Shown piece after piece: positions 1 to 64,000 of a stretch of DNA of 64,000 nt. The translations under genes were made by a program, and so were the position numbers. The notes below the pieces were generated by a model. The model was not told where the DNA came from. It saw only the letters and a list, made by a program, of their open reading frames with translations, and did no database searches. This DNA comes from Fodinibius saliphilus (GTDB taxonomy: Bacteria; Bacteroidota; Rhodothermia; Balneolales; Balneolaceae), in NCBI RefSeq assembly GCF_005869845.1, contig NZ_VAWF01000002.1:186001-250000 (forward strand), in the 5' to 3' direction. Within the stretch, counting starts at the first letter, position 1; the number at the start of each line of letters is the position of its first letter.

Positions 1-585
1 ATCAGTAGAAAGCTTATACATTCCTTTCTGAAACAGCCCCCCGAATGATCCTGATATCCATTCTAAAAGCTTAAGCGCAACCTTTCGGACATCAGCGGCT
101 GAGCTTTGTTCTGAGATTTGCCAAATAATCAGATCCAGTTTATGATAAATTGAATCTTTCGTTTCGGTAAGATCGGACTTAAGATCTTTCTCAATCTCCT
201 TTAAATCTGAATAATTCTTTTTACCAAAATAGGTAAGCATATCTTTTAACCTTTCCTCTTCCAAAATACGTTCAGAAGGGTTTACGAGAGTTTCTAAACT
301 ATAAGAAGTTGAATAACCCTCCCAGTGTTCTTGTAGATAGATCGGATAGTATGGCTCCCAGAGAACAACCTGTTTATCATTAAGACTATGAAGGCTTGAG
401 AGAATGGAAATAAGAAGCGATTCAGATACTATATCACGGCTAGTATCATCAGAAAAAACAGGAGGAGTATTTAAATAATCACTAATCGCCTTATGCTCAT
501 TATTTGCTTGGCTATTCCTAAAACCTTTATCAATCAGCTTATCCAATTCTGATTCAAGTTCAGGAGAAAGATCAGATAGATTCAT
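1..585 (-). CDS. Hypothetical protein, C-terminus outside window
   Basis: The minus strand is open from an ATG at 585 to the window edge (195 codons seen). The protein starts MNLSDLSPELESELDK and is hydrophilic with no signal peptide, membrane segment or motif I recognise. An Asp/Glu/Lys-rich predicted helical stretch (about residues 110-160) is followed by a more hydrophobic helix around the edge. Its ATG is one base downstream of the stop codon of the upstream 86-aa gene, so the two are almost certainly translated as a coupled pair. It lies just inside the integrase end of a genomic island, so it is probably island cargo. I do not recognise the family and assign no function. Confidence 0.6.
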   Translation of the reverse strand, partial: MNLSDLSPELESELDKLIDKGFRNSQANNEHKAISDYLNTPPVFSDDTSRDIVSESLLISILSSLHSLNDKQVVLWEPYYPIYLQEHWEGYSTSYSLETLVNPSERILEEERLKDMLTYFGKKNYSDLKEIEKDLKSDLTETKDSIYHKLDLIIWQISEQSSAADVRKVALKLLEWISGSFGGLFQKGMYKLSTD

Positions 586-586
586 A

Positions 587-847
587 TTAATTCAAATGAT
601 CTTTTAAGCTTTGCATCAGCTCCTCGAGAGTATCATCCGGATAAACGGAAGCTTCTTTTCTGAACTCTCTCATAATAGAATCAATTTCTTTGATTATGCT
701 CTGATAAAAGATTGGATCTGATTCCTGAACGTCTTCAAGCATATCTGATAGCTCATTCTGAACTAAGCGCTTTAAATACGATTCTCCGCTACCGTCTAAG
801 ATCATATTTCCGTTTTCGTCTAAGTAGTTATCAATGTTATAAGCCAT
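587..847 (-). CDS. Small acidic hypothetical protein, island cargo
   Basis: An 86-aa acidic, helical protein (starts MAYNIDNYLDENGNMIL) with no membrane segment or recognised motif. It sits 15 bp downstream of the integrase stop codon and ends one base before the ATG of the next gene, so the two small genes form a tightly coupled unit. Small acidic partners of this kind are common in antitoxin, immunity or regulatory pairs, but nothing in the sequence proves such a role. Reality of the gene is supported by the coupling and length; function is unknown. Confidence 0.6.
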   Translation of the reverse strand: MAYNIDNYLDENGNMILDGSGESYLKRLVQNELSDMLEDVQESDPIFYQSIIKEIDSIMREFRKEASVYPDDTLEELMQSLKDHLN

Positions 848-862
848 CGTACTGTTTTAAGA

Positions 863-2104
863 TTAGTTTTTCGCTGATCCTATTTGTGTAATCTTTGCCC
901 CTTGATCTTCTTCCTCAGATAATATCTTCTGTAAATGCCTTGCCCATCGATTAAGAGCCTGCCGCTTTTCGTCCATGTAATTATGCCGGTCGTAAATTGC
1001 TGTTACCTGATCGTCTCCGGCTAACCCTTTATGATTCAACACCTTTCCTAATACCGTCCGATCTACTCCGAGTTTAGCCATGTAACTGGCTGCTGTCCGT
1101 CTCAGATCGTGAACCCGAAAGTCTTTAACCTTTGATGCGTTCTGGATTCTTTTAACCGCTTTCTGCAACCATTTAACTGGCTGATTCTCTACGCGATTAG
1201 ATTGTGATGCAAAGACATAATCCGTCGTGCCAGTCAGTATTTTCAGATTCTCGATAAGCTTTACAGCCGAATCTGATAAGGGAACATGATGCGTTCGCTT
1301 TGCTTTTGTTTCACTGGCCGGAATCACCCAGACATTATCATTATCCAAATGCTCCCACCTCATACGGCGCGTCTCTCCGGACCGCTGGCCACAAAGCAAC
1401 AGCATCTTGAAAATACTCTGTACCGGCTCTGCCTGCTGCTCAAATGCTTTCCATAGCGCGCGAATTTCATCTTTGCTATAAACGCGCTCCCTTTTATTCT
1501 CTGATTTCTTCCGTTTGGGTACGGCTAATACCGGATTGGCTTCAACGATAGCCCGATCCACTCCATAGGAGTACATGCTTGACAGTACAGCTCTTACCCT
1601 ATTAGAGAGCACTCCCTTTCCCCTTTCAACTGCTATTTTATCTAACAGCTTAATGATATGCCGGCGCGAAAGCTTATCAACTGGAATATCCCCAAGGACC
1701 GGCAAGATCTCCTTTTTTAACAATCTCCTATACTCATCACTTGTACTTTCCCTAAGTGATGGCAGATGCCTTTCCTTATATTCGTCGGCTAAATCGGAAA
1801 CAGTTTCATGGTCCGTCTCATACTTTTTAGCCTTCCTCTCCTCGATTGGATCGATACCGTCCTTAATCTTCCGATGTAGTTCTCGGGCTTTATCTCTGGC
1901 CGCAGCTAAGCTAAACTCGGGAAATGAACCGATGGTATAACGCCTGACCTTATCACCAAAGCGATATCGATACACAAAGGATTTATGACCGGTAGGCGTA
2001 ACCCTCAAAGCCATCCCATCGACTACCTTATCATAGATTTCCTTTCGTTTTTCAGGGGATTTATAGTTATCGATAAACGGAAATGTCAGCTTCCTTTTAG
2101 GCAT
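863..2104 (-). CDS. P4-type tyrosine recombinase (genomic island integrase)
   Basis: Site-specific recombinase that would integrate and excise an island at a tRNA gene. From the ATG at 2104 (413 aa): an N-terminal arm-binding domain of the DUF4102 type (about 1-95, with GMALRVTPTGHKSF and YTIGSFPEFSLAAAR), a core-binding domain (about 100-190) and the catalytic domain. Visible catalytic residues are Arg241 in GQRSGE, a Lys near 267, His332/Arg335 in HDLRR, His358 in LNHKG and nucleophile Tyr371 in AIYDRH, so the enzyme looks intact. An upstream ATG at 2146 is in frame, but it sits inside a perfect inverted repeat (2120-2145) that looks like a regulatory or arm site; MPKRKLTFPF at 2104 matches the usual family N-terminus. 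The gene lies about 690 bp from a tRNA-Arg 3' fragment that is the likely attachment site. Confidence 0.92.
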   Translation of the reverse strand: MPKRKLTFPFIDNYKSPEKRKEIYDKVVDGMALRVTPTGHKSFVYRYRFGDKVRRYTIGSFPEFSLAAARDKARELHRKIKDGIDPIEERKAKKYETDHETVSDLADEYKERHLPSLRESTSDEYRRLLKKEILPVLGDIPVDKLSRRHIIKLLDKIAVERGKGVLSNRVRAVLSSMYSYGVDRAIVEANPVLAVPKRKKSENKRERVYSKDEIRALWKAFEQQAEPVQSIFKMLLLCGQRSGETRRMRWEHLDNDNVWVIPASETKAKRTHHVPLSDSAVKLIENLKILTGTTDYVFASQSNRVENQPVKWLQKAVKRIQNASKVKDFRVHDLRRTAASYMAKLGVDRTVLGKVLNHKGLAGDDQVTAIYDRHNYMDEKRQALNRWARHLQKILSEEEDQGAKITQIGSAKN

Positions 2105-2119
2105 ATTTTCGTCGTTTTT

Positions 2120-2145
2120 TGTTGTCCCCAATTCTCGGGACAACA
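2120..2145. promoter_or_regulatory. Perfect 9-bp inverted repeat TGTTGTCCC/GGGACAACA
   Basis: TGTTGTCCC (2120-2128) and GGGACAACA (2137-2145) are separated by 8 bp, 16 bp upstream of the preferred integrase start. The same nonamer recurs as two direct copies at 2655-2674 and as another inverted pair at 8488-8517, both next to tRNA fragments. Placement at the integrase promoter and attachment regions suggests integrase arm-type binding with autoregulation, or an excisionase/repressor operator; this is inference. Confidence 0.6.
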
Positions 2146-2276
2146 TTTAAAAAATAAAATATCTTGATATCTAATGGGTATAAATGTAATATAGTTATTT
2201 AAAACTAACAAATGCCCTTTTGGAGTAGGCACACTCTATTAACTGTCTCATTAATAATCAGTTGGTTTAAACAAGC

Positions 2277-2612
2277 ATGGATACAACAATCAAATATTTA
2301 CCTCTCGAATGGATAGAATCAGAGATCGGAAAGAGCTTACCCATCAAAGCCGGTAACGGGCTTTCTAAAACTGACCCGCTGATACTTTCTGGAATGGACA
2401 AATCAGAAGTACCAGAACTGGAACACGCAATAATCAGATTATCACTTAAGCGGTATGGACTTCAACCGGCTACAGGTATAACCCAGGAGTTGGTATCGGT
2501 AAATGGCCGGTGGATCGAAAAGGTGGAATTAAAATTCTCCTTCTCCGGTCGTAACACAAAAAACGCTAAACTCTTAAGAGTCTATTTTGATCTTACAGAG
2601 ATTATACCCTAA
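2277..2612 (+). CDS. Hypothetical protein between integrase and att site
   Basis: A 111-aa soluble protein (MDTTIKYLPLEWIESEIGK...) transcribed away from the integrase toward the attachment site. The second half (about 68-111) is predicted beta-rich and ends LRVYFDLTEIIP. No helix-turn-helix, signal peptide or catalytic motif is evident. Position at the very end of an island next to the attachment site is where recombination directionality factors often sit, but the sequence does not look like known excisionases. I do not recognise it. Confidence 0.55.
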   Translation: MDTTIKYLPLEWIESEIGKSLPIKAGNGLSKTDPLILSGMDKSEVPELEHAIIRLSLKRYGLQPATGITQELVSVNGRWIEKVELKFSFSGRNTKNAKLLRVYFDLTEIIP

Positions 2613-2654
2613 CACGTCTGACCAGCTGTCAGAAATGCTTAGGTCAGAGTATCG

Positions 2655-2674
2655 GGGACAACATCGGGACAACA
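2655..2674. repeat. Two direct GGGACAACA repeats left of the tRNA fragment
   Basis: GGGACAACA occurs at 2655-2663 and 2666-2674, an 11-bp period (about one helical turn). The pair starts 136 bp left of the tRNA-Arg 3' fragment. It is the same nonamer as at the integrase promoter and at 8488-8517. Direct repeats phased by one turn beside a core site are typical of integrase arm sites. Confidence 0.6.
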
Positions 2675-2790
2675 CATCTACTCAGTGCTATGAAATAATA
2701 TCAAATATTTTTACTCTATAAATCCCTGTTATTCATGAATTTAAAGGGCATCAAAAATAATATGGGAGCCGAAGGGAAACCCATTTATAC

Positions 2791-2837
2791 TGACTTCGGA
2801 TCAGAAGGTTAGGGGTTCGAATCCTCTCGGGCGTACT
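2791..2837 (+). repeat. tRNA-Arg(TCG) 3' half: island attachment site
   Basis: The sequence covers the anticodon arm (stem CTGA/TCAG, loop CTTCGGA with anticodon TCG), variable region, T arm (stem AGGGG/CCTCT around TTCGAAT) and the 3' acceptor strand CGGGCGT plus A. No matching D arm or 5' acceptor strand lies to the left, so this is a 3' tRNA fragment of the kind left at an island boundary, not a gene. A 45-nt portion aligns without gaps to 8616-8660, with paired changes in the T stem. The full tRNA gene should lie left of the window if this is the right end of an island. Confidence 0.8.
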
Positions 2838-2840
2838 CTC

Positions 2841-2882
2841 AAATAATGAGCCCATCAATTTTTGATGGGCTCATTATTTTTT
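2841..2882 (+). terminator. Intrinsic terminator after tRNA fragment
   Basis: A perfect 18-bp stem (2841-2858 with 2862-2879, core ATGAGCCCATCAA) and a 3-nt loop, followed by T residues to 2882. It directly follows the tRNA-Arg 3' end and appears to have been copied with it: decayed versions follow the tRNA-like sequences at 8660 and 15464. Confidence 0.85.
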
Positions 2883-3072
2883 AACCCTTCCCTATCTCAA
2901 AATATCTCGCACTGGTACTACATCAATTTAGTTTCAGTGTTCAACATTTGAAAAGAAGATCCACCAATTATGATTAATTTCGTTGCATTCTATAAGTAAT
3001 GCTTGAATTAAAAATTTATGTAACAAAGCTGCCTTATGTAAAGCAAGTTGCAAAACGATAGTTTGCTTATTC

Positions 3073-3109
3073 TTGACATATATCAAGAGTATTTCCTGTC
3101 ATATATCAA
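3073..3109 (+). promoter_or_regulatory. Tandem FNR/Crp-like boxes upstream of yceI
   Basis: Box 1, TTGACATATATCAA (3073-3086), and box 2, CTGTCATATATCAA (3096-3109), have centres 23 bp apart and lie 68 bp upstream of the YceI start. The arrangement, with the same 23-bp spacing, recurs upstream of the gene at 4919. The TTGAY-N4-ATCAA form is that of FNR/DNR family operators. The Crp-family gene at 3865, between the two sites, is the obvious candidate regulator; that link is inference. Confidence 0.65.
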
Positions 3110-3176
3110 TGGAGGGTAAGGTTCCAAGCAGTATGTTGGGCATGAACAAACTGTTTAACATCAAAGCAATAACACA

Positions 3177-3716
3177 ATGGCTACTGCAACTAAAACCTTA
3201 TGGAATATAGATCCAACGCATTCAGAAGTACAATTTAAAGTGAAGCACTTGGTCATTTCGACCGTTAGCGGAAGCTTTGGCTCCTATGATGGAAAAATCG
3301 AGGCAGACGGCGATAATTTTGAAAATGCCAAGGCACGCTTTACTGCTGATATTTACAGCATTGATACGAATAATGAAGACCGTGACCAGCACTTGAAATC
3401 TGATGACTTCTTTAATGCGGAAGAGTATCCGCAACTGAAATTTGAGTCCAACAACTTTGAGAAAGTTAGTGAAGGCGAATACAAAGTTACCGGTGATTTA
3501 ACCATCCGCGACGTCACCAAAGAAATTGAACTGGATGTCGTCCACGGAGGTACGGTTACCGATCAGTATGGTCAAACTAAAGCTGGGTTTGAAGTAGAAG
3601 GAAATATCAATCGAAAAGAATTTGGCCTTACCTGGGATGCCGTTACTGAAGCTGGTAACGTGATTGTAGGCGATAAAATTAAGCTCCAGATGAATGTTCA
3701 GTTTATCCAAGATTAA
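3177..3716 (+). CDS. YceI family lipid-binding protein, cytoplasmic form
   Basis: A 179-aa YceI-domain protein. The YceI fold is a lipocalin-like barrel that binds polyisoprenoid or other amphiphilic molecules. The family pattern covers the whole length: start WNIDPTHSEVQFKVKHL, middle DQHLKSDDFFNAEEYPQLKF, then GDLTIRDVTKEIELDV and terminal NRKEFGLTW. No signal peptide is present, unlike the second YceI protein at 6525, so this one is probably cytoplasmic. It is preceded by tandem FNR-like boxes and followed by a strong terminator, so it is a single-gene unit. Expression under low oxygen or nitrosative stress is plausible but inferred. The ligand is unknown. Confidence 0.9.
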   Translation: MATATKTLWNIDPTHSEVQFKVKHLVISTVSGSFGSYDGKIEADGDNFENAKARFTADIYSIDTNNEDRDQHLKSDDFFNAEEYPQLKFESNNFEKVSEGEYKVTGDLTIRDVTKEIELDVVHGGTVTDQYGQTKAGFEVEGNINRKEFGLTWDAVTEAGNVIVGDKIKLQMNVQFIQD

Positions 3717-3745
3717 TTTCGACGGCTGACATCCCATACAACCAT

Positions 3746-3783
3746 AGCGGGTATTCTCTCCTTGAGGATATCCGCTTTTTTAT
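3746..3783 (+). terminator. Intrinsic terminator of yceI
   Basis: A 9-bp stem (AGCGGGTAT at 3746-3754 with ATATCCGCT at 3767-3775, one G-T pair) followed by a T run, 30 bp after the YceI stop codon. Confidence 0.85.
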
Positions 3784-3864
3784 TTCCTGAATATTCCCTG
3801 TACATTTTTAGCAATCGTTGGTTTAAGATTTGTAATAACTATCTGAAAATATCACCAAACACGA

Positions 3865-4440
3865 ATGTACCAGGTACTGAAAGAAAGTATTGAAGAACAT
3901 GTATCATTAACCGATGAAGAATGGGACCAGTGCAAAAACAATTTCCGTCCCAAACGCATGCTTAAACGCCAGTTTCTACTGCAAGAAGGTGATATATGCC
4001 GTGAGTTAACATTTGTTGAGAAAGGTGCTCTTTGTTCATACTCCGTTGATTCAAAAGGCAACCAACATGTGATACGTTTTGCCTTTGACGGCTGGTGGAT
4101 TGCGGATCTACAAAGTTTCTTCACCCATAATCCGTCTACATTTAATATCGAATTGCTGGAAGACAGTGAGCTGTTAATGCTTGACCGACAAAATCACGAA
4201 AAGCTAATGGAAGAGATTCCGAACTATGAACGCTACCATCGTATCATTGTACAAAATGCCTATATAGCCCTCCAGCAACGGGTGGAAAACGCGTTGGGTC
4301 TTACCGCCGAAGAAAAATATGCAAGGCTAATAGAACAAAATCCCGAGTTCATGAATCGTGTGCCACTGAATTTGGTGGCTTCCTACCTGGGAATGAGCCC
4401 CGAAACCCTAAGCCGAGTCCGAAGTAATTTTAGAGGTTAA
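3865..4440 (+). CDS. Crp/Fnr family transcriptional regulator
   Basis: A 191-aa regulator of the short Bacteroidota Crp type. An N-terminal cyclic-nucleotide-binding-like beta-roll spans about 25-115 (LLQEGDICRELTFVEKGAL...), then a long dimerisation helix, then a C-terminal winged helix ending LNLVASYLGMSPETLSRVRS. The canonical cAMP-pocket Arg-Ser pair is not obvious and there is no N-terminal cysteine cluster for an Fe-S cluster, so the signal is unknown. It lies between two operons that each carry tandem FNR-like boxes and is therefore their likely regulator. It has its own gap after the preceding terminator, and its stop codon overlaps by 4 bp the stop of the convergent GNAT gene. Confidence 0.88.
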   Translation: MYQVLKESIEEHVSLTDEEWDQCKNNFRPKRMLKRQFLLQEGDICRELTFVEKGALCSYSVDSKGNQHVIRFAFDGWWIADLQSFFTHNPSTFNIELLEDSELLMLDRQNHEKLMEEIPNYERYHRIIVQNAYIALQQRVENALGLTAEEKYARLIEQNPEFMNRVPLNLVASYLGMSPETLSRVRSNFRG

Positions 4441-4718
4441 TTTAACACATCCTGTAGCGATTCATTACGCTCTATGACTGATTTAGCAAACGGGCAGAGC
4501 GGAATCACAGTTAAATCGTTTTCTCGGGCATAACCCACAGCATGCTCAACCAATGTTTGGCCAATATCTTCTCCCCTCAGCTTTTTAGATACCTCGGTAT
4601 GATCTATAATGATTTTAGTATCTCCAGCTTTTGAATAAGTGATTTCGGCCACTACTTTTCCGTCATCCTCTATATAAAATGATCCTTTGCTTTGCCCTTC
4701 CTTGTGTTGAATGTCCAT
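4437..4718 (-). CDS. Small GNAT-like N-acetyltransferase domain protein
   Basis: A 93-aa protein of the Acetyltransf_CG/YidJ type. It has the beta-strand start GSFYIEDDGKVVAEITYS, the acceptor-loop motif IIIDHTEVSKKLRGEDIGQTLVEHAV (CoA-binding R/G-x-x-G-x-A/G-like stretch near 48-56) and the end LTVIPLCPFAKSVIERN with the conserved Cys-Pro. These small proteins are usually annotated as N-acetyltransferases, but their substrates are unknown. It is convergent with the Crp gene (4-bp overlap of the stop codons), and its start faces the FNR-like boxes at 4813-4849, which could in principle serve both directions. Confidence 0.8.
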   Translation of the reverse strand: MDIQHKEGQSKGSFYIEDDGKVVAEITYSKAGDTKIIIDHTEVSKKLRGEDIGQTLVEHAVGYARENDLTVIPLCPFAKSVIERNESLQDVLN

Positions 4719-4812
4719 TGGAGCCAGGTGTTGTTTTCGACTTAACTTGTTAATCGATACATATTATACAACCTCTGGATCAAATGATAATCCTCGTTGA
4801 AATTTCAAGCTC

Positions 4813-4849
4813 TTGATATATATCAAGAGCTTTTCTTAACACATATCAA
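4813..4849 (+). promoter_or_regulatory. Second tandem FNR/Crp-like box pair
   Basis: Perfect palindrome TTGATATATATCAA (4813-4826) and a weaker box TTAACACATATCAA (4836-4849), centres 23 bp apart. The layout is the same as at 3073-3109, including the GAG that follows box 1. The gene at 4919 starts 70 bp downstream, nearly the same distance as for YceI (68 bp). Confidence 0.7.
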
Positions 4850-4918
4850 TGAAAAATGTTCGGTGGCGGTTTACGTTTACGGTAACAAAATGAACCTGCA
4901 AACAGAAACACACTGATT

Positions 4919-5584
4919 ATGCCTATTACCAAGCAAACCATCGCGATTATCGGAGCCGGTGGAAACATGGGCTCCGCCATTGCCAAAAGTATTGCCGGTG
5001 GTAACTACCGACTTCTTCTTTTTGACAGAAATTCCGAACAGTTGGGTTCATTACATGAGGAAATCCTTAAGGACCATCCAGAGGCAGATGTAGAATCTAT
5101 GAACTGCCCTCATGAATCCAGCTGGGAGGCCGATATTATTATTTTGGCTGTTCCCCACGGGGCCGAAAAAGGACTGGCCAACAAAATACGTGAAGTAGCC
5201 ACCCAAAAAATTGTGATCAGTATTGCTAATCCCGTTGATGTAGATTTTAGCGAGCTGACCACCGATTCCGACACCAGTGCAGCCGAGGAGCTACAGGAGT
5301 GGCTGCCAAACTCCAAGGTAGTCAAAGCATTTAACACTACCTTGGAAGCCGATTTTGAACAGCCGGTTATCGGCGGCAAGCAGGTAGACGCTTTTATTGC
5401 CGGAGATGATGAGAATGCCATACAGACCGTCACCGAGCTGGCAAAAACAGTGGGTTTTAACCCGATCGTTGCCGGAAACCTATCGATGAGTAGTACGCTG
5501 GAGCGCATGCAGTTGCTACTTATGCAGCTTACCATCAAAAACGATTACAACGGGCTGGCCGGTTGGAAAATTCTTCACAATTAA
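4919..5584 (+). CDS. NADPH-dependent F420 reductase-like (NPD family) protein
   Basis: A 221-aa Rossmann-fold protein of the NADP oxidoreductase, coenzyme F420-dependent family (COG2085). The dinucleotide-binding motif IAIIGAGGNMGSAIA is at about 8-22. Further family features are ADIIILAVPHG, VISIANPVD and VVKAFNTT. Bacteria of this group do not normally make F420, so a different hydride acceptor, or a reductase acting on an NADP-linked substrate, is likely. It is the first gene of a run (4919-8149) behind the FNR-like boxes: NPD protein, NmrA protein, secreted YceI, VOC, DoxX, with gaps of 36-90 bp. DoxX/NmrA/VOC companions suggest detoxification of reactive electrophiles or quinones; this is inference. 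Confidence 0.85.
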   Translation: MPITKQTIAIIGAGGNMGSAIAKSIAGGNYRLLLFDRNSEQLGSLHEEILKDHPEADVESMNCPHESSWEADIIILAVPHGAEKGLANKIREVATQKIVISIANPVDVDFSELTTDSDTSAAEELQEWLPNSKVVKAFNTTLEADFEQPVIGGKQVDAFIAGDDENAIQTVTELAKTVGFNPIVAGNLSMSSTLERMQLLLMQLTIKNDYNGLAGWKILHN

Positions 5585-5620
5585 TTCAACATTTAACATT
5601 CAAAACGTACAACAACTATT

Positions 5621-6478
5621 ATGATACTTATCACAGGAGCAAACGGGCATTTAGGATCGCAAACCATTGACTTTTTGCTGGAGAACAATCCCGATGCAGA
5701 TATCGCCGGGCTTGTCCGCAGCGAAGAAAAGGGCAGTGAGCTTAAAAAGAAGGGTGTGGATGTCAGAATCGGCGATTATACCGACTATCCCTCCATAGAA
5801 AAAGCTATTGAGGGTATTGATACCCTGCTATTGATTTCTTCAAGCACGCTAAAGGGACGAACGGATCAACACAATAATGTCATTCAAGTCGCTAAGGAAG
5901 CTGGTGTCGAGCATATTTTTTATACCAGCATTGTTGAAGCAGATAAGGAGTTAAGTCCACTTTCGCCTGATCACGCAGCAACGGAGAAGCTTATCAAAAA
6001 TTCCGGTATCTCCTATACCATTTACCGAAACGCATTTTATATGGAGTTTCTACCGCTCTTTTTGGGCGATGCATTAGAAACGGGCCATTGGGCATTTCCA
6101 TCCGATGGCAACGCCATCAATCTGGCACTGCGCTCGGAGATGGCCGAGGCCCTGGCAAATGGACTGGCCAATGCCAAAGAACACAAGAACAGTATCTACG
6201 AAATTACCTCAAAACAATCCTATACGCTTGCGGAAATAGCGGACATGCTAAGTGAAGCCTCCGGTAAGGAGATCAGCTACAGCGATATCTCTGTTTCCGA
6301 GTTTGAGCAGGCATTGACGGAAGCCGGACTCCCTGATGAGCAGGTTGCTATGAGCGTGATGACGGCTCAAACCTTTGTCAATGGAGCGCTCGACTTCACC
6401 TATGATGACATGGAGAAGCTACTTGGTCGAAAACCTACCGGACTTGATACCTTCATCAATCAGTTTATAACCCAATAA
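5621..6478 (+). CDS. NmrA/atypical SDR NAD(P)-dependent oxidoreductase (QOR2-like)
   Basis: A 285-aa atypical short-chain dehydrogenase. The nucleotide-binding motif ILITGANGHLGSQTIDFLL is at 2-20, followed by VRSEEKGSELKKKGVDVRIGDYTD, the form seen in NAD(P)H:quinone oxidoreductase type 2 (YtfG/QorB) and NmrA-like proteins. EKLIKNSGISYTIYRNAFYME and the C-terminal substrate domain match the same family. The Tyr-x3-Lys dyad of classical SDRs is absent, as is usual here. The likely role is NADPH-dependent quinone or carbonyl reduction, or redox sensing. The gene starts 36 bp after the NPD gene and is probably cotranscribed with it under the FNR-like boxes. Confidence 0.85.
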   Translation: MILITGANGHLGSQTIDFLLENNPDADIAGLVRSEEKGSELKKKGVDVRIGDYTDYPSIEKAIEGIDTLLLISSSTLKGRTDQHNNVIQVAKEAGVEHIFYTSIVEADKELSPLSPDHAATEKLIKNSGISYTIYRNAFYMEFLPLFLGDALETGHWAFPSDGNAINLALRSEMAEALANGLANAKEHKNSIYEITSKQSYTLAEIADMLSEASGKEISYSDISVSEFEQALTEAGLPDEQVAMSVMTAQTFVNGALDFTYDDMEKLLGRKPTGLDTFINQFITQ

Positions 6479-6524
6479 TTAATCAATTCGACTTAATCTA
6501 ACCAACCTTAAATCAAATAATACG

Positions 6525-7103
6525 ATGAAAAAACTAACCTTTATTCTAACACTCTTCATTCTCCCCGTGAGCGTTTTTGCTCAAGACAGCTGGGTGGAAG
6601 ATCCTGCGCATTCAAAGCTCGGATTCACCGTCACCCATTTGGGAATTGCTGATGTACCGGGATATTTTGGTGATTATGATGTTACCATAAACACATCTGA
6701 GGAGGACTTTAGTGATGCCCAGGTAGAGCTAACCGTGCAAACGGCCTCTATTGATACGCGCGTTGAAAAGCGAAATAATCACCTCAAAAGCCCCGACTTC
6801 TTCAATATAGAAAAGTATCCTACGATGACGTTTAAAAGTACGGGTATTAAAGAAGTGGGCAATAACAGATACAAGCTGACTGGTGATCTAACGTTGCACG
6901 GTATTACAAAACCGGTAACCGTCACCATGTTGTATCGCGGGAATATCCAAAACAAAATGACCCAGGGCAATCTCAAAGCCGGTATCCAAATTACCGGTAC
7001 GATTGATCGCTCGGAGTTTGATCTCGGCAATGGCTTTCCACCGCCAATGATTAGCAATGAGGTACGTATCAAAGCCGACGGGGAGTTTATGCTACAAAAC
7101 TAA
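6525..7103 (+). CDS. YceI family protein, exported form
   Basis: A 192-aa protein with a clear Sec signal peptide (KKLTFILTLFILPVSVFAQ, cleavage after about residue 19), then a complete YceI domain: DPAHSKLGFTVTHLG, NNHLKSPDFFNIEKYPTMTF, GDLTLHGITKPVTV and IDRSEFDLG. The protein should be periplasmic, where YceI proteins bind long isoprenoid or fatty molecules. It is a distant paralogue of the cytoplasmic YceI at 3177, in the same regulated neighbourhood but in a different cell compartment. It starts 46 bp after the NmrA gene in the same direction. Confidence 0.92.
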   Translation: MKKLTFILTLFILPVSVFAQDSWVEDPAHSKLGFTVTHLGIADVPGYFGDYDVTINTSEEDFSDAQVELTVQTASIDTRVEKRNNHLKSPDFFNIEKYPTMTFKSTGIKEVGNNRYKLTGDLTLHGITKPVTVTMLYRGNIQNKMTQGNLKAGIQITGTIDRSEFDLGNGFPPPMISNEVRIKADGEFMLQN

Positions 7104-7193
7104 CACCTCTTTCATGGTGATGTATAAGGCTCCGACTACCATTCGGGGTCTTGTCGATCTCCACCAAAGAAATCGTAACACGAAAAGTGAACT

Positions 7194-7685
7194 ATGGAAA
7201 CCAATTATACCACACCGCCCCAGACCCGCATTGGACACGTGCATTTGAAAGTATCTGACTTGGATCGTGCCCTTGAATTTTACCGCGACCTGCTTGGTTT
7301 TGAGCTAACCACCATGTATGGTGAGAATGCGGCATTTTTGTCAGCCGGTGGTTATCACCATCATATTGGACTCAATACTTGGCACAGCAAAGGAGGTCCA
7401 CCTGCGCCACGCAACAGCGCCGGACTCTACCACACTGCTTTTTTATACCCTACGCGCAAAGACTTGGCTGAAATACTACAGCGCCTCATTGACGAGGCCT
7501 ATCCCATCGATGGGGCAAGCGATCACGGCGTATCGGAGGCGATCTACCTCAAAGATCCTGACGGCAATGGTGTGGAGCTGTATCGCGACCGACCCCGCGA
7601 GGAATGGGAGTATGCCGAGGACAGCTCAGTCAAGATGGTTACCCACCCCCTTGACGTTCAGGATCTGCTAAAAGAATTGAATTAA
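7194..7685 (+). CDS. VOC family (glyoxalase/extradiol dioxygenase-like) protein
   Basis: A 163-aa vicinal-oxygen-chelate protein. RIGHVHLKVSDLDRALEFYRD carries a metal-ligand His (about residue 17), GLYHTAFLYP supplies the second His (about 79) and DPDGNGVELYRDRP the Glu (about 128), so a 2-His-1-carboxylate site appears complete. Overall it resembles one half of CatE-type catechol-2,3-dioxygenases, which have two such modules; the enzyme here would dimerise or act as a glyoxalase/thiol-transferase-like protein. The exact reaction cannot be read from sequence. It is in the same-strand series with YceI (90-bp gap) and DoxX (59-bp gap). Confidence 0.85.
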   Translation: METNYTTPPQTRIGHVHLKVSDLDRALEFYRDLLGFELTTMYGENAAFLSAGGYHHHIGLNTWHSKGGPPAPRNSAGLYHTAFLYPTRKDLAEILQRLIDEAYPIDGASDHGVSEAIYLKDPDGNGVELYRDRPREEWEYAEDSSVKMVTHPLDVQDLLKELN

Positions 7686-7744
7686 AATACACTTTGAATC
7701 TCATTTAACAACAGCTAACCATAACAGAAATACCTTTTAACACA

Positions 7745-8149
7745 ATGAATAAATTAAAAATCACCTATTGGATCACCACCGGAATATTTAGTGCTATGAT
7801 GTTATTTAGTGCCACGATGTACTTCACCAGTCCTGATATGGCCCAAACTTTTGAGCATCTAGGGTTCCCGGATTACTTCCGAATAGAACTGGGTATAGCC
7901 AAAATAATCGGTGTAATACTATTGCTCGCACCATTTACAGGACGTCTTAAAGAATGGGTTTACGCTGGCTTTACCATCAACATGATTTCCGGCAGCATTG
8001 CTCATGCAGCAACGGGCGATCCTATATCTGCTGTACTTACTCCAATTGTATTGTTGGTAGTTTTAGCGGTCTCTTATACAACATTCCAAAAGTTGGATGA
8101 CGAGATAGAACCTGCTTTTGTAGCACAGCTTATTGGTTCAGCTTCATAG
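7745..8149 (+). CDS. DoxX-like family membrane protein
   Basis: A 134-aa protein with four predicted transmembrane helices (about 10-28, 47-65, 72-90 and 97-115). The DoxX-like pattern YFRIELGIAKIIGVILLLAPF-GRLKEWVYAGFTINMISGSIAH is present. DoxX relatives are inner-membrane proteins associated with quinone or thiol redox stress. It is the last gene of the 4919-8149 series, followed by 810 bp without a convincing intact gene. The symbol doxX is not assigned because the family is broad. Confidence 0.85.
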   Translation: MNKLKITYWITTGIFSAMMLFSATMYFTSPDMAQTFEHLGFPDYFRIELGIAKIIGVILLLAPFTGRLKEWVYAGFTINMISGSIAHAATGDPISAVLTPIVLLVVLAVSYTTFQKLDDEIEPAFVAQLIGSAS

Positions 8150-8487
8150 ATGTGAAACCTGGCAAAGAGTTTTCTAATAATATACAGGCACAGTAAAATC
8201 TATATGCCTTTCTGTAATACGTATAGTTTTCTGGAATCCCATCTATATACATTAGTGTGTAGCCAAATAAATAAATGCTTTGTGCTTAAAAAGCATCGCA
8301 TTGTACCAAAGCCAGTTTAGAATGAGTGAGCAAAAAATAACAAGATCAGAATCACGATAAAATTGACGAGGCCTAACGTGAGAAATACTAAGAAAATCAG
8401 TATCTCAGCCAATGATTGGCGAACAGACTTATCATTTATTAACCTAATATTAGCAATTACTCTGATCATCGTCAGACAATCCAAGAT

Positions 8488-8517
8488 TGTTGTCCCCGGA
8501 AAAACATGGGGACAACA
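8488..8517. repeat. Inverted TGTTGTCCC/GGGACAACA pair left of second tRNA fragment
   Basis: TGTTGTCCC (8488-8496) and GGGACAACA (8509-8517), 12 bp apart, start 126 bp left of the second tRNA-Arg fragment. The same nonamer is 136 bp left of the first fragment and at the integrase promoter. No integrase gene remains in the 2838-8660 segment, so this site suggests that the segment was placed by a related, now lost, integrase. Confidence 0.6.
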
Positions 8518-8613
8518 CAACTCTTCAATGGTTTTTTCCGATAAATCAATGAATAGCAATACTTTATAGAGATATAAAGCCAGTATGGAATATTATGGGA
8601 TACTGGCTTGGAC

Positions 8614-8660
8614 TAACTTCGGATCAGAAGGTTAAGGGTTCGAATCCCTTCGGGCGTACT
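8614..8660 (+). repeat. Second tRNA-Arg(TCG) 3' half: attachment site duplicate
   Basis: Anticodon loop CTTCGGA, variable region, T arm (AAGGG/CCCTT around TTCGAAT) and 3' acceptor strand match the fragment at 2791-2837 over 45 nt. T-stem differences are on both strands and keep pairing, so the two copies derive from different functional tRNA alleles rather than from simple decay. No 5' half precedes it. A weak, decayed version of the terminator seen at 2841-2882 follows (8670-8705). Confidence 0.78.
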
Positions 8661-8737
8661 TTCAAACAATGTGCCCGTCATTTTTGGCGGACAGATTATA
8701 ATTTTTATTCTTTCCTACCCCAAATATTTCTCAAGCT

Positions 8738-8759
8738 GGTGCTACATATAGTACCACAT
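8738..8759 (+). repeat. 22-bp repeat built of two 12-bp direct units
   Basis: GGTGCTACATATAGTACCAC and the next two bases contain tandem GTNCYACA units. Related copies lie at 15194-15215 and 15580-15601, with a single unit at 2914-2923, always right of tRNA-like sequences. These may be the arm sites on the other side of the attachment core. Confidence 0.5.
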
Positions 8760-8959
8760 AAACCCTACATCCCAGATGCTTCAGACTGATATTAACCAAA
8801 TGAAACTTTATGTATTTGATATCATAGATTTAACGATTTTTTAGCTAATTTATAAACTCTTGGGGTCAATATGCTTCAAAGGATTTGAAATGCTAAGACT
8901 ATATATCCACCAGTCCCATCCTAAGACCTTAGTAAACGCAACCCATTTAATACCCACTA

Positions 8960-9589
8960 TTAGCGTACTTCCCTCATGGCCAACGTCCTTTCTAGGTTAA
9001 TCACAAAGGGAAGCTTTTCAAGGTCATCTGTCATTAGAACAACATCGGCTGTTTCTAGCGCGACATCTGTTCCCACCGCACCTGGCCGTCGATGGGAATG
9101 CGTTCGCTCAGTTTGAGGATGTATAAGCTCACCGATGCCCAGATCTTCAACAGCACGGTACGTTTTGCTTCCATCTTCATTACGGACAAGCCCCTTGTCA
9201 GGACGTAGTTTCATCAACGACCGGATCACCCTGCGACTTCTACCTATCGCATAGTCCTGCAATGTATTACGCAATGAAAAAAGAAACAGCAGGGGGGCTC
9301 GCTCCAGCCAGTTGCCAGTTACTACGGCTCCAACGGCTGCCAGAACCATCAAGACATCGATATTTATTTTGAATTTAATCAATGCCTTAATGCTCTGAAC
9401 CGTACCTGCATATCCGCCTGTCAGGTAAGCAATTATGTAGAAATAACGGACCACATATTCATCGAGAAATGCCAAAAAAGATCCAAAGAATCCAATTACC
9501 AGGCTAATCGCACAAAGAATAGTGAGTCAGACATTTAATGTCGGGACCGATAAGAAAGAACAGGCATTATTATTTTGCTCATTTGTCAT
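8960..9589 (-). pseudogene. P1B-type heavy-metal ATPase, internally deleted remnant
   Basis: Reading from an ATG at 9589: MTNEQNNNACSF..., a TGA stop after 20 codons, then the frame resumes with LTILCAISLVIGFFGSF and FYIIAYLTGGYAGTVQSIKALI, the first transmembrane helices of a P1B ATPase. The frame keeps IGRSRRVIRSLMKLRPDKGL and the start of the actuator domain, then shifts. Out of frame the DNA still encodes ERIPIDGQV, which joins directly to GTDVALETADVVLMTDDL, the end of the hinge region. So roughly 400 residues are missing, including the TGE, CPx and DKTGT motifs. It cannot be a working pump. It sits just right of the 8614-8660 attachment site and differs from the intact ATPase at 13038. 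Confidence 0.85.
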
Positions 9590-9884
9590 ATAATTCTGAC
9601 TAACTCTCAAATTTGCAGGTCATCCAATTGAATAAAAAGGTGTTGCATAACCTTCCGTTATGTGCAACGACAGAATGAGTATCAGTTTACTGAAAACACC
9701 TAGTATATTAATACAATATGTCGTCAAGTAGAATGACTGATGAACATTCATTCTGCTCACACCAAAATCCGTTTTAAGACAACATAGCTTATAAAATATA
9801 CTCCTATACATCATTTGTTTGATGCGTGGAAAGAAACAAATTGAAATATTGAAGTCGTTAACCATCAACTAATGGAATGCAGCT

Positions 9885-10631
9885 ATGAAAGATAATAACA
9901 AGACAACGGTTTATGATTGGCCGACACGAATTTTCCACTGGCTTTTTGCCTTCCTCTTTTTGGGAGCTTATATCATTGTCGAAATAATAGACGACGAAAG
10001 TCCACTCTTTACCCTTCACATGACGGCGGGACTGATAATTGGATTTATGTTGATTCTGAGAATTAGTTGGGGATTTGTAGGAACAACCTATGCCCTTTTT
10101 TCATCATTTAAGATGAATCCGGCTGAATTCTTCGGATATTTAAAAGATGCCGTTGTCGCTAAAACGAAAAGATACCTAGGACACAATCCGGCCTCCAGCT
10201 ATGCGACAATTATCATGTTTATTTGCGCTGCGGGATTAGCTATCACCGGGGTAATAATGACGGGCGGCAGTGAAAGTGATTTTTATGAAGAAACACATGA
10301 TCTGCTGGCAAACATATTTTTGATTACTGTTATCGCCCATATCGGCGGTATTATATTCCATCATATTAAGCACCGGGATTCACTGTGGTCGAGCATGCTT
10401 GATGGCAAAAAGAAAGTGTTGCCAGAAGAAACCGGCATTAAGAATAGCAAACGGGTTGCCGGAATGCTATTTTTAATCCTAACATTAACGTGGACGGGCT
10501 ATTTGTATTCCAAGTACGACAGTACGAATCAAACTATAGATTTATTAGGACAAGAGTTGGTGCTCGGTGAAAAGGGACATGAGTCTCCATACGAAGGAGA
10601 AAACCATGAAGAAAAGAATGATGACGATTAA
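9885..10631 (+). CDS. Diheme cytochrome b561-family membrane protein
   Basis: A 248-aa cytochrome b of the b561/Ni-Fe hydrogenase b-subunit type (COG3658-like). It starts VYDWPTRIFHWLFAFLFLGAY, the usual first helix with His18. Further likely heme ligands are in TLHMTAGLIIGF (His45), ETHDLLANIF (about 137) and IAHIGGIIFHHI (about 151-160). Four core helices carry the hemes; a fifth helix (about 190-207) precedes an acidic tail ending EENHEEKNDDD-like. It would pass electrons between the quinone pool and a periplasmic partner, but no cytochrome c or dehydrogenase gene is adjacent. The next gene, a membrane LuxR regulator, starts 11 bp downstream, suggesting redox-linked regulation. Confidence 0.88.
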   Translation: MKDNNKTTVYDWPTRIFHWLFAFLFLGAYIIVEIIDDESPLFTLHMTAGLIIGFMLILRISWGFVGTTYALFSSFKMNPAEFFGYLKDAVVAKTKRYLGHNPASSYATIIMFICAAGLAITGVIMTGGSESDFYEETHDLLANIFLITVIAHIGGIIFHHIKHRDSLWSSMLDGKKKVLPEETGIKNSKRVAGMLFLILTLTWTGYLYSKYDSTNQTIDLLGQELVLGEKGHESPYEGENHEEKNDDD

Positions 10632-10642
10632 GCGATAATAAC

Positions 10643-11173
10643 ATGAAGAACAATGAACGATGGGTTATTGCTACTATCCTTTTTGTAATAGCAGTACTGG
10701 CATCCATAGATATTTATAATGACTATTTTGAAGGAGTGGCACTGTGGCATATTTCGATTGAAGCTATCGCAGGATTTGTTGCGCTGGCAGGAGTTTTTTA
10801 TTTAGTTCGAGGGCGATTCAGGTTGCAGCACTCATTAGTCAGAGAGCAACAATTTTCGAAGGTTCTGCAAGCCGAGGCTGAAAAATGGAAACAGGTGTCC
10901 AAAAAATATGTGAAGGGACTGAGCGTCGAAATAGAAAATCAGCTGGATTGCTGGGGCTTGACGAAGGCTGAAAAGGAGATCACTTTTCTGTTGTTGAAAG
11001 GATTAAGCAACAAAGAAATTGCCGAGGTCAGAGGGACCAGCGCCCAAACTGTCAGAAGCCAGACGAATGCCATCTATTCCAAGTCAGGACTTTCGGGACG
11101 TTCAGAACTCTCTGCTTTCTTTCTTGAAGATTTATTGCCTCCTCAAAAACAGGAAACAAAGTTAGAAGGTTAA
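10643..11173 (+). CDS. Membrane-anchored LuxR-type transcriptional regulator
   Basis: A 176-aa protein with two N-terminal transmembrane helices (about 7-24 and 37-56), a charged, probably coiled-coil linker (58-95), and a C-terminal LuxR/GerE helix-turn-helix: LTKAEKEITFLLLKGLSNKEIAEVRGTSAQTVRSQ (about 107-141) followed by IYSKSGLSGRSEL. The architecture implies DNA binding from the membrane, with the short periplasmic loop or the membrane state as signal. It starts 11 bp after the cytochrome b gene and is followed 20 bp later by a Crp regulator, a compact three-gene operon. The target genes are not known; the neighbouring metal genes are candidates. Confidence 0.85.
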   Translation: MKNNERWVIATILFVIAVLASIDIYNDYFEGVALWHISIEAIAGFVALAGVFYLVRGRFRLQHSLVREQQFSKVLQAEAEKWKQVSKKYVKGLSVEIENQLDCWGLTKAEKEITFLLLKGLSNKEIAEVRGTSAQTVRSQTNAIYSKSGLSGRSELSAFFLEDLLPPQKQETKLEG

Positions 11174-11193
11174 ATTTATAACAGCGTCAAACT

Positions 11194-11943
11194 ATGTCTG
11201 ACAAAAGAGAAACTCCGCTCACTAGCCTGTCCTTAGAGGGACATCACTGCACCGTTGACCTGCGCTTGGCAAAGCTAGGGATGGTTCCGTTTTTTCAAGA
11301 TTTATCTGAAGAACAGCTCCGCAAAGTAAATAAAAAATTTACGGCTAATCACTATTCCAAAGGAGAAACGATTTACAGGCAGGGTGATTCTGCAACCATG
11401 CTTCGGGTTGTCGTTGCGGGAAATGTAAAATTAGCAGCTCACACCCTGGAAGGAGAAAGTGTACTGTTGGATATGCTGCAACCGGGCGATTTTTTCGGAA
11501 ATCCCATGGCCGGCAGCAAGGATATCTATGATGAAACAGCAGAAAATCAAACATCCACTTGTATCCTTTCGATCAGGATTAGTGATTTTAAAGAAGTCAT
11601 GAGCCGGTATCCCTCGGTTGCTATGTCGGTTTTAGATATCATGGCTGACCGCCTTAATGAATCAAGGCAAAGGATACAGCATCTGACCACTTTGCCGGTA
11701 AAAAAAAGGTTGGCTCATATCCTTGTAACACTGGGCAATAAATTTGGTGAAAAGCACAGTCGAGGATTGCTTATACAACTCCCGCTTTCACGCAAAGATC
11801 TGGCTAACATGGCCGGTACATCTGCGGAAACCACCAGCAGGATTATGAGTCAATTCCAAGAGGATGGTCTCATTACTTCCGGTCGCCAGTGGGTTGCGAT
11901 CAATGACAAACCGAAACTGCTGCATATTTCGGTTAAAGATTGA
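11194..11943 (+). CDS. Crp/Fnr family regulator, full-length
   Basis: A 249-aa Crp/Fnr protein. The cNMP-binding domain lies at about 30-145 (VPFFQDLSEEQLRKVN, GETIYRQGDSATMLRVVVAGNVKL, GDFFGNP) and the winged helix at about 170-235 (LSRKDLANMAGTSAETTSRIMSQFQEDGLI). Only one N-terminal Cys (in HHCTVDLRLA, about residue 19) and no Cys cluster are present, so oxygen sensing through a 4Fe-4S cluster is unlikely. It is the third gene of the cytochrome b-LuxR-Crp operon (20-bp gap). It belongs to a different Crp subgroup from the 191-aa protein at 3865. Confidence 0.9.
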   Translation: MSDKRETPLTSLSLEGHHCTVDLRLAKLGMVPFFQDLSEEQLRKVNKKFTANHYSKGETIYRQGDSATMLRVVVAGNVKLAAHTLEGESVLLDMLQPGDFFGNPMAGSKDIYDETAENQTSTCILSIRISDFKEVMSRYPSVAMSVLDIMADRLNESRQRIQHLTTLPVKKRLAHILVTLGNKFGEKHSRGLLIQLPLSRKDLANMAGTSAETTSRIMSQFQEDGLITSGRQWVAINDKPKLLHISVKD

Positions 11944-12108
11944 TCTCTCCCTATGCATTTATTGCTTCCATAAGCTGCCTTTCATTTAACCCCTTTCCTT
12001 TCTATAAAATTTATTTGCACTAACTTGATCCAGCTCATTTTAGTGCTATTAGCCGCCTGTTACCTTTTGATTGAATCAAAAAGACAAACCACACAAAAGG
12101 TACTCATT

Positions 12109-12711
12109 ATGACATACTTGCAATCACATATAAAAACCACATTAGCTTCAATATTCGCGTTAGTATTTATGCTTGGCTTTGTATCAACCAGTCAGGCACA
12201 CTGCGATCGGGTGAACGGTCCCGTGGCGACCGATGCCCGAAAGGCCCTTGAAACCGGCGATATCTCTCATGCGCTCATTTGGGTAACAGATCAGCAAGCC
12301 GAGGAGCTCAAATCCACATTTGAGCAGAGCCTGAACATTTATACCAAGGGTAATGAATCACAAAAACTTGCCGAACGCTATTTTATGAGTGAGACGGTAC
12401 GACTGCACCGCGAGGCAGAAGGGATGCCCTTTACCGGTCTAAAACCCGCTCAACAAAGCTCGAAAGATATTCGGATAGCCGAACAAGCACTTGCCTCAGG
12501 CGAACTGGCCCCTGTTACCGACATGCTGGCGAACGAAATCCAGAAGAAAGCCTCGGAACTTTATTCCAAAGCTATGGAAGCCAAAAACAATAAGGATAAC
12601 AACGTTGAAGCCGGCCGCGAGTGGGTTGACGCTTATGTACGGTATATTGTATATGTCCACAAACTGTATCAAAACATACAGGCCGGTCCACCCCACGGCG
12701 TCGGAGAGTAA
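12109..12711 (+). CDS. DUF6448 family exported protein
   Basis: A 200-aa secreted protein. The start at ATG 12109 gives a normal signal peptide (LASIFALVFMLGFVSTSQA, cleavage before His-Cys-Asp near residue 32); an earlier in-frame start would only add a second hydrophobic segment. The mature N-terminus HCDRVNGPVATDARKALETGD and YFMSETVRLHREAEGMPFTGLKPA are the marks of DUF6448. The rest is helical with a Lys/Glu-rich stretch. Function is unknown; the conserved His-Cys-Asp at the mature start could bind a metal or heme, consistent with the metal-ATPase genes that follow. A hairpin without a T run follows at 12727-12755. Confidence 0.8.
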   Translation: MTYLQSHIKTTLASIFALVFMLGFVSTSQAHCDRVNGPVATDARKALETGDISHALIWVTDQQAEELKSTFEQSLNIYTKGNESQKLAERYFMSETVRLHREAEGMPFTGLKPAQQSSKDIRIAEQALASGELAPVTDMLANEIQKKASELYSKAMEAKNNKDNNVEAGREWVDAYVRYIVYVHKLYQNIQAGPPHGVGE

Positions 12712-12726
12712 ACCATATTGCCAGAG

Positions 12727-12755
12727 ACCTGTCAGGTTTAGATCCCCTGGCAGGT
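12727..12755 (+). terminator. Hairpin between DUF6448 and HMA genes
   Basis: A 10-bp stem, ACCTGTCAGG (12727-12736) with CCTGGCAGGT (12746-12755), one G-T pair, loop of 9. There is no T run, so it may be a weak or Rho-dependent terminator or an mRNA-stability element. Confidence 0.5.
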
Positions 12756-12800
12756 ACTCACCAACAGGCAAACAAATCAAAAATTAAAGACAAAGTTTAT

Positions 12801-13025
12801 ATGACTACAACAAAAACAATATTGCGAAGTGATGAACTAAGTTGCCCTACATGCGTAGATAATATTGAATCCAATTTGAATAACACGGAGGGTGTATCCG
12901 CAGCCAAGGTTCATTTCAATACCGGACGCATAGAGGTAGAACATGATCCTGAAACTGTATCCGATGAGAACCTGGTTAAAATCATCGCCAAGTCAGGATA
13001 CGAAGCGAGAGTCTCTCAGTTTTAA
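12801..13025 (+). CDS. Heavy-metal-associated (HMA) domain protein
   Basis: A 74-aa single HMA (ferredoxin-like) domain. The metal motif is SCPTCVDNIE (Cys15 and Cys18) where the common form is GMxCxxC; the rest (GVSAAKVHFNTGRIEVEHDPE, LVKIIAKSGYEA) follows the family. It ends 12 bp before the P1B ATPase gene, which itself starts with a transmembrane region and lacks an N-terminal HMA domain. The HMA module usually fused to such pumps is thus encoded separately, and the protein likely hands metal to the ATPase or regulates it. Confidence 0.88.
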   Translation: MTTTKTILRSDELSCPTCVDNIESNLNNTEGVSAAKVHFNTGRIEVEHDPETVSDENLVKIIAKSGYEARVSQF

Positions 13026-13037
13026 ATCCACAAGATT

Positions 13038-14987
13038 ATGAAGTCACTGCAAATGCTATTGCGTAATGCAACAACACGGAAGAAAGCACTACTGATCGTC
13101 AGCGGCCTGCTCATCACTACCGGGTGGGTCGTTAATTTCTTTTGGATCTCGGCTTGGTCATTTAACACCTTGATGCTTCTAGCAACACTGACGGCCGGAT
13201 TTGAAATCGTCCGCCGGGCCTGGCAGGGATTGCGGAACCTTCATACTAATATTGAGCTACTGGTAACCATTGCTGCAACAGGTGGCCTTGCCATTGGTGT
13301 GTACTGGGAAGCGTCGGCCGTAACATTTCTATTTTTGCTCGGAGGGTGGCTGGAAGCAAGGACCATGAGCAAAACCCGAGATACCCTAAAAGAGCTCATC
13401 AATATGGCACCGGAAACAGCGATCGTCGTAAAAGATGGTGAGCGAAGAGAAATTCCGGCCCGACAAGTGAAACAAGGAATGCAGGTGCTGGTTAAGCCCG
13501 GATCAAAAATTCCGGTGGACGGTATAGTGGAGTCCGGCACTACTTCGATAGACGAAAGCGCGATTACCGGAGAGCCCATACCGGCTGAGAAGCAAAGCGG
13601 ATCAGAAGTGTATACGGGAACAATCAATAAAAACGGCCGTATTTACGTGCGTGCGTCCAAGTCAGGTGCCGACACCACGCTGGCCAAAATCATACAACGC
13701 GTCGAGGAAGCCCAAGAAGAAAAGGCTCCTACGCAGCGTTTCATCGAACGATTTGCAAGCTGGTACACGCCCGGTATAGTGGGATTAAGCATCGCCTCCT
13801 ACCTGTTTACGTGGAACTTGGAGATGGCCTTAACATTATTGGTGATCGGATGCCCGGGAGCACTTGTGATATCAACCCCAATTTCTGTCATAACGGGTAT
13901 CGGTAATGCAGCAAAAAAAGGAATTCTTATCAAAGGTGGTCAATACCTAGAAAATGCTGGGAAAGTTACGGCCATTACCTTGGATAAAACCGGTACATTG
14001 ACAGCGGGTAAACCGAGTATCACCGAGATCATTCACTTTTCAAAGGCAACCACTTTTGCCGGGGTTGATCAGGAGGAAGAATTTGAGGAAGTACATACGG
14101 TTTCTTTGTCTGATCAAAATAGGGAATCACTCCCATCGGAAGGGGAAAAACTTCTTTATTGGGCTTCTGTAGCCGAATCGGTCTCTGAACATCCGTTGGC
14201 GGAGGCTATTCTGGCCGAAGAACAATCAAACCGTATCCCGGAGCCCGACCAATTTGAATCACATACCGGGCTTGGAATTGAGGCTATATTGGGTAATAAT
14301 CATATTTATGTAGGAAAAGCCGAGTTTCTGCAGCAACAGGGAATATCCATTAGAGAAGGCATTAATAAGAAAATTCAGAATCTGACCAACCAAGGACGTT
14401 CGGTTGTGTTGGTAGCACGTAACAACGAACTTCTTGGAGCAATTGGGATAGCCGATCAAATGCGCCCGGATGCCCCAAAAATGATATCAAAATTCCGTGA
14501 AAATAGCATTGAACGCATCGCGATGCTTACCGGTGATGCCCTGGCCGCGGCTGAAGCCATTGCCGAAGCGGCAGGGATCACGGAGGTGCATGCAGGCATC
14601 CTGCCGGAAGACAAAAACGATATCATCCTTGAAATGCAAGAGCAAGGTCACCAAGTAGCGATGATCGGCGACGGCATCAACGATGCTCCCGCCCTTGCCT
14701 CAGCCGACATCGGCATTGCCATGGGGGCAGCTGGCACCGATGTAGCGATAGAAACAGCCGATATTGCTCTAATGTCCGACGACCTGATGAATATTCCAGA
14801 GGCACTCCGGCTGTCATCAAAAACACTAAGTAATATTCGCCAGAATGTAGTGATTGCACTGGTGACAGTCACGGCCCTATTAACTGGGGTATTTACCGAT
14901 TCCGTTCATATGGCAAGCGGAATGCTCGTTCATGAACTATCTGTAATGGCGGTAATCCTTAATGGCATGAGGCTAAGATGGATTTAA
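13038..14987 (+). CDS. P1B-type heavy-metal-translocating ATPase
   Basis: A 649-aa pump that would export Zn, Cd or a similar cation. Seen in order: first helices (about 15-105), actuator loop TGEP at 178-181, the ion-site helix with CPG at 272-274 (VIGCPGALVIST) where most relatives have CPC or CPH, phosphorylation site DKTGTLT with Asp316, SEHPLA (His385), MLTGDALAAA and GDGINDAPAL. The nucleotide domain has an acidic insert at about 344-370. No N-terminal metal domain is present; it is supplied as the separate HMA protein 12 bp upstream. CPG occurs in some Cd/Zn-type pumps, so the exact metal is uncertain. All catalytic motifs are intact. Confidence 0.92.
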   Translation: MKSLQMLLRNATTRKKALLIVSGLLITTGWVVNFFWISAWSFNTLMLLATLTAGFEIVRRAWQGLRNLHTNIELLVTIAATGGLAIGVYWEASAVTFLFLLGGWLEARTMSKTRDTLKELINMAPETAIVVKDGERREIPARQVKQGMQVLVKPGSKIPVDGIVESGTTSIDESAITGEPIPAEKQSGSEVYTGTINKNGRIYVRASKSGADTTLAKIIQRVEEAQEEKAPTQRFIERFASWYTPGIVGLSIASYLFTWNLEMALTLLVIGCPGALVISTPISVITGIGNAAKKGILIKGGQYLENAGKVTAITLDKTGTLTAGKPSITEIIHFSKATTFAGVDQEEEFEEVHTVSLSDQNRESLPSEGEKLLYWASVAESVSEHPLAEAILAEEQSNRIPEPDQFESHTGLGIEAILGNNHIYVGKAEFLQQQGISIREGINKKIQNLTNQGRSVVLVARNNELLGAIGIADQMRPDAPKMISKFRENSIERIAMLTGDALAAAEAIAEAAGITEVHAGILPEDKNDIILEMQEQGHQVAMIGDGINDAPALASADIGIAMGAAGTDVAIETADIALMSDDLMNIPEALRLSSKTLSNIRQNVVIALVTVTALLTGVFTDSVHMASGMLVHELSVMAVILNGMRLRWI

Positions 14988-15193
14988 TCGGTAAATTAAG
15001 TGACCTCAACAAATCATAAAATAGTATTATTCTCTAGTTAGCCAGATTACTCAAAACGAAACTCCCATCTGTTCCGATTTAAGCAAAAGAATTTTCGTAT
15101 AAGGTTGAAAAAAATCCAAAATAATTTAATTACTAAATGCATTGGAGATGATGCATGACTTTTTCGGGAAAGGTTTTCCCATCCTTCCTCTTC

Positions 15194-15215
15194 GGTACCA
15201 CAAATAGTACTACAT
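15194..15215 (+). repeat. 22-bp repeat, copy related to 8738-8759
   Basis: GGTACCACAAATAGTACTAC plus two bases, again two 12-bp GTACYACA units. It lies 180 bp left of the tRNA-like sequence at 15392. About 55 bp downstream the stretch TACTGGCTTCGGATCA resembles the left edge and anticodon loop of the 8614 fragment, perhaps a further decayed junction. Confidence 0.45.
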
Positions 15216-15391
15216 GAAATTCCAAAATTGTGACCCATTTCACGCAGAAGAATATTTCGTACTGGCTTCGGATCACAATAAGATAAAATTGTGGCTCATT
15301 TGAAAGGAAATGCTGATATATCCACTGTTACTATTGTTGAAAGATTTTTACATAGATTGGCATTATAATTTCGGGAAATGAATTTCTGTAA

Positions 15392-15464
15392 GCGCCTTTA
15401 GCTCAATTGGATAGATCGTTTGGCTTCGACCAAAAGGGTGGGTGTTGGAGTCTTCCCAGGCGTA
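15392..15464 (+). pseudogene. Degenerate tRNA-Arg(TCG)-like sequence
   Basis: A 73-nt stretch with a tRNA layout: acceptor strand GCGCCTT against CAGGCGT, D arm GCTCAATTGGATAGATC with one mismatch, anticodon region TTTGG-CTTCGAC-CAAAA, and T region GGGTGTTGGAGTCTTCCC. The T loop is TTGGAGT instead of TTCGAAT, the anticodon stem has lost pairs, and the D stem has a mismatch, so it is unlikely to be a working tRNA. Unlike the fragments at 2791 and 8614 it keeps a 5' half. A decayed hairpin like the 2841-2882 terminator follows (15473-15504). Confidence 0.6.
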
Positions 15465-15579
15465 CTCAAGTAAAGTGTCCGCAACTTCTTGGCGAGCACT
15501 TTCTATTTTAGTTTCATTTTATCCTAACTAGGAAGGCCATCTTCTTTTAGAACCTTCTTGGCTCAACAATGTCTGAGCC

Positions 15580-15601
15580 GGTCACACAAGTAGTACGACA
15601 T
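15580..15601 (+). repeat. 22-bp repeat, third copy, right of tRNA-like sequence
   Basis: GGTCACACAAGTAGTACGAC plus two bases, two 12-bp units, 116 bp right of the tRNA-like sequence at 15392-15464; the 8738 copy is 78 bp right of its tRNA fragment. The rest of 14988-15856 holds no convincing coding sequence. Confidence 0.45.
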
Positions 15602-15856
15602 CAAATAATAAATTTACAACAGAAAACTATTATACCTGGCTTTCTGTAATCTAATCGTTTCAAATCATTCTCAGCAGTCAGTCTTCCCATAATATTGTCC
15701 AGCCTTAGTCTCACTCAATCCAAATATTTCTAAGCCTAGACTACTCCATAACCTTTAAACCAGTGGGTCTGGGCTTATGAAGTACTATAGCTAATCCACA
15801 CTTTCTACATATTTGTTTAGTAACTTATGGGCTGATACTTAATAAGTCATAGGACA

Positions 15857-16546
15857 ATGCGTGCATTGATCGTCGAAGATGAACCATTACTGAATGAAGA
15901 GCTGGAAGAGCATCTGCTGGAGGAGCAGTTCAGCGTTGACTGTTCCGAAACACTGCAGGAAGCCCGTGACCTGGTAGCGGGTGACGAGTATGATTTGGTA
16001 CTACTTGATCTGGGGCTCCCCGACGGCAACGGACTGGAGCTGCTGAAGATGATCAAGAAGTATTATGATGAAACGGCTGTGGTTATTCTTACTGCCCGTG
16101 GTGAAGTTGAAGACAAAGTGAAAGGACTGGAATTGGGCAGCGATGATTACCTGGCCAAGCCTTTTGCTATGGCTGAGCTGCGCGCCCGTATTCATGCGGT
16201 TTTGCGCCGGCGGTTTAAAATCAATGAAAATGAAATTGAGGTGGAAAAGCTGCTTCTTAATCTCAATCATATGGAAGTGCGGTATGACGATCATAAGCTT
16301 GAGCTGACAGAGACGGAATATAAAATCTTGCGTTACCTCGCTTTGAATAAGAATAAAACGATTACCCGCATTGCCTTGGCCGAGCATATCTGGGGCAGTA
16401 AAATTGATGATCGATTTTCGCTGGATTTTATCAATTCGCATATGAAAAACTTGAGAAAAAAGCTCTCACAAGCTGAAGCACCGGACTTGATCGAAACAGT
16501 GTATGGCGTGGGATATAAGTTGGGGGTTCATGAATCTCAACAATAA
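15857..16546 (+). CDS. OmpR/PhoB-type response regulator (CzcR-like)
   Basis: A 229-aa two-component regulator. The receiver domain (1-120) has the acidic pair Glu7-Asp8, phosphoacceptor Asp51 in LVLLDLGLPDGNG, Thr79 in VILTARG and Lys101 in AKPF. The C-terminal winged helix (about 128-225) ends ETVYGVGYKLG, the usual OmpR-family wing. The kinase gene overlaps its 3' end by 17 bp and the czcCBA-type genes follow, so it most likely activates the efflux operon when periplasmic metal rises, as in known CzcRS/CopRS systems. Its start is the only ATG that gives the complete first strand MRALIVEDEP. Confidence 0.93.
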   Translation: MRALIVEDEPLLNEELEEHLLEEQFSVDCSETLQEARDLVAGDEYDLVLLDLGLPDGNGLELLKMIKKYYDETAVVILTARGEVEDKVKGLELGSDDYLAKPFAMAELRARIHAVLRRRFKINENEIEVEKLLLNLNHMEVRYDDHKLELTETEYKILRYLALNKNKTITRIALAEHIWGSKIDDRFSLDFINSHMKNLRKKLSQAEAPDLIETVYGVGYKLGVHESQQ

Positions 16547-17849
16547 GATACTGCTTAGCAACTTGGTCCTCTCCGTAATTATTTTCCTTCTTACCAGCGT
16601 TGGTATGTATTACCTGGTAAACGATACGGTGTACGATGAGCTGGATAACCATCTGCTACAGCACAAAATTGACCTTATGAATCAGGCAGAGGGGGATCCG
16701 GCAAGCCTTGATCAAATAAAGAATCTGGGAGGACTGGGTTCGTACGAGTGGATCGATATTTATCCCTATGGAGGGGATGTAAAACTTAACACCAATGAGT
16801 TTGCCACCATAGATACGGTACGGAATCCGAATGAGGTGGGGCCAGAGTCTTATCGCAGGCTGGCCACGACTATATCGGTTAACGATCGTTTTTACACAGT
16901 GAAAATTTATGAGGAGGTAGCGGCCTGGCAAAACATCAGTATGACGATACTGATAAGTGTACTTGCAGGCTTGTTGATATGGATTCTACTGCTATACCTG
17001 GTCAACCAGATGGTATTTGACCGTATCTTAACGCCTTTTTATGATACTGTGGATATTCTGGAAACCATTTCTGATCCTACTGATTTTGATGAGCGATTTC
17101 CGAGTTCCACCACTTATGAAGTGCAGGTATTGAATGATGCCCTAAATACAATGATGGACCAGATACGGTCTTCATTTGAGGAACAGAAAAAGTTTATCCA
17201 GAATGCCTCACACGAGTTACTAACCCCCTTGTCAATAATCCGACAAAAGGCCGAGAAAATTTTATCTAACTCGGATAAATGTGATCCGCAGACACTAAAA
17301 GCAGCCAGTGAAATCCAGCAAACTGCCGTTCGATTGAGTCGTCTCAGTAATGCGCTGTTGATGATCAGCAGGATAGAAAACAAACAATACGAACTTGATG
17401 AACAGGTGAATATTAATGCAGTAACTGAAGAGGTACTCGAAGAGCTGGGTGACTTTATCGGATTGAAGAAGATCACGGTTCAGAAAGACTTTAATACTCA
17501 GATTGCTGTAAAGGGGAATAAAGAGCTAATTCAGTCGGCCATTTATAATATTATACAGAATGCGGTGAAGTTTTCTCCTGAGCAATCGACCATTACCATT
17601 CGTACAAAAGGTGGGCAAGAGCATGAATCATTATCAATCATTGATGAGGGGCCCGGAATACCAGAAGAGCTCAAAGAATCGTTGTTTGACCGATTTAAAA
17701 AGGGACAGAATATTTCCAATAAATTAGGTAACAACAATGGGACCGGACTGGGCTTGTCGCTTGTAAAGAGCATTTGCAAGCTCCACGGTTTTGGCTATCT
17801 GGCCGAAAAAAAGAATGGTTCCGGTGCTAAAATTAGCCTCCATTTCTGA
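16530..17849 (+). CDS. Sensor histidine kinase (CzcS-like)
   Basis: A 439-aa membrane kinase. Start ATG 16530 is chosen because it is preceded by GGGGG and gives a normal inner-membrane start; a further-upstream start would lie deep in the regulator gene. Two transmembrane helices (about 8-30 and 138-160) flank a periplasmic sensor of about 105 residues. Then come a linker, the HisKA dimerisation helix with His228 in NASHELLTPLS, and the ATPase domain with NIIQNAVKFSP, DEGPGIP and GTGLGLSLVKSI. It overlaps the regulator gene by 17 bp, so the two are translationally coupled. A metal ligand set in the sensor is not obvious (few His or Cys), so the stimulus is inferred from the following efflux genes. 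Confidence 0.92.
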   Translation: MNLNNKILLSNLVLSVIIFLLTSVGMYYLVNDTVYDELDNHLLQHKIDLMNQAEGDPASLDQIKNLGGLGSYEWIDIYPYGGDVKLNTNEFATIDTVRNPNEVGPESYRRLATTISVNDRFYTVKIYEEVAAWQNISMTILISVLAGLLIWILLLYLVNQMVFDRILTPFYDTVDILETISDPTDFDERFPSSTTYEVQVLNDALNTMMDQIRSSFEEQKKFIQNASHELLTPLSIIRQKAEKILSNSDKCDPQTLKAASEIQQTAVRLSRLSNALLMISRIENKQYELDEQVNINAVTEEVLEELGDFIGLKKITVQKDFNTQIAVKGNKELIQSAIYNIIQNAVKFSPEQSTITIRTKGGQEHESLSIIDEGPGIPEELKESLFDRFKKGQNISNKLGNNNGTGLGLSLVKSICKLHGFGYLAEKKNGSGAKISLHF

Positions 17850-17899
17850 ATCCATATTCTCTACAGATTTCCTTTATAGATTTTGACTGTAACAAAACT

Positions 17900-19174
17900 A
17901 TGCGCTATTGCGCGGTAACGGTCAAAATAAGCGAAATGATTTTTTCTGTAGTTTTAGCACTCCTGATCTCATTTCAAATAGCCCCGTCGGATACAACTGA
18001 TCTTAATAGCTTAAGCGTCGATAAAGCCCTTGAGATCGCCTACCAGCACAATCCCAAAATCAATCAGCTCAAAAATCGGATTGTCGCTCAGCGACAACAA
18101 CAGCCGTTGAGTTTGGGTATCAGTAATCCGGAAGTAACCTACGCTAAAGAAGGTATTGGACAGAGATCATTTGCCGAGCAACGGTGGGTTGTCTCGCAGT
18201 CACTGGACTTTCCGCTTACCGGTTATTACAACTTCAAAAGTGAAGATGCCAATACCAGTGCCATGGAATTAGAGCTGCAGGCAATGAGGCTTCAGCTTAA
18301 AGCTGATGTAAAGTCGGCCTATACCCAACTGGCTTATGCAATCGAATCGAGTCACCTGGCACGTGAACGTGTAGATTTATTCAAGAGCATGAGAAATGCA
18401 GCACGGTCTCGGGCCGATCTCGGGGAATCATCCGAAATTGACGCGATGCAGGCCGACCTTCAGCTGACTGAAGCTCAAAACAGCATGCAGAAATCCTACC
18501 AAGATATCATGGACGCGCGCTATAACCTTTTTGAGACCATTGGGCTTGATGAGGAAGAACAGACCTACGAAATCAGTTTTCCGGATACACTACAATATGT
18601 AGCAGTGAACATCAACCAGGATGAGGTATTACAACAGTTGCAGCAGCATCCCCAACTCCAGAAGATCAGCAAAGATCAGCTGGCAGCATCTTATCAGACG
18701 AAGGTGGCTAAGAGCGGATATCTGCCAGATATCAACCTGAAATATTACCGGCAGGATTTTGGTGATGGATTTGATTTCAATGCTTTTGAAGTGGGAGTAA
18801 GCATCCCATTATGGTTTGGAATTAACCAATCGAACAAGGTTCAACAGTCCAAAGCACAGTACCGCGTACAGGAGTGGCGCTTTCAGGAGGAACAGTTGTC
18901 AATCAAGAAACAAGCTGAGCAGGCCTGGCATGGATACGAGACCACGCAGGCCAACATAAAACGCTTCCGAGAATCCATACAAGAACAGTCTAAAGAGCTT
19001 GTAACCATGACACAAAAGGGCTATCGGCTTGGAGAGCTGGATCTACTGACGCTGCTTGAAGCTCAGCGGACCTATCTGCGAACCCAGCAGATTTATTATG
19101 AAACGCTAAGGGATTATTACCTGCGGATTATTGAGCTCGAACAGTACCTACAATCTGATATCATATTCGAATAA
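17900..19174 (+). CDS. czcC: TolC-family outer-membrane efflux protein (CzcC-like)
   Basis: A 424-aa outer-membrane channel subunit of a tripartite RND metal pump. The N-terminal signal sequence (VVLALLISFQIAPSD) is followed by two outer-membrane-efflux (OEP) repeats: first LSVDKALEIAYQHNPKINQLKNRI (about 38-60), second around 240-420 with long coiled helices rich in Gln, Glu and Lys. GELDLLTLLEAQRTYLRTQ near the C-terminus is typical of CzcC/CusC. An ATG 36 bp downstream is an alternative start and would give a shorter signal peptide. It begins 50 bp after the kinase gene and is followed 18 bp later by the adaptor gene. Confidence 0.9.
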   Translation: MRYCAVTVKISEMIFSVVLALLISFQIAPSDTTDLNSLSVDKALEIAYQHNPKINQLKNRIVAQRQQQPLSLGISNPEVTYAKEGIGQRSFAEQRWVVSQSLDFPLTGYYNFKSEDANTSAMELELQAMRLQLKADVKSAYTQLAYAIESSHLARERVDLFKSMRNAARSRADLGESSEIDAMQADLQLTEAQNSMQKSYQDIMDARYNLFETIGLDEEEQTYEISFPDTLQYVAVNINQDEVLQQLQQHPQLQKISKDQLAASYQTKVAKSGYLPDINLKYYRQDFGDGFDFNAFEVGVSIPLWFGINQSNKVQQSKAQYRVQEWRFQEEQLSIKKQAEQAWHGYETTQANIKRFRESIQEQSKELVTMTQKGYRLGELDLLTLLEAQRTYLRTQQIYYETLRDYYLRIIELEQYLQSDIIFE

Positions 19175-19192
19175 TAACACAGTCGATTTATT

Positions 19193-20419
19193 ATGAATGT
19201 TCTGTCAAACCGATTTAAATACTCATCATTTTCTTCTCCTATACTGGTTGTCGGATTGATGCTTTTTATGAGCAGTTGTGGTTCCGAGACTGCGGAAGAG
19301 GCAATCCAAACCGATCCGGGAACACCCCCCTCATTGTCAGGAAAACAAACCGAACAGGTGGTTCGATTAACTGAGCAACAAGCAAAGGATCTGAATATTC
19401 AGCTTTATACTGTCAAGACCGAACAGGTCAGTTTTGATATCAATGCTCCTGGGCAAGTTTATGCAGCCCCGGAAGGCATTTCGGTGGTTAGTTCCCCTAT
19501 CAATGGACGGGTGTCAAAAATTTATGCGCACGAAGGAGAGCGGGTCCAGAAAGGTGATCCCCTGCTAGATCTGGAAAGTCTGGAGTATGCAAACTTGGTG
19601 GGTTACTACCTTGAAGCTACGGCTGAGATTACCTATCAGCAACAGCAGGTAGAGCGGCTAAAAGTACTCACCGAAGAAAAAATCAGTCCCCAGCGTGCAC
19701 TTGAACGGGCACAAGCCGATCTGCGACGCGCAAAAACTAAACAGAATGCTTCGCTAGCGCGACTGCGCGCAGTGGGTATTACACCCAAAGAAGTACAGGA
19801 GTGGGATCCTTTTATGTCTGAACCCAAAGCAGAATTGACCATTTATGCCCCTATTTCGGGTGTATTGAACCAGCACCTGATTGACCTGGGCGAATCGGTT
19901 AATTCTTATGACAAACTGCTGGATATCATCGACAATACCGAAGTACTTGTGCGTGGCTTTGTGTCACCGGCCGATGCTCCTTTTGTACAAGGGGGAACAT
20001 CGGTTGTGATCACCGAAAAGACCGAAGATGGGGCTCCACAGGGCAAGCGTATTGAAGGAGAAGTAACTTCCGTAAATCCCGCCCTCGATGAAGAAAATCG
20101 GTCCATCGTGCTCAACAGCATTGTTCCCACCGAAAATGGCTGGCCCATTGTGGGGCAGAGCGTGCGGATGAAATACGCTGCCCAACCGCTGGATTCAACC
20201 TTCACCATTCCATTATCAGCTATTCAGTTCGAAGCGCAGGATGCAGCGGTTTTTGTACAGCAAGGTCCTAGGGAATATGTGAAACGAGTAGTACAGGTTG
20301 AACGAATGACCGAGGATCGTGCGGTGATTAGTGCAGGTCTGGAACCGGGTGAAAAGATTGCCATTACCCAGGTATTCAGCCTGAAAGCACTGGAGCGTTT
20401 TGAACAATTTGCCGACTAA
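19193..20419 (+). CDS. czcB: RND periplasmic adaptor lipoprotein (CzcB-like)
   Basis: A 408-aa membrane-fusion protein joining the RND pump to the outer-membrane channel. A lipobox (MLFMSSC, Cys at about 29) indicates lipid anchoring. The barrel-sandwich domain starts NAPGQVYAAPEGISVVSSPINGRVSKIYAHEGERVQKGDPLLDLES (about 83-128), a helical hairpin follows (about 135-195), then the second lipoyl half ELTIYAPISGVLNQHLIDLGESV and the beta-barrel. No extra His-rich N-terminal or C-terminal metal domain is visible. It lies 18 bp after czcC and 18 bp before czcA. Confidence 0.92.
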   Translation: MNVLSNRFKYSSFSSPILVVGLMLFMSSCGSETAEEAIQTDPGTPPSLSGKQTEQVVRLTEQQAKDLNIQLYTVKTEQVSFDINAPGQVYAAPEGISVVSSPINGRVSKIYAHEGERVQKGDPLLDLESLEYANLVGYYLEATAEITYQQQQVERLKVLTEEKISPQRALERAQADLRRAKTKQNASLARLRAVGITPKEVQEWDPFMSEPKAELTIYAPISGVLNQHLIDLGESVNSYDKLLDIIDNTEVLVRGFVSPADAPFVQGGTSVVITEKTEDGAPQGKRIEGEVTSVNPALDEENRSIVLNSIVPTENGWPIVGQSVRMKYAAQPLDSTFTIPLSAIQFEAQDAAVFVQQGPREYVKRVVQVERMTEDRAVISAGLEPGEKIAITQVFSLKALERFEQFAD

Positions 20420-20437
20420 CTAATAGCTATATCTGCC

Positions 20438-23400
20438 ATGTTAAAGAGCATTATTGATTTTAGTCTGAAGCAGAAATTTGTAGCACTGTCGCTGGTGGTA
20501 TTAATGGCGGCCGGTGGTATTTTTTCGCTAACTGATATTCCAATAAATTCTCAGCCTGATGTAACCCCGGTGCAGGTTCTGGTTATTACCAAAGCAGGCC
20601 AGTATTCTCCCTATGACGTAGAGCGTTTGGTGAGTTATCCCATCGAAACCTCGATGAACGGATTGCCGAATGTGAAGGAGGTGCGATCGATTTCTCAGTT
20701 TGGACTCTCGGCGGTAACGGTGCTCTTTGAAGAGGGTACAGATATCTACTTTGCACGCCAGCAGGTGAGTCAGCGCGTACAGAGTATAGCCGAGGAGCTG
20801 CCGGAAGGCGTCTCTACTCCCAACCTGGGCCCCATTTCTACAGCGATGGGTGAAATTGTACAGTATGTGGTTCGCGGAAAGAACCACTCACTGACTGAGC
20901 TTCGTACTATACAGGACTGGCTTATTGCTCCCCAGCTTAAAACGGTAGAGGGAGTGACAGAAATTAACTCCTTCGGTGGCTTCGTCAAACAGTTTGAGGT
21001 AGCCGTCAATCCCGATAAGCTTCGAAATTTTGGGATTGGGCTGAAGGATTTAACTGATGCCATCAAAAATAATAATAGCGTTTCCGGAGGGAATTACCTT
21101 GAGCATAACCGAGAGCAGTACATTGTTCGGGGTTTTGGTCAGATTTCAGACACCAAGAATATCGAGAATATTATAGTAAAACGGATTGAGGATCGCCCGG
21201 TCTACGTCAAAGATGTGGCGGATGTGAGCATCGGTCGGCAGCTGCGTCAAGGTGCTGTAACAAAAGACGGTGACGGTGAGATTGTTACCGGCATTGTGAT
21301 GATGCTCAGGGGTGCCAATGGCCGCGAAGTCATTCAGCGGATGGATGAGAAAATAGCGGAGGTGAACCAAAGCCTGCCTGAAGGAGTAACGATTGAAAAA
21401 TTTTACGATCAGTCCGACCTGATTGATCGTACCACCGATACCATTGTCACCAACCTAGTGGAAGGAGGGTTTTTTGTCATTGCCGTGCTGCTGTTGTTAC
21501 TCGGTGAAATTACGGGAGCAATTATTGTGGCAGCCGTAATTCCGTTGTCGATGCTGTTTGCCTTCATCGGTATGGACCAGCTGGGGTTGGCAGCCAACCT
21601 GATGAGCCTGGGAGCTATCGACTTTGGGATGGTCGTGGACGGCTCGGTTGTGATGGTGGAGAATATTGTAGAGAAACTGAACAGCGATAAATCGAAGAAA
21701 TCAAAGCTGGTGATCATCCGGGAGGCCGCCCACGAAGTGGCCCGTCCCATTTTCTTTGGCGTATTAATTATTCTGATGGTGTACGTGCCGGTGATGACCT
21801 TCTCCGGTATGGAGGGGATTTTATATCGCCCCATGGCCATAACGGTCGGTGCGGCTGTCTTCGGATCCCTTATTTTAGCACTGGTATACGTGCCTGCTAT
21901 CTCGGCCCTGGTGTTTCGCAACGGCGTTAAAACGCGCAAAAACTATGTCACCAACTGGCTGAAACCCCGCTATGAAAACTTTCTTGAAAAGAGCCTGGAT
22001 AAAAAAGTGGTCACCATTGGCACGGCGGTGGTGGTCTTTGGAATCTCAATGGCACTTATGCCGTTTCTGGGTACGCAGTTTTTACCCGAACTTGACGAGG
22101 GGTCAATCCTGATTGAGCAGGTGCGTATGCCATCGGTCACACTCGATGAATCAGTACAGAACGCCAACTGGCTAGGCGGCAAGCTCACAGATAACATCCC
22201 GGAAATTAAGACCGTGGTTCCCAAAACGGGTCGCTCCGATCTTGCCAACGACTGGATGGGGGTTCACCAGACGGATGTCTGGGTGATTTTGCATCCCCGG
22301 GAACAGTGGCGTGAGGGGATGAGCAAAGAAGACATTATCGATGACATCAGGCCCTACCTGGAAACGGAGCCCGGCCTCTCCTACAACTTTACCCAGCCTA
22401 TTGCCATGCGTGTGGATGAACTAACCAGCGGCGTGAAATCGGATATTGCAGTCAAGGTGTTTGGCGAAGAGCTGGATACCCTGAACGCTGTGGGACGTAG
22501 AATTTCCGGCATTCTCAATGATCTGGAAGGGACCGACAACTTCCTGCTGGAGCAAAGCAGCGGTCAGCCGTATTATAATATCCAGATTGATCGCGAAGCA
22601 GTAGCCTCGTACGGGCTCAATGTAAATGATGTACAGAATGTAATTGAAACCGGCATTGGCGGAAGTGAGGCCGGTCAAATTTTTGAAGGTCAGCGAAGGT
22701 TTAATATCAACGTAAGGCTACCCGAAAATTTGCGGAGTGACTTCCAGGACATCATGGATGTGCCGCTACAGCTGCCTAACGGAGGATATATCCCACTCAA
22801 AGAAGTGGCCGAAATTTATGCCGAGGAGGGACCGCGTCAGATTTCCCGCGAAAATGGCTGGCGGCGTGCCATATTGGGAATCAATATATCGGGAATAGAT
22901 GTGGGCAGCTATGTCTCCAACCTTCGCGAGGCGATTAATGAAAAAGTGGATATTCCGGCCGGATATTTTATTCAGTATGGCGGATCCTTTGAAGATCAAC
23001 AGCGCGCAATGAATCACCTGCTGATTGTAGTACCCATTTCGTTACTGATTATTATTGGGCTACTCTATATGATGTTTGGCAAACTACGCTTTACGATGCT
23101 GATATTTTTGAATCTCCCGCTGGCGCTCTCCGGGGGGATTTTCATCCTGTGGCTACGCGGGCTGTATCTGTCCGTCTCGGCCAGCATTGGCTTTGTTGCG
23201 CTGTTTGGGGTAGCAGTACTCAACGGTATTGTACTGGTTGCCCATCTCAATGACATGCGCAAAGAGGGTGCTGGTTTGCGTACAGCAGTTATTAAGGGAG
23301 CCAGTGACCGATTGCGACCGGTATTGATGACGGCCCTGGTAGCCAGCCTTGGATTCATTCCAATGGCATTTAATGTCGGGCCTGGCTCAGAAGTCCAGCG

Positions 23401-23527
23401 CCCGCTCGCCTCGGTGGTTATAGGTGGATTGGTAACAGCAACATTGCTTACTCTGCTGGTTCTTCCAACAATCTATCACTGGATGGAGAAAGGGAAAGAG
23501 CTAGTTATCAAAAATGATGCATTTTAA
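20438..23527 (+). CDS. czcA: Heavy-metal RND efflux pump (CzcA-like)
   Basis: A 1029-aa proton-driven inner-membrane pump of the HME-RND family. It has the two-fold RND repeat with large periplasmic loops and 12 helices. Helix 4 has the proton-relay signature DFGMVVDGSVVMVEN with Asp395, Asp401 and Glu408, the pattern of divalent cation exporters (CzcA/CnrA) rather than of drug pumps. GTQFLPELDEGS and GPGSEVQRPLA are also typical. Substrate is probably Zn, Co or Cd; Cu/Ag cannot be excluded without alignment. It forms a czcCBA operon after the two-component pair, and a small membrane gene follows 25 bp later. Confidence 0.94.
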   Translation: MLKSIIDFSLKQKFVALSLVVLMAAGGIFSLTDIPINSQPDVTPVQVLVITKAGQYSPYDVERLVSYPIETSMNGLPNVKEVRSISQFGLSAVTVLFEEGTDIYFARQQVSQRVQSIAEELPEGVSTPNLGPISTAMGEIVQYVVRGKNHSLTELRTIQDWLIAPQLKTVEGVTEINSFGGFVKQFEVAVNPDKLRNFGIGLKDLTDAIKNNNSVSGGNYLEHNREQYIVRGFGQISDTKNIENIIVKRIEDRPVYVKDVADVSIGRQLRQGAVTKDGDGEIVTGIVMMLRGANGREVIQRMDEKIAEVNQSLPEGVTIEKFYDQSDLIDRTTDTIVTNLVEGGFFVIAVLLLLLGEITGAIIVAAVIPLSMLFAFIGMDQLGLAANLMSLGAIDFGMVVDGSVVMVENIVEKLNSDKSKKSKLVIIREAAHEVARPIFFGVLIILMVYVPVMTFSGMEGILYRPMAITVGAAVFGSLILALVYVPAISALVFRNGVKTRKNYVTNWLKPRYENFLEKSLDKKVVTIGTAVVVFGISMALMPFLGTQFLPELDEGSILIEQVRMPSVTLDESVQNANWLGGKLTDNIPEIKTVVPKTGRSDLANDWMGVHQTDVWVILHPREQWREGMSKEDIIDDIRPYLETEPGLSYNFTQPIAMRVDELTSGVKSDIAVKVFGEELDTLNAVGRRISGILNDLEGTDNFLLEQSSGQPYYNIQIDREAVASYGLNVNDVQNVIETGIGGSEAGQIFEGQRRFNINVRLPENLRSDFQDIMDVPLQLPNGGYIPLKEVAEIYAEEGPRQISRENGWRRAILGINISGIDVGSYVSNLREAINEKVDIPAGYFIQYGGSFEDQQRAMNHLLIVVPISLLIIIGLLYMMFGKLRFTMLIFLNLPLALSGGIFILWLRGLYLSVSASIGFVALFGVAVLNGIVLVAHLNDMRKEGAGLRTAVIKGASDRLRPVLMTALVASLGFIPMAFNVGPGSEVQRPLASVVIGGLVTATLLTLLVLPTIYHWMEKGKELVIKNDAF

Positions 23528-23552
23528 TCAAATATAAGGTGAGGTATCTGTT

Positions 23553-24041
23553 ATGAACGATGCATATTTACATTTGGTCATCAACCATTTCCCTATTTTC
23601 AGTATGCTCTTTGGGCTGGTTATTCTGGGATGGGGAATATTGAAAAAACAGGAGTCAATCCAGAAAATTGCAATGGTACTGCTTGTTCTCGGTGCCATTA
23701 CGAGCTATATAGCAATCGAAACCGGCGAAGGAGCCGAAGAAATTGTCGAAGATTATGTAGCTACCATATCCCATGATGCCATTCACAATCACGAAGAAGC
23801 GGCCGAGGTGGCCATGTGGCTTTCAATGGTAACCGGCGGGCTTGCGTTGATAAATTTAGTTGTTGTGAATTATAATATCCGCTATAAAAATGTTCTGATA
23901 GGCATTCTGTTGGTTGCGACTACGGCTTCTCTAGGCGCACTTATATATACTGCCTATCAAGGAGGAAAAATTCGTCATCCCGAGGCACATGACACCATTA
24001 AAATTGAACAATCAATTGAAGACTCTGAAATCGACAATTAA
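23553..24041 (+). CDS. Small four-helix membrane protein following czcA
   Basis: A 162-aa protein with four predicted helices (about 10-28, 38-56, 88-108 and 112-132). It starts AYLHLVINHFPIFSMLFGLVILGWG, which resembles DUF2231-type membrane proteins with conserved His in helix 1 (His7, His12). The loop after helix 2 is rich in Glu and His (GEGAEEIVEDYVATISHDAIHNHEEAAEV), and more His lie near the C-terminus, so metal or heme binding is possible. It starts 25 bp after czcA on the same strand, so it is probably part of the efflux operon. Function unknown. Confidence 0.75.
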   Translation: MNDAYLHLVINHFPIFSMLFGLVILGWGILKKQESIQKIAMVLLVLGAITSYIAIETGEGAEEIVEDYVATISHDAIHNHEEAAEVAMWLSMVTGGLALINLVVVNYNIRYKNVLIGILLVATTASLGALIYTAYQGGKIRHPEAHDTIKIEQSIEDSEIDN

Positions 24042-24146
24042 TTTAGTTATTCAACATTGAATAAATTATGAAGTCCTTAACTCATAATTTCAATTTCTTA
24101 TAAAAAGAGCAATACCTATATATTTGCTATAATTAGAAAAAGAAAC

Positions 24147-26156
24147 TTAATCTCCCCGTGAGGCACGAAACAGATCTGCACAGTGCGTAAACTGATCTGC
24201 CGATCCTACCATTACCAAACGATCTCCGGGTTGTACTTTAAAATCTCCCGCCGGATTCCCTATCATTCGACCATCCCTGCGTATGGTCAATACCGTTAAG
24301 TTATATTTATTTCGCAGTTGTAGTTCCTGAAGTGTTTTGCCGACTACCGAAGCCCCTTCGCGAACAGCCACTGCGCGAGTATGTAACCCCTCTTCATCTA
24401 ATCCCTGTAATACCATCAAATGTGCCTCTTGCACGCTGCCCCGCAGTATTTCATAATCGTCGGCACGCAATGTTCGTATGTGGTCTTCAATTTCATCCTG
24501 CGGTATCATATACGCACCTAACACTTGAGAAAAAATACGAACGGTGGTTTCCATTTCTTCGGGGATGACAATATCGGCGCCCATCTCCTCAAGTTGCCCA
24601 ACCTCAGAGAGATAACGGGTGCGCACAATAAGCTGCAGCGTAGGATTTTTATGCCGAGCAACCTTAACAATACGCCGGCTGGCAGAAGGATCGTTCGTAG
24701 CAATAACGCATAACTTTGCTTTTGAGATCCCCGCCCTATCAAGAATATGACCACGACTCGCATCTCCATAAATGGCAGGTATATCATTCTGGTGCATTTC
24801 TTTAACCGATTCGGGATTCATCTCGATAATCATATACGGAATACCAGTATTGTGCAGTACTTGCTCCAGATGCCGCCCGGCGGGACCATACCCCACAATG
24901 ATGACATGATCCTCAAAGTCAAGATGCTCGTCAGCCCCTAACTTACCCGTATCTTGTCCCAGTTTTTTTAGCGGGGTCTTAGCCAACAGACTACCAAGCC
25001 CGGGGCCCGACTCCAATAAAAATGGAGTTAAGATCATCAGCAAAACCGAAACGGCGATAAACGTTTGGGACCCAATTTCTCCCACTCCTGCAGGAGTAAT
25101 GCCCGCCATTCGTCCAGCACGTTCCAATACAAAAGAAAATTCACCTATTTGTGCCAGGGCGAGTCCTGCGGCAGCGGCAATACGAACCGGATAACCGAGT
25201 ATAATCAAACTAGTGGAGGTGACAAGCAGCTTAAGTAGAATTACCACCGCGGCTGTACCCAATAATAGTAAAGGGTGCTCAATAACATATTGTAAATCCA
25301 ATAACATTCCGACTGAAACAAAGAATACGGCATTAAATATCGTACGGAGTGGTAAAATTTCGCTCAATGCTTGCTCGCTGAAATGACTTTCACTAACAAC
25401 TAATCCGGCCATAAAAGCCCCTAGTGCAAGACTCACATTAGCCATACTGGTAAGTGCAGCCGTCCCAAAGCAGATCGCTACTACCGTAAGAAGGAACAGT
25501 TCCTGCCTTCGTGTTTGAGCCACTTTCTCCAAGATCCACGGTACAATGCGTCGGGCCAGAATAATGACACCGGTAATCAGCAAGACCGCCTTACCCAGTA
25601 TCCAAACTACATCAATAGCAGATTTTGACTGACCAGCCAAGATGGGAACCAATAGTACCATCACAATAATAGCCAGATCCTGGAAAATAAGTACAGCCAG
25701 CGAAAGCTGACCAACCGGAGTGTCGGTTTCACCACGTTGTGTAAATAAGCCTAACACAATGGCTGTACTACTGAGTGCTACTAAAAAACCTGTATAAATA
25801 GCCGTATCCAAAGACACTCCAAAGGCAGCAAGAAAACCTACTACGGCAAAAGTAGTTACTGTCACTTGTAGACCGCCGCCAACCAAAATCGCTTTTCTGA
25901 TGCGATTTAGCTTTTCCAGACTAAATTCGATACCGATTGTAAACAGCAGAAGGATAACCCCGATCTCGGCCAGCATATCAACCAGCCCTTGTTCATACAC
26001 CAGTCCCAATGCATTAGGTCCAATAATTACGCCTGCAATCAGAAAGCCGACAATAGGAACCAATTTTAGGCGATAACAAAGATAAGCGATAACAACACTT
26101 ACTAAGAATAACGCGACGAGTTCATTTAAAAAGGGAAGTGCTACCGATAAAACCAT
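24147..26156 (-). CDS. CPA2 cation:proton antiporter with TrkA domains (KefB/YbaL-like)
   Basis: A 669-aa antiporter. The N-terminal exchanger domain (1-385) has about 12 helices, including FLIAGVIIGPNALGL, FTIGIEFSLEKL and LAVLIFQDLAII, the conserved ion-site region of the Na/H exchanger family. A TrkA-N Rossmann domain follows (about 415-535, HVIIVGYGPAGRHL with GxGxxG at 422-427, plus YGDASRGHILDRAGISKAKL), then a TrkA-C domain (about 585-665, VVGKTLQELQLRNKYNLTVLTIRRDG). Such proteins exchange K or Na for protons and are gated by nucleotides. It stands alone, 105 bp from the czc operon end, convergent with it. In a salt-adapted organism a role in cation homeostasis is likely. Confidence 0.92.
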   Translation of the reverse strand: MVLSVALPFLNELVALFLVSVVIAYLCYRLKLVPIVGFLIAGVIIGPNALGLVYEQGLVDMLAEIGVILLLFTIGIEFSLEKLNRIRKAILVGGGLQVTVTTFAVVGFLAAFGVSLDTAIYTGFLVALSSTAIVLGLFTQRGETDTPVGQLSLAVLIFQDLAIIVMVLLVPILAGQSKSAIDVVWILGKAVLLITGVIILARRIVPWILEKVAQTRRQELFLLTVVAICFGTAALTSMANVSLALGAFMAGLVVSESHFSEQALSEILPLRTIFNAVFFVSVGMLLDLQYVIEHPLLLLGTAAVVILLKLLVTSTSLIILGYPVRIAAAAGLALAQIGEFSFVLERAGRMAGITPAGVGEIGSQTFIAVSVLLMILTPFLLESGPGLGSLLAKTPLKKLGQDTGKLGADEHLDFEDHVIIVGYGPAGRHLEQVLHNTGIPYMIIEMNPESVKEMHQNDIPAIYGDASRGHILDRAGISKAKLCVIATNDPSASRRIVKVARHKNPTLQLIVRTRYLSEVGQLEEMGADIVIPEEMETTVRIFSQVLGAYMIPQDEIEDHIRTLRADDYEILRGSVQEAHLMVLQGLDEEGLHTRAVAVREGASVVGKTLQELQLRNKYNLTVLTIRRDGRMIGNPAGDFKVQPGDRLVMVGSADQFTHCADLFRASRGD

Positions 26157-26333
26157 TTTGAAAACTTAAATTTTTAAAAGATACCTTAAAACATTGAACC
26201 TTTATGTTTCTAACTAGAAACATACTGCATCTTGTTTTTTCTTTACTGACAAATGGAACACGCTCTTGTTGTACTCTTTTTATCTAAATAGATAAGATAA
26301 TTTTCAGACACTCATATAGTTTTGACAATGGTA

Positions 26334-26903
26334 TCACTCAGAACGGTTTAGAGAATGAATCGCACGTCCCACACTGACAAACGAAATACCTTGGTTTTGG
26401 GCAGTGCTGATCATAACCGCTTCAAAAATTGGTTTATTTACATCTTTTTTTGCCTCCCAAATAATCAAAAAGTTAGCTCCAACACCACCTCGTAAGTCTT
26501 TTTCTTCAACCACAAAAGATGTTGAGGACAAGGGATTTATTATTCGAGGCTCCTCAAGGTATTTATGAATCAAATTCCCATCCGAATCATAATAATACAC
26601 CTTGCTGATAGTAAGAGAGGAATTCAAATCCGTATTTCGAATGCTTAGGGTGGCTGTTAGATTAAATGTTCTACTCCGGTTTCGCTGATATATGTGAGAG
26701 TATACCGGCACATAAACCGTACCACCCAAAAGGGCATCAGAACTGTATGAAATAAATTGTTTAAGTGAATCGATGAAAACTGAGTCTGTCTGAGCCCTTG
26801 ACATGTCCGGCTTGTCGGTTTCACCACATGACAGAAAGAAAACAGCGAATCCCAAGACCAGACTGATACTTTTTATTTTATCTATCCCAAATATTTTATC
26901 CAT
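26334..26903 (-). CDS. DUF3124 family lipoprotein
   Basis: The preferred start (ATG at 26903) gives about 189 aa with a lipoprotein signal (SLVLGFAVFFLSC, Cys near 26 followed by Gly-Glu). An ATG 21 bp upstream is the alternative. The body matches DUF3124: GTVYVPVYSHIYQ, FNLTATLSIRNTDLNSSLTISKVYYYDSDGNLI, LSSTSFVVEEKDLRGGVGANFLIIWEA, ISTAQNQGISFVSVGRAI. The domain is beta-rich and its function is unknown. It is a single gene between the antiporter and a hypothetical gene. Confidence 0.82.
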   Translation of the reverse strand: MDKIFGIDKIKSISLVLGFAVFFLSCGETDKPDMSRAQTDSVFIDSLKQFISYSSDALLGGTVYVPVYSHIYQRNRSRTFNLTATLSIRNTDLNSSLTISKVYYYDSDGNLIHKYLEEPRIINPLSSTSFVVEEKDLRGGVGANFLIIWEAKKDVNKPIFEAVMISTAQNQGISFVSVGRAIHSLNRSE

Positions 26904-27308
26904 AAATTTTCTCTTTCTTATCAAGTTACAAAAAATATCCTACCATTCATCTAAAACAACAATCAATTTATAATCTTACCATTAAAATCGGATACAACTA
27001 TTACTTATACAGCATTTGATTCTTAAATATGAAGTGAATGTATAGAATTGCGAATTAACATCGAGGCATCAAAATAACAACATCTTGTACTTTTCAACCA
27101 GCGAAAAATGTTACCATCTTATAAACTGCTAGGTAGGGTGAAACCTGTAAACGAAAGAGTATCTCGTTGGCTGATACAGTTACAGAGCGATAAATGAGAA
27201 GAATTATAGAAAGGAAATACTTATCCCGTACTCCTTTTACCAGGCCGAACTATTTAAGACGTACTCAGATGTAAGATGATCAAAACTCTCCTGCAATAGG
27301 CTATTATC
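26904..27308. other. Intergenic region without recognised feature
   Basis: About 400 bp, AT-rich. I see no convincing open reading frame, RNA gene, terminator hairpin with T run, or repeat. It should contain the promoter of the DUF3124 gene at its left end. Confidence 0.6.
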
Positions 27309-27647
27309 TTATACTTCCTTGGCAAGCTCCAGTTGTTGGCTAGGAAAATAGATCTCTACCTCTTTCGTATATGTAGCTTCTTTAAACTGAGGTATTACTA
27401 TCAACTCGTACCACTTTAAAAACTCTTTCGCAGAAATGGGGTCCATGCTGCTCCAACTGTCGATATCCACAGCAATAACATTCAAACCGTCCACATCTCT
27501 TTTCTTTAGATAGGTCACTACATCTCGATAGTCACCCTGACACAGAGGTCGATTTATATTTTCATCGTCACTAATAACTTCAAATCGTAATTTCATTAGG
27601 TCCCGCTTGGTAGGCATAGCGCTTTCACTCATGGTAGTCAGTCTCAT
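27309..27647 (-). CDS. Hypothetical protein (112 aa)
   Basis: A 112-aa soluble protein with alternating beta and helix (LMKLRFEVISDDENINRPL, VVTYLKKRDVDGLNVIAVDIDSWSSMD, YTKEVEIYFPSQQLELAKEV). No signal peptide or membrane segment. The start may be an internal Met (residue 6 or 11). I do not recognise a family. It is alone, 250 bp downstream of the sugar-porter stop codon, on the same strand. Confidence 0.55.
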   Translation of the reverse strand: MRLTTMSESAMPTKRDLMKLRFEVISDDENINRPLCQGDYRDVVTYLKKRDVDGLNVIAVDIDSWSSMDPISAKEFLKWYELIVIPQFKEATYTKEVEIYFPSQQLELAKEV

Positions 27648-27896
27648 TTTTAAAAAAAAGCAGTAGAATATACCGTTATTATTTCAATAAAGACAGGTTA
27701 TCCAACGCACGAAAATTCTAAATATGATTATTTTTTTCAGAACAACATGTAAGACCCTTGAAAAAGCGAATCCTTACAATTTAATTTTTTCTCTCTGAGA
27801 ATATGCCTAATAGAGCAGTTTCACAATAAAAAACTGGATATGTACTCGTAAAAAGGAGGATATTAATTACTTCAAGTGCTATTTGGGAAGGCCTTT

Positions 27897-29339
27897 TTAC
27901 GTAGCCAAATTTGCTCTTGCATCTTCCTCGCGCCGAGCCTCTTCTTTGGAGATATCTTCTAAAGACATTCCTTTGGTTTCATTTACAAAAACTTTAACAA
28001 AGAAATAGGCTATTACCCCAAAAAGGGCATAGATACCGTATGATATCCCAAGCCCCAGGGTTGAGAGCATAACAGGGAAACTCATTGTAATAATGAAATT
28101 AGCTCCCCATTGAGCCATCCCACATAAGGCAAGAGCCGCTCCCCGATAATGATTGGGAAACATCTCTCCGAGCATCACCCACATCACTGGCCCCCATGAG
28201 AAGGCGAAAAAAGCGATATATGCATTTGCTGCTAACAGTGCTAATACCCCTTGTGTAGAATTCAGTACGAGTGCATCAGCACTACTGCTGGGGGCAGCAC
28301 TGAAAATGTAAGCCAAGACTCCTAACATCACAGCCTGCCCCAGTGCACCTACCAACAATAACGGTTTACGGCCTACTTTATCAATCAGCATAATAGCTAC
28401 AAAAGTGAAAAATATATTAACACTCCCGCTAATCACGTTTTGCAGCAGGGCATCAGCTTCTGTAAAACCGGCTGATTTCCAGAGTGTGGCCCCATAATAG
28501 AAAATGACATTAATACCGGTAAACTGCTGTAATACAGCCAGCCCAAGTCCCACCCAAACCAACAGATGCACCTTGCCCGTATAGCGACTAATAATATTGC
28601 CCAATTTGGGTTTCATCCCGTCTTCTAGGGTAGATTTTATCTCAGCAACTTTGGCTTTGATATCAGCCAGAGGAGAGATCTTTTCCAATATCCGACTGGC
28701 TTTCTCATCTTTTCCAGCCGCCACCAGGTAACGGGGCGACTCAGGGATGGCAAGCAGCGAAATAAGAAATACAGAGGCGGGAACAATTTCAGCCCAGAAC
28801 ATCCATTGCCAAGTTTCAAATCCTCCCCACAATAGTTCTGAAGCCCCACCTGACATTCCGGCCAGCCAGTAATTACTCATAAATGCCATAAATAGTCCTA
28901 CTACAATCATCAGCTGCTGCATGGTAGCCAGGCGACCCCGAATTTTTGATGGGGCAATCTCACTAATATAGGCGGGCGCCAAAATGCTGGCTGCACCCAT
29001 GGCCATACCCCCTACAATACGATAGATAACAAATTCCAAAGACCCGCCCGACATACCCGATCCCCAGGCACTTATGATAAATGCTACAGCCGTTGATATC
29101 ATAATGGGCTTCCGACCAAATTTATCAGCCAAATTTCCGGCAAAGAAAGCCCCTACCATACTACCTAACAAGACTGAAGCCACATTAAAACCGGTTCCTA
29201 CAGAATCTGACCCAAATGCTAACTGAAGGGCGTCTACCGTTCCGTTAATAACACCACTGTCGAATCCAAAAAGAAAGCCACCTAAGGCAGCGGCTAATGA
29301 CATTAGGAAAACCCGGCTTAAGTTATAGTCTTTCCCCAT
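27897..29339 (-). CDS. MFS sugar porter (XylE/GLUT-like)
   Basis: A 480-aa sugar transporter with 12 helices. Family signatures: GGFLFGFDSGVINGT in helix 1, LADKFGRKP between helices 2 and 3, PESPRYLVAAGK before the central loop, QQFTGINVIFYYGATLW in helix 7, DKVGRKPLLLVGA, and AFFAFSWGPVMWVMLGEMFP in helix 10. These are the monosaccharide:H+ symporter marks. It is the last gene of the beta-glucan locus, 49 bp after GH16, and would import glucose or short glucans released by GH16 and GH3. Its central loop carries a Lys/Glu-rich helix as usual. Confidence 0.92.
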   Translation of the reverse strand: MGKDYNLSRVFLMSLAAALGGFLFGFDSGVINGTVDALQLAFGSDSVGTGFNVASVLLGSMVGAFFAGNLADKFGRKPIMISTAVAFIISAWGSGMSGGSLEFVIYRIVGGMAMGAASILAPAYISEIAPSKIRGRLATMQQLMIVVGLFMAFMSNYWLAGMSGGASELLWGGFETWQWMFWAEIVPASVFLISLLAIPESPRYLVAAGKDEKASRILEKISPLADIKAKVAEIKSTLEDGMKPKLGNIISRYTGKVHLLVWVGLGLAVLQQFTGINVIFYYGATLWKSAGFTEADALLQNVISGSVNIFFTFVAIMLIDKVGRKPLLLVGALGQAVMLGVLAYIFSAAPSSSADALVLNSTQGVLALLAANAYIAFFAFSWGPVMWVMLGEMFPNHYRGAALALCGMAQWGANFIITMSFPVMLSTLGLGISYGIYALFGVIAYFFVKVFVNETKGMSLEDISKEEARREEDARANLAT

Positions 29340-29388
29340 TGAACAATCACTGTCTGTAGTTAATATTGAAGATGTAAGGAATCAGTTC

Positions 29389-30252
29389 TTAATTTTTATA
29401 AACACGGATATAGTCTACTTCCATCCGGGCTTTGCTGATATTAGGATCAATACCGTTTTTTAAGCCATCAGTTTCATACTGCGGATCACTTCCCCAATTT
29501 CCACCCATAGCTATATTCATGATAATGAAGAATTCATCATTATATGGCCAGGTTTGATCATCCTTTATGGAAGGGGAATAACTGTAGAACTCTTCACCGT
29601 CAATTTTAAATGTCATTTTCTTTGAAGTCCACTCAACTTCGTAAATATGGAAGGCACTATTAAAATCATTCACCGCTTTTTCTCCCGTATTTTGGGTATT
29701 GCCATGACTTGAGGGCGTATGGAGAGCACTGTGCACTACCCCCGGATCTTTCCCAACGTGTTCCATAATATCTATCTCTCCGCAGGCCGGCCATCCCACT
29801 TCTGTAATATCAGCACCCAACATCCAGATGGCAGGCCAGGTTCCCGAACCTTTAGGCAATTTTGCCCGTGCCTTAACAGTAACATGTTCAAATGTTTTTA
29901 ACTCCTGCGTTTTAATACGAGCTGACGTCCAGTCACCGTTTTCTTTCAACGCTTCAATAATAAGCTTCCCGTCTTCAAGACGTACATTTTTAGACTGATC
30001 AGTATAATATTGTACTTCGTTATTTCCCCATCCGCTACTACCATGCCCAATATCATATGTCCAATAATTACTATTGGGCGTTGTTCCGGTATTAAACTCA
30101 TCCGACCAGATTAATTCCCCACTTTGGGTAGAGTCGCCTGGGGGTACCTCTTCATCGTAATCAAAACTATTTCCGGGATTATCAGATGCACAAAAGGTAA
30201 CAGTAGCCAGCAGTAATAGAACAGTTAAAAAGTGTTTCAAAATTATAGTCAT
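29389..30252 (-). CDS. GH16 endo-beta-glucanase (laminarinase-like)
   Basis: A 287-aa glycoside hydrolase family 16 enzyme. The signal-peptide-like start ends at Cys21 (LLLLATVTFCASD), possibly a lipoprotein though the lipobox is poor. The catalytic stretch is GEIDIMEHVG with nucleophile Glu159, Asp161 and acid/base Glu164. WSDEFNTG, GWGNNEVQYY, GTWPAIWMLG and FFIIMNIAMGGNWGS match endo-1,3-beta-glucanases (laminarinases) more than agarases or carrageenases. It would cut beta-1,3-glucan at the cell surface, feeding SusCD. A terminator-like hairpin lies between it and the PKD gene upstream. Confidence 0.92.
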   Translation of the reverse strand: MTIILKHFLTVLLLLATVTFCASDNPGNSFDYDEEVPPGDSTQSGELIWSDEFNTGTTPNSNYWTYDIGHGSSGWGNNEVQYYTDQSKNVRLEDGKLIIEALKENGDWTSARIKTQELKTFEHVTVKARAKLPKGSGTWPAIWMLGADITEVGWPACGEIDIMEHVGKDPGVVHSALHTPSSHGNTQNTGEKAVNDFNSAFHIYEVEWTSKKMTFKIDGEEFYSYSPSIKDDQTWPYNDEFFIIMNIAMGGNWGSDPQYETDGLKNGIDPNISKARMEVDYIRVYKN

Positions 30253-30293
30253 TTAACAATTGGGACCTGTCACAGGTTCTAATAACACATTAT

Positions 30294-30332
30294 AAAAAAA
30301 GGTGGCGGGAAAGCACGAACCACCTTCCCACC
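30294..30332 (-). terminator. Terminator-like hairpin between PKD lipoprotein and GH16 genes
   Basis: On the minus strand GGTGGGAA (30332-30325) pairs with TTCCCGCC (30311-30304), one G-T pair, followed by ACC and seven T (30300-30294). It could partly stop transcription, lowering GH16 and transporter expression relative to susCD. Confidence 0.6.
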
Positions 30333-30340
30333 ACAAATAG

Positions 30341-31786
30341 TTACTCGATTAACTGAAAATCATCTATGAAAAAGAGTCCTGGCATAGAGTGCCCCTCTCC
30401 CCCAAGTTGAATAACGATACGGTCAAAGTCTTCTCGATCACTAACACTACTGAAATCGAATTCTAACTCTACCCACGTATCCGTGTCTGCTACCTGTTTT
30501 ATCACCGTTTCTTGTGTTTGCCATGCATTACCGCCCAGCCCCGTAGCACCGGAAACATTATGTAATTTTACCTCTACCTGCATATCCAACGATTTATTGG
30601 GCGCCCAGTCAGGAGCATTCGGATCCTCCGTTACATAATCATTATATGATGGGAAATATGCTTTTAATTTGACAGTGCTTCGCTCATTGAGATTCAATTC
30701 ATAACCCAGATCTATATAAACGTTATCCCATTGTGCTTCGCCCTTTTTATATTTAGCAACTTTAGCAGAGGTATTCACGCCTACGGGCGCAGGGTTATCA
30801 TATCCTTCAACAAAATTTGCTATCTGATCTTTCGTCCAATTTACGTTTCCTTCCTCATCAAAATTATCCGTCAATTCTTCAGATTTATAAGGCAATGGTT
30901 CTATCGGGTGTTCATACCCTTCTGTAATCAAACTATGGTACCAAGAAAAACCATTCTTAGTATCTTCATACCTGATCTTCATCGTATTCTCTGTTAACTC
31001 CAGTATTTGGTATGTTTGTGTTCCAGCATAGAAACCTATAAATGTAGGACTAGATACTTTTAGTGTTAGATCACCATTCGCTGCCTCTATGAGGTTAAAT
31101 GTTTGATCAGCCGGAGCAGTCCAGGGTGCCATCAGATCAGCACCGGAGGGGGGTACTGTAGTATTCTCAAACTCATCACCATACGCCGAATTTAAAAACA
31201 CATCTCCATTAGTTTCCATCTCATAGGAGAATCCCTCCAACTTGAATGTGTAACGGTCATTATAAAGACCTGAATTAGCTTTAGCTTCTGGGGCTGCCTG
31301 CCACCATTGTGGTGCAAAATGATCTATTGAACCAAGCCCCATATGGCCAAACTGAGTACTGTCAACAACCCAAGTCTTACCATTTGTGGCATCTATTCCC
31401 CCGGTAAGCATATTCAAGTTGGGGTCATCAAGCATTGCATAATTGGTCTGCGCAATTTCAACCTTTTTAGTATTCAAAGCCTGACCCGCCTCAGTAAAGG
31501 CCGTAAGTGTTACGGTATATTCCCCTTTTAACGGAAATTCTCCCTGCACTTCTTTTCCCTCTGCTGTTGATCCATTTCCAAAATCCCAGAGAAATTTAAA
31601 GCCTTCTGTAGTACTGGTGAAGGTTACAACATTAGGATTTTCAGAATTAGGTGTAGATTCAAAAGTAACATCCTCTGACTTCGGAGCGTTTCCCAAATCC
31701 GGGGCTGAGGTCACCTGTGGCTCACATGCTGACACCAATAGTAACAGCACCGGAATGATCCAGTAAAGTTTATCTTGTTTGATCAT
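30341..31786 (-). CDS. PKD-domain surface lipoprotein, probable glucan-binding protein
   Basis: About 481 aa from ATG 31786, chosen because GAGGA lies five bases upstream; an ATG 12 bp earlier is in frame. A lipoprotein signal (PVLLLLVSAC) is followed by a PKD domain (about 40-115: FLWDFGNGSTAEGK, GEYTVTLTAF), a middle region with many Trp (THFAPQWWQAAPE-like, FSWYHS), and a C-terminal beta-sandwich of carbohydrate-binding type (about 325-480: VYIDLGYELNLNERSTVKLKAYFPSYND, FFIDDFQLIE). It follows susD and precedes GH16, the position of surface glycan-binding proteins in utilisation loci. Ligand beta-1,3-glucan is inferred from the neighbours. Confidence 0.82.
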   Translation of the reverse strand: MIKQDKLYWIIPVLLLLVSACEPQVTSAPDLGNAPKSEDVTFESTPNSENPNVVTFTSTTEGFKFLWDFGNGSTAEGKEVQGEFPLKGEYTVTLTAFTEAGQALNTKKVEIAQTNYAMLDDPNLNMLTGGIDATNGKTWVVDSTQFGHMGLGSIDHFAPQWWQAAPEAKANSGLYNDRYTFKLEGFSYEMETNGDVFLNSAYGDEFENTTVPPSGADLMAPWTAPADQTFNLIEAANGDLTLKVSSPTFIGFYAGTQTYQILELTENTMKIRYEDTKNGFSWYHSLITEGYEHPIEPLPYKSEELTDNFDEEGNVNWTKDQIANFVEGYDNPAPVGVNTSAKVAKYKKGEAQWDNVYIDLGYELNLNERSTVKLKAYFPSYNDYVTEDPNAPDWAPNKSLDMQVEVKLHNVSGATGLGGNAWQTQETVIKQVADTDTWVELEFDFSSVSDREDFDRIVIQLGGEGHSMPGLFFIDDFQLIE

Positions 31787-31837
31787 AGTATTCCTCATTT
31801 AGTTCTTTTATTTAATTTCGTTATCGGTAGACTGTTA

Positions 31838-33415
31838 CTAGTAACCGTCATTCTGGTCTAGCTTTCCATTGGAAATATCAATCTCACTTTGGGGGATAGG
31901 GAAAAAGCCCTTTCGAGACTTGTCATATTTGACAACAAAGTGCTTTTCATCGCCAACATATCCATCTTTTTTCCCAGAGACACTGATGTGTTGTGCAGCA
32001 ACATCTTCTCCTCGCCGCTGCAGATCCCAATATCGCTGACCCTCCAGCGCCAGTTCCAGGCGTCGTTCTTTGTAGATATTTTCGAGAGTTGCAGTAACTG
32101 ATCCCATACCTACTCTGTTTCGAACCTCGTCGAGATATCCCTGGGCCTTTCCATTATTGCCAGCCTTCACATGAAGCTCTGCAGCCATCAAAAGCACATC
32201 GGCATATCGAATCACCCGATAATTGTTCCCCCAGTTTAACTCTAGCTGACCGTTTCCTTCCTCACGAGCATACGATTTGTGAGTAGTATACTTCTGAGTG
32301 AAATTACCGGTGTGTTGATAACCAACTGTTAACCCTTCATTCAGCTCATCTTCAAAAAGTACCGTTGCTTCTAAACGCGGATCCGAAGAATCAAATGCAT
32401 CAATCAGTTCTTGGGTGACCGGAGAAAAGCTCCAACCAAGCAAGTAATCTTCTTGACCAGGTTGCTTAACACGAGGCCCCTGCATCTGGGGAGCCATATT
32501 TCCTTCTCCACCCTGTATATACCCCCAGTCCCACCAAGGACGTGAATCCGAATAGGAGATCTCGAAAACCGACTCAATACTAAATTCAGATTCTGGCTTA
32601 AACAGGTCTTCGTAATTATTCATCAGATCATGACCACTATTCGTAATCACATCTTCAATTGCCTGGATAGCTTTTGTTCGGTCCACCGACTGATCACCAG
32701 CAGGCAAATCGCTTCCATATACCCCTTTATAAAATAAATATACCCGAGTTAATAATGACTGTCCTGCCCACTTTGTTACACGCCCCTTTGTGCTAACACT
32801 TTCTGGAAGATTCGGAATTGCCTCCAAAAGATCTTTCCCAATTTGGCTATATACATCAGCAGGTGCAGCCTGAGGCTGATTAAATTTACTCGGATCTTCT
32901 AAAGGTTCTGTTATAAGAGGCACATTCTCATAAAATCGAACTAGGTCGAAATAATAATAGGCTCGTAAAAACTTGGCTTCTGCTGTTGTTCGCTCTATAA
33001 AAGTTGTATCAGCAGTAATATTAGGGATCTGCTGCAAAAATTTATTAGCCCTGTAGATTCCCGTATAATATTTTTGCCATAATCCGTGTACCTCCCCGTT
33101 AGTAGTCCGAATATTATGTTTATCTACTTCAATAATATTGGGGGCATCACTACTGCTTGCCCCTCCCGCAAAGGCATCATCTGATGCTATATCGGATAAC
33201 ATCTCTGGCACATGGAATCCGTTAACTGTATTCCATTGCAGTACATCATATATTGCAACCAGTGCTTCCTGAGCATCACTCTCCGTTTCATAAAAGTTTG
33301 ATTCAACACGTTGATCAAGAGGTTGTTCTGACAAAAAGTTGTCACACCCAGCCATCATCAAGAGTATTGTCACAACTAGGGTAGCTCGTATTATATTTAG
33401 ATTATTCATAATCAT
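31838..33415 (-). CDS. susD: SusD/RagB family glycan-binding lipoprotein
   Basis: A 525-aa outer-membrane lipoprotein that caps the SusC channel and binds glycan. Lipobox MMAGC with Cys24, then the SusD-like N-terminal domain (SEQPLDQRVESNFYETESDAQEALVAIYD), TPR-type repeats (EAKFLRAYYYFDLVRFYENVPLI) and the C-terminal RagB/SusD domain (NNYRVIRYADVLLMAAELHVKAGNNGKAQGYLDEVRNR is broken here only for clarity: motif RYADVLLMAAE). KERRLELALEGQRYWDLQRRG-type ending is complete. It starts 27 bp after the susC stop codon, the standard pair. Confidence 0.94.
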   Translation of the reverse strand: MIMNNLNIIRATLVVTILLMMAGCDNFLSEQPLDQRVESNFYETESDAQEALVAIYDVLQWNTVNGFHVPEMLSDIASDDAFAGGASSSDAPNIIEVDKHNIRTTNGEVHGLWQKYYTGIYRANKFLQQIPNITADTTFIERTTAEAKFLRAYYYFDLVRFYENVPLITEPLEDPSKFNQPQAAPADVYSQIGKDLLEAIPNLPESVSTKGRVTKWAGQSLLTRVYLFYKGVYGSDLPAGDQSVDRTKAIQAIEDVITNSGHDLMNNYEDLFKPESEFSIESVFEISYSDSRPWWDWGYIQGGEGNMAPQMQGPRVKQPGQEDYLLGWSFSPVTQELIDAFDSSDPRLEATVLFEDELNEGLTVGYQHTGNFTQKYTTHKSYAREEGNGQLELNWGNNYRVIRYADVLLMAAELHVKAGNNGKAQGYLDEVRNRVGMGSVTATLENIYKERRLELALEGQRYWDLQRRGEDVAAQHISVSGKKDGYVGDEKHFVVKYDKSRKGFFPIPQSEIDISNGKLDQNDGY

Positions 33416-33442
33416 AGTTGTTTTAATAGGGTGAAAATACCT

Positions 33443-36400
33443 TTAGAAATTAATATTGAAACCGATACGATAGCTTCTGGCCTGAGGATAAACTCCCCGG
33501 TCTATACCAACATTCAATGGAGAAGAAGCACCTATTTCCGGATCGAAGCCACTATAACTGGTAAGGGTGTACAGGTTATCAGCAGATACATACACACGGG
33601 TTTTAGAAAGCCCGACCTTCTGTAGTAATTGGCTAGGCAGATTGTATCCTACCTGCACATTTTTTATTCGCAAGTAAGAACCATCTTCAACATATAGATC
33701 CGAAATCCTGGTCCAGTTTTGATTGCTATCATTCCAGGAGAAACGCGGCATCTCATTAGAAGTACCTTCACCATTCCAACGATTAAGATACTTTACCGGC
33801 ATGTTTGTCATTTTCAGATCATGTCTGCGAGTAGCATTGAAAATATCATTACCAATAGTCCCCTGCATGAATATTGAAATATCGAACTCTTTATAGTCTG
33901 CCCCCAGGTTGATTCCATAAGTAGCATCAGGCGTTGGATTCCCAATCATGGTCCGATCGGCATCATTGATAACTCCATCACCATTCAGATCTCGGAAACG
34001 CACATCTCCGGGTACGGCATTCCCTTGGATAGGAGTACCATTTTTTGAATAATTATTAATCTCCTGTTGGTTTTGGAAGATTCCATCGGTCTCATACCCC
34101 CAGAAATAACCGATTGGGTACCCTTCTTCAGCCCGACTGACAATACCAAAGGTTGAAAAGCCAGCACCGGTTATCACTCCTTCGGCATTCCCGATATGAG
34201 TCACTTCATTCTGGTTGAAAGCAACATTAGCACCTATACTATAGCTAAACTCCTCGCCATAGTTTCGATAGGTAACACTAAGTTCGACCCCCTCATTTTG
34301 GACACTTCCACCATTAACAATTGGAGGATTAGCACCTACATGTCCAAGTATTGGAGCTTCGACTAATAGACCTTTTGTTTCTTTGAGATAGTAGTCAGAA
34401 GTAATCATCACCTTATCATCAAAGAGGCCAAGATCAATTCCAATATTAAACTGCTCCGAAGTTTCCCACTTCAACCCTGGATTTGATATCCTTGCCGGCA
34501 CTGAACCTGTAACAAACTTTTCGTCTGCACCAAAGGTATATCCGTTACCAGCTGCAATAGTGGAGGTATAGGCAAAATTACCTATGTTCTGATTTCCATT
34601 CTGCCCCCATGAAGCACGTAGCTTCAATAGATTTATGATCTCCATCTCCTCCATAAAACGCTCATTACTAGCTACCCATCCAGCAGAAACCGAGGGGAAA
34701 ACAGCATATCGATTATCCGGTCCAAACTTGGAGGATCCATCAACCCTTACAATCCCCGTTAAAAGATATTTTTCATCAAAGTTGTATGAAGCCCGACCAA
34801 AATATGAGAGTAACTTTTCGTTGTAAGCTCCTCCTGTTGTACGCATAGATTCTTCATCAGAAGCAACATTAATCCATGCATTTTCCGGATCCGACATTAA
34901 GAGTCCCGCCTTAGAACCAAAGAGATCTTCTCCATGAACCTTCTGCGCAGTAACCCCACCTAACATCTTTATGTTATGTTTATCAAAATCCTGCTCGTAT
35001 GAAATCGTATTTTCAAAGTTCCATGTGAAATATCGGCTCTCCGTTTTACTTACAAGCGAGCTGCTACTATTCTGTGCTGCATTTAAATAATACACAGGAC
35101 TATAGTTATCATTCTTCACAAAAGCGGCGTCAATACCCAAAGTACTCTTTACTACTAAATTGGGAAGCACTTCATACTCGGCATATAAATTATTTACCAG
35201 TTTGTCTACTTGTGTACTACCATGCGTAGTTTCAAGGCGAGCTAAGGGATTGACAATCTCCTGCGTTACATAGTTTGAAATACCGTAGTAACGGCCGTCA
35301 TTTTGAACAGCATGTTCTGGGTAACTTTGCAAGTCTTGCTCATCCGTTTCATAGATGGGCGTAAGCGGGTCCATATTTAATGCATTACTCAATGGAGATC
35401 CCCATTCACTATTACTCAGAACTGCCTTACGATCTATTCGGCTGTAATTAAGGCTGTTCCCAAACTTAAATACCTCACTAACTTCGTTATCCAACTTCAA
35501 ATTAAGTGTATAGCGGTCAAATTGTGACTTTTCTGCACCCACAATTCCTTCCTGAGAAAAATAGGATAACCCAGAAGAATAAGTTGTTTTGTCATTACCC
35601 CCTGAAATCGTTACCTGATGATTCATCATCGGCGCATTCTCATTAAATACAGCAGACTGCCAGTCGGTACCTCCCGAAACATTTTGCCCAACAGGAAATG
35701 GCATACTTAAGCCTGCGTTTGCTGCTCCTTCATTCATCATCATCATATATTGCTGGGCATTCAACACATTCATCTCCTTCCACGCATTCTGGATACCGGC
35801 ATATCCCTCATAAGATACTTTCGTTTCTCCAGCTTGTCCTGATTTTGTAGTAATTAGTACTACCCCATTTGCAGCCCGTGCCCCATAAATAGCAGCAGAT
35901 GCTGCATCTTTTAATACCTCCATAGATTCTATAGATCCAGGATTTAAATAATCAATACCGTTTACAGGCTGTCCATCTACAACATATAATGGGCTGGCAT
36001 CTCCTGTGGTGCCCGCACCTCGAATTCGCACTGTGGGCATTTCACCCGGCTGGCCAGACTGATTCGCAACATAAACACCTGCACTACGACCCTGGAGCGC
36101 CTGTTCAACGCGCAATACCGGTGCTTCTTCAATATCCTCGCTGCTTACCGAAGAAACCGATCCCGTTATTTCGCTTCTTTTCTTAGTACCATACCCTACT
36201 ACAACTATTTCATCGCCCGTTGACAGGACCGACTCTTCAAGCATTACATCTATCACTCTTCGTCCCTGAACTGGAATTTCCTGTGTCTGAAATCCGAGAA
36301 ATGAAACCACCAATGTATCATTTTCACTAACAGAAGTGAGAGCATACTCTCCATTATTATTTGTGGAAGTACCCCTTGTTGTTCCCTTGAGCATTATGTT

Positions 36401-36823
36401 AACACCGGGCAACCGTTCACCGGCATCACTACTTCTCACTGTCCCCGTTACAGTGTCTGCTTTAGTCGCAGATATCATTTCCAGAGGCTGAGCAGAAATA
36501 ACAAAGGTCCGCTTGTCCAGATATGATGAAACTAACCCATGAGGGGCAAGAAGTGACTTGATCTCTTGTCGTAATGTTTGTTCTGCTTTAGATTTTACCG
36601 AACTAAACTTCCCCGAGATAAGACTAGAACTGTAGAAAAAAGAAATATTATATTCCTCTTCAAGCTGGTTAAGCCGTGTTTCTAATGCTACTCTTTCCTC
36701 TGCAACGTAATTTAAGCCAATATTTTCACTCGAAACATATTGGGTGTCCTGTTTAGCCCACATTGTATTAATACCACACAGTACAATAAACAGAACTGAC
36801 AAAAGGTATCTATTCGTTTTCAT
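33443..36823 (-). CDS. susC: SusC-type TonB-dependent receptor with STN signalling domain
   Basis: A 1126-aa outer-membrane importer. Order: signal peptide (to about 23), STN/secretin-TonB domain (about 45-112) as found in receptors that signal through FecR/FecI, CarboxypepD-like domain (about 123-197), the SusC motif VVVGYGTKKRSEITGSVS, plug (about 215-325, LYVVDGQPVNG, AAIYGARAANGVVLITTK) and a 22-strand barrel ending YRIGFNINF. The STN domain and the upstream fecR/fecI genes indicate that substrate binding triggers transcription. With SusD, GH16 and GH3 it forms a beta-glucan import system. Confidence 0.94.
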   Translation of the reverse strand: MKTNRYLLSVLFIVLCGINTMWAKQDTQYVSSENIGLNYVAEERVALETRLNQLEEEYNISFFYSSSLISGKFSSVKSKAEQTLRQEIKSLLAPHGLVSSYLDKRTFVISAQPLEMISATKADTVTGTVRSSDAGERLPGVNIMLKGTTRGTSTNNNGEYALTSVSENDTLVVSFLGFQTQEIPVQGRRVIDVMLEESVLSTGDEIVVVGYGTKKRSEITGSVSSVSSEDIEEAPVLRVEQALQGRSAGVYVANQSGQPGEMPTVRIRGAGTTGDASPLYVVDGQPVNGIDYLNPGSIESMEVLKDAASAAIYGARAANGVVLITTKSGQAGETKVSYEGYAGIQNAWKEMNVLNAQQYMMMMNEGAANAGLSMPFPVGQNVSGGTDWQSAVFNENAPMMNHQVTISGGNDKTTYSSGLSYFSQEGIVGAEKSQFDRYTLNLKLDNEVSEVFKFGNSLNYSRIDRKAVLSNSEWGSPLSNALNMDPLTPIYETDEQDLQSYPEHAVQNDGRYYGISNYVTQEIVNPLARLETTHGSTQVDKLVNNLYAEYEVLPNLVVKSTLGIDAAFVKNDNYSPVYYLNAAQNSSSSLVSKTESRYFTWNFENTISYEQDFDKHNIKMLGGVTAQKVHGEDLFGSKAGLLMSDPENAWINVASDEESMRTTGGAYNEKLLSYFGRASYNFDEKYLLTGIVRVDGSSKFGPDNRYAVFPSVSAGWVASNERFMEEMEIINLLKLRASWGQNGNQNIGNFAYTSTIAAGNGYTFGADEKFVTGSVPARISNPGLKWETSEQFNIGIDLGLFDDKVMITSDYYLKETKGLLVEAPILGHVGANPPIVNGGSVQNEGVELSVTYRNYGEEFSYSIGANVAFNQNEVTHIGNAEGVITGAGFSTFGIVSRAEEGYPIGYFWGYETDGIFQNQQEINNYSKNGTPIQGNAVPGDVRFRDLNGDGVINDADRTMIGNPTPDATYGINLGADYKEFDISIFMQGTIGNDIFNATRRHDLKMTNMPVKYLNRWNGEGTSNEMPRFSWNDSNQNWTRISDLYVEDGSYLRIKNVQVGYNLPSQLLQKVGLSKTRVYVSADNLYTLTSYSGFDPEIGASSPLNVGIDRGVYPQARSYRIGFNINF

Positions 36824-36881
36824 ATCATTACAATTTTCTAGAGTTCTTTATTAATTATGCAAAACTAGCTCACTCAAAGAC

Positions 36882-37934
36882 TTACTTTTTTTCCACAAAC
36901 AGTGTTTTATTTCTTTTGATAATTTTGACATTCATCGTTTTTGATATCCCCTCTATGAGGTGGTTTAAGTCTAAATTCCGGAATTTGCCCGTCAGTTTTT
37001 CCGTAAGAAGATGCTTCTGCTTAACCTTTACCTTAACATCATAGGTGAATTCAATTCGCTTTATCAGCTCGGAGAAAGGGGTATTATCCAAAACCAAGCT
37101 ATCAGTAGACCAGGAAGTATATACCTTGGGATTAACATTGCTTACCTCGATTTTATCCATCCCTTTAGCAAGAAGGGCAAGCTCTCCCGGCTCCATTTCG
37201 TACTGTATTGCATCTTTATCGGGAGCCCCCTTGTTTTCTAAGCGTACACGACCTTCAGCAAGAACTACCCTGGTTTGCTCACCGCTTGTATTTACGGCGA
37301 ACTCTGTTCCTAAAACCGATACATCCCCATCGGGGGTGTGAACAATAAAGGTCCTGGAGTTAGAGTCCGATTTACGGGTTATGTTAAAGAATGCCTCTCC
37401 CTCTAGCCATACTTCTACTGCATTGCTACCTTTTACATTTTCTGGCATACGCATTGTTGAATGGGCATTCATCACTATCTCGGAACCATCAGAATAGTGT
37501 ACTGCCGTTCGTTCGCCGTACTCTGTAGTTAATGTTCTATATGCGATCGAGGAGGCCTGGCTATTTTCAGTTCCGTCGTTCTGAAAAAATGCTTGCCGGC
37601 CAATAAAACCAACGAGGAGTAAAATACCTGCTGCCGCAGCCATTGTTGCCCAAACCACTTTCTTATGCTGTTTTCGAATTGCATTTAATGGCTTGAAATA
37701 TTTTTCGCTTTCAATACGCGCCATTAATTTTTGCAGCTCCGGTTCAGCGTTAGGAGCGGATACTGTTTCAACTCCATCTTTTAACAACTCGCGACCTTGC
37801 TTTACAAGTTCGGCATACTCTGCCTTTTCTTGCATCCATTCAGACCACTGGGCCTCTTCATTCTCCGAAGCAGTCCCTTTTAGAAACCTGATGAATGAAT
37901 CATCAAGTAGTAATTCGGAGAGTTTTTTCGACAT
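36882..37934 (-). CDS. FecR-family anti-sigma factor
   Basis: About 350 aa from ATG 37934, preferred because AGAGG lies seven bases upstream; in-frame Mets at 37940 and 37997 are less well placed. A cytoplasmic sigma-binding N-terminus (about 1-85, LLLDDSFIRFLKGTASENEEAQWSEWM) is followed by one transmembrane helix (about 88-105, WATMAAAAGILLLVGFIG), a periplasmic FecR domain (YRTLTTEYGERTAVHYSDGSEIVMNAHS, EVWLEGEAFFNI, GTEFAVNT) and a C-terminal DUF4974 domain that contacts the receptor STN domain. It lies between fecI and susC, all on the minus strand. Confidence 0.93.
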   Translation of the reverse strand: MSKKLSELLLDDSFIRFLKGTASENEEAQWSEWMQEKAEYAELVKQGRELLKDGVETVSAPNAEPELQKLMARIESEKYFKPLNAIRKQHKKVVWATMAAAAGILLLVGFIGRQAFFQNDGTENSQASSIAYRTLTTEYGERTAVHYSDGSEIVMNAHSTMRMPENVKGSNAVEVWLEGEAFFNITRKSDSNSRTFIVHTPDGDVSVLGTEFAVNTSGEQTRVVLAEGRVRLENKGAPDKDAIQYEMEPGELALLAKGMDKIEVSNVNPKVYTSWSTDSLVLDNTPFSELIKRIEFTYDVKVKVKQKHLLTEKLTGKFRNLDLNHLIEGISKTMNVKIIKRNKTLFVEKK

Positions 37935-38096
37935 CTGCATTCCTCTTTTCGTTAAGTTAACCTCGATTGCACCCTTAAAGAGGAAGTCAAATCTCATTTC
38001 TACTCAATTTTTTTCAAGAAAAATGAAATATTTTTTTGCAAACACATAAGTAACTGAGCGACATGACGTTACAGCCCTATCCTAGTCTCAAAAAAT

Positions 38097-38669
38097 TTAT
38101 TTATTCAAGATATTTCGGAGTTTTTTTATAGCATCTGACAAAATATTGTAGATACTTTGTGCGCGAACTTGCATTACCCCTGTCATTTCTTGCGTAGACA
38201 GCCCCTCAAAATATTTCAAAAAAATAGCTTCCCGTTGACGAGGAGTCAGACCTTTTATTGCTTCCTTAACCTTTCCTTTTTTTTCCTTCTTAATATCAAG
38301 AACCTCAACCCATTTGTCGTACTTAAAATGAATTTGAAATTCTTCCAATGAATATTCCTCATGTCTCTTTTCTCGCCGTACACTGGCCGATTTCTCATTT
38401 AATATCTCGCGCCGAAGTGAAACAAATAAATAAGCTCGCACCGACTGTACCTCTGTCAATCTCTCTCTGTATTTCCAAAGCTGATAAAAAACTTCCTGAA
38501 TAGCATCACGCACTTTCTGATCATTAGCTACAATCCTGTAGCCGTACCCATAAAGTGAATCAAAGTATTTGTTAAAAATTGCAGCAAGTGCCTTCTTATT
38601 GCCTTGGCGAATTTCTTCCCAAAGCAAATCGTTGGCAATGCTCTTACTTTCATGCTGTTCAGATCCCAT
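38097..38669 (-). CDS. ECF sigma factor, FecI-like
   Basis: A 190-aa extracytoplasmic-function sigma factor. Region 2 lies at about 25-90 (AAIFNKYFDSLYGYGYRIVAND, VFYQLWKYRERL, VRAYLFVSLRREILN) and region 4 at about 130-185 (IKGLTPRQREAIFLKYFEGLSTQEMTGVMQVRAQSIYN). It starts the regulatory cassette fecI-fecR-susC: when the receptor binds its glucan, FecR releases this sigma to transcribe the locus. The 162-bp gap to fecR is longer than usual. The gene is divergent from GH3 with a 328-bp shared region. Confidence 0.93.
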   Translation of the reverse strand: MGSEQHESKSIANDLLWEEIRQGNKKALAAIFNKYFDSLYGYGYRIVANDQKVRDAIQEVFYQLWKYRERLTEVQSVRAYLFVSLRREILNEKSASVRREKRHEEYSLEEFQIHFKYDKWVEVLDIKKEKKGKVKEAIKGLTPRQREAIFLKYFEGLSTQEMTGVMQVRAQSIYNILSDAIKKLRNILNK

Positions 38670-38997
38670 TAATTTCCCGGACCCATCAAATTATTATTTC
38701 ATTTACCCTATCCAATACTATTTAGAAAAAGGAAGGAATGATTTTAACCCTACCAATTGGTTAATAAGTAACCATCATTTTTTCCTAAAAGCATTTATAA
38801 ACTATTATAGCAAAATATTTATACAAAATATTTAATAAACCATCTTGATTGTTGCCAATACTAGCATTAGATTCTGTCAGTTTCGTCGTTCTGAAATTTA
38901 TTACTGACCGTGCTTCCCAGTTCCCTTTTACTGAAAAGGCATTAAATAAGGTCAGCAGCTTTTAACCAGCAATATTTTAAATTTCAGGACTTTATTT
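38670..38997. other. Divergent promoter region between fecI and GH3 genes
   Basis: 328 bp, AT-rich, expected to hold the two divergent promoters of the glucan locus. I see no operator palindrome I can name, and no small gene. A short hairpin CTTTTACTGAAAAG occurs near 38930. Confidence 0.5.
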
Positions 38998-41352
38998 ATG
39001 TTACAGCTTCCGAACCGATATAGTAGCCTTAGAAGGCGAACCCCTTTTATAATTGGGATTACTCTGAGCGTTATACTTTTTTGTTTAGGAATAAGTACAC
39101 CCATTTTCGCTCAATCCTATTTAGACGCATCTCTATCAATTGATGATCGGGTTGAAGATCTTCTCAACCGAATGACTGTTGAGGAGAAAGTTGGGCAAAT
39201 GACACAGCTGAATATTACCCTAATAAACAATACCGGGGAGCAACGTAATGTTGAGCTTAATGCCCAAAAGGCAAGAGAACTTCTCACCAAACATCATATC
39301 GGATCTTTTCTTAACGGTGAAGCGGTTCCTCCTGGTCAATGGGTTAAATATGTGAAAGATCTCCAGCAAATTGCTGTTGAAGAAACCCGACTTGGTATCC
39401 CCATCATATATGGCATCGACCATATTCATGGAGCTAGCTATGTTCAGGGCAGCACCATATTCCCACACAATATTAATATTGGTGCTACTTTTAATCCTAG
39501 TAATTCCTATAACAATGGTAAGATAACCGCCTTAGAGTCAGCACCTTTGGGCCATACCTGGAACTTTGCCCCTGTTCTCGACCTGGGACGTAACCCGTAC
39601 TGGGCGCGCCAGTATGAAACCTTCGGAGAAGATCCATACCTCGCCTCTCAGTTGGGGAAGGCATACGTTACCGGTTACCAAAAGAAACACACAAAAACAG
39701 TCCCTTACGGTCTGGCGGCAACAGCCAAACATTTTATTGGTTATTCTGTACCCCGCTCAGGTTGGGACCGCACCCCGGTAAATCTTTCGATGCAAGCACT
39801 TCACGAATTTCATCGTCCATCTTTTCAGGCTGCAATTGATGCTGGAGTTAAGACCATAATGGTAAACAGTGGTGAAGTGAACGGGATCCCAGTACATGCA
39901 TCTAAAAAACTACTCACCAACCTACTTCGTGATGAGATGGGTTTTGAAGGGGTAGCGGTAACTGATTGGGATGATATTGGAAAACTTGTCGATTATCACA
40001 AAACAGCTCGTAATTATGAAGAGGCAACATATCAGGCCGTAAATGCCGGAATTGACATGAGCATGACACCGACTTCTTTAAAATTTAATGAAAGCCTGCT
40101 CAGCTTAGTCGACAAAGGCAAAATAAGTGAACAGCGTCTTAATAAATCGGTGAAGCGTATCTTGCGACTAAAGTTTGAACTCGGATTATTTGAGCATCCC
40201 TATCCATCAGAAAAGGGGCTAAACGATATTGGAAGTGACAGCCATAAAAATATTGCTTTACAGGCAGCCCAAGAATCAATGGTACTATTGAAAAATGACA
40301 ATAATACGCTTCCCCTAACTAAAGAGATCAATCAAATTTTAGTAGTGGGTCCATCAGCAAATGACAAAAGTAACCTGGCCGGTGGTTGGACAATCGCCTG
40401 GCAAGGGGCTTCTGAAGTTCGCTATCCTGATTCTATGCCTACTATTACAGAGGCCATCACAGATAGATTTTCTAATGCTGAAGTTGTAAGTATGGATTCT
40501 ATAGGAACCCCGGGATCTGAGCTCCGCAACAAATTTAATAAGGCGATCAAAGCTTCCGATGCCGTTATCATTGCTGCCGGAGAAAATCCTTATACAGAGT
40601 TTGTAGGGAATATCACCAATCTCAAACTGGCCGAAAAACAACTTGAAATTATCAAGACTGTTAACAGCTATAACAAACCTTCAGTATTAGTGTTAGTAGA
40701 AGGCAGACCACGAGTAATAACAGAAATCGTTGACGAAACAGATGCTATTCTCTGGGCAGGACTTCCCGGCTTTGAAGGGGCAAAAGCAATAACAGATGTT
40801 ATAAGTGGAGACTATAATCCCAGTGGTAAACTCCCATTTTCTTATCCGCAATTTGTAGGACATACAACACCTTACAATCACAAATCTAGTGCCGTCTACT
40901 TTTTTGATGCTGATGTTGCCAATAATATTGAACAAGCAAACAAAACTACTGCACTTTGGAGTTTTGGTCATGGTCTCAGCTATACCGACTACAGCTACGA
41001 ATCCCTGACTATGGAAGATAGCACCTATAACGAATCAGAAACAGTTACTGCAAATATCACTGTCACAAACACTGGTGATATTGCCGGTACTGAGACTGTC
41101 TTATGGTATTTTTCAGATAACGTCGGTACGATCACACGACCAGTTAAAGAACTGGTCAAGTTCCAGCGTGTACATCTAAAAGCGGGTGAAAGCAAAGAAG
41201 TTACGCTTACACTAGACCCCCAAAAGCAATTATCATATCCTAACGCTAATGGAGAACAAATACTTGAAGAAGGATATTTTAATTTATACGTCGGTGAAGA
41301 ATCGCAAAGATTTTACATAAAGACTAACAGATCGAGTGCCTCTGCAGATTAA
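38998..41352 (+). CDS. GH3 beta-glucosidase (BglX-like)
   Basis: A 784-aa secreted or periplasmic glycoside hydrolase family 3 enzyme that releases glucose from beta-glucan oligosaccharides. Signal peptide to about residue 39 (SVILFCLGISTPIFAQS). N-terminal TIM-barrel domain (about 45-395, MTVEEKVGQMTQL, ATAKHFIGYS) with nucleophile Asp323 in AVTDWDD, a GH3 C-terminal domain (about 420-650, ESMVLLKNDNNTLPL) and a fibronectin-III-like C-terminal domain (about 690-775, TVTNTGDIAGTETVLWYF). Length is normal for BglX. It diverges from the fecI-susCD block and completes the GH16 pathway. Confidence 0.93.
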   Translation: MLQLPNRYSSLRRRTPFIIGITLSVILFCLGISTPIFAQSYLDASLSIDDRVEDLLNRMTVEEKVGQMTQLNITLINNTGEQRNVELNAQKARELLTKHHIGSFLNGEAVPPGQWVKYVKDLQQIAVEETRLGIPIIYGIDHIHGASYVQGSTIFPHNINIGATFNPSNSYNNGKITALESAPLGHTWNFAPVLDLGRNPYWARQYETFGEDPYLASQLGKAYVTGYQKKHTKTVPYGLAATAKHFIGYSVPRSGWDRTPVNLSMQALHEFHRPSFQAAIDAGVKTIMVNSGEVNGIPVHASKKLLTNLLRDEMGFEGVAVTDWDDIGKLVDYHKTARNYEEATYQAVNAGIDMSMTPTSLKFNESLLSLVDKGKISEQRLNKSVKRILRLKFELGLFEHPYPSEKGLNDIGSDSHKNIALQAAQESMVLLKNDNNTLPLTKEINQILVVGPSANDKSNLAGGWTIAWQGASEVRYPDSMPTITEAITDRFSNAEVVSMDSIGTPGSELRNKFNKAIKASDAVIIAAGENPYTEFVGNITNLKLAEKQLEIIKTVNSYNKPSVLVLVEGRPRVITEIVDETDAILWAGLPGFEGAKAITDVISGDYNPSGKLPFSYPQFVGHTTPYNHKSSAVYFFDADVANNIEQANKTTALWSFGHGLSYTDYSYESLTMEDSTYNESETVTANITVTNTGDIAGTETVLWYFSDNVGTITRPVKELVKFQRVHLKAGESKEVTLTLDPQKQLSYPNANGEQILEEGYFNLYVGEESQRFYIKTNRSSASAD

Positions 41353-41387
41353 TTCTGCAATACTCTTTATCTAAACTTTTAATAATT

Positions 41388-41413
41388 GGCGGGGAGAATC
41401 ATATCTCTCCGCC
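41388..41413 (+). terminator. Hairpin after GH3 gene
   Basis: GGCGGGGAGA (41388-41397) pairs with TCTCTCCGCC (41404-41413), 10 bp with one G-T pair, 6-nt loop, 36 bp after the GH3 stop. No T run follows, so termination may be partial. Confidence 0.55.
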
Positions 41414-41506
41414 ATCAACACTTGTAACGCCCTCTGTGCTATTTGTACCGGCACTTATTAGAGGGCACTCCCGACAAGCCATTATCCCCCGAGAACTTTA
41501 TGGGGT

Positions 41507-41770
41507 CGCCAAAGATATTATTCAAAAGCATTAATCTATATCAAGGAACATCGATCAAAGATCGACCCTGACCAATCGTTGAGATCATATATTTTTCGTG
41601 TTGCGTATACCCGTATATTGAAACATCATCGAGACTACAAAAAGTTTAGTAATGATGAAAAAGCACCAGATTAGGAGTTAAAACTGACGCCCGGAGATCG
41701 TGCTCACGAATCAAGTTTACAGAAAGAGATAGCACAAACTATAGAGAAGATGCCCGAAAACGTGGAATAG
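41507..41770 (+). pseudogene. ECF sigma factor remnant
   Basis: The frame from 41507 reads RQRYYSKALIYIKEHRSKID, then PDQSLRSYIFRVAYTRILKHH, which is the region-2 pattern of ECF sigma factors (SLRxYIFRVAYxRILKHHR). It is interrupted by TAG after KAPD, continues in the same frame ELKLTPGDRAHESSLQKEI and AQTIEKMPENVE, the linker before region 4, and then stops; region 4 and the first helix of region 2 are missing. It is a decayed gene, possibly a former regulator of GH3 or of a lost neighbour. Confidence 0.75.
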
Positions 41771-41945
41771 TATTCCGCCCCTAATGATGATATTTGTGAT
41801 ATTGGATTGCAACCATCATTTAATCTGCGTATCCTATTTTTATTATCCTAAAATGGCTAGTTAACATCACTAATCAACAGCTTTACAATACAGCGCTACC
41901 TTTCTGGGATTATAATACATCTCCGCTTCAACAATTGCTTTACCT

Positions 41946-42692
41946 ATGTTTCGAACCTATTCCTATCTTTTACTTTTCTTGCCCTTACTTTTAGTTTCCT
42001 GCCAATCAACAGATCGATCTGTAGGCGAACCATCACTAGATCAAGAAACGGATCAAATATTGGCAGTTTTCCCAGAGCTCGAATTAAGGGATAGTACTAG
42101 CGGCTCAAATATAGAGCAGAATGATTCTACCCATTTCATTGATCATATTTATTACCACAAAGGGAAAAATGCTCCATTTACAGGCAGCATGGTAAATAAA
42201 ACCTGGAATGACACTCTTAAAGCGAAAGGGTTTTTTGAGGAGGGAAGAATTCAACGATTTGTCTCCTGGTACCCAAATGGAAACATGAACTCAGAAATGA
42301 TTGTAACCCCAGACAGTACCGATGCGAAATATATAACTACAACCTGGCATCATTCCGGAACGCTAAAATCCAAGTATAACAGGCATTCTGGCAAACGATA
42401 TTTTGAAAGTGGTACATTAAAATCAAAATGGAATAAAAACAGAGCCTTTGATTTCTGGGAAAATGGAAACCCTAAAGCTATCTGGCCACTGGAAAAAGAT
42501 GGGGAAATCTCTTTTTATCATGGTGAATTTACGGCCTGGAATCCCAACAACACAATTTCAACCAAAGGTATATTTAAAGACGGTCGCAAACATGGCAAAT
42601 GGGTCTACCGAGATAGTACCGGCAGTATAGAAAAAATAATCATCTATAAAAATGGTAAAGCAGACTCCACAATAAGTCCCACCCAACAGTAG
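41946..42692 (+). CDS. Lipoprotein with MORN/YwqK-like repeats
   Basis: A 248-aa lipoprotein (signal LLLFLPLLLVSC, Cys at about 19). The body has repeated short beta units of the MORN-variant/YwqK antitoxin type: FEEGRIQRFVSWYPNGNMNSE, HHSGTLKSKYNRHSGKRYFESG, ENGNPKAIWPLEKDG, FKDGRKHGKWVYRDSTG. Such repeats are frequent in Bacteroidota surface proteins; a role as a toxin antidote is only a family-level hint. It is a single gene, convergent with tonB, the two stop codons being 36 bp apart. Confidence 0.78.
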   Translation: MFRTYSYLLLFLPLLLVSCQSTDRSVGEPSLDQETDQILAVFPELELRDSTSGSNIEQNDSTHFIDHIYYHKGKNAPFTGSMVNKTWNDTLKAKGFFEEGRIQRFVSWYPNGNMNSEMIVTPDSTDAKYITTTWHHSGTLKSKYNRHSGKRYFESGTLKSKWNKNRAFDFWENGNPKAIWPLEKDGEISFYHGEFTAWNPNNTISTKGIFKDGRKHGKWVYRDSTGSIEKIIIYKNGKADSTISPTQQ

Positions 42693-42728
42693 TTTCATAC
42701 CATATTTAACTATTGAATGCCTCTACTT

Positions 42729-43394
42729 TTATTTTAAGACAAATGTAATAGGCAAACTATACTGTACACATACTGCATTGCCACGCTGCCTTCCCGGTTC
42801 AAATTGAGCAAGATTTACAACCCGAAGAGCCTCCTGATCACAGCCACCCCCAATTCCGCGTATCACCTTGGGATCTTCTACCTCTCCCTTTTTATTAACT
42901 ACAAACTGTACAATTACTCGGCCTTCAATGCCTGCCATACGGGCATTCTTAGGATATTCAATATGTTTTTGTATCGATTCCAAGCCTCCTTTTAACTTCG
43001 GCATCTGCTCTACAGCGACAAAGAAGTTCTCTTCATCTTCGATGGGTTCTTCGGCCGTTTCCTTAGGTGGGGGGGGCAATCGGTCTACTTCTTGATCTAT
43101 ATCAAGTTCAGAATCAAGATTTAAAATTTGTTCCTCTATAATTTCATCATTGGGCACCTCTACAGGCGCTATAGGACGAGGAGGAGGGGGCGGCGTATGC
43201 TCTTGTCTCGTTTGCTCAATATCTTCCATGACAATGGCTTCACTTTGCTCATGGAACGTAATTTCTGTTTCCCCACCGCCACCAATAGGCAACTTGGTAA
43301 GAGCTACAAAAATGAGCAAACTCATGATTAATCCGCTTTCAAAGAAAAGCGTATAATACTTTTCGAGGTTCGATTTATTTTTAATAGGCATCAT
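42729..43394 (-). CDS. tonB: TonB energy transducer
   Basis: A 221-aa TonB protein. One N-terminal transmembrane helix (about 15-33, LFFESGLIMSLLIFVALTK), a Pro-rich linker with HTPPPPPRPIAPVEVP and RLPPPPKETAEEP, and a C-terminal TonB domain (about 140-221, EYPKNARMAGIEGRVIVQFVVNKKG, GGGCDQEALRVVNLAQFEPG). It carries proton-motive force from ExbBD to receptors such as SusC (33443) and the receptor at 45553. A strong AGGAGG lies just upstream of the two adjacent ATGs. No exbB or exbD is adjacent. Confidence 0.93.
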   Translation of the reverse strand: MMPIKNKSNLEKYYTLFFESGLIMSLLIFVALTKLPIGGGGETEITFHEQSEAIVMEDIEQTRQEHTPPPPPRPIAPVEVPNDEIIEEQILNLDSELDIDQEVDRLPPPPKETAEEPIEDEENFFVAVEQMPKLKGGLESIQKHIEYPKNARMAGIEGRVIVQFVVNKKGEVEDPKVIRGIGGGCDQEALRVVNLAQFEPGRQRGNAVCVQYSLPITFVLK

Positions 43395-43937
43395 GGGAAC
43401 CTCCTATTTAATATTTCAGGGTACCATCCTTTTTAAACATAACACCTATTTAAGATTTATGATTCCTTTATCTTAAATAAAGATGATTTTATTATTTCGA
43501 TCGAATAATACTACGTTGAATCTATCCATTTCCTGGTTTGGTGATCAAATGAACCTCCCTGAAAATCTTAAGCGCTTCCAGGTAACACATTTCTCCTTCA
43601 ACATTGAAGTTATACTCTCCAAAGGTCTTGTCTGGTCAAAAATGGCGGGTGATAACAAGGGCAAAAGGTATATCAAACAAAACATAAATCCTTGATTGAG
43701 TGACCAGGAATAGGAAAGCAACTCGAAGAAAAACAATAGTTAATTCATTATTATTCAGTTGTAAACTCCTTGATATATTCAGATTTGGTAACAACTATTT
43801 GTGAAGTGAACAGTATTCTTTTTGTGTATCTGGATGTAATCAAGAGTACTTCAAATTTATAGGAGGAATGCTAAAACCCCGCAATACATTATTACTGCAA
43901 CAGCCAACGATCATCTTGTAACGCAAATAACAATTAT
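43395..43937. other. Intergenic region with a possible gene fragment
   Basis: 543 bp without a convincing gene. On the minus strand 43635-43522 reads PDKTFGEYNFNVEGEMCYLE followed by ALKIFREVHLITKPGNG and a stop; it looks protein-like but is preceded directly by a stop codon, so it may be a decayed fragment. TTGATATATTCAG near 43769 weakly resembles the FNR-like boxes. A strong AGGAGG at about 43861 is too close to the ATG it precedes to be a usual ribosome site. Confidence 0.4.
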
Positions 43938-45263
43938 ATGTCACAAATGGCTAAGGAGTTATCGACAAAAGAAGTTGTTTCAAAAATTGAAAAAGAAAAC
44001 GTACAACTTATAGATATCCGTCCCATTGCCGCATATAATGGCTGGGCGCTAGAAGGTGAACAAAGAGGGGGGCATATTCCCGGCGCCAAAAGCATTCCCC
44101 TGCAATGGACAGGTTACATGGATTGGGTAGAAGTACTGGAAGAAAAGAATATCACTAAGAATCTTCCTATTATTATTTATGGTTATTCGGGTAACACCGC
44201 CAGTACAATGGCTCATAAAATGAGAGAGTTGGGATATGGCGAATTATTTATCTATAACAGTTTTGTCACTGAGTGGTCAGCTGATGAAGCCCTCTCTCTG
44301 GAACAGCTAGCACGATACCAGCAATTGGTTTATCCTGACTGGGTTAATCAACTTATTAAAGGAAATACACCTCCCAAATATGATAATGATGATTTCGTTA
44401 TCTGTCATAGCCATTATGACAATATCGAAGATTACCATCGCGGGCATATCCCCGGAGCCATCCCCATAGACACCAATAGTCTGGAATCTACAGAAACGTG
44501 GAACCGCCGCTCTCCTGACGAGTTAAAAGAAACTCTTGAAAAGTTGGGTATTCATCATGACACAACAGTTGTACTGTATGGTCGGTTTTCAGCTCCTACT
44601 TTTAATGAAGAAAAGTTCCCGGGCAAAAGTGCCGGTCATCTGGGTGCTCTTCGTTGTGCTGCTATAATGCTGTATGCCGGTGTCAACGATGTGCGCATTC
44701 TTAATGGAGGAATTACCAGCTGGGAAACAAAACAGCTGCCACTATCAACAGAAGCTATTAGCCCCACTCCCATTAATGATTTTGGGGCTGATATACCCGG
44801 TTGCCCTGAAATAATGATAGATCCCCCGGAGGCAAAGGAACTACTGGCTGCCGATGATGGTGACCTAGTCAGCATCCGCAGCTGGGAGGAATTTATCGGT
44901 GAACGGAGCGGTTATCACTATATTAAAAAGAAAGGACGCATCCCCGGAGCTATTTTCGGTAACTGTGGTAGTGATGCCTACCATATGGAAAACTATCGCA
45001 ACTTTGATCATACTATGAGAGAGTTTCAGGAAGTTGAACAAGCATGGAAAGAGGGGGGAATAATAGCCGATAAACATATTGCTTTTTACTGCGGAACAGG
45101 ATGGCGCGGCAGTGAAGCATTCTGGAACGCCTGGCTAATGGGATGGCCTAATGTATCGGTTTATGATGGCGGATGGTACCAATGGTGTAATAATCCCAAT
45201 AATCCTGTTGAAACCGGTATCCCCGAACAAGCACCGAAGTCCCAAAAAACGATGGCTCAATAG
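43938..45263 (+). CDS. Triple-rhodanese-domain sulfurtransferase
   Basis: A 441-aa cytoplasmic protein with three rhodanese domains (about 5-120, 140-270 and 290-430). Only the third has an active-site cysteine: AFYCGTGWRGSE with Cys385. The loops of the first (YGYSGNTAS, 81-89) and second (YGRFSAPTF, 214-222) lack it, so those domains are structural or substrate-binding. Sulfur transfer from thiosulfate or 3-mercaptopyruvate to a thiol acceptor is the family reaction. It stands alone between tonB and a TonB-dependent receptor gene. Confidence 0.9.
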   Translation: MSQMAKELSTKEVVSKIEKENVQLIDIRPIAAYNGWALEGEQRGGHIPGAKSIPLQWTGYMDWVEVLEEKNITKNLPIIIYGYSGNTASTMAHKMRELGYGELFIYNSFVTEWSADEALSLEQLARYQQLVYPDWVNQLIKGNTPPKYDNDDFVICHSHYDNIEDYHRGHIPGAIPIDTNSLESTETWNRRSPDELKETLEKLGIHHDTTVVLYGRFSAPTFNEEKFPGKSAGHLGALRCAAIMLYAGVNDVRILNGGITSWETKQLPLSTEAISPTPINDFGADIPGCPEIMIDPPEAKELLAADDGDLVSIRSWEEFIGERSGYHYIKKKGRIPGAIFGNCGSDAYHMENYRNFDHTMREFQEVEQAWKEGGIIADKHIAFYCGTGWRGSEAFWNAWLMGWPNVSVYDGGWYQWCNNPNNPVETGIPEQAPKSQKTMAQ

Positions 45264-45552
45264 TCAGTTTGAGCATTTTCTGCTTATATATTTCAATACA
45301 ATCGAGTAACCTATGAACCCCAACATTGCATTACAACTCCCTCGGTGCTTATGCTTAACAGTTATTGCCTGACAGTTTTGTTGAAACAACCATCCTCTTT
45401 CAGCTGCTATTATGAAGATCTAACCATTTATGGCTTTGGATTTTTTTCTGCAGGAATTCCTTTCTTTATGGCTAAATTCATGATATTTTCCCCGCTATTT
45501 TCAAAGACATTTTGATCAGTACAAATTTTAACGATTTTAGTTACTCACTATC

Positions 45553-47541
45553 ATGCTTTCAGACCGATCTTTTATACCGTCTCCTGGTAAGATCATACAA
45601 GGATTGAAAGGCTATCTTTTAACTATGGTTCTACTACTAATAGTATCTGGAACCGGCCAAGCACAACAGGCCCAAACATTGGATACCCTCGTTGTATCAA
45701 AAGAGATGTTGGTTTCCTCAAGCCGTATTCCACAAACAGCCGCTGGATCAGGGCGCAATATTACTATCATTCCCGCTAAAACGATAAGAAATTTACCCGT
45801 TCATACTACTGATGAAGTACTTCGTTATGCATCAGGAATTGAGGTGCAATCCCGAGGTGCTTTTGGCACACAGTCTGATTTTAGTATTCGAGGCAGCTCT
45901 TTCTCCCAGGTATTGGTGATGGTTGATGGTATGAGACTCAACGATCCACTTACTGCTCACTATAGTTCAAATATTCCCGTCGCACCTTCAGAAATTGCAC
46001 GCATTGAGGTGCTTCATGGGCCGGCTGCCGCACAATATGGTGCTGACGCTGTTGGGGGAGTTATCAATATTGTTACCCGAAGTTTTAGTCAAAAAAATAG
46101 CTCACAAAAAACTGATGCAAAACTAAAAGTTGGTTATGGCCAAAATGATTTAAAAATCGGGCAGGGCGGCTTTTTCTATTCCAATTCCAATTATAGAATT
46201 GCAGGCGGTGGTATGTGGTTTAACACTCCCGGCCAAGAGTTAACCCCAAACTATACCAACTATTTTAATATCGGAAAAGCCTCTCTATCGGCCGGTTTTG
46301 ATTTGGGTAATGGTTGGGACCTTGCAACACGCGCTGCATACGACTATCGAGATTATAACGCTAAGTATTTTTATACAGCTAGTCCCTATGATGAAGCCAC
46401 AGACCACACTAAAGCCTGGTGGACCCAGCTTAAACTTACTAAGCAAAGTGATGGTGCCTTAACAACACTCAAGGGGGCCTACAAGCACAACACTGACGAT
46501 TTTGTCTTTAATCCTGCTTTCCCCGCAAACCATCACACTACCAAGCTGTTGAATCTTCAGCTTTTCCAGTATCGCAAACTTTCCGAACAGTGGTCGCTTA
46601 CCTATGGTGCCCAAACAACTGCTCGTAACATCCGCAGTAACGACCGCGGCAACCACAGTGATTGGCATTACGCCGGCTTCTCAATGGCAGAGTGGAAACC
46701 AAACAGCGCCTTTACGCTGACCGGAAGCCTGCGCCTTGATCATGATGAAAACTACGGCAGTGAATTAATGCCGCAGCTGAGCGCTTCTTATGATCTGGAC
46801 AATTGGATTGTTCGTGCTTCAGGGGGGCGTAGTATCCGATCGGCCAGCTATACTGAACGTTATATTTCTACAAACTTGACCGGACCACTGTCAGCTGGCC
46901 GTAATCTCGGGAATCCTGATTTAAAAGCGGAACGTTCATGGTCAGGAGAAGTTGGTTTTGATTTTATAGGTCTGTCGAACATTCGATTTTCTGCTACCGG
47001 ATTTCTTCGGTCATCACAAAACCTAATTGACTATGTGGAAACCAACTCTTCCAATATTCCCAATAATGATAACCTGGCCGGCAACACAAATTACCTCTAT
47101 GCCCAAAATCTAAGCAATGTAGAAACAGTGGGGGTTGAAACTGAATTGACCATCCGCAAAGATTTAGGAGCCAATTGGTTACTCAGCAGCCGTATTGGAT
47201 ATACTTTTGCCAACTTAGTTAATGATCAAAATATAGACTCGAAATATATCGCAAACTATGCGCGCCACTTAATCAATACAACGGTATCTCTTCGGAAAGG
47301 CCATGCAAAGGTAGCATTAACGGGACTTTGGAAGGATCGCGACGCTGATCAAGCAACTCAAATTAATGCCTTCAAGGCATCAAGGTATAGTGTTTGGAAT
47401 CTGAAAGTTGATTATAACTTCTATCAAAACTTCACTGTTGGTATAGAAGCTGATAATCTTTTTGACAAAAACTACCAAGATATTCTCGGGGCACGTATGC
47501 CCGAACGCTGGATCATGGGTACCCTTAGCTGGGAACTATAA
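45553..47541 (+). CDS. TonB-dependent receptor (BtuB/CirA-like)
   Basis: A 662-aa outer-membrane receptor. A signal peptide ends near residue 38 (TMVLLLIVSGTGQAQQ); an in-frame Met at 25 could also start it. Plug domain (about 58-170: TIRNLPVHTTDEVLRYASGI, SDFSIRGSSFSQVLVMVDG, AAAQYGADAVGGVINIVTRS) is followed by a 22-strand barrel ending LFDKNYQDILGARMPERWI plus GTLSWEL. No CarboxypepD or STN domain, so it is of the siderophore/vitamin/metal importer kind, not SusC. No cobalamin riboswitch is visible upstream, so the substrate is undetermined. Confidence 0.9.
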   Translation: MLSDRSFIPSPGKIIQGLKGYLLTMVLLLIVSGTGQAQQAQTLDTLVVSKEMLVSSSRIPQTAAGSGRNITIIPAKTIRNLPVHTTDEVLRYASGIEVQSRGAFGTQSDFSIRGSSFSQVLVMVDGMRLNDPLTAHYSSNIPVAPSEIARIEVLHGPAAAQYGADAVGGVINIVTRSFSQKNSSQKTDAKLKVGYGQNDLKIGQGGFFYSNSNYRIAGGGMWFNTPGQELTPNYTNYFNIGKASLSAGFDLGNGWDLATRAAYDYRDYNAKYFYTASPYDEATDHTKAWWTQLKLTKQSDGALTTLKGAYKHNTDDFVFNPAFPANHHTTKLLNLQLFQYRKLSEQWSLTYGAQTTARNIRSNDRGNHSDWHYAGFSMAEWKPNSAFTLTGSLRLDHDENYGSELMPQLSASYDLDNWIVRASGGRSIRSASYTERYISTNLTGPLSAGRNLGNPDLKAERSWSGEVGFDFIGLSNIRFSATGFLRSSQNLIDYVETNSSNIPNNDNLAGNTNYLYAQNLSNVETVGVETELTIRKDLGANWLLSSRIGYTFANLVNDQNIDSKYIANYARHLINTTVSLRKGHAKVALTGLWKDRDADQATQINAFKASRYSVWNLKVDYNFYQNFTVGIEADNLFDKNYQDILGARMPERWIMGTLSWEL

Positions 47542-47635
47542 CCTCTTTTGCTTGCCTATAGCCAAATCCCCGGAGCAACGTTTCGGGATGAGGTTTTGGG
47601 TTTTAACAGCTGAAAGGTAATACCGATTTACACCA

Positions 47636-47863
47636 TCAATTAATCTGCCTAGCTCTCAATGGTAGGTTTTCTGACCAAGTTAGCTGTTTGTTATCAAATC
47701 CACTTTCAATAAGCCAGAGATATTTATCATAATCAACATTAAGCGCTACATGAGACCACGTTGGCTGTGTAATATATTTAAAAGCTGTACTGATATGATT
47801 GGTTTCCTCAACCAAACCCGGGGGCAATGAGTATTCTAAAGCTTCACGCAAACAGGTTGTCAT
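47636..47863 (-). CDS. Short hypothetical protein, possibly a gene fragment
   Basis: A 75-aa reading frame (MTTCLREALEYSLPPGLVEE..., end LTWSENLPLRARQIN) with protein-like composition including WSHVALNVDYDKYLWLIESG. The frame stays open for 16 codons upstream of the ATG (QLARYLTRSNEIRKS) to a TAA, so it may be the 3' remnant of a longer gene. It lies between the convergent receptor gene and the hydrolase gene. No family recognised. Confidence 0.4.
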   Translation of the reverse strand: MTTCLREALEYSLPPGLVEETNHISTAFKYITQPTWSHVALNVDYDKYLWLIESGFDNKQLTWSENLPLRARQIN

Positions 47864-47965
47864 AGATTTACGGATCTCATTACTTCTCGTAAGGTAGCGA
47901 GCCAGTTGTTATCCTAAATAGTTTAATGGCCGATCAATCACCACTTAAGGATTGCATTATTTCTC

Positions 47966-48724
47966 TTAAAGATATCGATTCACCCATGCAGCAGTAACAG
48001 ATCCTACATAGCGGGCATCCTCTTCGTTGGTCATTAGGTGATCGGCATCATCCAAAGAGATAAAACTCTTTGGATGTTTCGCCAGTTGATAGATATGAGC
48101 TGCGTTATCGATTCCCACCGTTTTATCTACAGGGGAATGAAAAATAAGCAGTGGATTACCCAAATTTTTAATCACCTTGTTCATCTTCTGTTCTTTAAGG
48201 TCATCTAAAAACTGTTTTTTGATCGTAAAAATGCGACCTCCTAACTTTACCCGGGCCTTTCCCTGCTCTTTTATCTGCTCCATTTTGTCCATCAGATGAC
48301 GGCTAACATGTTCAGGATTACAGGGTGCACCTATGGTTACCACGGCCTCTACTGAAGAGATCTGATGAGCTGCCTGCAAAACCGCAGCTCCGCCCAGCGA
48401 GTGTCCAATCAACATGCGAGGACTTGCCCATTCCGCATTCATAAAATCAGCGGCCGCTTTAAGGTCATCAATATTTGATGAAAAATTTGTATCCGCAAAA
48501 TCCCCCTCACTCTCACCCAGACCAGTAAAATCAAAGCGAAAAACACCCATACCATGGTTGGTAAGAACACGGCTAATGCGTCCAACAGCCTTCAAGTTTT
48601 TACTGCAAGTAAAACAGTGGGCAAAAAGTACGGCCCCTTTAGAAAGACCATCATCGGGCTCATCAATACGCGCTGAAAGGTTCATATTCTGACTACCGGG
48701 AAATTCTATCTTATGGCTCTTCAT
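47966..48724 (-). CDS. Alpha/beta hydrolase
   Basis: A 252-aa serine hydrolase. The nucleophile elbow is LIGHSLGGAA (Ser at about 110); acid Asp in FHSPVDKTVG (about 200) and His in DDADHLM (about 229) complete the triad. The oxyanion-hole region is LFAHCFTCSKN. Closely similar domains are often fused to an OsmC domain; here the protein ends at the hydrolase and no OsmC gene follows. Substrate is unknown; these relatives are thought to be esterases. Confidence 0.88.
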   Translation of the reverse strand: MKSHKIEFPGSQNMNLSARIDEPDDGLSKGAVLFAHCFTCSKNLKAVGRISRVLTNHGMGVFRFDFTGLGESEGDFADTNFSSNIDDLKAAADFMNAEWASPRMLIGHSLGGAAVLQAAHQISSVEAVVTIGAPCNPEHVSRHLMDKMEQIKEQGKARVKLGGRIFTIKKQFLDDLKEQKMNKVIKNLGNPLLIFHSPVDKTVGIDNAAHIYQLAKHPKSFISLDDADHLMTNEEDARYVGSVTAAWVNRYL

Positions 48725-49000
48725 TAAATAGTATTGAGTTAAAAATAAACCTTATGAGTAAATCCCTACTTTATCAAATCCTATTTTCTATTTCCATAGA
48801 TTGGAGAATCCGGACAAAATACCAGCCAGTCAGATCAATTAGAGTCTTATTGGTGTTCATCTCCCATCCACGCAATACCGACTGCCATAAGCCAGAGAGT
48901 GGATTCCAATCAACAGTATTATTATATATGTTATGCGGTGTAGGTTGTATCACAGCATAGCTATTGTTATTTAGGATTTAATCTAGAAACCAACAGATAT

Positions 49001-49657
49001 ATGCTCAACTGGTTTAAAAGACGTCGTGAGAAAAATGATTCTTACGAGACAAATGAAGAATGGATCCGAGGGTTATCGGCACCAGTCGATGAAAATGCTG
49101 TGGAACAGCTACGCGAAAGGCTCATCCAGGGGCTCAAACCTGCACTCCACAAATATGTAGATCGCGAGTTAGATCAATTTGTTGAGGATGTCGCACAGGA
49201 TGCCCTACTCAAGGTGTTGGATAACATCGATTCATTTCGGGGCGAGAGCAAACTTACTACCTGGGCTATGAAAATCGCAGTACGTGAAGGGCTTACCGAA
49301 CTGCGTCGAAAAAAATATGATGATTCTTCTATTGAGGATTTTAAATATCCCGATGATGAGGGCCGAGATGAATTAACCTCATTAACATTTGCCACCGACC
49401 TGCCCGATCCTGAAGAGGCCACACATGAACAGCTTGTTTTAAAAAAGGTATTACGCATTATTAATGAAGAGCTAACCGATAAACAGCGAAAAGCTATGAA
49501 AGCATTGGTAATGAAGGGGCTATCAGGAACAGTAGTTGCCGAACAGATGGGAACAAATCGTAATGCGCTTTACAAGTTGGTCCATGATGCACGAATGAAA
49601 ATCAAAAATCAGCTTGAAGTCGATGGTATCGATCCAGAAGAATTATTCAACGAATAG
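49001..49657 (+). CDS. ECF-type RNA polymerase sigma factor
   Basis: A 218-aa sigma-70 family protein. Region 2 lies at about 48-108 (YVDRELDQFVEDVAQDALLKVLDNIDSF and RGESKLTTWAMKIAVREGL), then an acidic linker, then region 4 at about 150-205 (IINEELTDKQRKAMKALVMKGLSGTVVAEQ). A zinc-finger anti-sigma-like gene follows 36 bp downstream, the usual RpoE-type pairing. It controls an unknown stress response; no target promoter can be read here. Confidence 0.9.
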   Translation: MLNWFKRRREKNDSYETNEEWIRGLSAPVDENAVEQLRERLIQGLKPALHKYVDRELDQFVEDVAQDALLKVLDNIDSFRGESKLTTWAMKIAVREGLTELRRKKYDDSSIEDFKYPDDEGRDELTSLTFATDLPDPEEATHEQLVLKKVLRIINEELTDKQRKAMKALVMKGLSGTVVAEQMGTNRNALYKLVHDARMKIKNQLEVDGIDPEELFNE

Positions 49658-49693
49658 TAAGATTGTGTTATCTCTTGTTGTCAAAGTTTGTAA

Positions 49694-49948
49694 ATGCAAG
49701 AACAAAAGATTATGAAGATCACAAAAGACGTTATAAAAAAGCTGATTAATGCTGCCTTTAATTCACATCCAGATGAAATTGGATGCGACGAATGCTTTGA
49801 GAAGCTAAATAAATTTGCGGAATTGGAACTTGAAGGAAAGTTGGCAGCAGAAGCTATGCCTTTGGTAGAAGACCATCTCAAAAGATGTAAAGAATGCCGT
49901 GAAGAATATGAAGCACTACTTGAAGCCCTTCGAACAATACAAAGATAA
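49694..49948 (+). CDS. Anti-sigma factor-like zinc-finger protein
   Basis: An 84-aa soluble protein with Cys pairs in IGCDECFEKL (about 29-34) and HLKRCKECREEYEALLEAL (His at about 65, Cys at 69 and 72). The H-x3-C-x2-C part is the zf-HC2/anti-sigma pattern. It has no membrane segment, so a cytoplasmic redox- or zinc-linked anti-sigma is likely. An internal ATG at 49712 is an alternative start. It follows the sigma gene by 36 bp. Confidence 0.78.
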   Translation: MQEQKIMKITKDVIKKLINAAFNSHPDEIGCDECFEKLNKFAELELEGKLAAEAMPLVEDHLKRCKECREEYEALLEALRTIQR

Positions 49949-50327
49949 ACTATCACCTAAGATATTCGATAGAGGCGGCAACTATATTGATAGCAAAGTT
50001 AGTCAATACTACCTACAAGGCCGCTGCAATAAAAGCTGCTAAGTACCCTATTTGCCCTTCTACTCAAATAGAACCAGCTACTGTCCGAATCTAAGTTTTC
50101 CCTATCTTATTTCTTACCCTTGTAAAGAGTGATTATCCAAACGTATAAACTAATCTACCCCGTAACTCATTAATTGCATATCCCACCATCAAGAAGGTTG
50201 CAAGCAGAATCTCTTTCCTCTAGTTCTCTTATTACTACATATTTTAGCATACTTTCTATTATGTAAGAGATAGCCTATTGCAGGCATCTAAAACCTCATA
50301 CTACTGTAAAATTCTAAACTTCAACTC
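49949..50327. other. Intergenic region without recognised feature
   Basis: 379 bp. No convincing reading frame, RNA gene, hairpin terminator or repeat. It must carry the promoter of the gene at 50328. Confidence 0.55.
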
Positions 50328-50888
50328 ATGGCTTTTATTGACATCATTGAACCCCAAGAAGCTACAGGCGAATTAAAAAAGATCTATGAAGAGCTAGAAG
50401 AACAACGTGGGAAACTAGCTCAAATTCATAAAATACAGAGCCTGAATCCCGAAAGCATCATGAAACACATGGATTTATACATGTCGATCATGTTCGGACG
50501 GTCTCCCTTGAAACGGGCACAACGCGAAATGATAGCTGTAGTTGTTTCTGCAGCCAATAACTGTGATTATTGCCAGCTTCATCATGGGGAAGCACTAAAC
50601 CATTATTGGAAAGACCAAGAACGTGTTGATCAGCTAAGGTCAGATTTTGACAAAATGGATCTTAGTGAGACCAATAAACAACTATGCCGATTGGCCAAAA
50701 AGCTCACACAAAAGCCGGGCGCTATTACAGAGGATGGAAATATCGCTCCCCTTAAAGAGCTGGGACTTTCGGACCGGGCGATCTTGGATGCCACACTTGT
50801 CATCAGTTACTTTAATTTTGTAAACCGAATTGTAATGGGACTGGGGGTTGAAGCCGATGAACAAGAGGTGCAAGGATATAAATACTGA
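50328..50888 (+). CDS. AhpD-like peroxidase-related protein
   Basis: A 186-aa carboxymuconolactone-decarboxylase/AhpD family protein. The redox motif is NCDYCQLHHGEAL (Cys82 and Cys85 by rough count, with His), which in AhpD-type proteins gives alkylhydroperoxidase or thiol reductase activity. The N-terminal EPQEATGELKKIYEELEE and C-terminal LVISYFNFVNRIVMGLGVE match the uncharacterised peroxidase-related subgroup. It is a single gene; no AhpC partner is nearby. Confidence 0.88.
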   Translation: MAFIDIIEPQEATGELKKIYEELEEQRGKLAQIHKIQSLNPESIMKHMDLYMSIMFGRSPLKRAQREMIAVVVSAANNCDYCQLHHGEALNHYWKDQERVDQLRSDFDKMDLSETNKQLCRLAKKLTQKPGAITEDGNIAPLKELGLSDRAILDATLVISYFNFVNRIVMGLGVEADEQEVQGYKY

Positions 50889-50984
50889 ACATATAAGTGG
50901 ACAGGAGAATTTAAAATCCATGGCATTATAGAGTTGCTTAGCATCTAAAGTGTACTCCTCATACATCAGTCAGTATTTTCAGGA

Positions 50985-51087
50985 AGATTCTTCGAGTCCA
51001 TTCACTGCGTTCATTTTCTTCAGAATGACGCAGATGTTGTTTTTATATATAAAAAAGCACTGCCATTCCGAGCAAAGTCGAGAATCT
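50985..51087. repeat. Inverted pair of REP-like sequences
   Basis: CATTCCGAGCAAAGTCGAGA (51064-51083, continuing ATCT) and the imperfect inverse AGATTCTTCGAGTC...CAGAATGACG (50985-51030). Sequences of the type ATTCCGAGCGAAG-CGAGGAATCT are commonly repeated in Bacteroidota intergenic regions; only this inverted pair is visible in the window. Confidence 0.5.
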
Positions 51088-51164
51088 ACTTATGTAGGAT
51101 ATGCTGTTTTACCCGTACTAATTCCCGCATTATTTGGGACACCCTAAGACAAAACATAACTAAA

Positions 51165-51196
51165 TAAAAAAGGGATGCGGGTGACACCCACATCCC
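51165..51196 (-). terminator. Intrinsic terminator of the CoA-transferase operon
   Basis: GGGATG-x-GGGTG (51172-51182) pairs with CACCC-x-CATCCC (51186-51196) with one internal mismatch, loop of 3. On the minus strand it is followed by TTTTTTATTT. It lies 36 bp after the stop codon at 51232 and closes the long minus-strand block. Confidence 0.88.
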
Positions 51197-51231
51197 TAAA
51201 TGTTAGCATTACAATAGCTATATAGCTACGG

Positions 51232-52527
51232 TTAGCTTAGATGATTAAACCGCTCAGACGCTATTCGTTCTAGCTCTTCACGGTGATCGGGATTTGCTAT
51301 CTCTATCATCGCTTTAGCCCGTTCTCTCAGGTTCTTACCGTAGAGATTGGCAACACCGTATTCGGTTACCACATAATGCACGTGTGCACGTGTCGTAACT
51401 ACTCCGGCTCCTTGTTTGAGATGAGGTACAATCTTGCTTTCTCCTTTACCCGTTGTTGATGGTAATGCAATAATAGGCTTGCCACCTTCACTGAGTGAAG
51501 CACCACGAATAAAGTCCATCTGTCCACCTACCCCGGAATAGTGATATGTTCCAATAGAGTCTGCACATACCTGTCCGGTAAGGTCTACTTCTACAGCACT
51601 ATTAATAGCCGTAACTTTGGGGTTTCTGCGGATCACAGCGGTGTCATTTACATAGGCAATATCGAGCATTGCTATCATGGGATTGTCATCTACAAAATCG
51701 TACAATCGACGACTTCCCATCACAAAGCCGGCTACAATTTTTTCGGGATGTTTAGCTTTTTTCTTGTTTGTAATCACTCCCTTCTCTACCAAATCAATAA
51801 CCCCATCTGAGAACATCTCCGTATGGATGCCCAGGTCTTTATGGTTCCCCAACGACTGCAATACGGCATTGGGTATGGCACCGATCCCCATCTGAAGGGT
51901 AGCTCCATCTTCTACCAACTCTGCACAGTGTTTTCCGATCTTTTTCTCTACCTCATTGGGTTCGGGAATATTAAGCTCATGTAATGGTTCATTTGTTTCT
52001 ACCAGGGCGTTAAAACGGCTGGCATGAAAAATACCATCACCGTGAGTTCGCGGCATATTGGGGTTGACCAGTGCAATCGCTTTATCCGCCTCTTGAAGAG
52101 CCGCACGTGTAGCATCTACCGACACCCCTAACGAACAATATCCATGCTGATCGGGAGGCGATACTTGTACCAAAGCCATATCTATATGCATGATATTCTT
52201 TCGGAACAGACCGGGCACCTCACTCAAAAATATAGGCAGATAATCGGCACTTCCCTCATTTACTGCTTTACGTACGTTAGATCCCACAAAAAGCGCATTG
52301 GTATGGAAGGTATCGCTGTATTCCGGTTTTGCATAGGGAGCCTCACCTTCGGTATGCAAATGAACGATCTCTACATCTTCGAGCTCGGGAGCCCGTGCAG
52401 TCATTGCATTAATGAGCGGTTGTGGAGCAGCTGCCACACTGTGGACAAATACCCGATCACCTGAATTAATAAGTTTTACGGCATCTTTAGCGGTAGTATA
52501 CTTGGTTTTATATTCTTTAAAAGACAT
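51232..52527 (-). CDS. Acetyl-CoA hydrolase/CoA-transferase family protein
   Basis: A 431-aa class I CoA-transferase of the acetate/4-hydroxybutyrate type. Seen: N-terminal domain DAVKLINSGDRVFVHSVAAAP, HLHTEGEAPYA, LVQVSPPDQHGYCSLG, ATLQMGIGAIPNAVL, and the C-terminal signatures GVGGQMDFIRGA and VVTEYGVANLYGKNL with the catalytic Glu. It moves CoA between acyl-CoA and acetate or a related acid. It is the last gene of the minus-strand block, 36 bp after the membrane gene, with a terminator after it. Why a CoA-transferase follows nitrosative-stress genes is unclear. Confidence 0.92.
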   Translation of the reverse strand: MSFKEYKTKYTTAKDAVKLINSGDRVFVHSVAAAPQPLINAMTARAPELEDVEIVHLHTEGEAPYAKPEYSDTFHTNALFVGSNVRKAVNEGSADYLPIFLSEVPGLFRKNIMHIDMALVQVSPPDQHGYCSLGVSVDATRAALQEADKAIALVNPNMPRTHGDGIFHASRFNALVETNEPLHELNIPEPNEVEKKIGKHCAELVEDGATLQMGIGAIPNAVLQSLGNHKDLGIHTEMFSDGVIDLVEKGVITNKKKAKHPEKIVAGFVMGSRRLYDFVDDNPMIAMLDIAYVNDTAVIRRNPKVTAINSAVEVDLTGQVCADSIGTYHYSGVGGQMDFIRGASLSEGGKPIIALPSTTGKGESKIVPHLKQGAGVVTTRAHVHYVVTEYGVANLYGKNLRERAKAMIEIANPDHREELERIASERFNHLS

Positions 52528-52563
52528 CTGTAGATTGATTTCAGTTAATAAATGTAATTTTCT

Positions 52564-52980
52564 TTAAGTAGTATCGGCCCTGTAACTGACGATACGATTC
52601 CAATGAAGGATAACAAACAATACAACTGCACTTAATTCTAATATTCGTCCTACCAATCCAAGTCCCCATGATACAGGGAGGAAGGAATCGGCTATAACAA
52701 TAAAGATCCCCAGATTCAGAGTTACAACCATTATAATAGCTAGTTTGGGATCTCCCCGTTGTGGCTGTTCTAAAAATCGTGGCAGCATCCAGTAGGCTGT
52801 ACCCAGTGTTAGCTGTATAACCCATCCAATAATAACGGCCTCAATATGAATAGGTAACAATATCCAAACAGCAGGATGGATGATGTATGCTTTATTGATA
52901 AGCATTACAGCGCCCATCAACATTCCCATAATGAGGTAGAGCAGAGAAATTCGGATCATCCAACGACTTACACCAGGCAT
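52564..52980 (-). CDS. Half-size NnrS/oxidase-like membrane protein A
   Basis: About 138 aa from ATG 52980, whose A overlaps the previous stop (TAATG), so the upstream ATG at 53049 is unlikely. Four predicted helices. IHIEAVIIGWVIQLTLGTAYWMLPRF carries a His six residues before Gly-Trp, the pattern of the first heme-ligand helix of NnrS and heme-copper oxidase subunit I. The next protein upstream has the matching LFWHMLMLGWITQIIIGVSIWMYPG, so the two are paralogues. Together they may form one heme-binding membrane unit. Function unknown; associated with nitric-oxide stress genes. Confidence 0.7.
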   Translation of the reverse strand: MPGVSRWMIRISLLYLIMGMLMGAVMLINKAYIIHPAVWILLPIHIEAVIIGWVIQLTLGTAYWMLPRFLEQPQRGDPKLAIIMVVTLNLGIFIVIADSFLPVSWGLGLVGRILELSAVVLFVILHWNRIVSYRADTT

Positions 52981-53429
52981 TATGAACTCCTTCTTCGCTG
53001 ACGTTTCCTTTTTTTGCGCTGCGTTTTTTTTGACATTATTCGAGGCCATATCTCAATGAGATAGGTAATCCCTCCCAATACATGCAGGACAGCAGAAATA
53101 ACGATAAGTATATTCCAGAACTCGGCATGCTGCTCGGTCATCATAGGTTCTGCTGCTACTCGTAACGCCATCCCAATATTTAGAAAGATAAAGGTAAACC
53201 AGTTCCATTTCTGGTTCCAAAAACCTTCTTCTTTGTTACGGCCGGGATACATCCATATAGAAACCCCAATAATAATCTGAGTTATCCATCCCAACATAAG
53301 CATATGCCAAAAAAGTGGCATTAAGGCCGGGAATGAAAACTGCTCAATCTCCAGGAATAACCCGGCAAACAGGGATAAAACGAAATAGACCATCCCAGAC
53401 TTAATAAATATTCTACTTATAAAAGGCAT
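52980..53429 (-). CDS. Half-size NnrS/oxidase-like membrane protein B
   Basis: A 149-aa membrane protein with four predicted helices and a basic C-terminal tail (KKTQRKKRKRQRRRSS). LFWHMLMLGWITQIIIGVSIWMYPG is close to the same segment in its neighbour at 52564. Its ATG overlaps the stop of the DUF3565 gene by one base and its stop overlaps the next ATG by one base, so the three are translationally coupled. A heme-binding, electron-transfer or NO-related role is inferred from the His motif and neighbours only. Confidence 0.7.
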   Translation of the reverse strand: MPFISRIFIKSGMVYFVLSLFAGLFLEIEQFSFPALMPLFWHMLMLGWITQIIIGVSIWMYPGRNKEEGFWNQKWNWFTFIFLNIGMALRVAAEPMMTEQHAEFWNILIVISAVLHVLGGITYLIEIWPRIMSKKTQRKKRKRQRRRSS

Positions 53430-53641
53430 TACACTTTAAAATCTTTAGGTTCGTTTCTGTCACACTTCTTACAGTCCAGTTGATGGCCCAGCCGGCTTTC
53501 TCGTCCTTTTCTACTGGTCACCCAGGGACGAAGTTGCCAGGGTGGATTGTGGCGTACATGCTGGTTATGTCCACAGCTGAGTTCGGCAACCCAATCGTCT
53601 TCTTCATCTTTATGATATCCGATTATGGGGTGCTCCATCAC
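53429..53641 (-). CDS. DUF3565 family small protein
   Basis: A 70-aa protein, starting PIIGYHKDEEDDWVAELSCGH and ending LDCKKCDRNEPKDFKV. The conserved CGHxQHxRH stretch and the C-terminal CxxC make a zinc- or metal-binding site likely. DUF3565 members are often found near respiratory or stress genes, without known function. It is coupled to its neighbours: 15 bp after the cytochrome gene, one-base overlap with the membrane gene that follows. Confidence 0.85.
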   Translation of the reverse strand: MMEHPIIGYHKDEEDDWVAELSCGHNQHVRHNPPWQLRPWVTSRKGRESRLGHQLDCKKCDRNEPKDFKV

Positions 53642-53656
53642 TTAATCCAATTACCT

Positions 53657-54118
53657 TTACTGGTTCACTTCTGAAATCCGCTTACGATAGTTAGAGTGGC
53701 AATCTACACACCCTTGCTGCACAATACGGTAATGATTTAATACCTCATCCATCTGTTGTTCAACGGCAGCCTGACGCATCGAATCAGCATGGTGATGTAC
53801 TGTCTTATCAAAAGAAATAAACTGCTTGATCTCTTTACCGAGCACTTTTTTTACCATAGCCTTATCCTCAGGGGTCATTACGGGATGATCGGCAATACCC
53901 TCGCCCCCCTTAGCAATCAAATCATAATTTTCTGTATAGATCCCTTGGTCAACAATCTGCATATCGTGAAGCAATCGCTGCATCATCGGCACCAGTTTCA
54001 TCGTTTCGGGCTGATGCGAGTCATCCTGAAAATAGGACCAACCGATCATTGAAACTGATGAAACAATAATTACAAGTAATACTGCTATGGATTCTCGTGC
54101 AATCATATCAATTGTCAA
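53657..54118 (-). CDS. Membrane-anchored small cytochrome c
   Basis: A 153-aa protein with an N-terminal membrane anchor or signal (about 8-26, SIAVLLVIIVSSVSMIGW), a helical body, and one C-terminal heme-binding motif QGCVDCHSNYRKR (Cys137, Cys140, His141). A C-terminal CxxCH after a four-helix body is the layout of cytochrome c'-type proteins, which bind NO. Several His (HHHADS at 108-113) lie in the helices. It overlaps the haemoglobin gene by 11 bp. An NO-binding or electron-donor role fits but is inferred. Confidence 0.82.
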   Translation of the reverse strand: MTIDMIARESIAVLLVIIVSSVSMIGWSYFQDDSHQPETMKLVPMMQRLLHDMQIVDQGIYTENYDLIAKGGEGIADHPVMTPEDKAMVKKVLGKEIKQFISFDKTVHHHADSMRQAAVEQQMDEVLNHYRIVQQGCVDCHSNYRKRISEVNQ

Positions 54119-54482
54119 ATTTTCCGTCCATTTCCATTCTTACTGAAAATGATGACGCAATTTTCGCCGCCATCTCTTTGGCATAATCGGCTTTTACACC
54201 TTCAAAATGCTCGTCTACTGTCTCCTCAAAAAGATTATGCCAGCGATCAAAATCCATCTTTTCAATAGGCAAGTTCATATGTTGTCGAAAAGGTCGGCCA
54301 TTGTATCGCCGGGTTTGAAACAACATATTCGACCAAAAATCTACCATTTTGGGCAAATGTTTTTCCCAGTCGACCGCCGCGTAATCGTTAAAAACATATC
54401 CCAGGCGCTCATCTTCCTGCACCTTGTCATAAAATGCATGTACCAGCGTCTTTATATCTTCATCTCCTCTAATATCGTGCAT
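54108..54482 (-). CDS. Group III truncated haemoglobin
   Basis: A 124-aa globin of group III (TrHbP/Cgb type). Features: FYDKVQEDERLGYVFNDYA, WEKHLPKMVDFWSNMLF and GRPFRQHMNLPIEKMDFDRW, in which His68 is the likely proximal heme ligand. Group III globins are linked to nitrosative-stress resistance in Campylobacter (Ctb/Cgb). It overlaps the upstream membrane gene by 14 bp and the cytochrome gene downstream by 11 bp, so expression is tightly coupled. Confidence 0.92.
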   Translation of the reverse strand: MHDIRGDEDIKTLVHAFYDKVQEDERLGYVFNDYAAVDWEKHLPKMVDFWSNMLFQTRRYNGRPFRQHMNLPIEKMDFDRWHNLFEETVDEHFEGVKADYAKEMAAKIASSFSVRMEMDGKFDN

Positions 54483-55725
54483 CGGTTCTATTTGTGTTTA
54501 CGTTTCTGAGTGTTATCCATTGTAGTGATACAGCCAATACTGGTAATAAGGCAGCTACGGCAAGGACATAAAAAACCCACACTCCGCTCCATGATGTTGG
54601 CCATAACTGTGTAGGCATTACCAGACTAATCAAAACAGCATATATTGATCCCACAACAGCATAAAAATAGCTTTTCGTTGCCTCTGACTGAACATGCAAA
54701 CTACCTAACATCATCAGCGTAAAGGCCCCGAGTAATAACACGTGCAGGTAGAATATGCGCAGTCCGTGGTCGGCCAACCAAAATGATGACGGTCCTATAG
54801 AAGCTGTTATCTGCATGACGGCTTTTAGCGCGATTAACGAAATGGGCCAGATCCAGATCTGTATTTTATATTTCCACTTTCCCGATTTTACCAGTACATA
54901 GAGAAACAGTACCAATCCCAGTGCAGCAATACCGCCTCCAATCCGTGCCACGGCCAGTAACAGCGGAGATAATAGGGATTCGGAAATACCATAGGGAAAG
55001 GTCAAGGGTGCTCCGATGACTATGCAACCCAACGACCACGTTTCTGGTATTACCCAGTCAGAAGGTTGTATATCCAACTGTATGACCACAATTGCCAGCA
55101 GGGCCAGAACCACCCATCCCTCAGTAAAAGTGGCTAGAAAAAAATGGGTCATTCCTTTCATTAACATAAAATTCTCGGGGGCAAGTGCTTGCACTACGGC
55201 TACACTCCAGGCCCCCAGCGAACATATGAAAAGCATCACCAACGAACCGTCAAACCATGGCTGTGCCGTATCATCTTTTAATTGATCACGGATTTGGTAG
55301 TATCCCCACATGAACATATACCAGCAGAGCATCACCATTCCCGATAAGATTACGGAAAGTGGCAATGTACCCGCCCCAATGGGAACCGGTCGGTATCCAT
55401 AAAGCAGGAAAAAGGGAAAGGATAATACACCAAATATTAGTCCGCCCCATATCCCGTATTTCATCCAGCCTAAAGAAGAAATGCCCGGCTTGAAATTATC
55501 ACAAATATACTTGAGCAAAAGATACAATGGTATAGGCACCGCCCATCCGAAAAACATCAGATGCGAATGGGCATGCCGTATATTTTCCAACGATAGGTCG
55601 AGCGATGATGTAAGCCAACCTATCATCCCCAGGCGATACAGAAATCCCGTGAGGCCTGCTATAATAAAACAGGCCACCGATACCTTCCAAAGGGAATCGA
55701 TCCGGGATCTGATTTTATTTTCCAT
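54469..55725 (-). CDS. 12-helix membrane protein, NnrS/heme-copper-oxidase-like
   Basis: A 418-aa polytopic protein with about 12 helices. RHAHSHLMFFGWAVPIPLYLLLKYI (about 49-74) resembles the heme/metal-ligand helix of NnrS (WHAHEMLFG) and of heme-copper oxidase subunit I. More His are in helices near 190 (GMTHFFLATFTEGW) and 320-335 (DHGLRIFYLHVLLLGAF). NnrS proteins ease nitric-oxide stress in denitrifiers. The protein does not contain the full six-His set of oxidases that I can trace, so catalysis of NO or oxygen reduction is not claimed. It lies 27 bp after the 601-aa gene. Confidence 0.72.
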   Translation of the reverse strand: MENKIRSRIDSLWKVSVACFIIAGLTGFLYRLGMIGWLTSSLDLSLENIRHAHSHLMFFGWAVPIPLYLLLKYICDNFKPGISSLGWMKYGIWGGLIFGVLSFPFFLLYGYRPVPIGAGTLPLSVILSGMVMLCWYMFMWGYYQIRDQLKDDTAQPWFDGSLVMLFICSLGAWSVAVVQALAPENFMLMKGMTHFFLATFTEGWVVLALLAIVVIQLDIQPSDWVIPETWSLGCIVIGAPLTFPYGISESLLSPLLLAVARIGGGIAALGLVLFLYVLVKSGKWKYKIQIWIWPISLIALKAVMQITASIGPSSFWLADHGLRIFYLHVLLLGAFTLMMLGSLHVQSEATKSYFYAVVGSIYAVLISLVMPTQLWPTSWSGVWVFYVLAVAALLPVLAVSLQWITLRNVNTNRTDARY

Positions 55726-55752
55726 GGCCCCTGTATCTTTTCTAGATGATTA

Positions 55753-57558
55753 TTATGCCGGTATAGCTAACTGCTCAAATAAGGTGTTTAAACGTTTTTG
55801 CTGTTTTTCAACAGTAGCCGGAATTGATTCCAGGTTTTCATCTTTATAAGATTCTGACTTTGCAATCTGCAAGCAGTAATCCATTCCATTTTCGAGATTA
55901 TTCTTAAACTTTTTGAGTTTCTTGATGTTTCCCGACGAACCGTCGTGTTGTTCCACAAGCTCCTCAAAGTAATCCACATAAAGAACAATCTCTTTGGCAA
56001 ACATATGGGGGCGTTCGGAAGGAACCAAAGATTCACTTCTGCCATAAATATGATCTACCATCTCACGGAGACTATACTCCCCGTCGAACCACGCAATATT
56101 AGGGCCCGGGCAGATCGCCTGCGGAGCACGATGCTCGGCTAAAATACCCAAATCAATTAGCGCGCCGTTGCCCAAGTGGTCACATAAACAAGCTTTTTCC
56201 AGTACCTTTTCCCGTTGTTTCTCTTTTTCTTTTTCCGTCATATCGCTCTGGTTGATATCATCCAGCTTTAACAACTGATACTGATTAGAAGCTGTACAGA
56301 TCGGGTTTTCGGTGAATTCTGTATTAGATTCGAGAAATCCTTTTGGACAGGGTGAACCGGGCTTTCCTTTTTCAATACGCTCTTCGTGATACTGGTGCGA
56401 TCCGGTATTTCGCACGTTATTAAAAGGCACACCCAGCGGTGACACTCCACTCAGATACAGATCTTCTTCGGTAGCATTTTCGAGCAGTTCACGTGTGGGT
56501 TTATCTACCGTAGTTGCTTCCGGTACTAACAAGAACGGACTTCCCCATCCAGTTGCATCCATACCGAAATCTTCGAGTAATCGGTGGGCTTCTCCACTTA
56601 CTCCAATCCCACCCTGAACTGTCAGGCGTGGTTCTTCAAACTCCCAATCATCAGAAAATCCATCTCCATTCTTCTCATAATACTTCTCAATTAATGGCTT
56701 TACTGCAGAACTTAGCATTTCCCGCTTTTCTCTAAACTCTTTAAGCAACGAAGGCAACAAATAACCATCGGAGGCAAATGCGTGTCCGCCACAGTTCAAA
56801 CCAGACTCAATTCGATATTCAAAAACTTCTAATCCTTTCTTTGCCAAATATTTTCCCTGGATAAGAGCTGATCTGAAATCACTTACCTTTAGGATGATTT
56901 TCTTTTTGATATCTCCCTTTGCATCCCGGTAAAAGTCTTTAAATTCACTCATATAATTATATAAGCGAGGATTAAATCCGGCTGACAGAATAAGACTGGA
57001 TGCGAGCTCACTTTCTGCGTAACCACGCAAAGCAGCATTTGCATCACTAAATTCGCCACTCATTGGGGTTCCATCCTTCTCGTAGTTAAGCCCATCAACC
57101 TTGGCCATAATATTCACATCAATAGAACCAGGCTTCATGAGTTGAGAGAGCTTACAGGAAATCTTGTCGCGAAGTGTACCTTCCTCGGTTTCCATGAGTT
57201 TATTGTACATGCCCTTTAACTCACTGGTATCGGGCAACAGGTCAAAATACTTGGCCTTTTCATTATCCTCAAAAAAAGGTTGAGACTTAATAGCTTCGAA
57301 TTGATTCTGTACCAACTTTTGAGCCAGGTTTAAATACGCTGTTATTCGTTGTGCACGACCATCTTCTGCACTGCGCGGAATGTTATTATATGGCAGCTCA
57401 AACTTTTTACAGTAATGCTTTCGAATTCGCTCAACAAGCAGATCATCTACAATTGAGATTACTGAATCGATACCGTACGGACCTACCCGTATGGGAGAAT
57501 CAATAGAGTGCCCTGTTCCCATAACCGGGATTGAAAATGTATGTGAAGAGTTTGACAT
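55753..57558 (-). CDS. 601-aa Cys-rich protein, NMO/PfaD-like FMN barrel candidate
   Basis: A 601-aa soluble protein. I know of similar unnamed proteins beginning with a PVMG-x-IDSPIRV-type stretch, but no function. Two segments look like the FMN-site loops of nitronate monooxygenases and PfaD: SGLNCGGHAFASDGYLLP (253-270, compare EAGGH) and VQGGIGVSGEAHRLL plus DATGWGSPFLLVPEA (314-348, compare AGGI...GADGVxMGTxFL). The N-terminal IPVMGTGHSIDSP (10-22) could be the first barrel strand. Later Cys at 404, 421, 457, 459 and 493 (GSPCPKG, NPICTAS, KACLCDHLG, AICPGPN) could hold an Fe-S cluster. A C-terminal helical region follows. Set in a nitrosative-stress operon, oxidation or reduction of a nitro or nitroso compound is a reasonable guess, not proven. 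Confidence 0.7.
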   Translation of the reverse strand: MSNSSHTFSIPVMGTGHSIDSPIRVGPYGIDSVISIVDDLLVERIRKHYCKKFELPYNNIPRSAEDGRAQRITAYLNLAQKLVQNQFEAIKSQPFFEDNEKAKYFDLLPDTSELKGMYNKLMETEEGTLRDKISCKLSQLMKPGSIDVNIMAKVDGLNYEKDGTPMSGEFSDANAALRGYAESELASSLILSAGFNPRLYNYMSEFKDFYRDAKGDIKKKIILKVSDFRSALIQGKYLAKKGLEVFEYRIESGLNCGGHAFASDGYLLPSLLKEFREKREMLSSAVKPLIEKYYEKNGDGFSDDWEFEEPRLTVQGGIGVSGEAHRLLEDFGMDATGWGSPFLLVPEATTVDKPTRELLENATEEDLYLSGVSPLGVPFNNVRNTGSHQYHEERIEKGKPGSPCPKGFLESNTEFTENPICTASNQYQLLKLDDINQSDMTEKEKEKQREKVLEKACLCDHLGNGALIDLGILAEHRAPQAICPGPNIAWFDGEYSLREMVDHIYGRSESLVPSERPHMFAKEIVLYVDYFEELVEQHDGSSGNIKKLKKFKNNLENGMDYCLQIAKSESYKDENLESIPATVEKQQKRLNTLFEQLAIPA

Positions 57559-57612
57559 AACAAATGTTTTATTATTAAATCGCCTATGTTTTAATAAATT
57601 GACATAAGAAGA

Positions 57613-57635
57613 TAGCCTGCCCTACCGACAGGCTA
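57613..57635 (-). terminator. Hairpin after RIC gene
   Basis: TAGCCTG (57613-57619) pairs with CAGGCTA (57629-57635), loop of 9, 14 bp past the RIC stop codon. On the minus strand it is followed by TCTTCTTATG, a weak T tract, so termination may be partial. Confidence 0.5.
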
Positions 57636-57648
57636 CGATGTATTCGTG

Positions 57649-58368
57649 TTAGTTTAGTCGATTTTCCAGTTCCAATGCTTTAGGAAAAAGTACATTATTT
57701 TCTAAATGCACATGTTTGTGCAAATCATCCTGGAAGCCTTCCAGGTTCTGAAAGAGTACCCTGTAGGTAGCACATGCATCCTGCGGAGGTGTAAAACCAT
57801 TACTCAGCTCTTCTATCTGTGCCATCAAATTACCGGCATCTTCATGCTCGGCTTCCATCATAGCTACTGGATTAGCTGCTGTTTTAAAGTCAGGTTTTTC
57901 AACAGGTTTTCCCTTTTTTTCAGCATTAACCAACTGTTTGATATAAGGGAACAGAATTTCCTCCTCCTTCATCAAATGGCTGAGCATTTCTTCTTTCAGC
58001 GTCAAGAAAGTATCTCGTATCTGTATTACCTCTTCGTGACGCTCACCATGTACACGGGCTACCTTATGAGCGTAAATTTCAATTTCAGATGTTTTAGCCC
58101 GCACAAATTCGTGATGTCGCTCAATGATGTAATCCACAAGCAGGGCAGGGGACCAATCATTATAATTGTGATTCGCGGAATTGACACTGCCTAAAGACAG
58201 CAGTTCTTTTGAGAGTTTATCAAAATCTACCCCTTTCTTCTCACATGCTTCTGAAACAGTTCGTTTTCCACCGCAACAGAAATCCAGTCCAAACTTTTTG
58301 AAAATTCCGGCCGTTCTATAGTCGTCGGCTACAATTTCTCCTATTGTTTGTCCATTTAACTTTTCCAT
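57649..58368 (-). CDS. RIC/ScdA/YtfE di-iron Fe-S cluster repair protein
   Basis: A 239-aa repair-of-iron-centres protein. The N-terminal ScdA domain (1-60) has GLDFCCGGKRTVSEACEKKGVD with Cys31 and Cys32. The hemerythrin-like domain (about 78-235) supplies di-iron ligands in IIERHHEFVRAK, HEEVIQI, HLMKEEEILFPYI, EAEHEDAGNLMAQIEELS and HVHLENNVLFPKALELE. RIC proteins repair Fe-S clusters damaged by NO or peroxide and are typical members of NO-response regulons. It sits between ctaA and the 601-aa gene, with its own 79-bp upstream gap. Confidence 0.94.
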   Translation of the reverse strand: MEKLNGQTIGEIVADDYRTAGIFKKFGLDFCCGGKRTVSEACEKKGVDFDKLSKELLSLGSVNSANHNYNDWSPALLVDYIIERHHEFVRAKTSEIEIYAHKVARVHGERHEEVIQIRDTFLTLKEEMLSHLMKEEEILFPYIKQLVNAEKKGKPVEKPDFKTAANPVAMMEAEHEDAGNLMAQIEELSNGFTPPQDACATYRVLFQNLEGFQDDLHKHVHLENNVLFPKALELENRLN

Positions 58369-58447
58369 AATGTTCTTGTTATTTGATTTAACTGTATATG
58401 AATATAAAATACTCTTTTATCTTAAATTATAATAACCTTTCCTGCGT

Positions 58448-59488
58448 TTAACGTTTTATCCGGTATACCCGATGTAAAACAGTCAGCCAACTTATCCAAA
58501 CCACCATAGCAGCAAACTGGTGCAGCACTCCGGCTTCTACAGGTACGTTCATCAACAGGGTAACAATCCCCAACACATACTGGATAATAACCAAGGCAAA
58601 CAAAATTTGTGCTCGTTGATACAATAAGACATCCTTCAATTTCTTTGCCTTAAACCAAGTTATTGCCACTGCTATCACAAATACTGTTCCCAAAATCCGG
58701 TGCATCCATTGTACAGTACCGGGATTCTCAACCAAATTAAGCAACGCCGGCTGCATCGTCATAAAGTTCTGTGGAAGCCAGCTACCATTCATAAGTGGGA
58801 AAGTGTTATAGATTAATCCCGCATCCAATCCTGCTACTAACGCTCCCCAGACTATCTGTAAGGCTAACAAAATACCTACTGCTACAGTCAACTTAGTTAC
58901 AGATGAATCAAACTTCTCAATATCAGTAGTTCGTCTTTTTCTCAGATCCAGGGCAAACCACGTACAAAACCCCACCAGGGCAAAAGCCAGAATTAAATGC
59001 AGCATTAATCGATAATGGCTAACCCGTGGCACATCAATCAGTCCACTTTTTACCATTATCCAACCCATAATGCCCTGTGCAGCTCCCAACACAAATAAAA
59101 AGAGGGAGCGCTTTATTAGCCTTTGCGTGAAGTAACCACGAATCAAAAACCAAATAAAGGGAACCATGAAAACCAATCCCACGATTCTACCGAGCAGCCG
59201 ATGCGTATATTCCCAAAAGAAAATCGACTTAAATCCATCCAGCGTCATCCCAACATTCAATTGTTGATACTCCGGGAACTGTTTGTACTGGTTAAAGGCT
59301 TCTTGCCATCCCGTTTCTGACATGGGCGGGAATACGCCCATTATCACATTCCAGTCTGTCATGGATAGGCCGGAACCGGTTAGACGCGTAATACCACCAA
59401 CTACCAGCATCAGCGTAATAAGACCGGCTCCGGACCAAAACCACCATTGTATATATTTTTCAGATCTCCCGTTCGCTGTTTCTTCCAT
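58448..59488 (-). CDS. ctaA: Heme A synthase (CtaA/COX15)
   Basis: A 346-aa eight-helix membrane enzyme that oxidises heme O to heme A for aa3-type oxidases. Family pattern: WWFWSGAGLITLMLVVGGITRLTGSGLSMTDW, FWEYTHRLLGRIVGLVFMVPF (His), VSHYRLMLHLILAF (His), VQWMHRILGTVFV (His) and VLHQFAAMVVWISWL (His), the four conserved ligands. An aa3 oxidase gene is not in the window. It begins two bases after the ppdK stop, so it is cotranscribed with ppdK and hemN. Confidence 0.94.
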   Translation of the reverse strand: MEETANGRSEKYIQWWFWSGAGLITLMLVVGGITRLTGSGLSMTDWNVIMGVFPPMSETGWQEAFNQYKQFPEYQQLNVGMTLDGFKSIFFWEYTHRLLGRIVGLVFMVPFIWFLIRGYFTQRLIKRSLFLFVLGAAQGIMGWIMVKSGLIDVPRVSHYRLMLHLILAFALVGFCTWFALDLRKRRTTDIEKFDSSVTKLTVAVGILLALQIVWGALVAGLDAGLIYNTFPLMNGSWLPQNFMTMQPALLNLVENPGTVQWMHRILGTVFVIAVAITWFKAKKLKDVLLYQRAQILFALVIIQYVLGIVTLLMNVPVEAGVLHQFAAMVVWISWLTVLHRVYRIKR

Positions 59489-59490
59489 CC

Positions 59491-62181
59491 TTAACTGCTA
59501 ATCAACTCCGTTCTTCCATTATCATTCTGAATTAGCAGTTCTTCGTCCAGCTGAAGCCGAGCTTGGGCTGCCGCAAGCCGGGCCACCGGCACGCGATAGG
59601 GCGAACAAGATACATAATCAAGTCCCAGGTTATAGCAAAAACGGACGCTCGACGGATCACCACCATGTTCACCACAAATTCCCACCTTAAGCTTTGGCTG
59701 GACCTCACGTCCCTTGTTTGTAGCTAACTCAACTAACCGACCTACGCCTTCCTCATCAAGCGTCTGAAAGGGATCATCTTTCAGGATTCCTTCTTTCATA
59801 TACGCTTCCAGAAATTTACCGGCATCATCACGACTGTATCCATAGGTCATCTGGGTGAGGTCGTTAGTACCAAAAGAAAAGAATTCTGCTTCTTCGGCAA
59901 TCTTATCTGCAACAATTGCAGCACGCGGTATTTCGATCATTGTTCCCACCTTGTAGTCGACCGTTTCATTCTCCAATGCAAATACATCCGCGGCAATATG
60001 ATCAACAACCTCATGCTGGTGAATAAATTCCTCGGCAGTACCGACCAAGGGGATCATAATTTCGGGCATCACCTTTTTTCCGTTTTTTTTGAGATTGACT
60101 GCTGCCTCCAAAATAGCACGTGTCTGCATCTCTGTGATCTCAGGATAGGTAATTCCCAGTCGACATCCGCGATGACCCAGCATCGGGTTAAACTCTTTAA
60201 GTAATCGAATTTTTCGTTTGAGATCTCGAACGCTTATTTGGAGCTCTCCAGCCAAGGCTTTGATCTCCTCTTTATCATCAGGCAGAAACTCGTGCAATGG
60301 CGGATCAAGCAAGCGCACCGTTACCGGCAGACCTTCCATCGCTTCAAACATTTGGATAAAATCCTGCTTCTGGTAAGGCAGTAAAAGCTTCAGAGCTTTT
60401 TCTCGTTCCCCTTTACTTTCAGCCATGATCATTCTTCGCATGGCCTTAATGCGCTCCTCACCGAAGAACATGTGTTCGGTGCGTGCTAACCCAATACCTT
60501 GTGCTCCAAACTTACGTGCACGAAGGGCATCTTCCGGTGTATCAGCATTGGTTCGTACATTCATATCCCGCATGCCATCTACCCATTCCATAAAAGTGTG
60601 GAAATCTTCTCCAAAATCAGGCTCTTCAACCGGCTTTTTCCCTTTTATAACTAGACCTCGAGCCCCGTCAATTGATATCCAATCTCCAGCCTTCACTGTA
60701 ATTTCCCCATTCGTAAATGATTGGGCTTCATAATTTATTACAATATCATCACAACCGGCCACACACGGTTTACCCCATCCTCGGGCAACCACAGCTGCAT
60801 GACTGGTCATACCACCGCGCGAAGTTAAAATTCCTTCGGCTGCCGACATGCCGCCTACATCTTCGGGACTGGTTTCAATGCGAACCAAAATTACAGGATG
60901 ATCCTGTGCATGCTCTTTTTCAGCCTCTTCAGAACTAAACACAACCTTTCCAACAGCGGCCCCGGGTGAGGCCGGTAGTCCCTCACCGATAACCTCCTGT
61001 TCATCCACCTCAGCCTGGCTAAGTTGCGGGTGTAAAAGCTGGTCAAGGTGAGCGGGATTGACCAGGTTCAGTACTGCTCCTTCCTTCTCAATTAAGCCTT
61101 CTTCTACCATATCAACGGCAATTTTAACTGCCGCTGTTCCGGTTCTTTTTCCATTTCTTGTTTGTAGAATAAAGAGTTCGCCCTGCTGAATCGTAAACTC
61201 AATATCCTGCATATCCTGGTAATGCTTTTCGAGCTTTTCGGTCACCTCTAAAAGCTCATCATAGCTTGTCGGCATTACCTGTTTTAGTTTTATTATATTC
61301 TGTGGTGTTCGAATACCGGCTACAACATCTTCACCCTGGGCATTTATTAAGAACTCACCATACAGTCCTTTGGTACCATCGGCGGGATTCCTCGTAAAAC
61401 AGACGCCAGTAGCACAGTTATCTCCCATATTGCCGTATACCATTGCCTGTACATTTACGGCCGTTCCCAAGAGCCCGGTAATACGATTTATTTTACGATA
61501 CGTCTTGGCTCGCTTGCTACTCCACGAGCCAAATACTGCATTAATAGCATAGTGAAGCTGTTCGTTGGGATTTTGTGGAAACATATATCCCGTACTCTTT
61601 CGATATACTGCCTTGTAGCGGTCTACCAGCTCCTTCAACTCTTCAACACCAAGTTCGGTATCTAACTTAACACCTTCTTCACCTTTCAGCTTTTGGATCA
61701 CTTCTTCAAACCGGTCATGCTCAATGCCCATCACTACGCAACCAAACATATCTATAAACCGTCGGTAACAATCATAAGCGAAACGCTCATTATCTGTTTT
61801 ACGAGCCAAACCCTTTACCGACTGATCATTAAGGCCCAGATTTAAAACAGTATCCATCATTCCCGGCATCGATTTAGCCGCTCCTGACCGAACAGAGACC
61901 AACAGGGGATCAGCAGCATCACCAAAGGTTAAATCCATTAATCCTTCAAGGTGGTGAATACTTTGTTGAACCTGCTTTTCAACCCCCTCTTGCCATTCCT
62001 CATTATGTTCGTTGTAGTATTTGCATACCTCTGCTGATATGGTAAAACCGGGAGGGATGGGCAAGCCTATAGAACTCATCTCAGCCAGATTTGCTCCCTT
62101 ACCTCCCAAAACATCTTTCATAGATTTATTACCTTCTGCTACTCCGCCGCCAAATGTATAAACATATTTTTCGGTGCTCAT
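59491..62181 (-). CDS. ppdK: Pyruvate, phosphate dikinase
   Basis: An 896-aa enzyme interconverting pyruvate, ATP and Pi with PEP, AMP and PPi. The N-terminal ATP-grasp (about 1-380: [41 protein letters not shown]) is followed by the swivelling domain with phospho-His461 in [13 protein letters not shown] and a C-terminal PEP/pyruvate barrel ([44 protein letters not shown]). Length is standard and all motifs are intact. It lies between hemN (12-bp gap) and ctaA (2-bp gap), an unusual partner for respiration genes. Confidence 0.96.
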
Positions 62182-62193
62182 AATAATTCCCCT

Positions 62194-63603
62194 TTAGACA
62201 GTTTTTGAAAATGAGCGGTCAGCTTTTGATGTATTCAGATAATAATCAAAACACATCGCTATGTTTCGAAGGAAAAGCCGGCCTTGTTCAGTAATACGTA
62301 TTTCTTCGCTGTTAACTTCTACAAAACCATCGGCTTCTATTGCAGCCAAACGGCTTAAGCTATCACTAAAGTAATCTTCAAAAACCATGCCCCATTTTTC
62401 CTCAATTTCAGCAAAACTGAGCCCCATCTGACACATCAACTGCATAATTACATCTTTTCGGATCTCATCATCATTGCAAAGATGCAATACTTTTGCAACG
62501 GGTAACCCTTCATCATCTAATTGAGAGTAATAAGAACCAAGATCTTTGGTATTCTGCCAATAGTATTCACCTACATTTGATATGCCGGACATACCAAAAG
62601 CATAGAGATCTGCGCCTGCTAATGTACTATATCCCTGGAAGTTTCGCTGCAGAGTCCCGTTATCCATAGCCTGGGTAAGCTCTTCATCTTCCCGCGAAAA
62701 GTGATCCATCCCAATAAAACGATATCCATTTTCGGTAAGGTGCGAAATTCCCAGCTGTAGCATAGAAAGCTTCTGATCCGTTGACGGCATATCATCAACA
62801 TTTAACAGCTTTTGGGCCGGCATCAGGCTTGGGATATGTGCGTAACTATAAACGGCCAATCTATCTGGCTGTAGACTTAGCACATCATCCATAGTCTTGC
62901 GATATGTTTCCAAGGTCTGAAGAGGTAACCCATAGATTAGATCAAAATTAATAGAATCAATTCCCTCGGAACGCAACCACCCGGTCACCTCTTTGGTTTG
63001 CTCAAAGGGCTGTATCCGGTGAATGGCTTCTTGCACCTCTTCATTGGTATCTTGCACGCCCAGCGAGGCTCGGTTACACCCGATCTCTGCCAGTGCTTTA
63101 ATATGCTCACGACTGCAACGCCGTGGATCAATTTCCACCCCAAATTCTGTTTCCTCAGTCACATTAAAACGACTGTGGATACCCGCTCCCAATCGCCGCA
63201 GCTGCTCCGGCTTTAAAAAGGTGGGGGTTCCACCGCCGAAGTGAATTTGAATCACTTCCGAATCAACATGTAATATTTGGGCTATTAGATCCATCTCTTT
63301 TTCCAAATAGTCGAGATAGAGATCACCCCGATCTTGGTCCTTGGTGATTACTTTCGTACATCCACAATACCAACACAGAGAGAAACAAAAGGGGATATGG
63401 AAATAGAGTGAAACAGGGCGCGCCTCACTATTTCTTTCAAGCAGATAATGTTTAAGCCTGTCTTTCTTTTGCCCTGTTACTTCCTGAAACTGTACCGCTG
63501 TTGGATAAGAGGTGTAACGAGGACCTTTTACATTGTATTTTTTGATCAGGTCTAACCCTACTTCGGCAGCAAGACCTTGCGGTTGTTGCTCTTGGGTATC
63601 CAT
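62194..63603 (-). CDS. hemN: Oxygen-independent coproporphyrinogen III oxidase
   Basis: A 469-aa radical-SAM enzyme that decarboxylates coproporphyrinogen III to protoporphyrinogen IX without oxygen. YFHIPFCFSLCWYCGC holds the 4Fe-4S ligands Cys73, Cys77, Cys80 (and Cys82); IQIHFGGGTPTFL and GCNRASLGVQDTNEEVQ complete the core, and HemN C-terminal domain ends the protein. It supplies heme under low oxygen, consistent with cytochrome-rich denitrification genes. It starts two bases after the nosY stop. Confidence 0.95.
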   Translation of the reverse strand: MDTQEQQPQGLAAEVGLDLIKKYNVKGPRYTSYPTAVQFQEVTGQKKDRLKHYLLERNSEARPVSLYFHIPFCFSLCWYCGCTKVITKDQDRGDLYLDYLEKEMDLIAQILHVDSEVIQIHFGGGTPTFLKPEQLRRLGAGIHSRFNVTEETEFGVEIDPRRCSREHIKALAEIGCNRASLGVQDTNEEVQEAIHRIQPFEQTKEVTGWLRSEGIDSINFDLIYGLPLQTLETYRKTMDDVLSLQPDRLAVYSYAHIPSLMPAQKLLNVDDMPSTDQKLSMLQLGISHLTENGYRFIGMDHFSREDEELTQAMDNGTLQRNFQGYSTLAGADLYAFGMSGISNVGEYYWQNTKDLGSYYSQLDDEGLPVAKVLHLCNDDEIRKDVIMQLMCQMGLSFAEIEEKWGMVFEDYFSDSLSRLAAIEADGFVEVNSEEIRITEQGRLFLRNIAMCFDYYLNTSKADRSFSKTV

Positions 63604-63605
63604 AC

Positions 63606-64000
63606 CTAAAAGTCCTTTCTGTTAAACAGTCGTTTACCACTCCAAAGGGGAATGCCCATCCAAAGCCCCAGACAGGCTGCTGCTACTCCAATTCCCATAG
63701 CACTACCAAAGAATCGATTAAACACTGCTCCCGTATATCCCATCAGTGCTGATATATCAAACTCTAGTAAAACAGTAATCCGAGCCAGGTCAATGGGGTT
63801 TAGCATCGTCATCGCCAACATTGGCTCCTCGATGGGATAATCTCCCAACATGAATACGGCCAACAGCACTAAACCATCATAAATAACCGCCAAAAATAAC
63901 CAGCTCACCAGTGCATATCCCAAGCCTTTAATACGGTTATTAAAAAACTTGAGCCCCATCCAGAAACCCAGACCGGTAAACAGCAGCGTTAGCACAATCC
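63606..64000 (-). CDS. nosY: NosY-like ABC permease of nitrous oxide reductase maturation, 3' end
   Basis: The C-terminal 131 residues of a membrane protein; its start lies right of the window. NRIKGLGYALVSWLFLAVIYD, MLNPIDLARITVLLEFDISAL, MGYTGAVFNRFFGSAMGIG and the end LFNRKDF match NosY, the permease that with NosF and NosD serves copper-site assembly in nitrous oxide reductase. Four helices are visible. This implies a nos cluster to the right and ties the whole minus-strand block to denitrification. Confidence 0.85.
   Translation of the reverse strand, partial: IVLTLLFTGLGFWMGLKFFNNRIKGLGYALVSWLFLAVIYDGLVLLAVFMLGDYPIEEPMLAMTMLNPIDLARITVLLEFDISALMGYTGAVFNRFFGSAMGIGVAAACLGLWMGIPLWSGKRLFNRKDF

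Follow-up and report, generated by a model that had tools for sequence, protein, structure and literature searches.

Predicted single-heme HCO-homology membrane proteins, a 12-helix chain and a four-helix pair, beside NO-related genes in Fodinibius saliphilus

Three membrane proteins encoded close together in Fodinibius saliphilus carry the motifs HAHSHLMFFGW, HMLMLGW and HIEAVIIGW. What kind of proteins are they, and what could they do? Their genes lie in a 64,000-nucleotide window, which is the whole stretch of DNA analyzed (contig NZ_VAWF01000002.1, positions 186,001 to 250,000). A sequence-only reading of this window had described NnrS/oxidase-like proteins, one full-length and two half-size, in a heme complex for NO handling that is not NorB.

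The gene run

All three open reading frames are present (Table 1), and the likeness within the four-helix pair, including its conserved histidines, is not due to chance. The motifs occupy residues 51–61 of N418, 42–48 of H149 and 45–53 of H161. The start of H161 had to be corrected. The 161-aa reading frame (52564–53049) begins too early; the true start is the ATG at 52980 with a conserved MP(x)xSR, and the 138-aa numbering is used here. The stop of H149 and the start of H161 overlap as TAATG. As the sequence-only reading had it, a globin and a cytochrome c are encoded between N418 and the pair. The first 14 nt of the globin gene lie within the end of N418, and in Fodinibius halophilus (loci L041/L078) the two are in frame as one 577-aa ORF. 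The cytochrome c has CVDCH near its C terminus. A DUF3565 gene between cytochrome c and H149 had been overlooked.

Profile searches of the window placed a RIC gene upstream of N418 in the same run. The 601-aa protein encoded between these two is kept across Balneolaceae, with relatives found by phmmer in their clusters. It had no family match over cut-off, and a PDB search with it was marginal (best E 0.0082). Sites for an anaerobic regulator (TTGAY-N4-RTCAA) were considered and rejected: 14 were found against 12.3 expected, none of them before RIC.

Table 1. Genes of the run, with positions in the window
Gene product	Position	Strand	Description
Heme A synthase-like CtaA	58448–59488	minus	Just upstream of RIC; PF02628 351.6 bits
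RIC/YtfE/DnrN di-iron protein	57649–58368	minus	TIGR03652 252.4 bits, equivalog cut-off 204.7
601-aa protein	55753–57558	minus	Between RIC and N418; no family over cut-off
N418	54469–55725	minus	418 aa, 12-helix HCO-homology protein
Truncated (bacterial-like) globin	54108–54482	minus	PF01152 36.2 bits, cut-off 21
Cytochrome c, membrane-anchored, cyt c'-like	53657–54106	minus	Start ATG 54106; PF01322 E 2.5e-4, below cut-off
DUF3565 protein	53429–53638	minus	69 aa; PF12088 111.4 bits
H149	52980–53429	minus	Four-helix protein, 149 aa; PF00115 E 9.2e-8
H161	52564–52980	minus	Four-helix protein, 138 aa from true start; PF00115 E 1.1e-7

Fold and metal-site residues of N418

The AF2 model of N418 (pLDDT 95.5) has the fold of a heme-copper oxidase (HCO) catalytic subunit. 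It aligns with CcoN (8smr_E) at a VIA Z of 34.2 and an rmsd of 3.1 over 401 of 418 residues, and with cNOR NorB at Z 31.4; the Foldseek E value is 1.4e-6. Alignment with 53 HCO ORFs by hhalign gave E 2.8e-6. The oxidase-like part of the earlier description therefore stands. The NnrS part is not supported for N418: the NnrS profile PF05940 matched neither N418 nor any of its 72 relatives at E≤0.01. PF00115 matched 6 of the 72 at the same threshold. The N418 alignment holds 72 of 75 sequences (window and 74 relatives; L078, L101 and L106 left out), and 8 incomplete pieces were skipped beforehand. A PDB sequence search with profiles of N418, H149 and H161 returned no match at E≤1.

The candidate ligands of a low-spin heme are H53 on helix II and H328 on helix X. 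Each is present in 97/97 relatives, the helix-II count being partly biased because relatives were gathered in part by searching for RHAHSHLM. H51 and H55 are also invariant (97/97). The high-spin-heme position, the first His of the helix-X HxH, is occupied by Y326, with Y in 87, F in 7 and H in none of 97 relatives. A helix-VII His-His, sought at residues 225–250, occurs in one relative of 97. At the helix-VI CuB/FeB position H194 is present in 88/97, and E202 is Glu in 70/97. Judged by the CuB/FeB and high-spin-heme ligands of HCO enzymes, N418 has no complete binuclear site. Lacking the high-spin-heme His and the helix-VII pair, it should thus hold one bis-His heme, and the view that it is not NorB is borne out.

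The genome of this salt-loving denitrifier encodes NirK and NosZ. A search for norB elsewhere in it showed no cNOR or qNOR; there is a 575-aa HCO in which Gln replaces the active-site Tyr (GHMSQQ, compared with SHPAVY in the aa3 oxidase of the genome). PMC8756737 gives this replacement as a mark of eNOR, and by its sequence the 575-aa protein is a predicted eNOR-like NO reductase. These observations bear on a catalytic role for the three proteins. They might form an unorthodox NO reductase or dioxygenase with a second metal at H194/E202 or H51/H55 of N418, or at E47 of H161 (46/49). The conservation of these residues and the NO setting of the neighborhoods would suit such an enzyme, but the lost high-spin-heme and helix-VII ligands and an eNOR-like enzyme already in the genome make it improbable.

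The four-helix pair

H149 and H161 had been called half-size. Each instead equals one third of the 12-helix fold. The AF2 model of H149 (pLDDT 87.7) has four long helices and a C-terminal helix. Against HCOs, H149 aligns with columns 306–465, which are helices IX–XII (hhalign E 6.4e-8), and H161 with columns 11–115, which are helices I–III or I–III/IV (E 4.1e-9). The H149 model falls on the C-terminal third of HCOs in 33 of the first 34 VIA matches, at Z 14.4–11.4, although helical bundles can reach values near 14, and the folds of MAPEG proteins and styrene oxide isomerase give 9–11 against H149. Foldseek found no significant match for H149 alone (best E 0.32). The Pfam COX1 profile puts both proteins on the first HCO unit, contrary to the hhalign split. 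The copper-carrying middle third of HCOs has no counterpart in either protein. All 19 H149 relatives and all 19 H161 relatives match PF00115 at E≤0.01, and the window proteins are both under its 34.8-bit cut-off. With PF05940, H149 scores 29.0 bits against a cut-off of 28 but over only 112 of 371 columns (258–369, the C-terminal third); 4/19 of its relatives match, and 0/19 H161 relatives do.

The two proteins are homologous to each other (hhalign E 4.7e-14 with 16 and 16 sequences, 7.8e-31 with 51 and 49). N418 appears from its sequence to be related to them only distantly: the E values with small alignments, 0.029 and 0.018, are not significant, and those with large alignments, 1.3e-4 and 9.9e-5, are still weak. 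The picture of one full-length protein and a paralogous pair sharing a type of heme-ligand helix is supported.

The histidines had been said to stand at matching positions. The homology holds, but the residues are two positions out of register relative to a shared glycine (five residues before it in H149, seven in H161). H42, G47 and P62 of H149 place Gly at +5 and Pro at +20 in 51/51 sequences, His42 itself being invariant. H45, G52 and P67 of H161 place them at +7 and +22 in 49/49, with His45 equally invariant. In the profile alignment H42 lines up with the second His of HCO helix X, and H45 with the His of helix II; in HCOs these two columns hold the ligands on either side of the low-spin heme. 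Among 37 distinct HCO contexts (53 oxidase ORFs less 15 repeated helix-X contexts and one without HxH), the helix-X ligand is followed by Pro at +20 in 32 and by Gly at +5 in 25. From the helix-II His, Pro is at +22 in the genome's own CcoN and a few others and, as seen by eye, at +23 in aa3. Only the helix-X rule was counted, because our script chose the wrong helix-II His in most A-type oxidases.

Tentatively, and with the odds somewhat against it, H149 and H161 could be an obligate heteromeric split oxidase core, with the low-spin heme site rebuilt at the interface by their complementary histidines and the copper third absent. The conserved Glu47 of H161 takes the place of a His that binds metal or heme in other units, and higher oligomers might therefore even carry a second metal outside any heme. 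Such a pair would represent a surviving intermediate of the triplication supposed to have made the oxidase fold, or that step in reverse. If one heme is bound across the two products, the four-helix origin of this fold becomes testable in a small two-gene system.

Neighborhoods, possible role and known systems

H161 lies directly downstream of H149 for 95/97 H149 genes and in 49/49 distinct pairs, 39 of which are spaced by no more than 14 nt or overlap. By eye, H161 is present in 60/61 H149 genomes (G149 is without it); 3 of 64 genomes had been dropped because the H149 profile matched them only over short pieces of large oxidase ORFs. Among 195 genomes of the class, 59 have N418, 61 have H149 and 41 have both (Fisher P 1.2e-13, uncorrected for descent). 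An N418 match is absent from 20/61 H149 genomes, in a single-sequence search that misses some N418 genes (e.g. loci L260 and L275), and H149 is absent from 18/59 N418 genomes. The three proteins are therefore not strictly obligate partners.

Relatives in Balneolota, Rhodothermota and Chloroflexota adjoin RIC, nirK and nos genes, which supports an NO/denitrification setting. Balneolaceae keep RIC, N418, H149 and H161 linked, and loci L053, L057 and L059–L061 keep the last three without the globin, cytochrome c and DUF3565 genes. N418 accompanies the pair in four Chloroflexota loci (L112, L125, L147, L153). Of 20 pair loci chosen for spread, 14 have RIC, nirK or nos genes; L257, L259, L261 and L262 showed none of these markers in the neighborhood. 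Loci L102/L110 read nosZ-nosL-nosD-ABC pair-ctaA-N418-Rrf2-hemN, with RIC-H149-H161 just upstream. RIC (dnrN) and nnrS are described as core members of NO regulons (PMC1274295), and an NnrS search in plasmids gave no match.

We put at about 60% the reading that N418, H149 and H161 are single-heme HCO-homology proteins that kept the low-spin site, lost the binuclear site and handle NO in denitrification. N418 would be one chain of three four-helix units in which H53 and H328 clamp one heme. H161 and H149 would be separate, co-translated genes for the first and third HCO units, and as a heterodimer they would grip one heme between His45 of H161 and His42 of H149, without the copper-bearing middle unit. 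Acting at the membrane as heme b proteins, the three may pass electrons from the quinol pool towards a periplasmic cytochrome c, bind NO, or both; RIC would repair NO-damaged iron centers and the globin would scavenge NO in the cytoplasm. Against NO binding, a heme with two His ligands does not as a rule take up NO unless one ligand is lost. The NO link of the three proteins is read from their neighbor genes only.

The same neighborhoods allow two other roles. The proteins could be assembly or repair factors that deliver heme or copper to NosZ, NirK or eNOR, since in the nos clusters of relatives N418 has ctaA and hemN close by, the neighbors also include nosL, nosD, ABC transporter genes and a gene for a CopD-like membrane protein, and RIC itself is described as a repair protein (PMC9268430). 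We find this unlikely: the strictly kept residues are the redox-heme ligands of HCOs, a bis-His clamp is unnecessary for a chaperone, and RIC, globin and cyt c'-like neighbors suit NO stress equally well. The frequent Rrf2 neighbors would fit membrane hemes that sense NO or redox state and signal to regulators or to globin or cytochrome partners. This is very improbable, as none of the three proteins has a signaling or conserved soluble domain and Rrf2 proteins sense on their own. If the pair does bind one heme across its two products, widespread and poorly annotated denitrification neighbors gain a concrete biochemical hypothesis, that of single-heme membrane proteins with named ligands.

No paper on these families was found among open-licence PMC papers. 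Styrene oxide isomerase (8pnu) also has four-helix subunits, and its heme b at the trimer interface is held by one His (PMC11374702). Its Z of 11.2 to H149 is helical-bundle background, and it differs in being a homotrimer with one axial His and epoxide chemistry. With the HCO catalytic subunits CcoN, NorB and CtaD, N418 shares the fold (Z 28–34) and the low-spin-ligand positions; it differs in lacking the high-spin ligand and the CuB/FeB His triad, and H149 and H161 differ in being single units. NnrS is alike in the C-terminal third of its profile, which H149 matches, and in its tie to NO regulons. Three NnrS-like sequences (L159–L161) have, by eye, Gly at +7 and Pro at +22 from the helix-II His and Gly at +5 from the helix-X His. 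Against the thin profile of these three, hhalign gave E 0.02–0.6, which lends no support; the value for N418, which has no NnrS profile match, was only 0.02.

The closest description is that of HCO-homology (HCOH) proteins, reportedly by Pei, Li, Kinch and Grishin in 2014 (Protein Sci 23:1220). It is said to include single four-helix units from separate genes, most like HCO helices 9–12 and expected to form homo- or heterotrimers, and three-unit members, among them NnrS, with two conserved His, one heme and a denitrification/NO context. H149 and H161, each encoded on its own as one four-helix unit with homology to a unit of the HCO fold, fit this description, as does N418, so the kind of protein is apparently known. 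New here are the complementary pair of a unit-3-type and a unit-1-type protein, its strict tandem order and the gene run with RIC, globin, cytochrome c and DUF3565.

The gene run and its denitrification setting

The genes lie on the minus strand in the order PPDK (presumably, as judged from its sequence), CtaA, the di-iron protein RIC, a 601-aa protein, N418 (a 418-aa relative of the heme-copper oxidases, HCO), globin, cytochrome c, a DUF3565 protein, the four-helix protein H149, its paralogue H161, and acetyl-CoA hydrolase. The motifs and coordinates proposed earlier for N418, H149, and H161 are correct on re-reading the window, apart from the start of H161. This lies at 52980, giving 138 aa, and is overlapped by the stop of H149; the DUF3565-H149 junction is a stop/start overlap of the same kind (TAATG). 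The globin gene overlaps N418 by 14 nt, and one 577-aa open frame covers both in Fodinibius halophilus. No paper naming the DUF3565 domain was found in the open-licence literature searched.

Positions of features (C2, contig coordinates; L, locus coordinates)
Feature	Position	Strand	Remark
N418	54469-55725	-	HCO relative
H149	52980-53429	-	149 aa
H161	52564-52980	-	paralogue of H149
601-aa protein	55753-57558	-	without Pfam/NCBIfam family; adjoins RIC, conserved across Balneolaceae
DUF3565 protein	53429-53638	-	small, rich in Cys/His
NosZ	C2:253598-255418		about 10 kb from the N418/H149/H161 cluster
L038, L039 (outside window)	C2:263885-274826		nirK, azurin, Rrf2 regulator, eNOR-like HCO (GHMSQQ) with CuA-like subunit
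LHGPLM..GF family	L125 4412-5530; L256 6967-8682; L123 7967-9100		about 365 aa
HTH..LVG unit and its neighbours	L163 1435-1890 and 2198-3271; L164 31-1890		four-helix HCO unit

The genome also encodes a copper nitrite reductase, azurin, and an Rrf2 regulator. The sequence-only reading had proposed NO handling by a membrane heme complex other than NorB. Neither a cNOR nor a qNOR was found among the four full-length-type oxidase genes (aa3, cbb3, 575-aa, and a degenerate 480-aa form). The 575-aa oxidase has Gln at the active-site Tyr position (GHMSQQ), which PMC8756737 gives as a mark of eNOR. The L038/L039 segment also encodes an Sco-type protein and a cytochrome b-ferredoxin fusion, and has the degenerate 480-aa form as its second HCO; C2 ~238-275 kb is one denitrification island.

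A predicted single heme site in N418

The AlphaFold2 model of N418 (72 sequences) has a pLDDT of 95.5. Its top structural matches in Foldseek are catalytic subunits of cbb3, bo3, aa3, and NO reductase (best E 1.4e-6). In VIA-align it superimposes on CcoN with Z 34.2 (rmsd 3.1 Å, 401 residues, 9% identity) and on Roseobacter denitrificans NorB with Z 31.4. In a profile comparison with 53 oxidase ORFs (E 2.8e-6), H53 aligns with the heme ligand of helix II. Pfam and NCBIfam give no family match for the window's own N418, and the NnrS profile matches 0/72 relatives.

H51, H53, H55, and H328 are each present in 97/97 relatives and H194 in 88/97, the helix-II counts being partly biased because the wide search queried RHAHSHLM. 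Position 326, two before H328 and the place of the high-spin heme His in oxidases, is Tyr in 87/97 and His in none; a helix-VII His-His occurs in 1/97. These counts therefore point to a retained low-spin heme site and a lost binuclear site.

H149 and H161 as probable complementary oxidase units

The two small proteins are homologous (hhalign with larger alignments, E 7.8e-31), and PF00115 homology is found in 19/19 relatives of each, the window's own copies falling below the curated cut-off. In hhalign, H149 maps to HCO columns 306-465, helices IX-XII (E 6.4e-8), with H42 aligned to the second of the helix-X histidines; H161 maps to columns 11-115, helices I-III (E 4.1e-9), with H45 on the helix-II His. 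In oxidases, that helix-X His and the helix-II His are the two axial ligands of the low-spin heme. The helix-X ligand is followed by Pro at +20 in 32/37 distinct oxidase contexts, as is H42 in 51/51; Gly +7 and Pro +22 follow H45 in 49/49.

The H149 model (AlphaFold2, pLDDT 87.7) aligns best with oxidase/NOR chains in VIA-align, on their C-terminal third in 33 of the 34 top rows, at Z ≤14.4, values that may be background for helical bundles; Foldseek gave no significant match (best E 0.32). Pfam's best stretch for both proteins is the first HCO unit, so it is hhalign together with the residue register that assigns the units; by these, H149 would be a third-type and H161 a first-type unit.

H161 directly follows 95 of the 97 H149 genes examined (49 distinct pairs, 39 spaced by ≤14 nt); the two exceptions, at L163 and L164, are a different Bacteroidota type. 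At those loci, which belong to other Bacteroidota families, the four-helix HCO unit has no H161 partner; its neighbours are a DUF59-type and a ferredoxin-like gene and a larger protein that carries HAH..GW.

Distribution, predicted role, and known relatives

Among the 195 class genomes, N418 occurs in 59 (single-sequence search), full-length H149 in 61 (3 others dropped), and both in 41, a count that ignores kinship. The wide search found 99 N418 relatives (80 kept), whose record titles name Balneolaceae, Rhodothermales, Chloroflexi, Lujinxingia, Deinococcales, and others. The pair again lies near N418 at four Chloroflexota loci. In Rhodohalobacter-like genomes N418 ends a nos cluster of NosZ (TIGR04246, 890 bits), NosL, NosD, an ABC pair, and CtaA, and is followed by Rrf2 and HemN. 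RIC-H149-H161 stands directly upstream of the nos cluster at L102 and L110. RIC, nirK, or nos genes occur at 14 of 20 pair loci picked for spread, one of them counted on the strength of a short piece of RIC. Other recurrent neighbours are DUF2249, cupin, and CopD-like genes. Near the cupin gene or the pair, a membrane-protein family (LHGPLM..GF) without a Pfam match was observed at three loci.

In this denitrifier, N418, H149, and H161 appear to be oxidase-core relatives of a single-heme type. Their most likely role is membrane NO handling, through electron transfer or binding. Pei et al. 2014 reportedly deals with oxidase units of four helices and with relatives made of three units, NnrS among them, so this kind of protein is already known. 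The open-licence literature searched yielded no description of a complementary, strictly ordered H149-H161 pair; as far as that search extends, it is this pair that is new.

Follow-up and report, generated by a model that had tools for sequence, protein, structure and literature searches.

The window analysed here is a 64,000-nucleotide stretch of the Fodinibius saliphilus genome. At positions 55753-57558 of its minus strand is a genuine and strongly conserved gene for a 601-aa protein, taken from the list of open reading frames, modelled with AF2 and found by Foldseek to have FabX as its first-ranked match. The original prediction set this gene between the repair protein RIC and an NnrS-like protein. 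RIC, the di-iron Fe-S cluster repair protein (57649-58368, minus strand), was confirmed by TIGR03652 with 252 bits, but the 418-aa membrane protein on the other side (54469-55725, minus strand), which is NnrS-like by eye, had no family match in either Pfam or NCBIfam; the only match to NnrS came from a 149-aa ORF at 52980-53429, at 29.0 bits against a cut-off of 28. A strong terminator-like hairpin (57612-57636, minus strand) between RIC and the 601-aa gene makes their co-transcription doubtful, and a scan for FNR boxes upstream of the gene's operon returned no site. Also on the minus strand are a truncated bacterial globin (54108-54482; PF01152, 36 bits) and, in the same island upstream of the 601-aa gene, a HemN-like oxygen-independent coproporphyrinogen oxidase named from its sequence (62194-63603) and the C-terminal part of NosY (63606-63995), beyond which the nos cluster (NosF, NosD, NosL, NosZ and a cytochrome c) runs on outside the window. 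The nosZ gene of this genome (G000:C2:253598-255418) is about 10 kb from the 601-aa gene.

Homologues of the 601-aa protein were found at 80 loci with 53-95% identity, mostly at full length, in the Balneolota, Bacteroidota, Desulfobacterales, Neomarinimicrobiota, Ignavibacteriota, Calditrichota, Nitrospirota and Elusimicrobiota, and they fall into two well-supported clades. In a sample of its own phylum the gene is present in 96 of 247 genomes, with carriers grouping by score around either 1000 or 700 bits, and in a Desulfobacterota sample it is present in 10 of 158; a plasmid search found no family member. One genome carries a second, broken copy interrupted by several stop codons (G127:C1:4371170-4372916) in addition to an intact copy elsewhere. 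Sequence searches of Pfam, NCBIfam and the PDB with the protein and two profiles gave no real match and no covering model; weak hits such as those to DrrA_P4M, CPW_WPC and a PadR regulator were put down to chance. The Pfam nitronate monooxygenase (NMO) model (PF03060) matched none of 35 family members at E 0.1, nor did the NCBIfam PfaD model match the family, and in the literature on NnrS, NMO and nos clusters with hypothetical proteins we found no description of it. A protein of some 600 residues that retains more than 55% identity from one phylum to another, and that about 40% of the sampled genomes of its own phylum encode, has yet to receive a family model or an assigned function.

The glycine motifs that had been read as FMN phosphate-binding loops of the NMO/PfaD type lie where they were claimed (residues 251-261, 313-319 and 337-348), and the flavin-site residues are conserved across 120 homologues of 43-95% identity; in FabX the corresponding His, H182, is catalytic and the Glu, E175, contacts FMN (PMC8626469). 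An N-terminal FMN loop at residues ~22-33 (PIRVGPYGIDSV; 57460-57495, minus strand), with P22, G29, S32 and V33 conserved, is the counterpart of FabX PI-GGMGVGIS. The invariant N149-M151 (NIM; 57106-57114, minus strand) corresponds to the FMN-binding N99 of FabX, and hhalign places N149 on the Asn of FabX-like families. The E251-SGLNCGGH-259 loop (56782-56808, minus strand), which continues as far as residue 261 in the motif E251-SGLNCGGHAF-261, holds the presumed catalytic His, the FMN-contacting Glu and an extra Cys, C256, and is invariant in 120/120 homologues. The phosphate loops TVQGGIG (313-319) and GWGSPFLLVPE (337-347; residues 337-348 read GWGSPFLLVPEA) at 56515-56622 of the minus strand form invariant alignment columns and are the counterparts of FabX G220-G221 and Q240-T243. 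Altogether E251, G257, G258, H259, G316, G317, N149 and S373 are invariant, and little or no variation is seen at the counterparts of FabX N99, E175, G180, H182, G220/221 and S273.

The barrel motifs are followed by six cysteines (404, 421, 457, 459, 483 and 562) rather than the five first counted; five of them are invariant and C562 is variable. C256, H259, C404, C421, C457, C459 and C483 are present in all 120 homologues, as is the spacing C-x16-C-x31-37-C-x-C-x23/24-C, and with five Cys invariant across this set the motifs are far from chance. C404, C421, C457 and C459, together with the fifth Cys C483, delimit a predicted [4Fe-4S] site at 56108-56349 (minus strand). Within clade 1 H518 and C562 look invariant, but clade 2 shows variation at both (C562 becomes Tyr), and they were therefore dropped as ligands.

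The AF2 model predicts a TIM barrel of the NMO/PfaD superfamily with a flavin site, inserted N-terminal helices, a Cys-rich Fe-S subdomain and a C-terminal helical domain (pLDDT 88.7, pTM 0.90), and a model of a clade-2 member about 45% identical reached the same values (pLDDT 88.7, pTM 0.90). With both models, FabX of Helicobacter pylori (HP0773; PDB 7e1q, 9lt5) ranked first in Foldseek against the PDB (E about 1e-10, TM 0.62-0.67 on the FabX chain); PfaD and polyketide enoyl reductases came next, and nitronate monooxygenases after them. Profile comparison by hhalign used 68 non-redundant family members as the query and leaned in part on merged bridge families: E was 5e-6 against 420-aa FabX-like proteins of Bacteroidales (which themselves match FabX at E 1e-27), 8e-8 against these merged with a 490-aa family, and 2.7e-10 (probability 96.8) once two true FabX sequences were added, compared with 0.018 for the two true FabX sequences alone. 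As controls, reversed profiles reached E 0.05-0.5, and shuffling columns in the comparison with the 420-aa family gave 0.03-0.68. FabK scored E 0.004, and NMO (E 0.19) is no better than controls. The alignments set H259 on the catalytic His of FabX-type proteins and C404, C421, C457 and C459 on the four Cys (C/C/CxC) of the 420-aa and 490-aa families, which fits the earlier suggestion that the cysteines could hold an Fe-S cluster. The fold match to FabX, its recurrence in an independent clade and the profile comparison agree in supporting the FMN-loop reading, and the 601-aa protein is apparently related to FabX, though distantly.

FabX, an acyl-ACP dehydrogenase-isomerase of the NMO superfamily, carries FMN together with a [4Fe-4S] cluster on C300, C304, C308 and C320 (PMC8626469), so the pairing of FMN with a Cys cluster, for which the original prediction knew no characterised enzyme, does have a precedent. 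The two proteins have in common the FMN loops, the GGH histidine, the Glu, Asn and Ser positions and a Cys-rich C-terminal subdomain, although no significant direct sequence match exists between them. At 601 aa against 363 aa, the protein studied here is longer by about 100 residues at its N-terminus and by a helical domain at its C-terminus, and unlike FabX it has an invariant Cys (C256) beside the predicted FMN. Its cysteines are spaced C-x16-C-x35-C-x-C(-x23-C), whereas those of FabX follow C-x3-C-x3-C-x11-C, and the FabX pattern C-x3-C-x3-C-x(7-11)-C does not occur in it; because its CxC arrangement differs from FabX's own, the FabX ligands C304 and C308 have no counterpart. The 420-aa Bacteroidales and 490-aa Rhodothermota-type FabX-like proteins (Pfam NMO, PF03060) have C...C...CLC and the barrel motifs in common with it, but are shorter, about 25% identical or less, and never found together with it in one genome of the phylum sample. 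The 420-aa protein (L172:967-2223 and 51 other genomes) carries C319, C332, C358, C360, C368 and C371, an Fe-S ligand set unlike that of H. pylori FabX even though FabX is its best PDB match. The 480-500-aa NMO-superfamily protein of Rhodothermota-type and other Bacteroidota (L203:1016-2506, L204, L205, L201, L206 and L207), which matches Pfam NMO only weakly and has C-x19-C-x22-C-x-C after its barrel, is probably a further Fe-S FabX-like family.

Gene context depends on lineage. Among the 46 genomes of Bacteroidota and Balneolota that carry both nosZ and the 601-aa gene, 15 have the two within about 13 kb of each other; these span four families and both clades, against a chance expectation that we put at about 0.3 genomes. 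The islands run cytochrome c-NosZ-NosL-NosD-NosF-NosY-[601-aa gene], with NadA, NadB, NirK, cNorBC, RIC, NrdD/NrdG or HemN nearby. Within families the gene occurs together with RIC in 64 genomes where 53.3 would be expected, a count that none of 20000 permutations reached; its co-occurrence with nosZ is weaker (46 against 40.5, P 0.015). The homologues of these two phyla are thus linked with nitrogen-oxide genes, as the original prediction had anticipated, and the nosZ linkage and islands across both phyla rule out an association confined to one genus. None of the three outcomes that would have told against that prediction was observed: the predicted fold is a TIM barrel of the NMO/PfaD superfamily, the flavin-site residues are conserved, and homologues are located with nosZ and RIC. 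In several Bacteroidota (L213, L214-L215 and L217) NadA and NadB are neighbours of both the 601-aa gene and the nos genes, and NadB is nearby in Desulfobacterales too. NrdD, taken as a marker of anaerobiosis, showed no association with the gene (6 of 96 carriers).

The association with RIC and nosZ was not seen in the Desulfobacterales or the Neomarinimicrobiota. At the Desulfobacterales loci, many of them on short contigs, no nos cluster was present, and the order is instead ACAD-FabG-AcpP-FabF-FabH-[601-aa gene]-PlsC, with a canonical ACP and an acyl-CoA dehydrogenase-like gene at 8 loci. Within 8 kb of the 601-aa gene at 35 loci (again many short contigs) we counted FabF 12 times, FabH 11, AcpP 9 and FabG 9. 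This operon points to ACP-bound fatty acids as substrate. In the Neomarinimicrobiota references tested neither a fatty-acid operon nor nos genes accompanied the gene; there (L045-L053, L060 and L074) it is flanked by a glutamate dehydrogenase-like protein (446 aa) and a 1545-aa acyl-CoA synthetase-like fusion.

A role in detoxifying NO-derived nitro or nitroso compounds by NMO-like chemistry was the function first put forward, and an NMO-superfamily barrel with its His, the within-family excess of RIC and the physical linkage to islands of nosZ, NirK and cNorBC all speak for it. We nevertheless regard it as very unlikely. True nitronate monooxygenases (PF03060; PA1024, CsNMO) have the superfamily fold and GGH motif in common with the 601-aa protein, but they lack a Cys cluster, their Pfam model gave no match at any threshold tried, and they fared worst in the profile comparison, at control level, with the fatty-acid enzymes FabX, PfaD and enoyl reductases ahead of them in structure and profile alike. 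Sulfate reducers carry the gene in a type-II fatty-acid operon with NO genes absent nearby, and NMO chemistry requires oxygen whereas the islands serve anaerobic respiration. The contextual clue was sound, but besides detoxifiers the islands hold oxygen-independent biosynthetic enzymes such as HemN, NrdD and NadAB, which suggests that N2O-respiration islands carry genes for oxygen-independent biosynthesis in addition to reductases.

What the analysis shows is the family and fold of the protein, the residues conserved in it, its gene contexts and the genes it co-occurs with; from these we infer the cofactors, the substrate, the reaction and its direction, the electron acceptor and the physiological role. 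We favour, with moderate confidence, a FabX-like FMN and Fe-S enzyme acting on ACP-bound acyl chains, whose oxygen-independent synthesis of unsaturated fatty acids (UFAs) is carried along with anaerobic N-oxide respiration; the protein probably makes unsaturated membrane fatty acids without oxygen rather than detoxifying NO. The most serious rival is a FabK/PfaD-type enoyl-ACP reductase that would run the reaction backwards and reduce trans-2-enoyl-ACP with electrons from the Fe-S cluster (e.g. via ferredoxin) and not from NAD(P)H. After FabX, the closest structures are those of PfaD and polyketide enoyl reductases, and the Desulfobacterales operon, with FabG, ACP, FabF and FabH, shows no obvious other enoyl reductase besides the acyl-CoA dehydrogenase. 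PfaD (the PUFA synthase enoyl reductase; PDB 4z9r, 6lkc) also has an FMN barrel with an added helical domain at a similar length (about 540 aa), but it binds NAD+ and is encoded with giant PUFA synthases, none of which was seen beside the 601-aa gene, where the contexts are FAS-II or nos islands. Since FabX lies above both PfaD and FabK in fold and profile comparison, and an enoyl reductase is required however the cell grows whereas this gene has a patchy distribution (96/247, and 10/158 in the Desulfobacterota sample), we hold such a reductase to be unlikely.

Rather improbable, too, is another lipid redox step, in which the protein would act as an isomerase alone on enoyl-ACP supplied by FabZ or an acyl-CoA dehydrogenase, or would dehydrogenate acyl-CoA rather than acyl-ACP. 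The acyl-CoA dehydrogenase-like gene of the Desulfobacterales operon could perform the dehydrogenation, and the Neomarinimicrobiota members adjoin an acyl-CoA synthetase-like protein; against this, the predicted Fe-S cluster, along with an FMN site that is strictly conserved, speaks for net electron transfer, and FabX prefers ACP over CoA about 1000-fold (PMC8626469).

For a FabX-like reaction, H259 would remove the alpha-carbon proton of a medium-chain acyl-ACP while FMN takes up the hydride from the beta carbon, and the resulting trans-2-enoyl chain would be isomerized to cis-3 in a bent tunnel and elongated by FabF to an unsaturated fatty acid. From FMN, electrons may pass through the cluster on C404, C421, C457 and C459, for which C483 could serve as an alternate ligand, and on to an acceptor that is not oxygen. 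The gene would move with anaerobic N-oxide respiration in Balneolota and Bacteroidota because their oxygen-dependent desaturases fail without oxygen. Although speculative, it is possible that this is the missing oxygen-independent UFA synthase of denitrifying Bacteroidota and Balneolota and of some sulfate reducers, and that, by way of its rearranged Fe-S site and extra domains, the electrons released when acyl-ACP is dehydrogenated reach the respiratory chain used in anaerobiosis (quinone, ferredoxin or similar) and not oxygen. The FabX/UfaA homologue NGO1024 of Neisseria gonorrhoeae, like the 601-aa protein tied to FAS-II, is also tied to anaerobic growth with nitrite reductase; it is anaerobically induced and reported to be essential for making UFAs anaerobically, by a route whose acceptor is not known.

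The family makes testable how UFAs are made without oxygen by facultative denitrifiers that rely on oxygen-dependent desaturases, and by anaerobes lacking FabA, and likewise the still unknown acceptor of FabX in anaerobic relatives (PMC11300592). Among the fatty acids of Fodinibius species are 16:1 w7c and iso-17:1 w9c, and some of the species are facultatively anaerobic (PMC9909488); two described species showed no anaerobic growth in reported tests, which counts against the proposal. The missing counterparts of FabX C304 and C308, the lack of an FNR-like box upstream and the Neomarinimicrobiota contexts count against it as well. In 18 carrier genomes neither FabA over the cut-off nor a close 420-aa-type FabX-like protein was present. 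A membrane fatty-acid desaturase occurs in 75 of the 96 carriers of the phylum sample, with no within-family association either way, and because most carriers have one its absence does not predict the gene. No genome of that sample combined the 601-aa gene (96 genomes) with the other Fe-S FabX types (61 genomes), a zero overlap that lineage alone could explain, as both sets fall in different families except one.

Two other genes of the window deserve mention. Inside the N-oxide island, a pyruvate phosphate dikinase-like gene (59491-62181) with a heme A synthase-like gene on one side and HemN on the other is kept in several Fodinibius, and the 441-aa protein encoded at 43938-45263 is by appearance a three-domain rhodanese.
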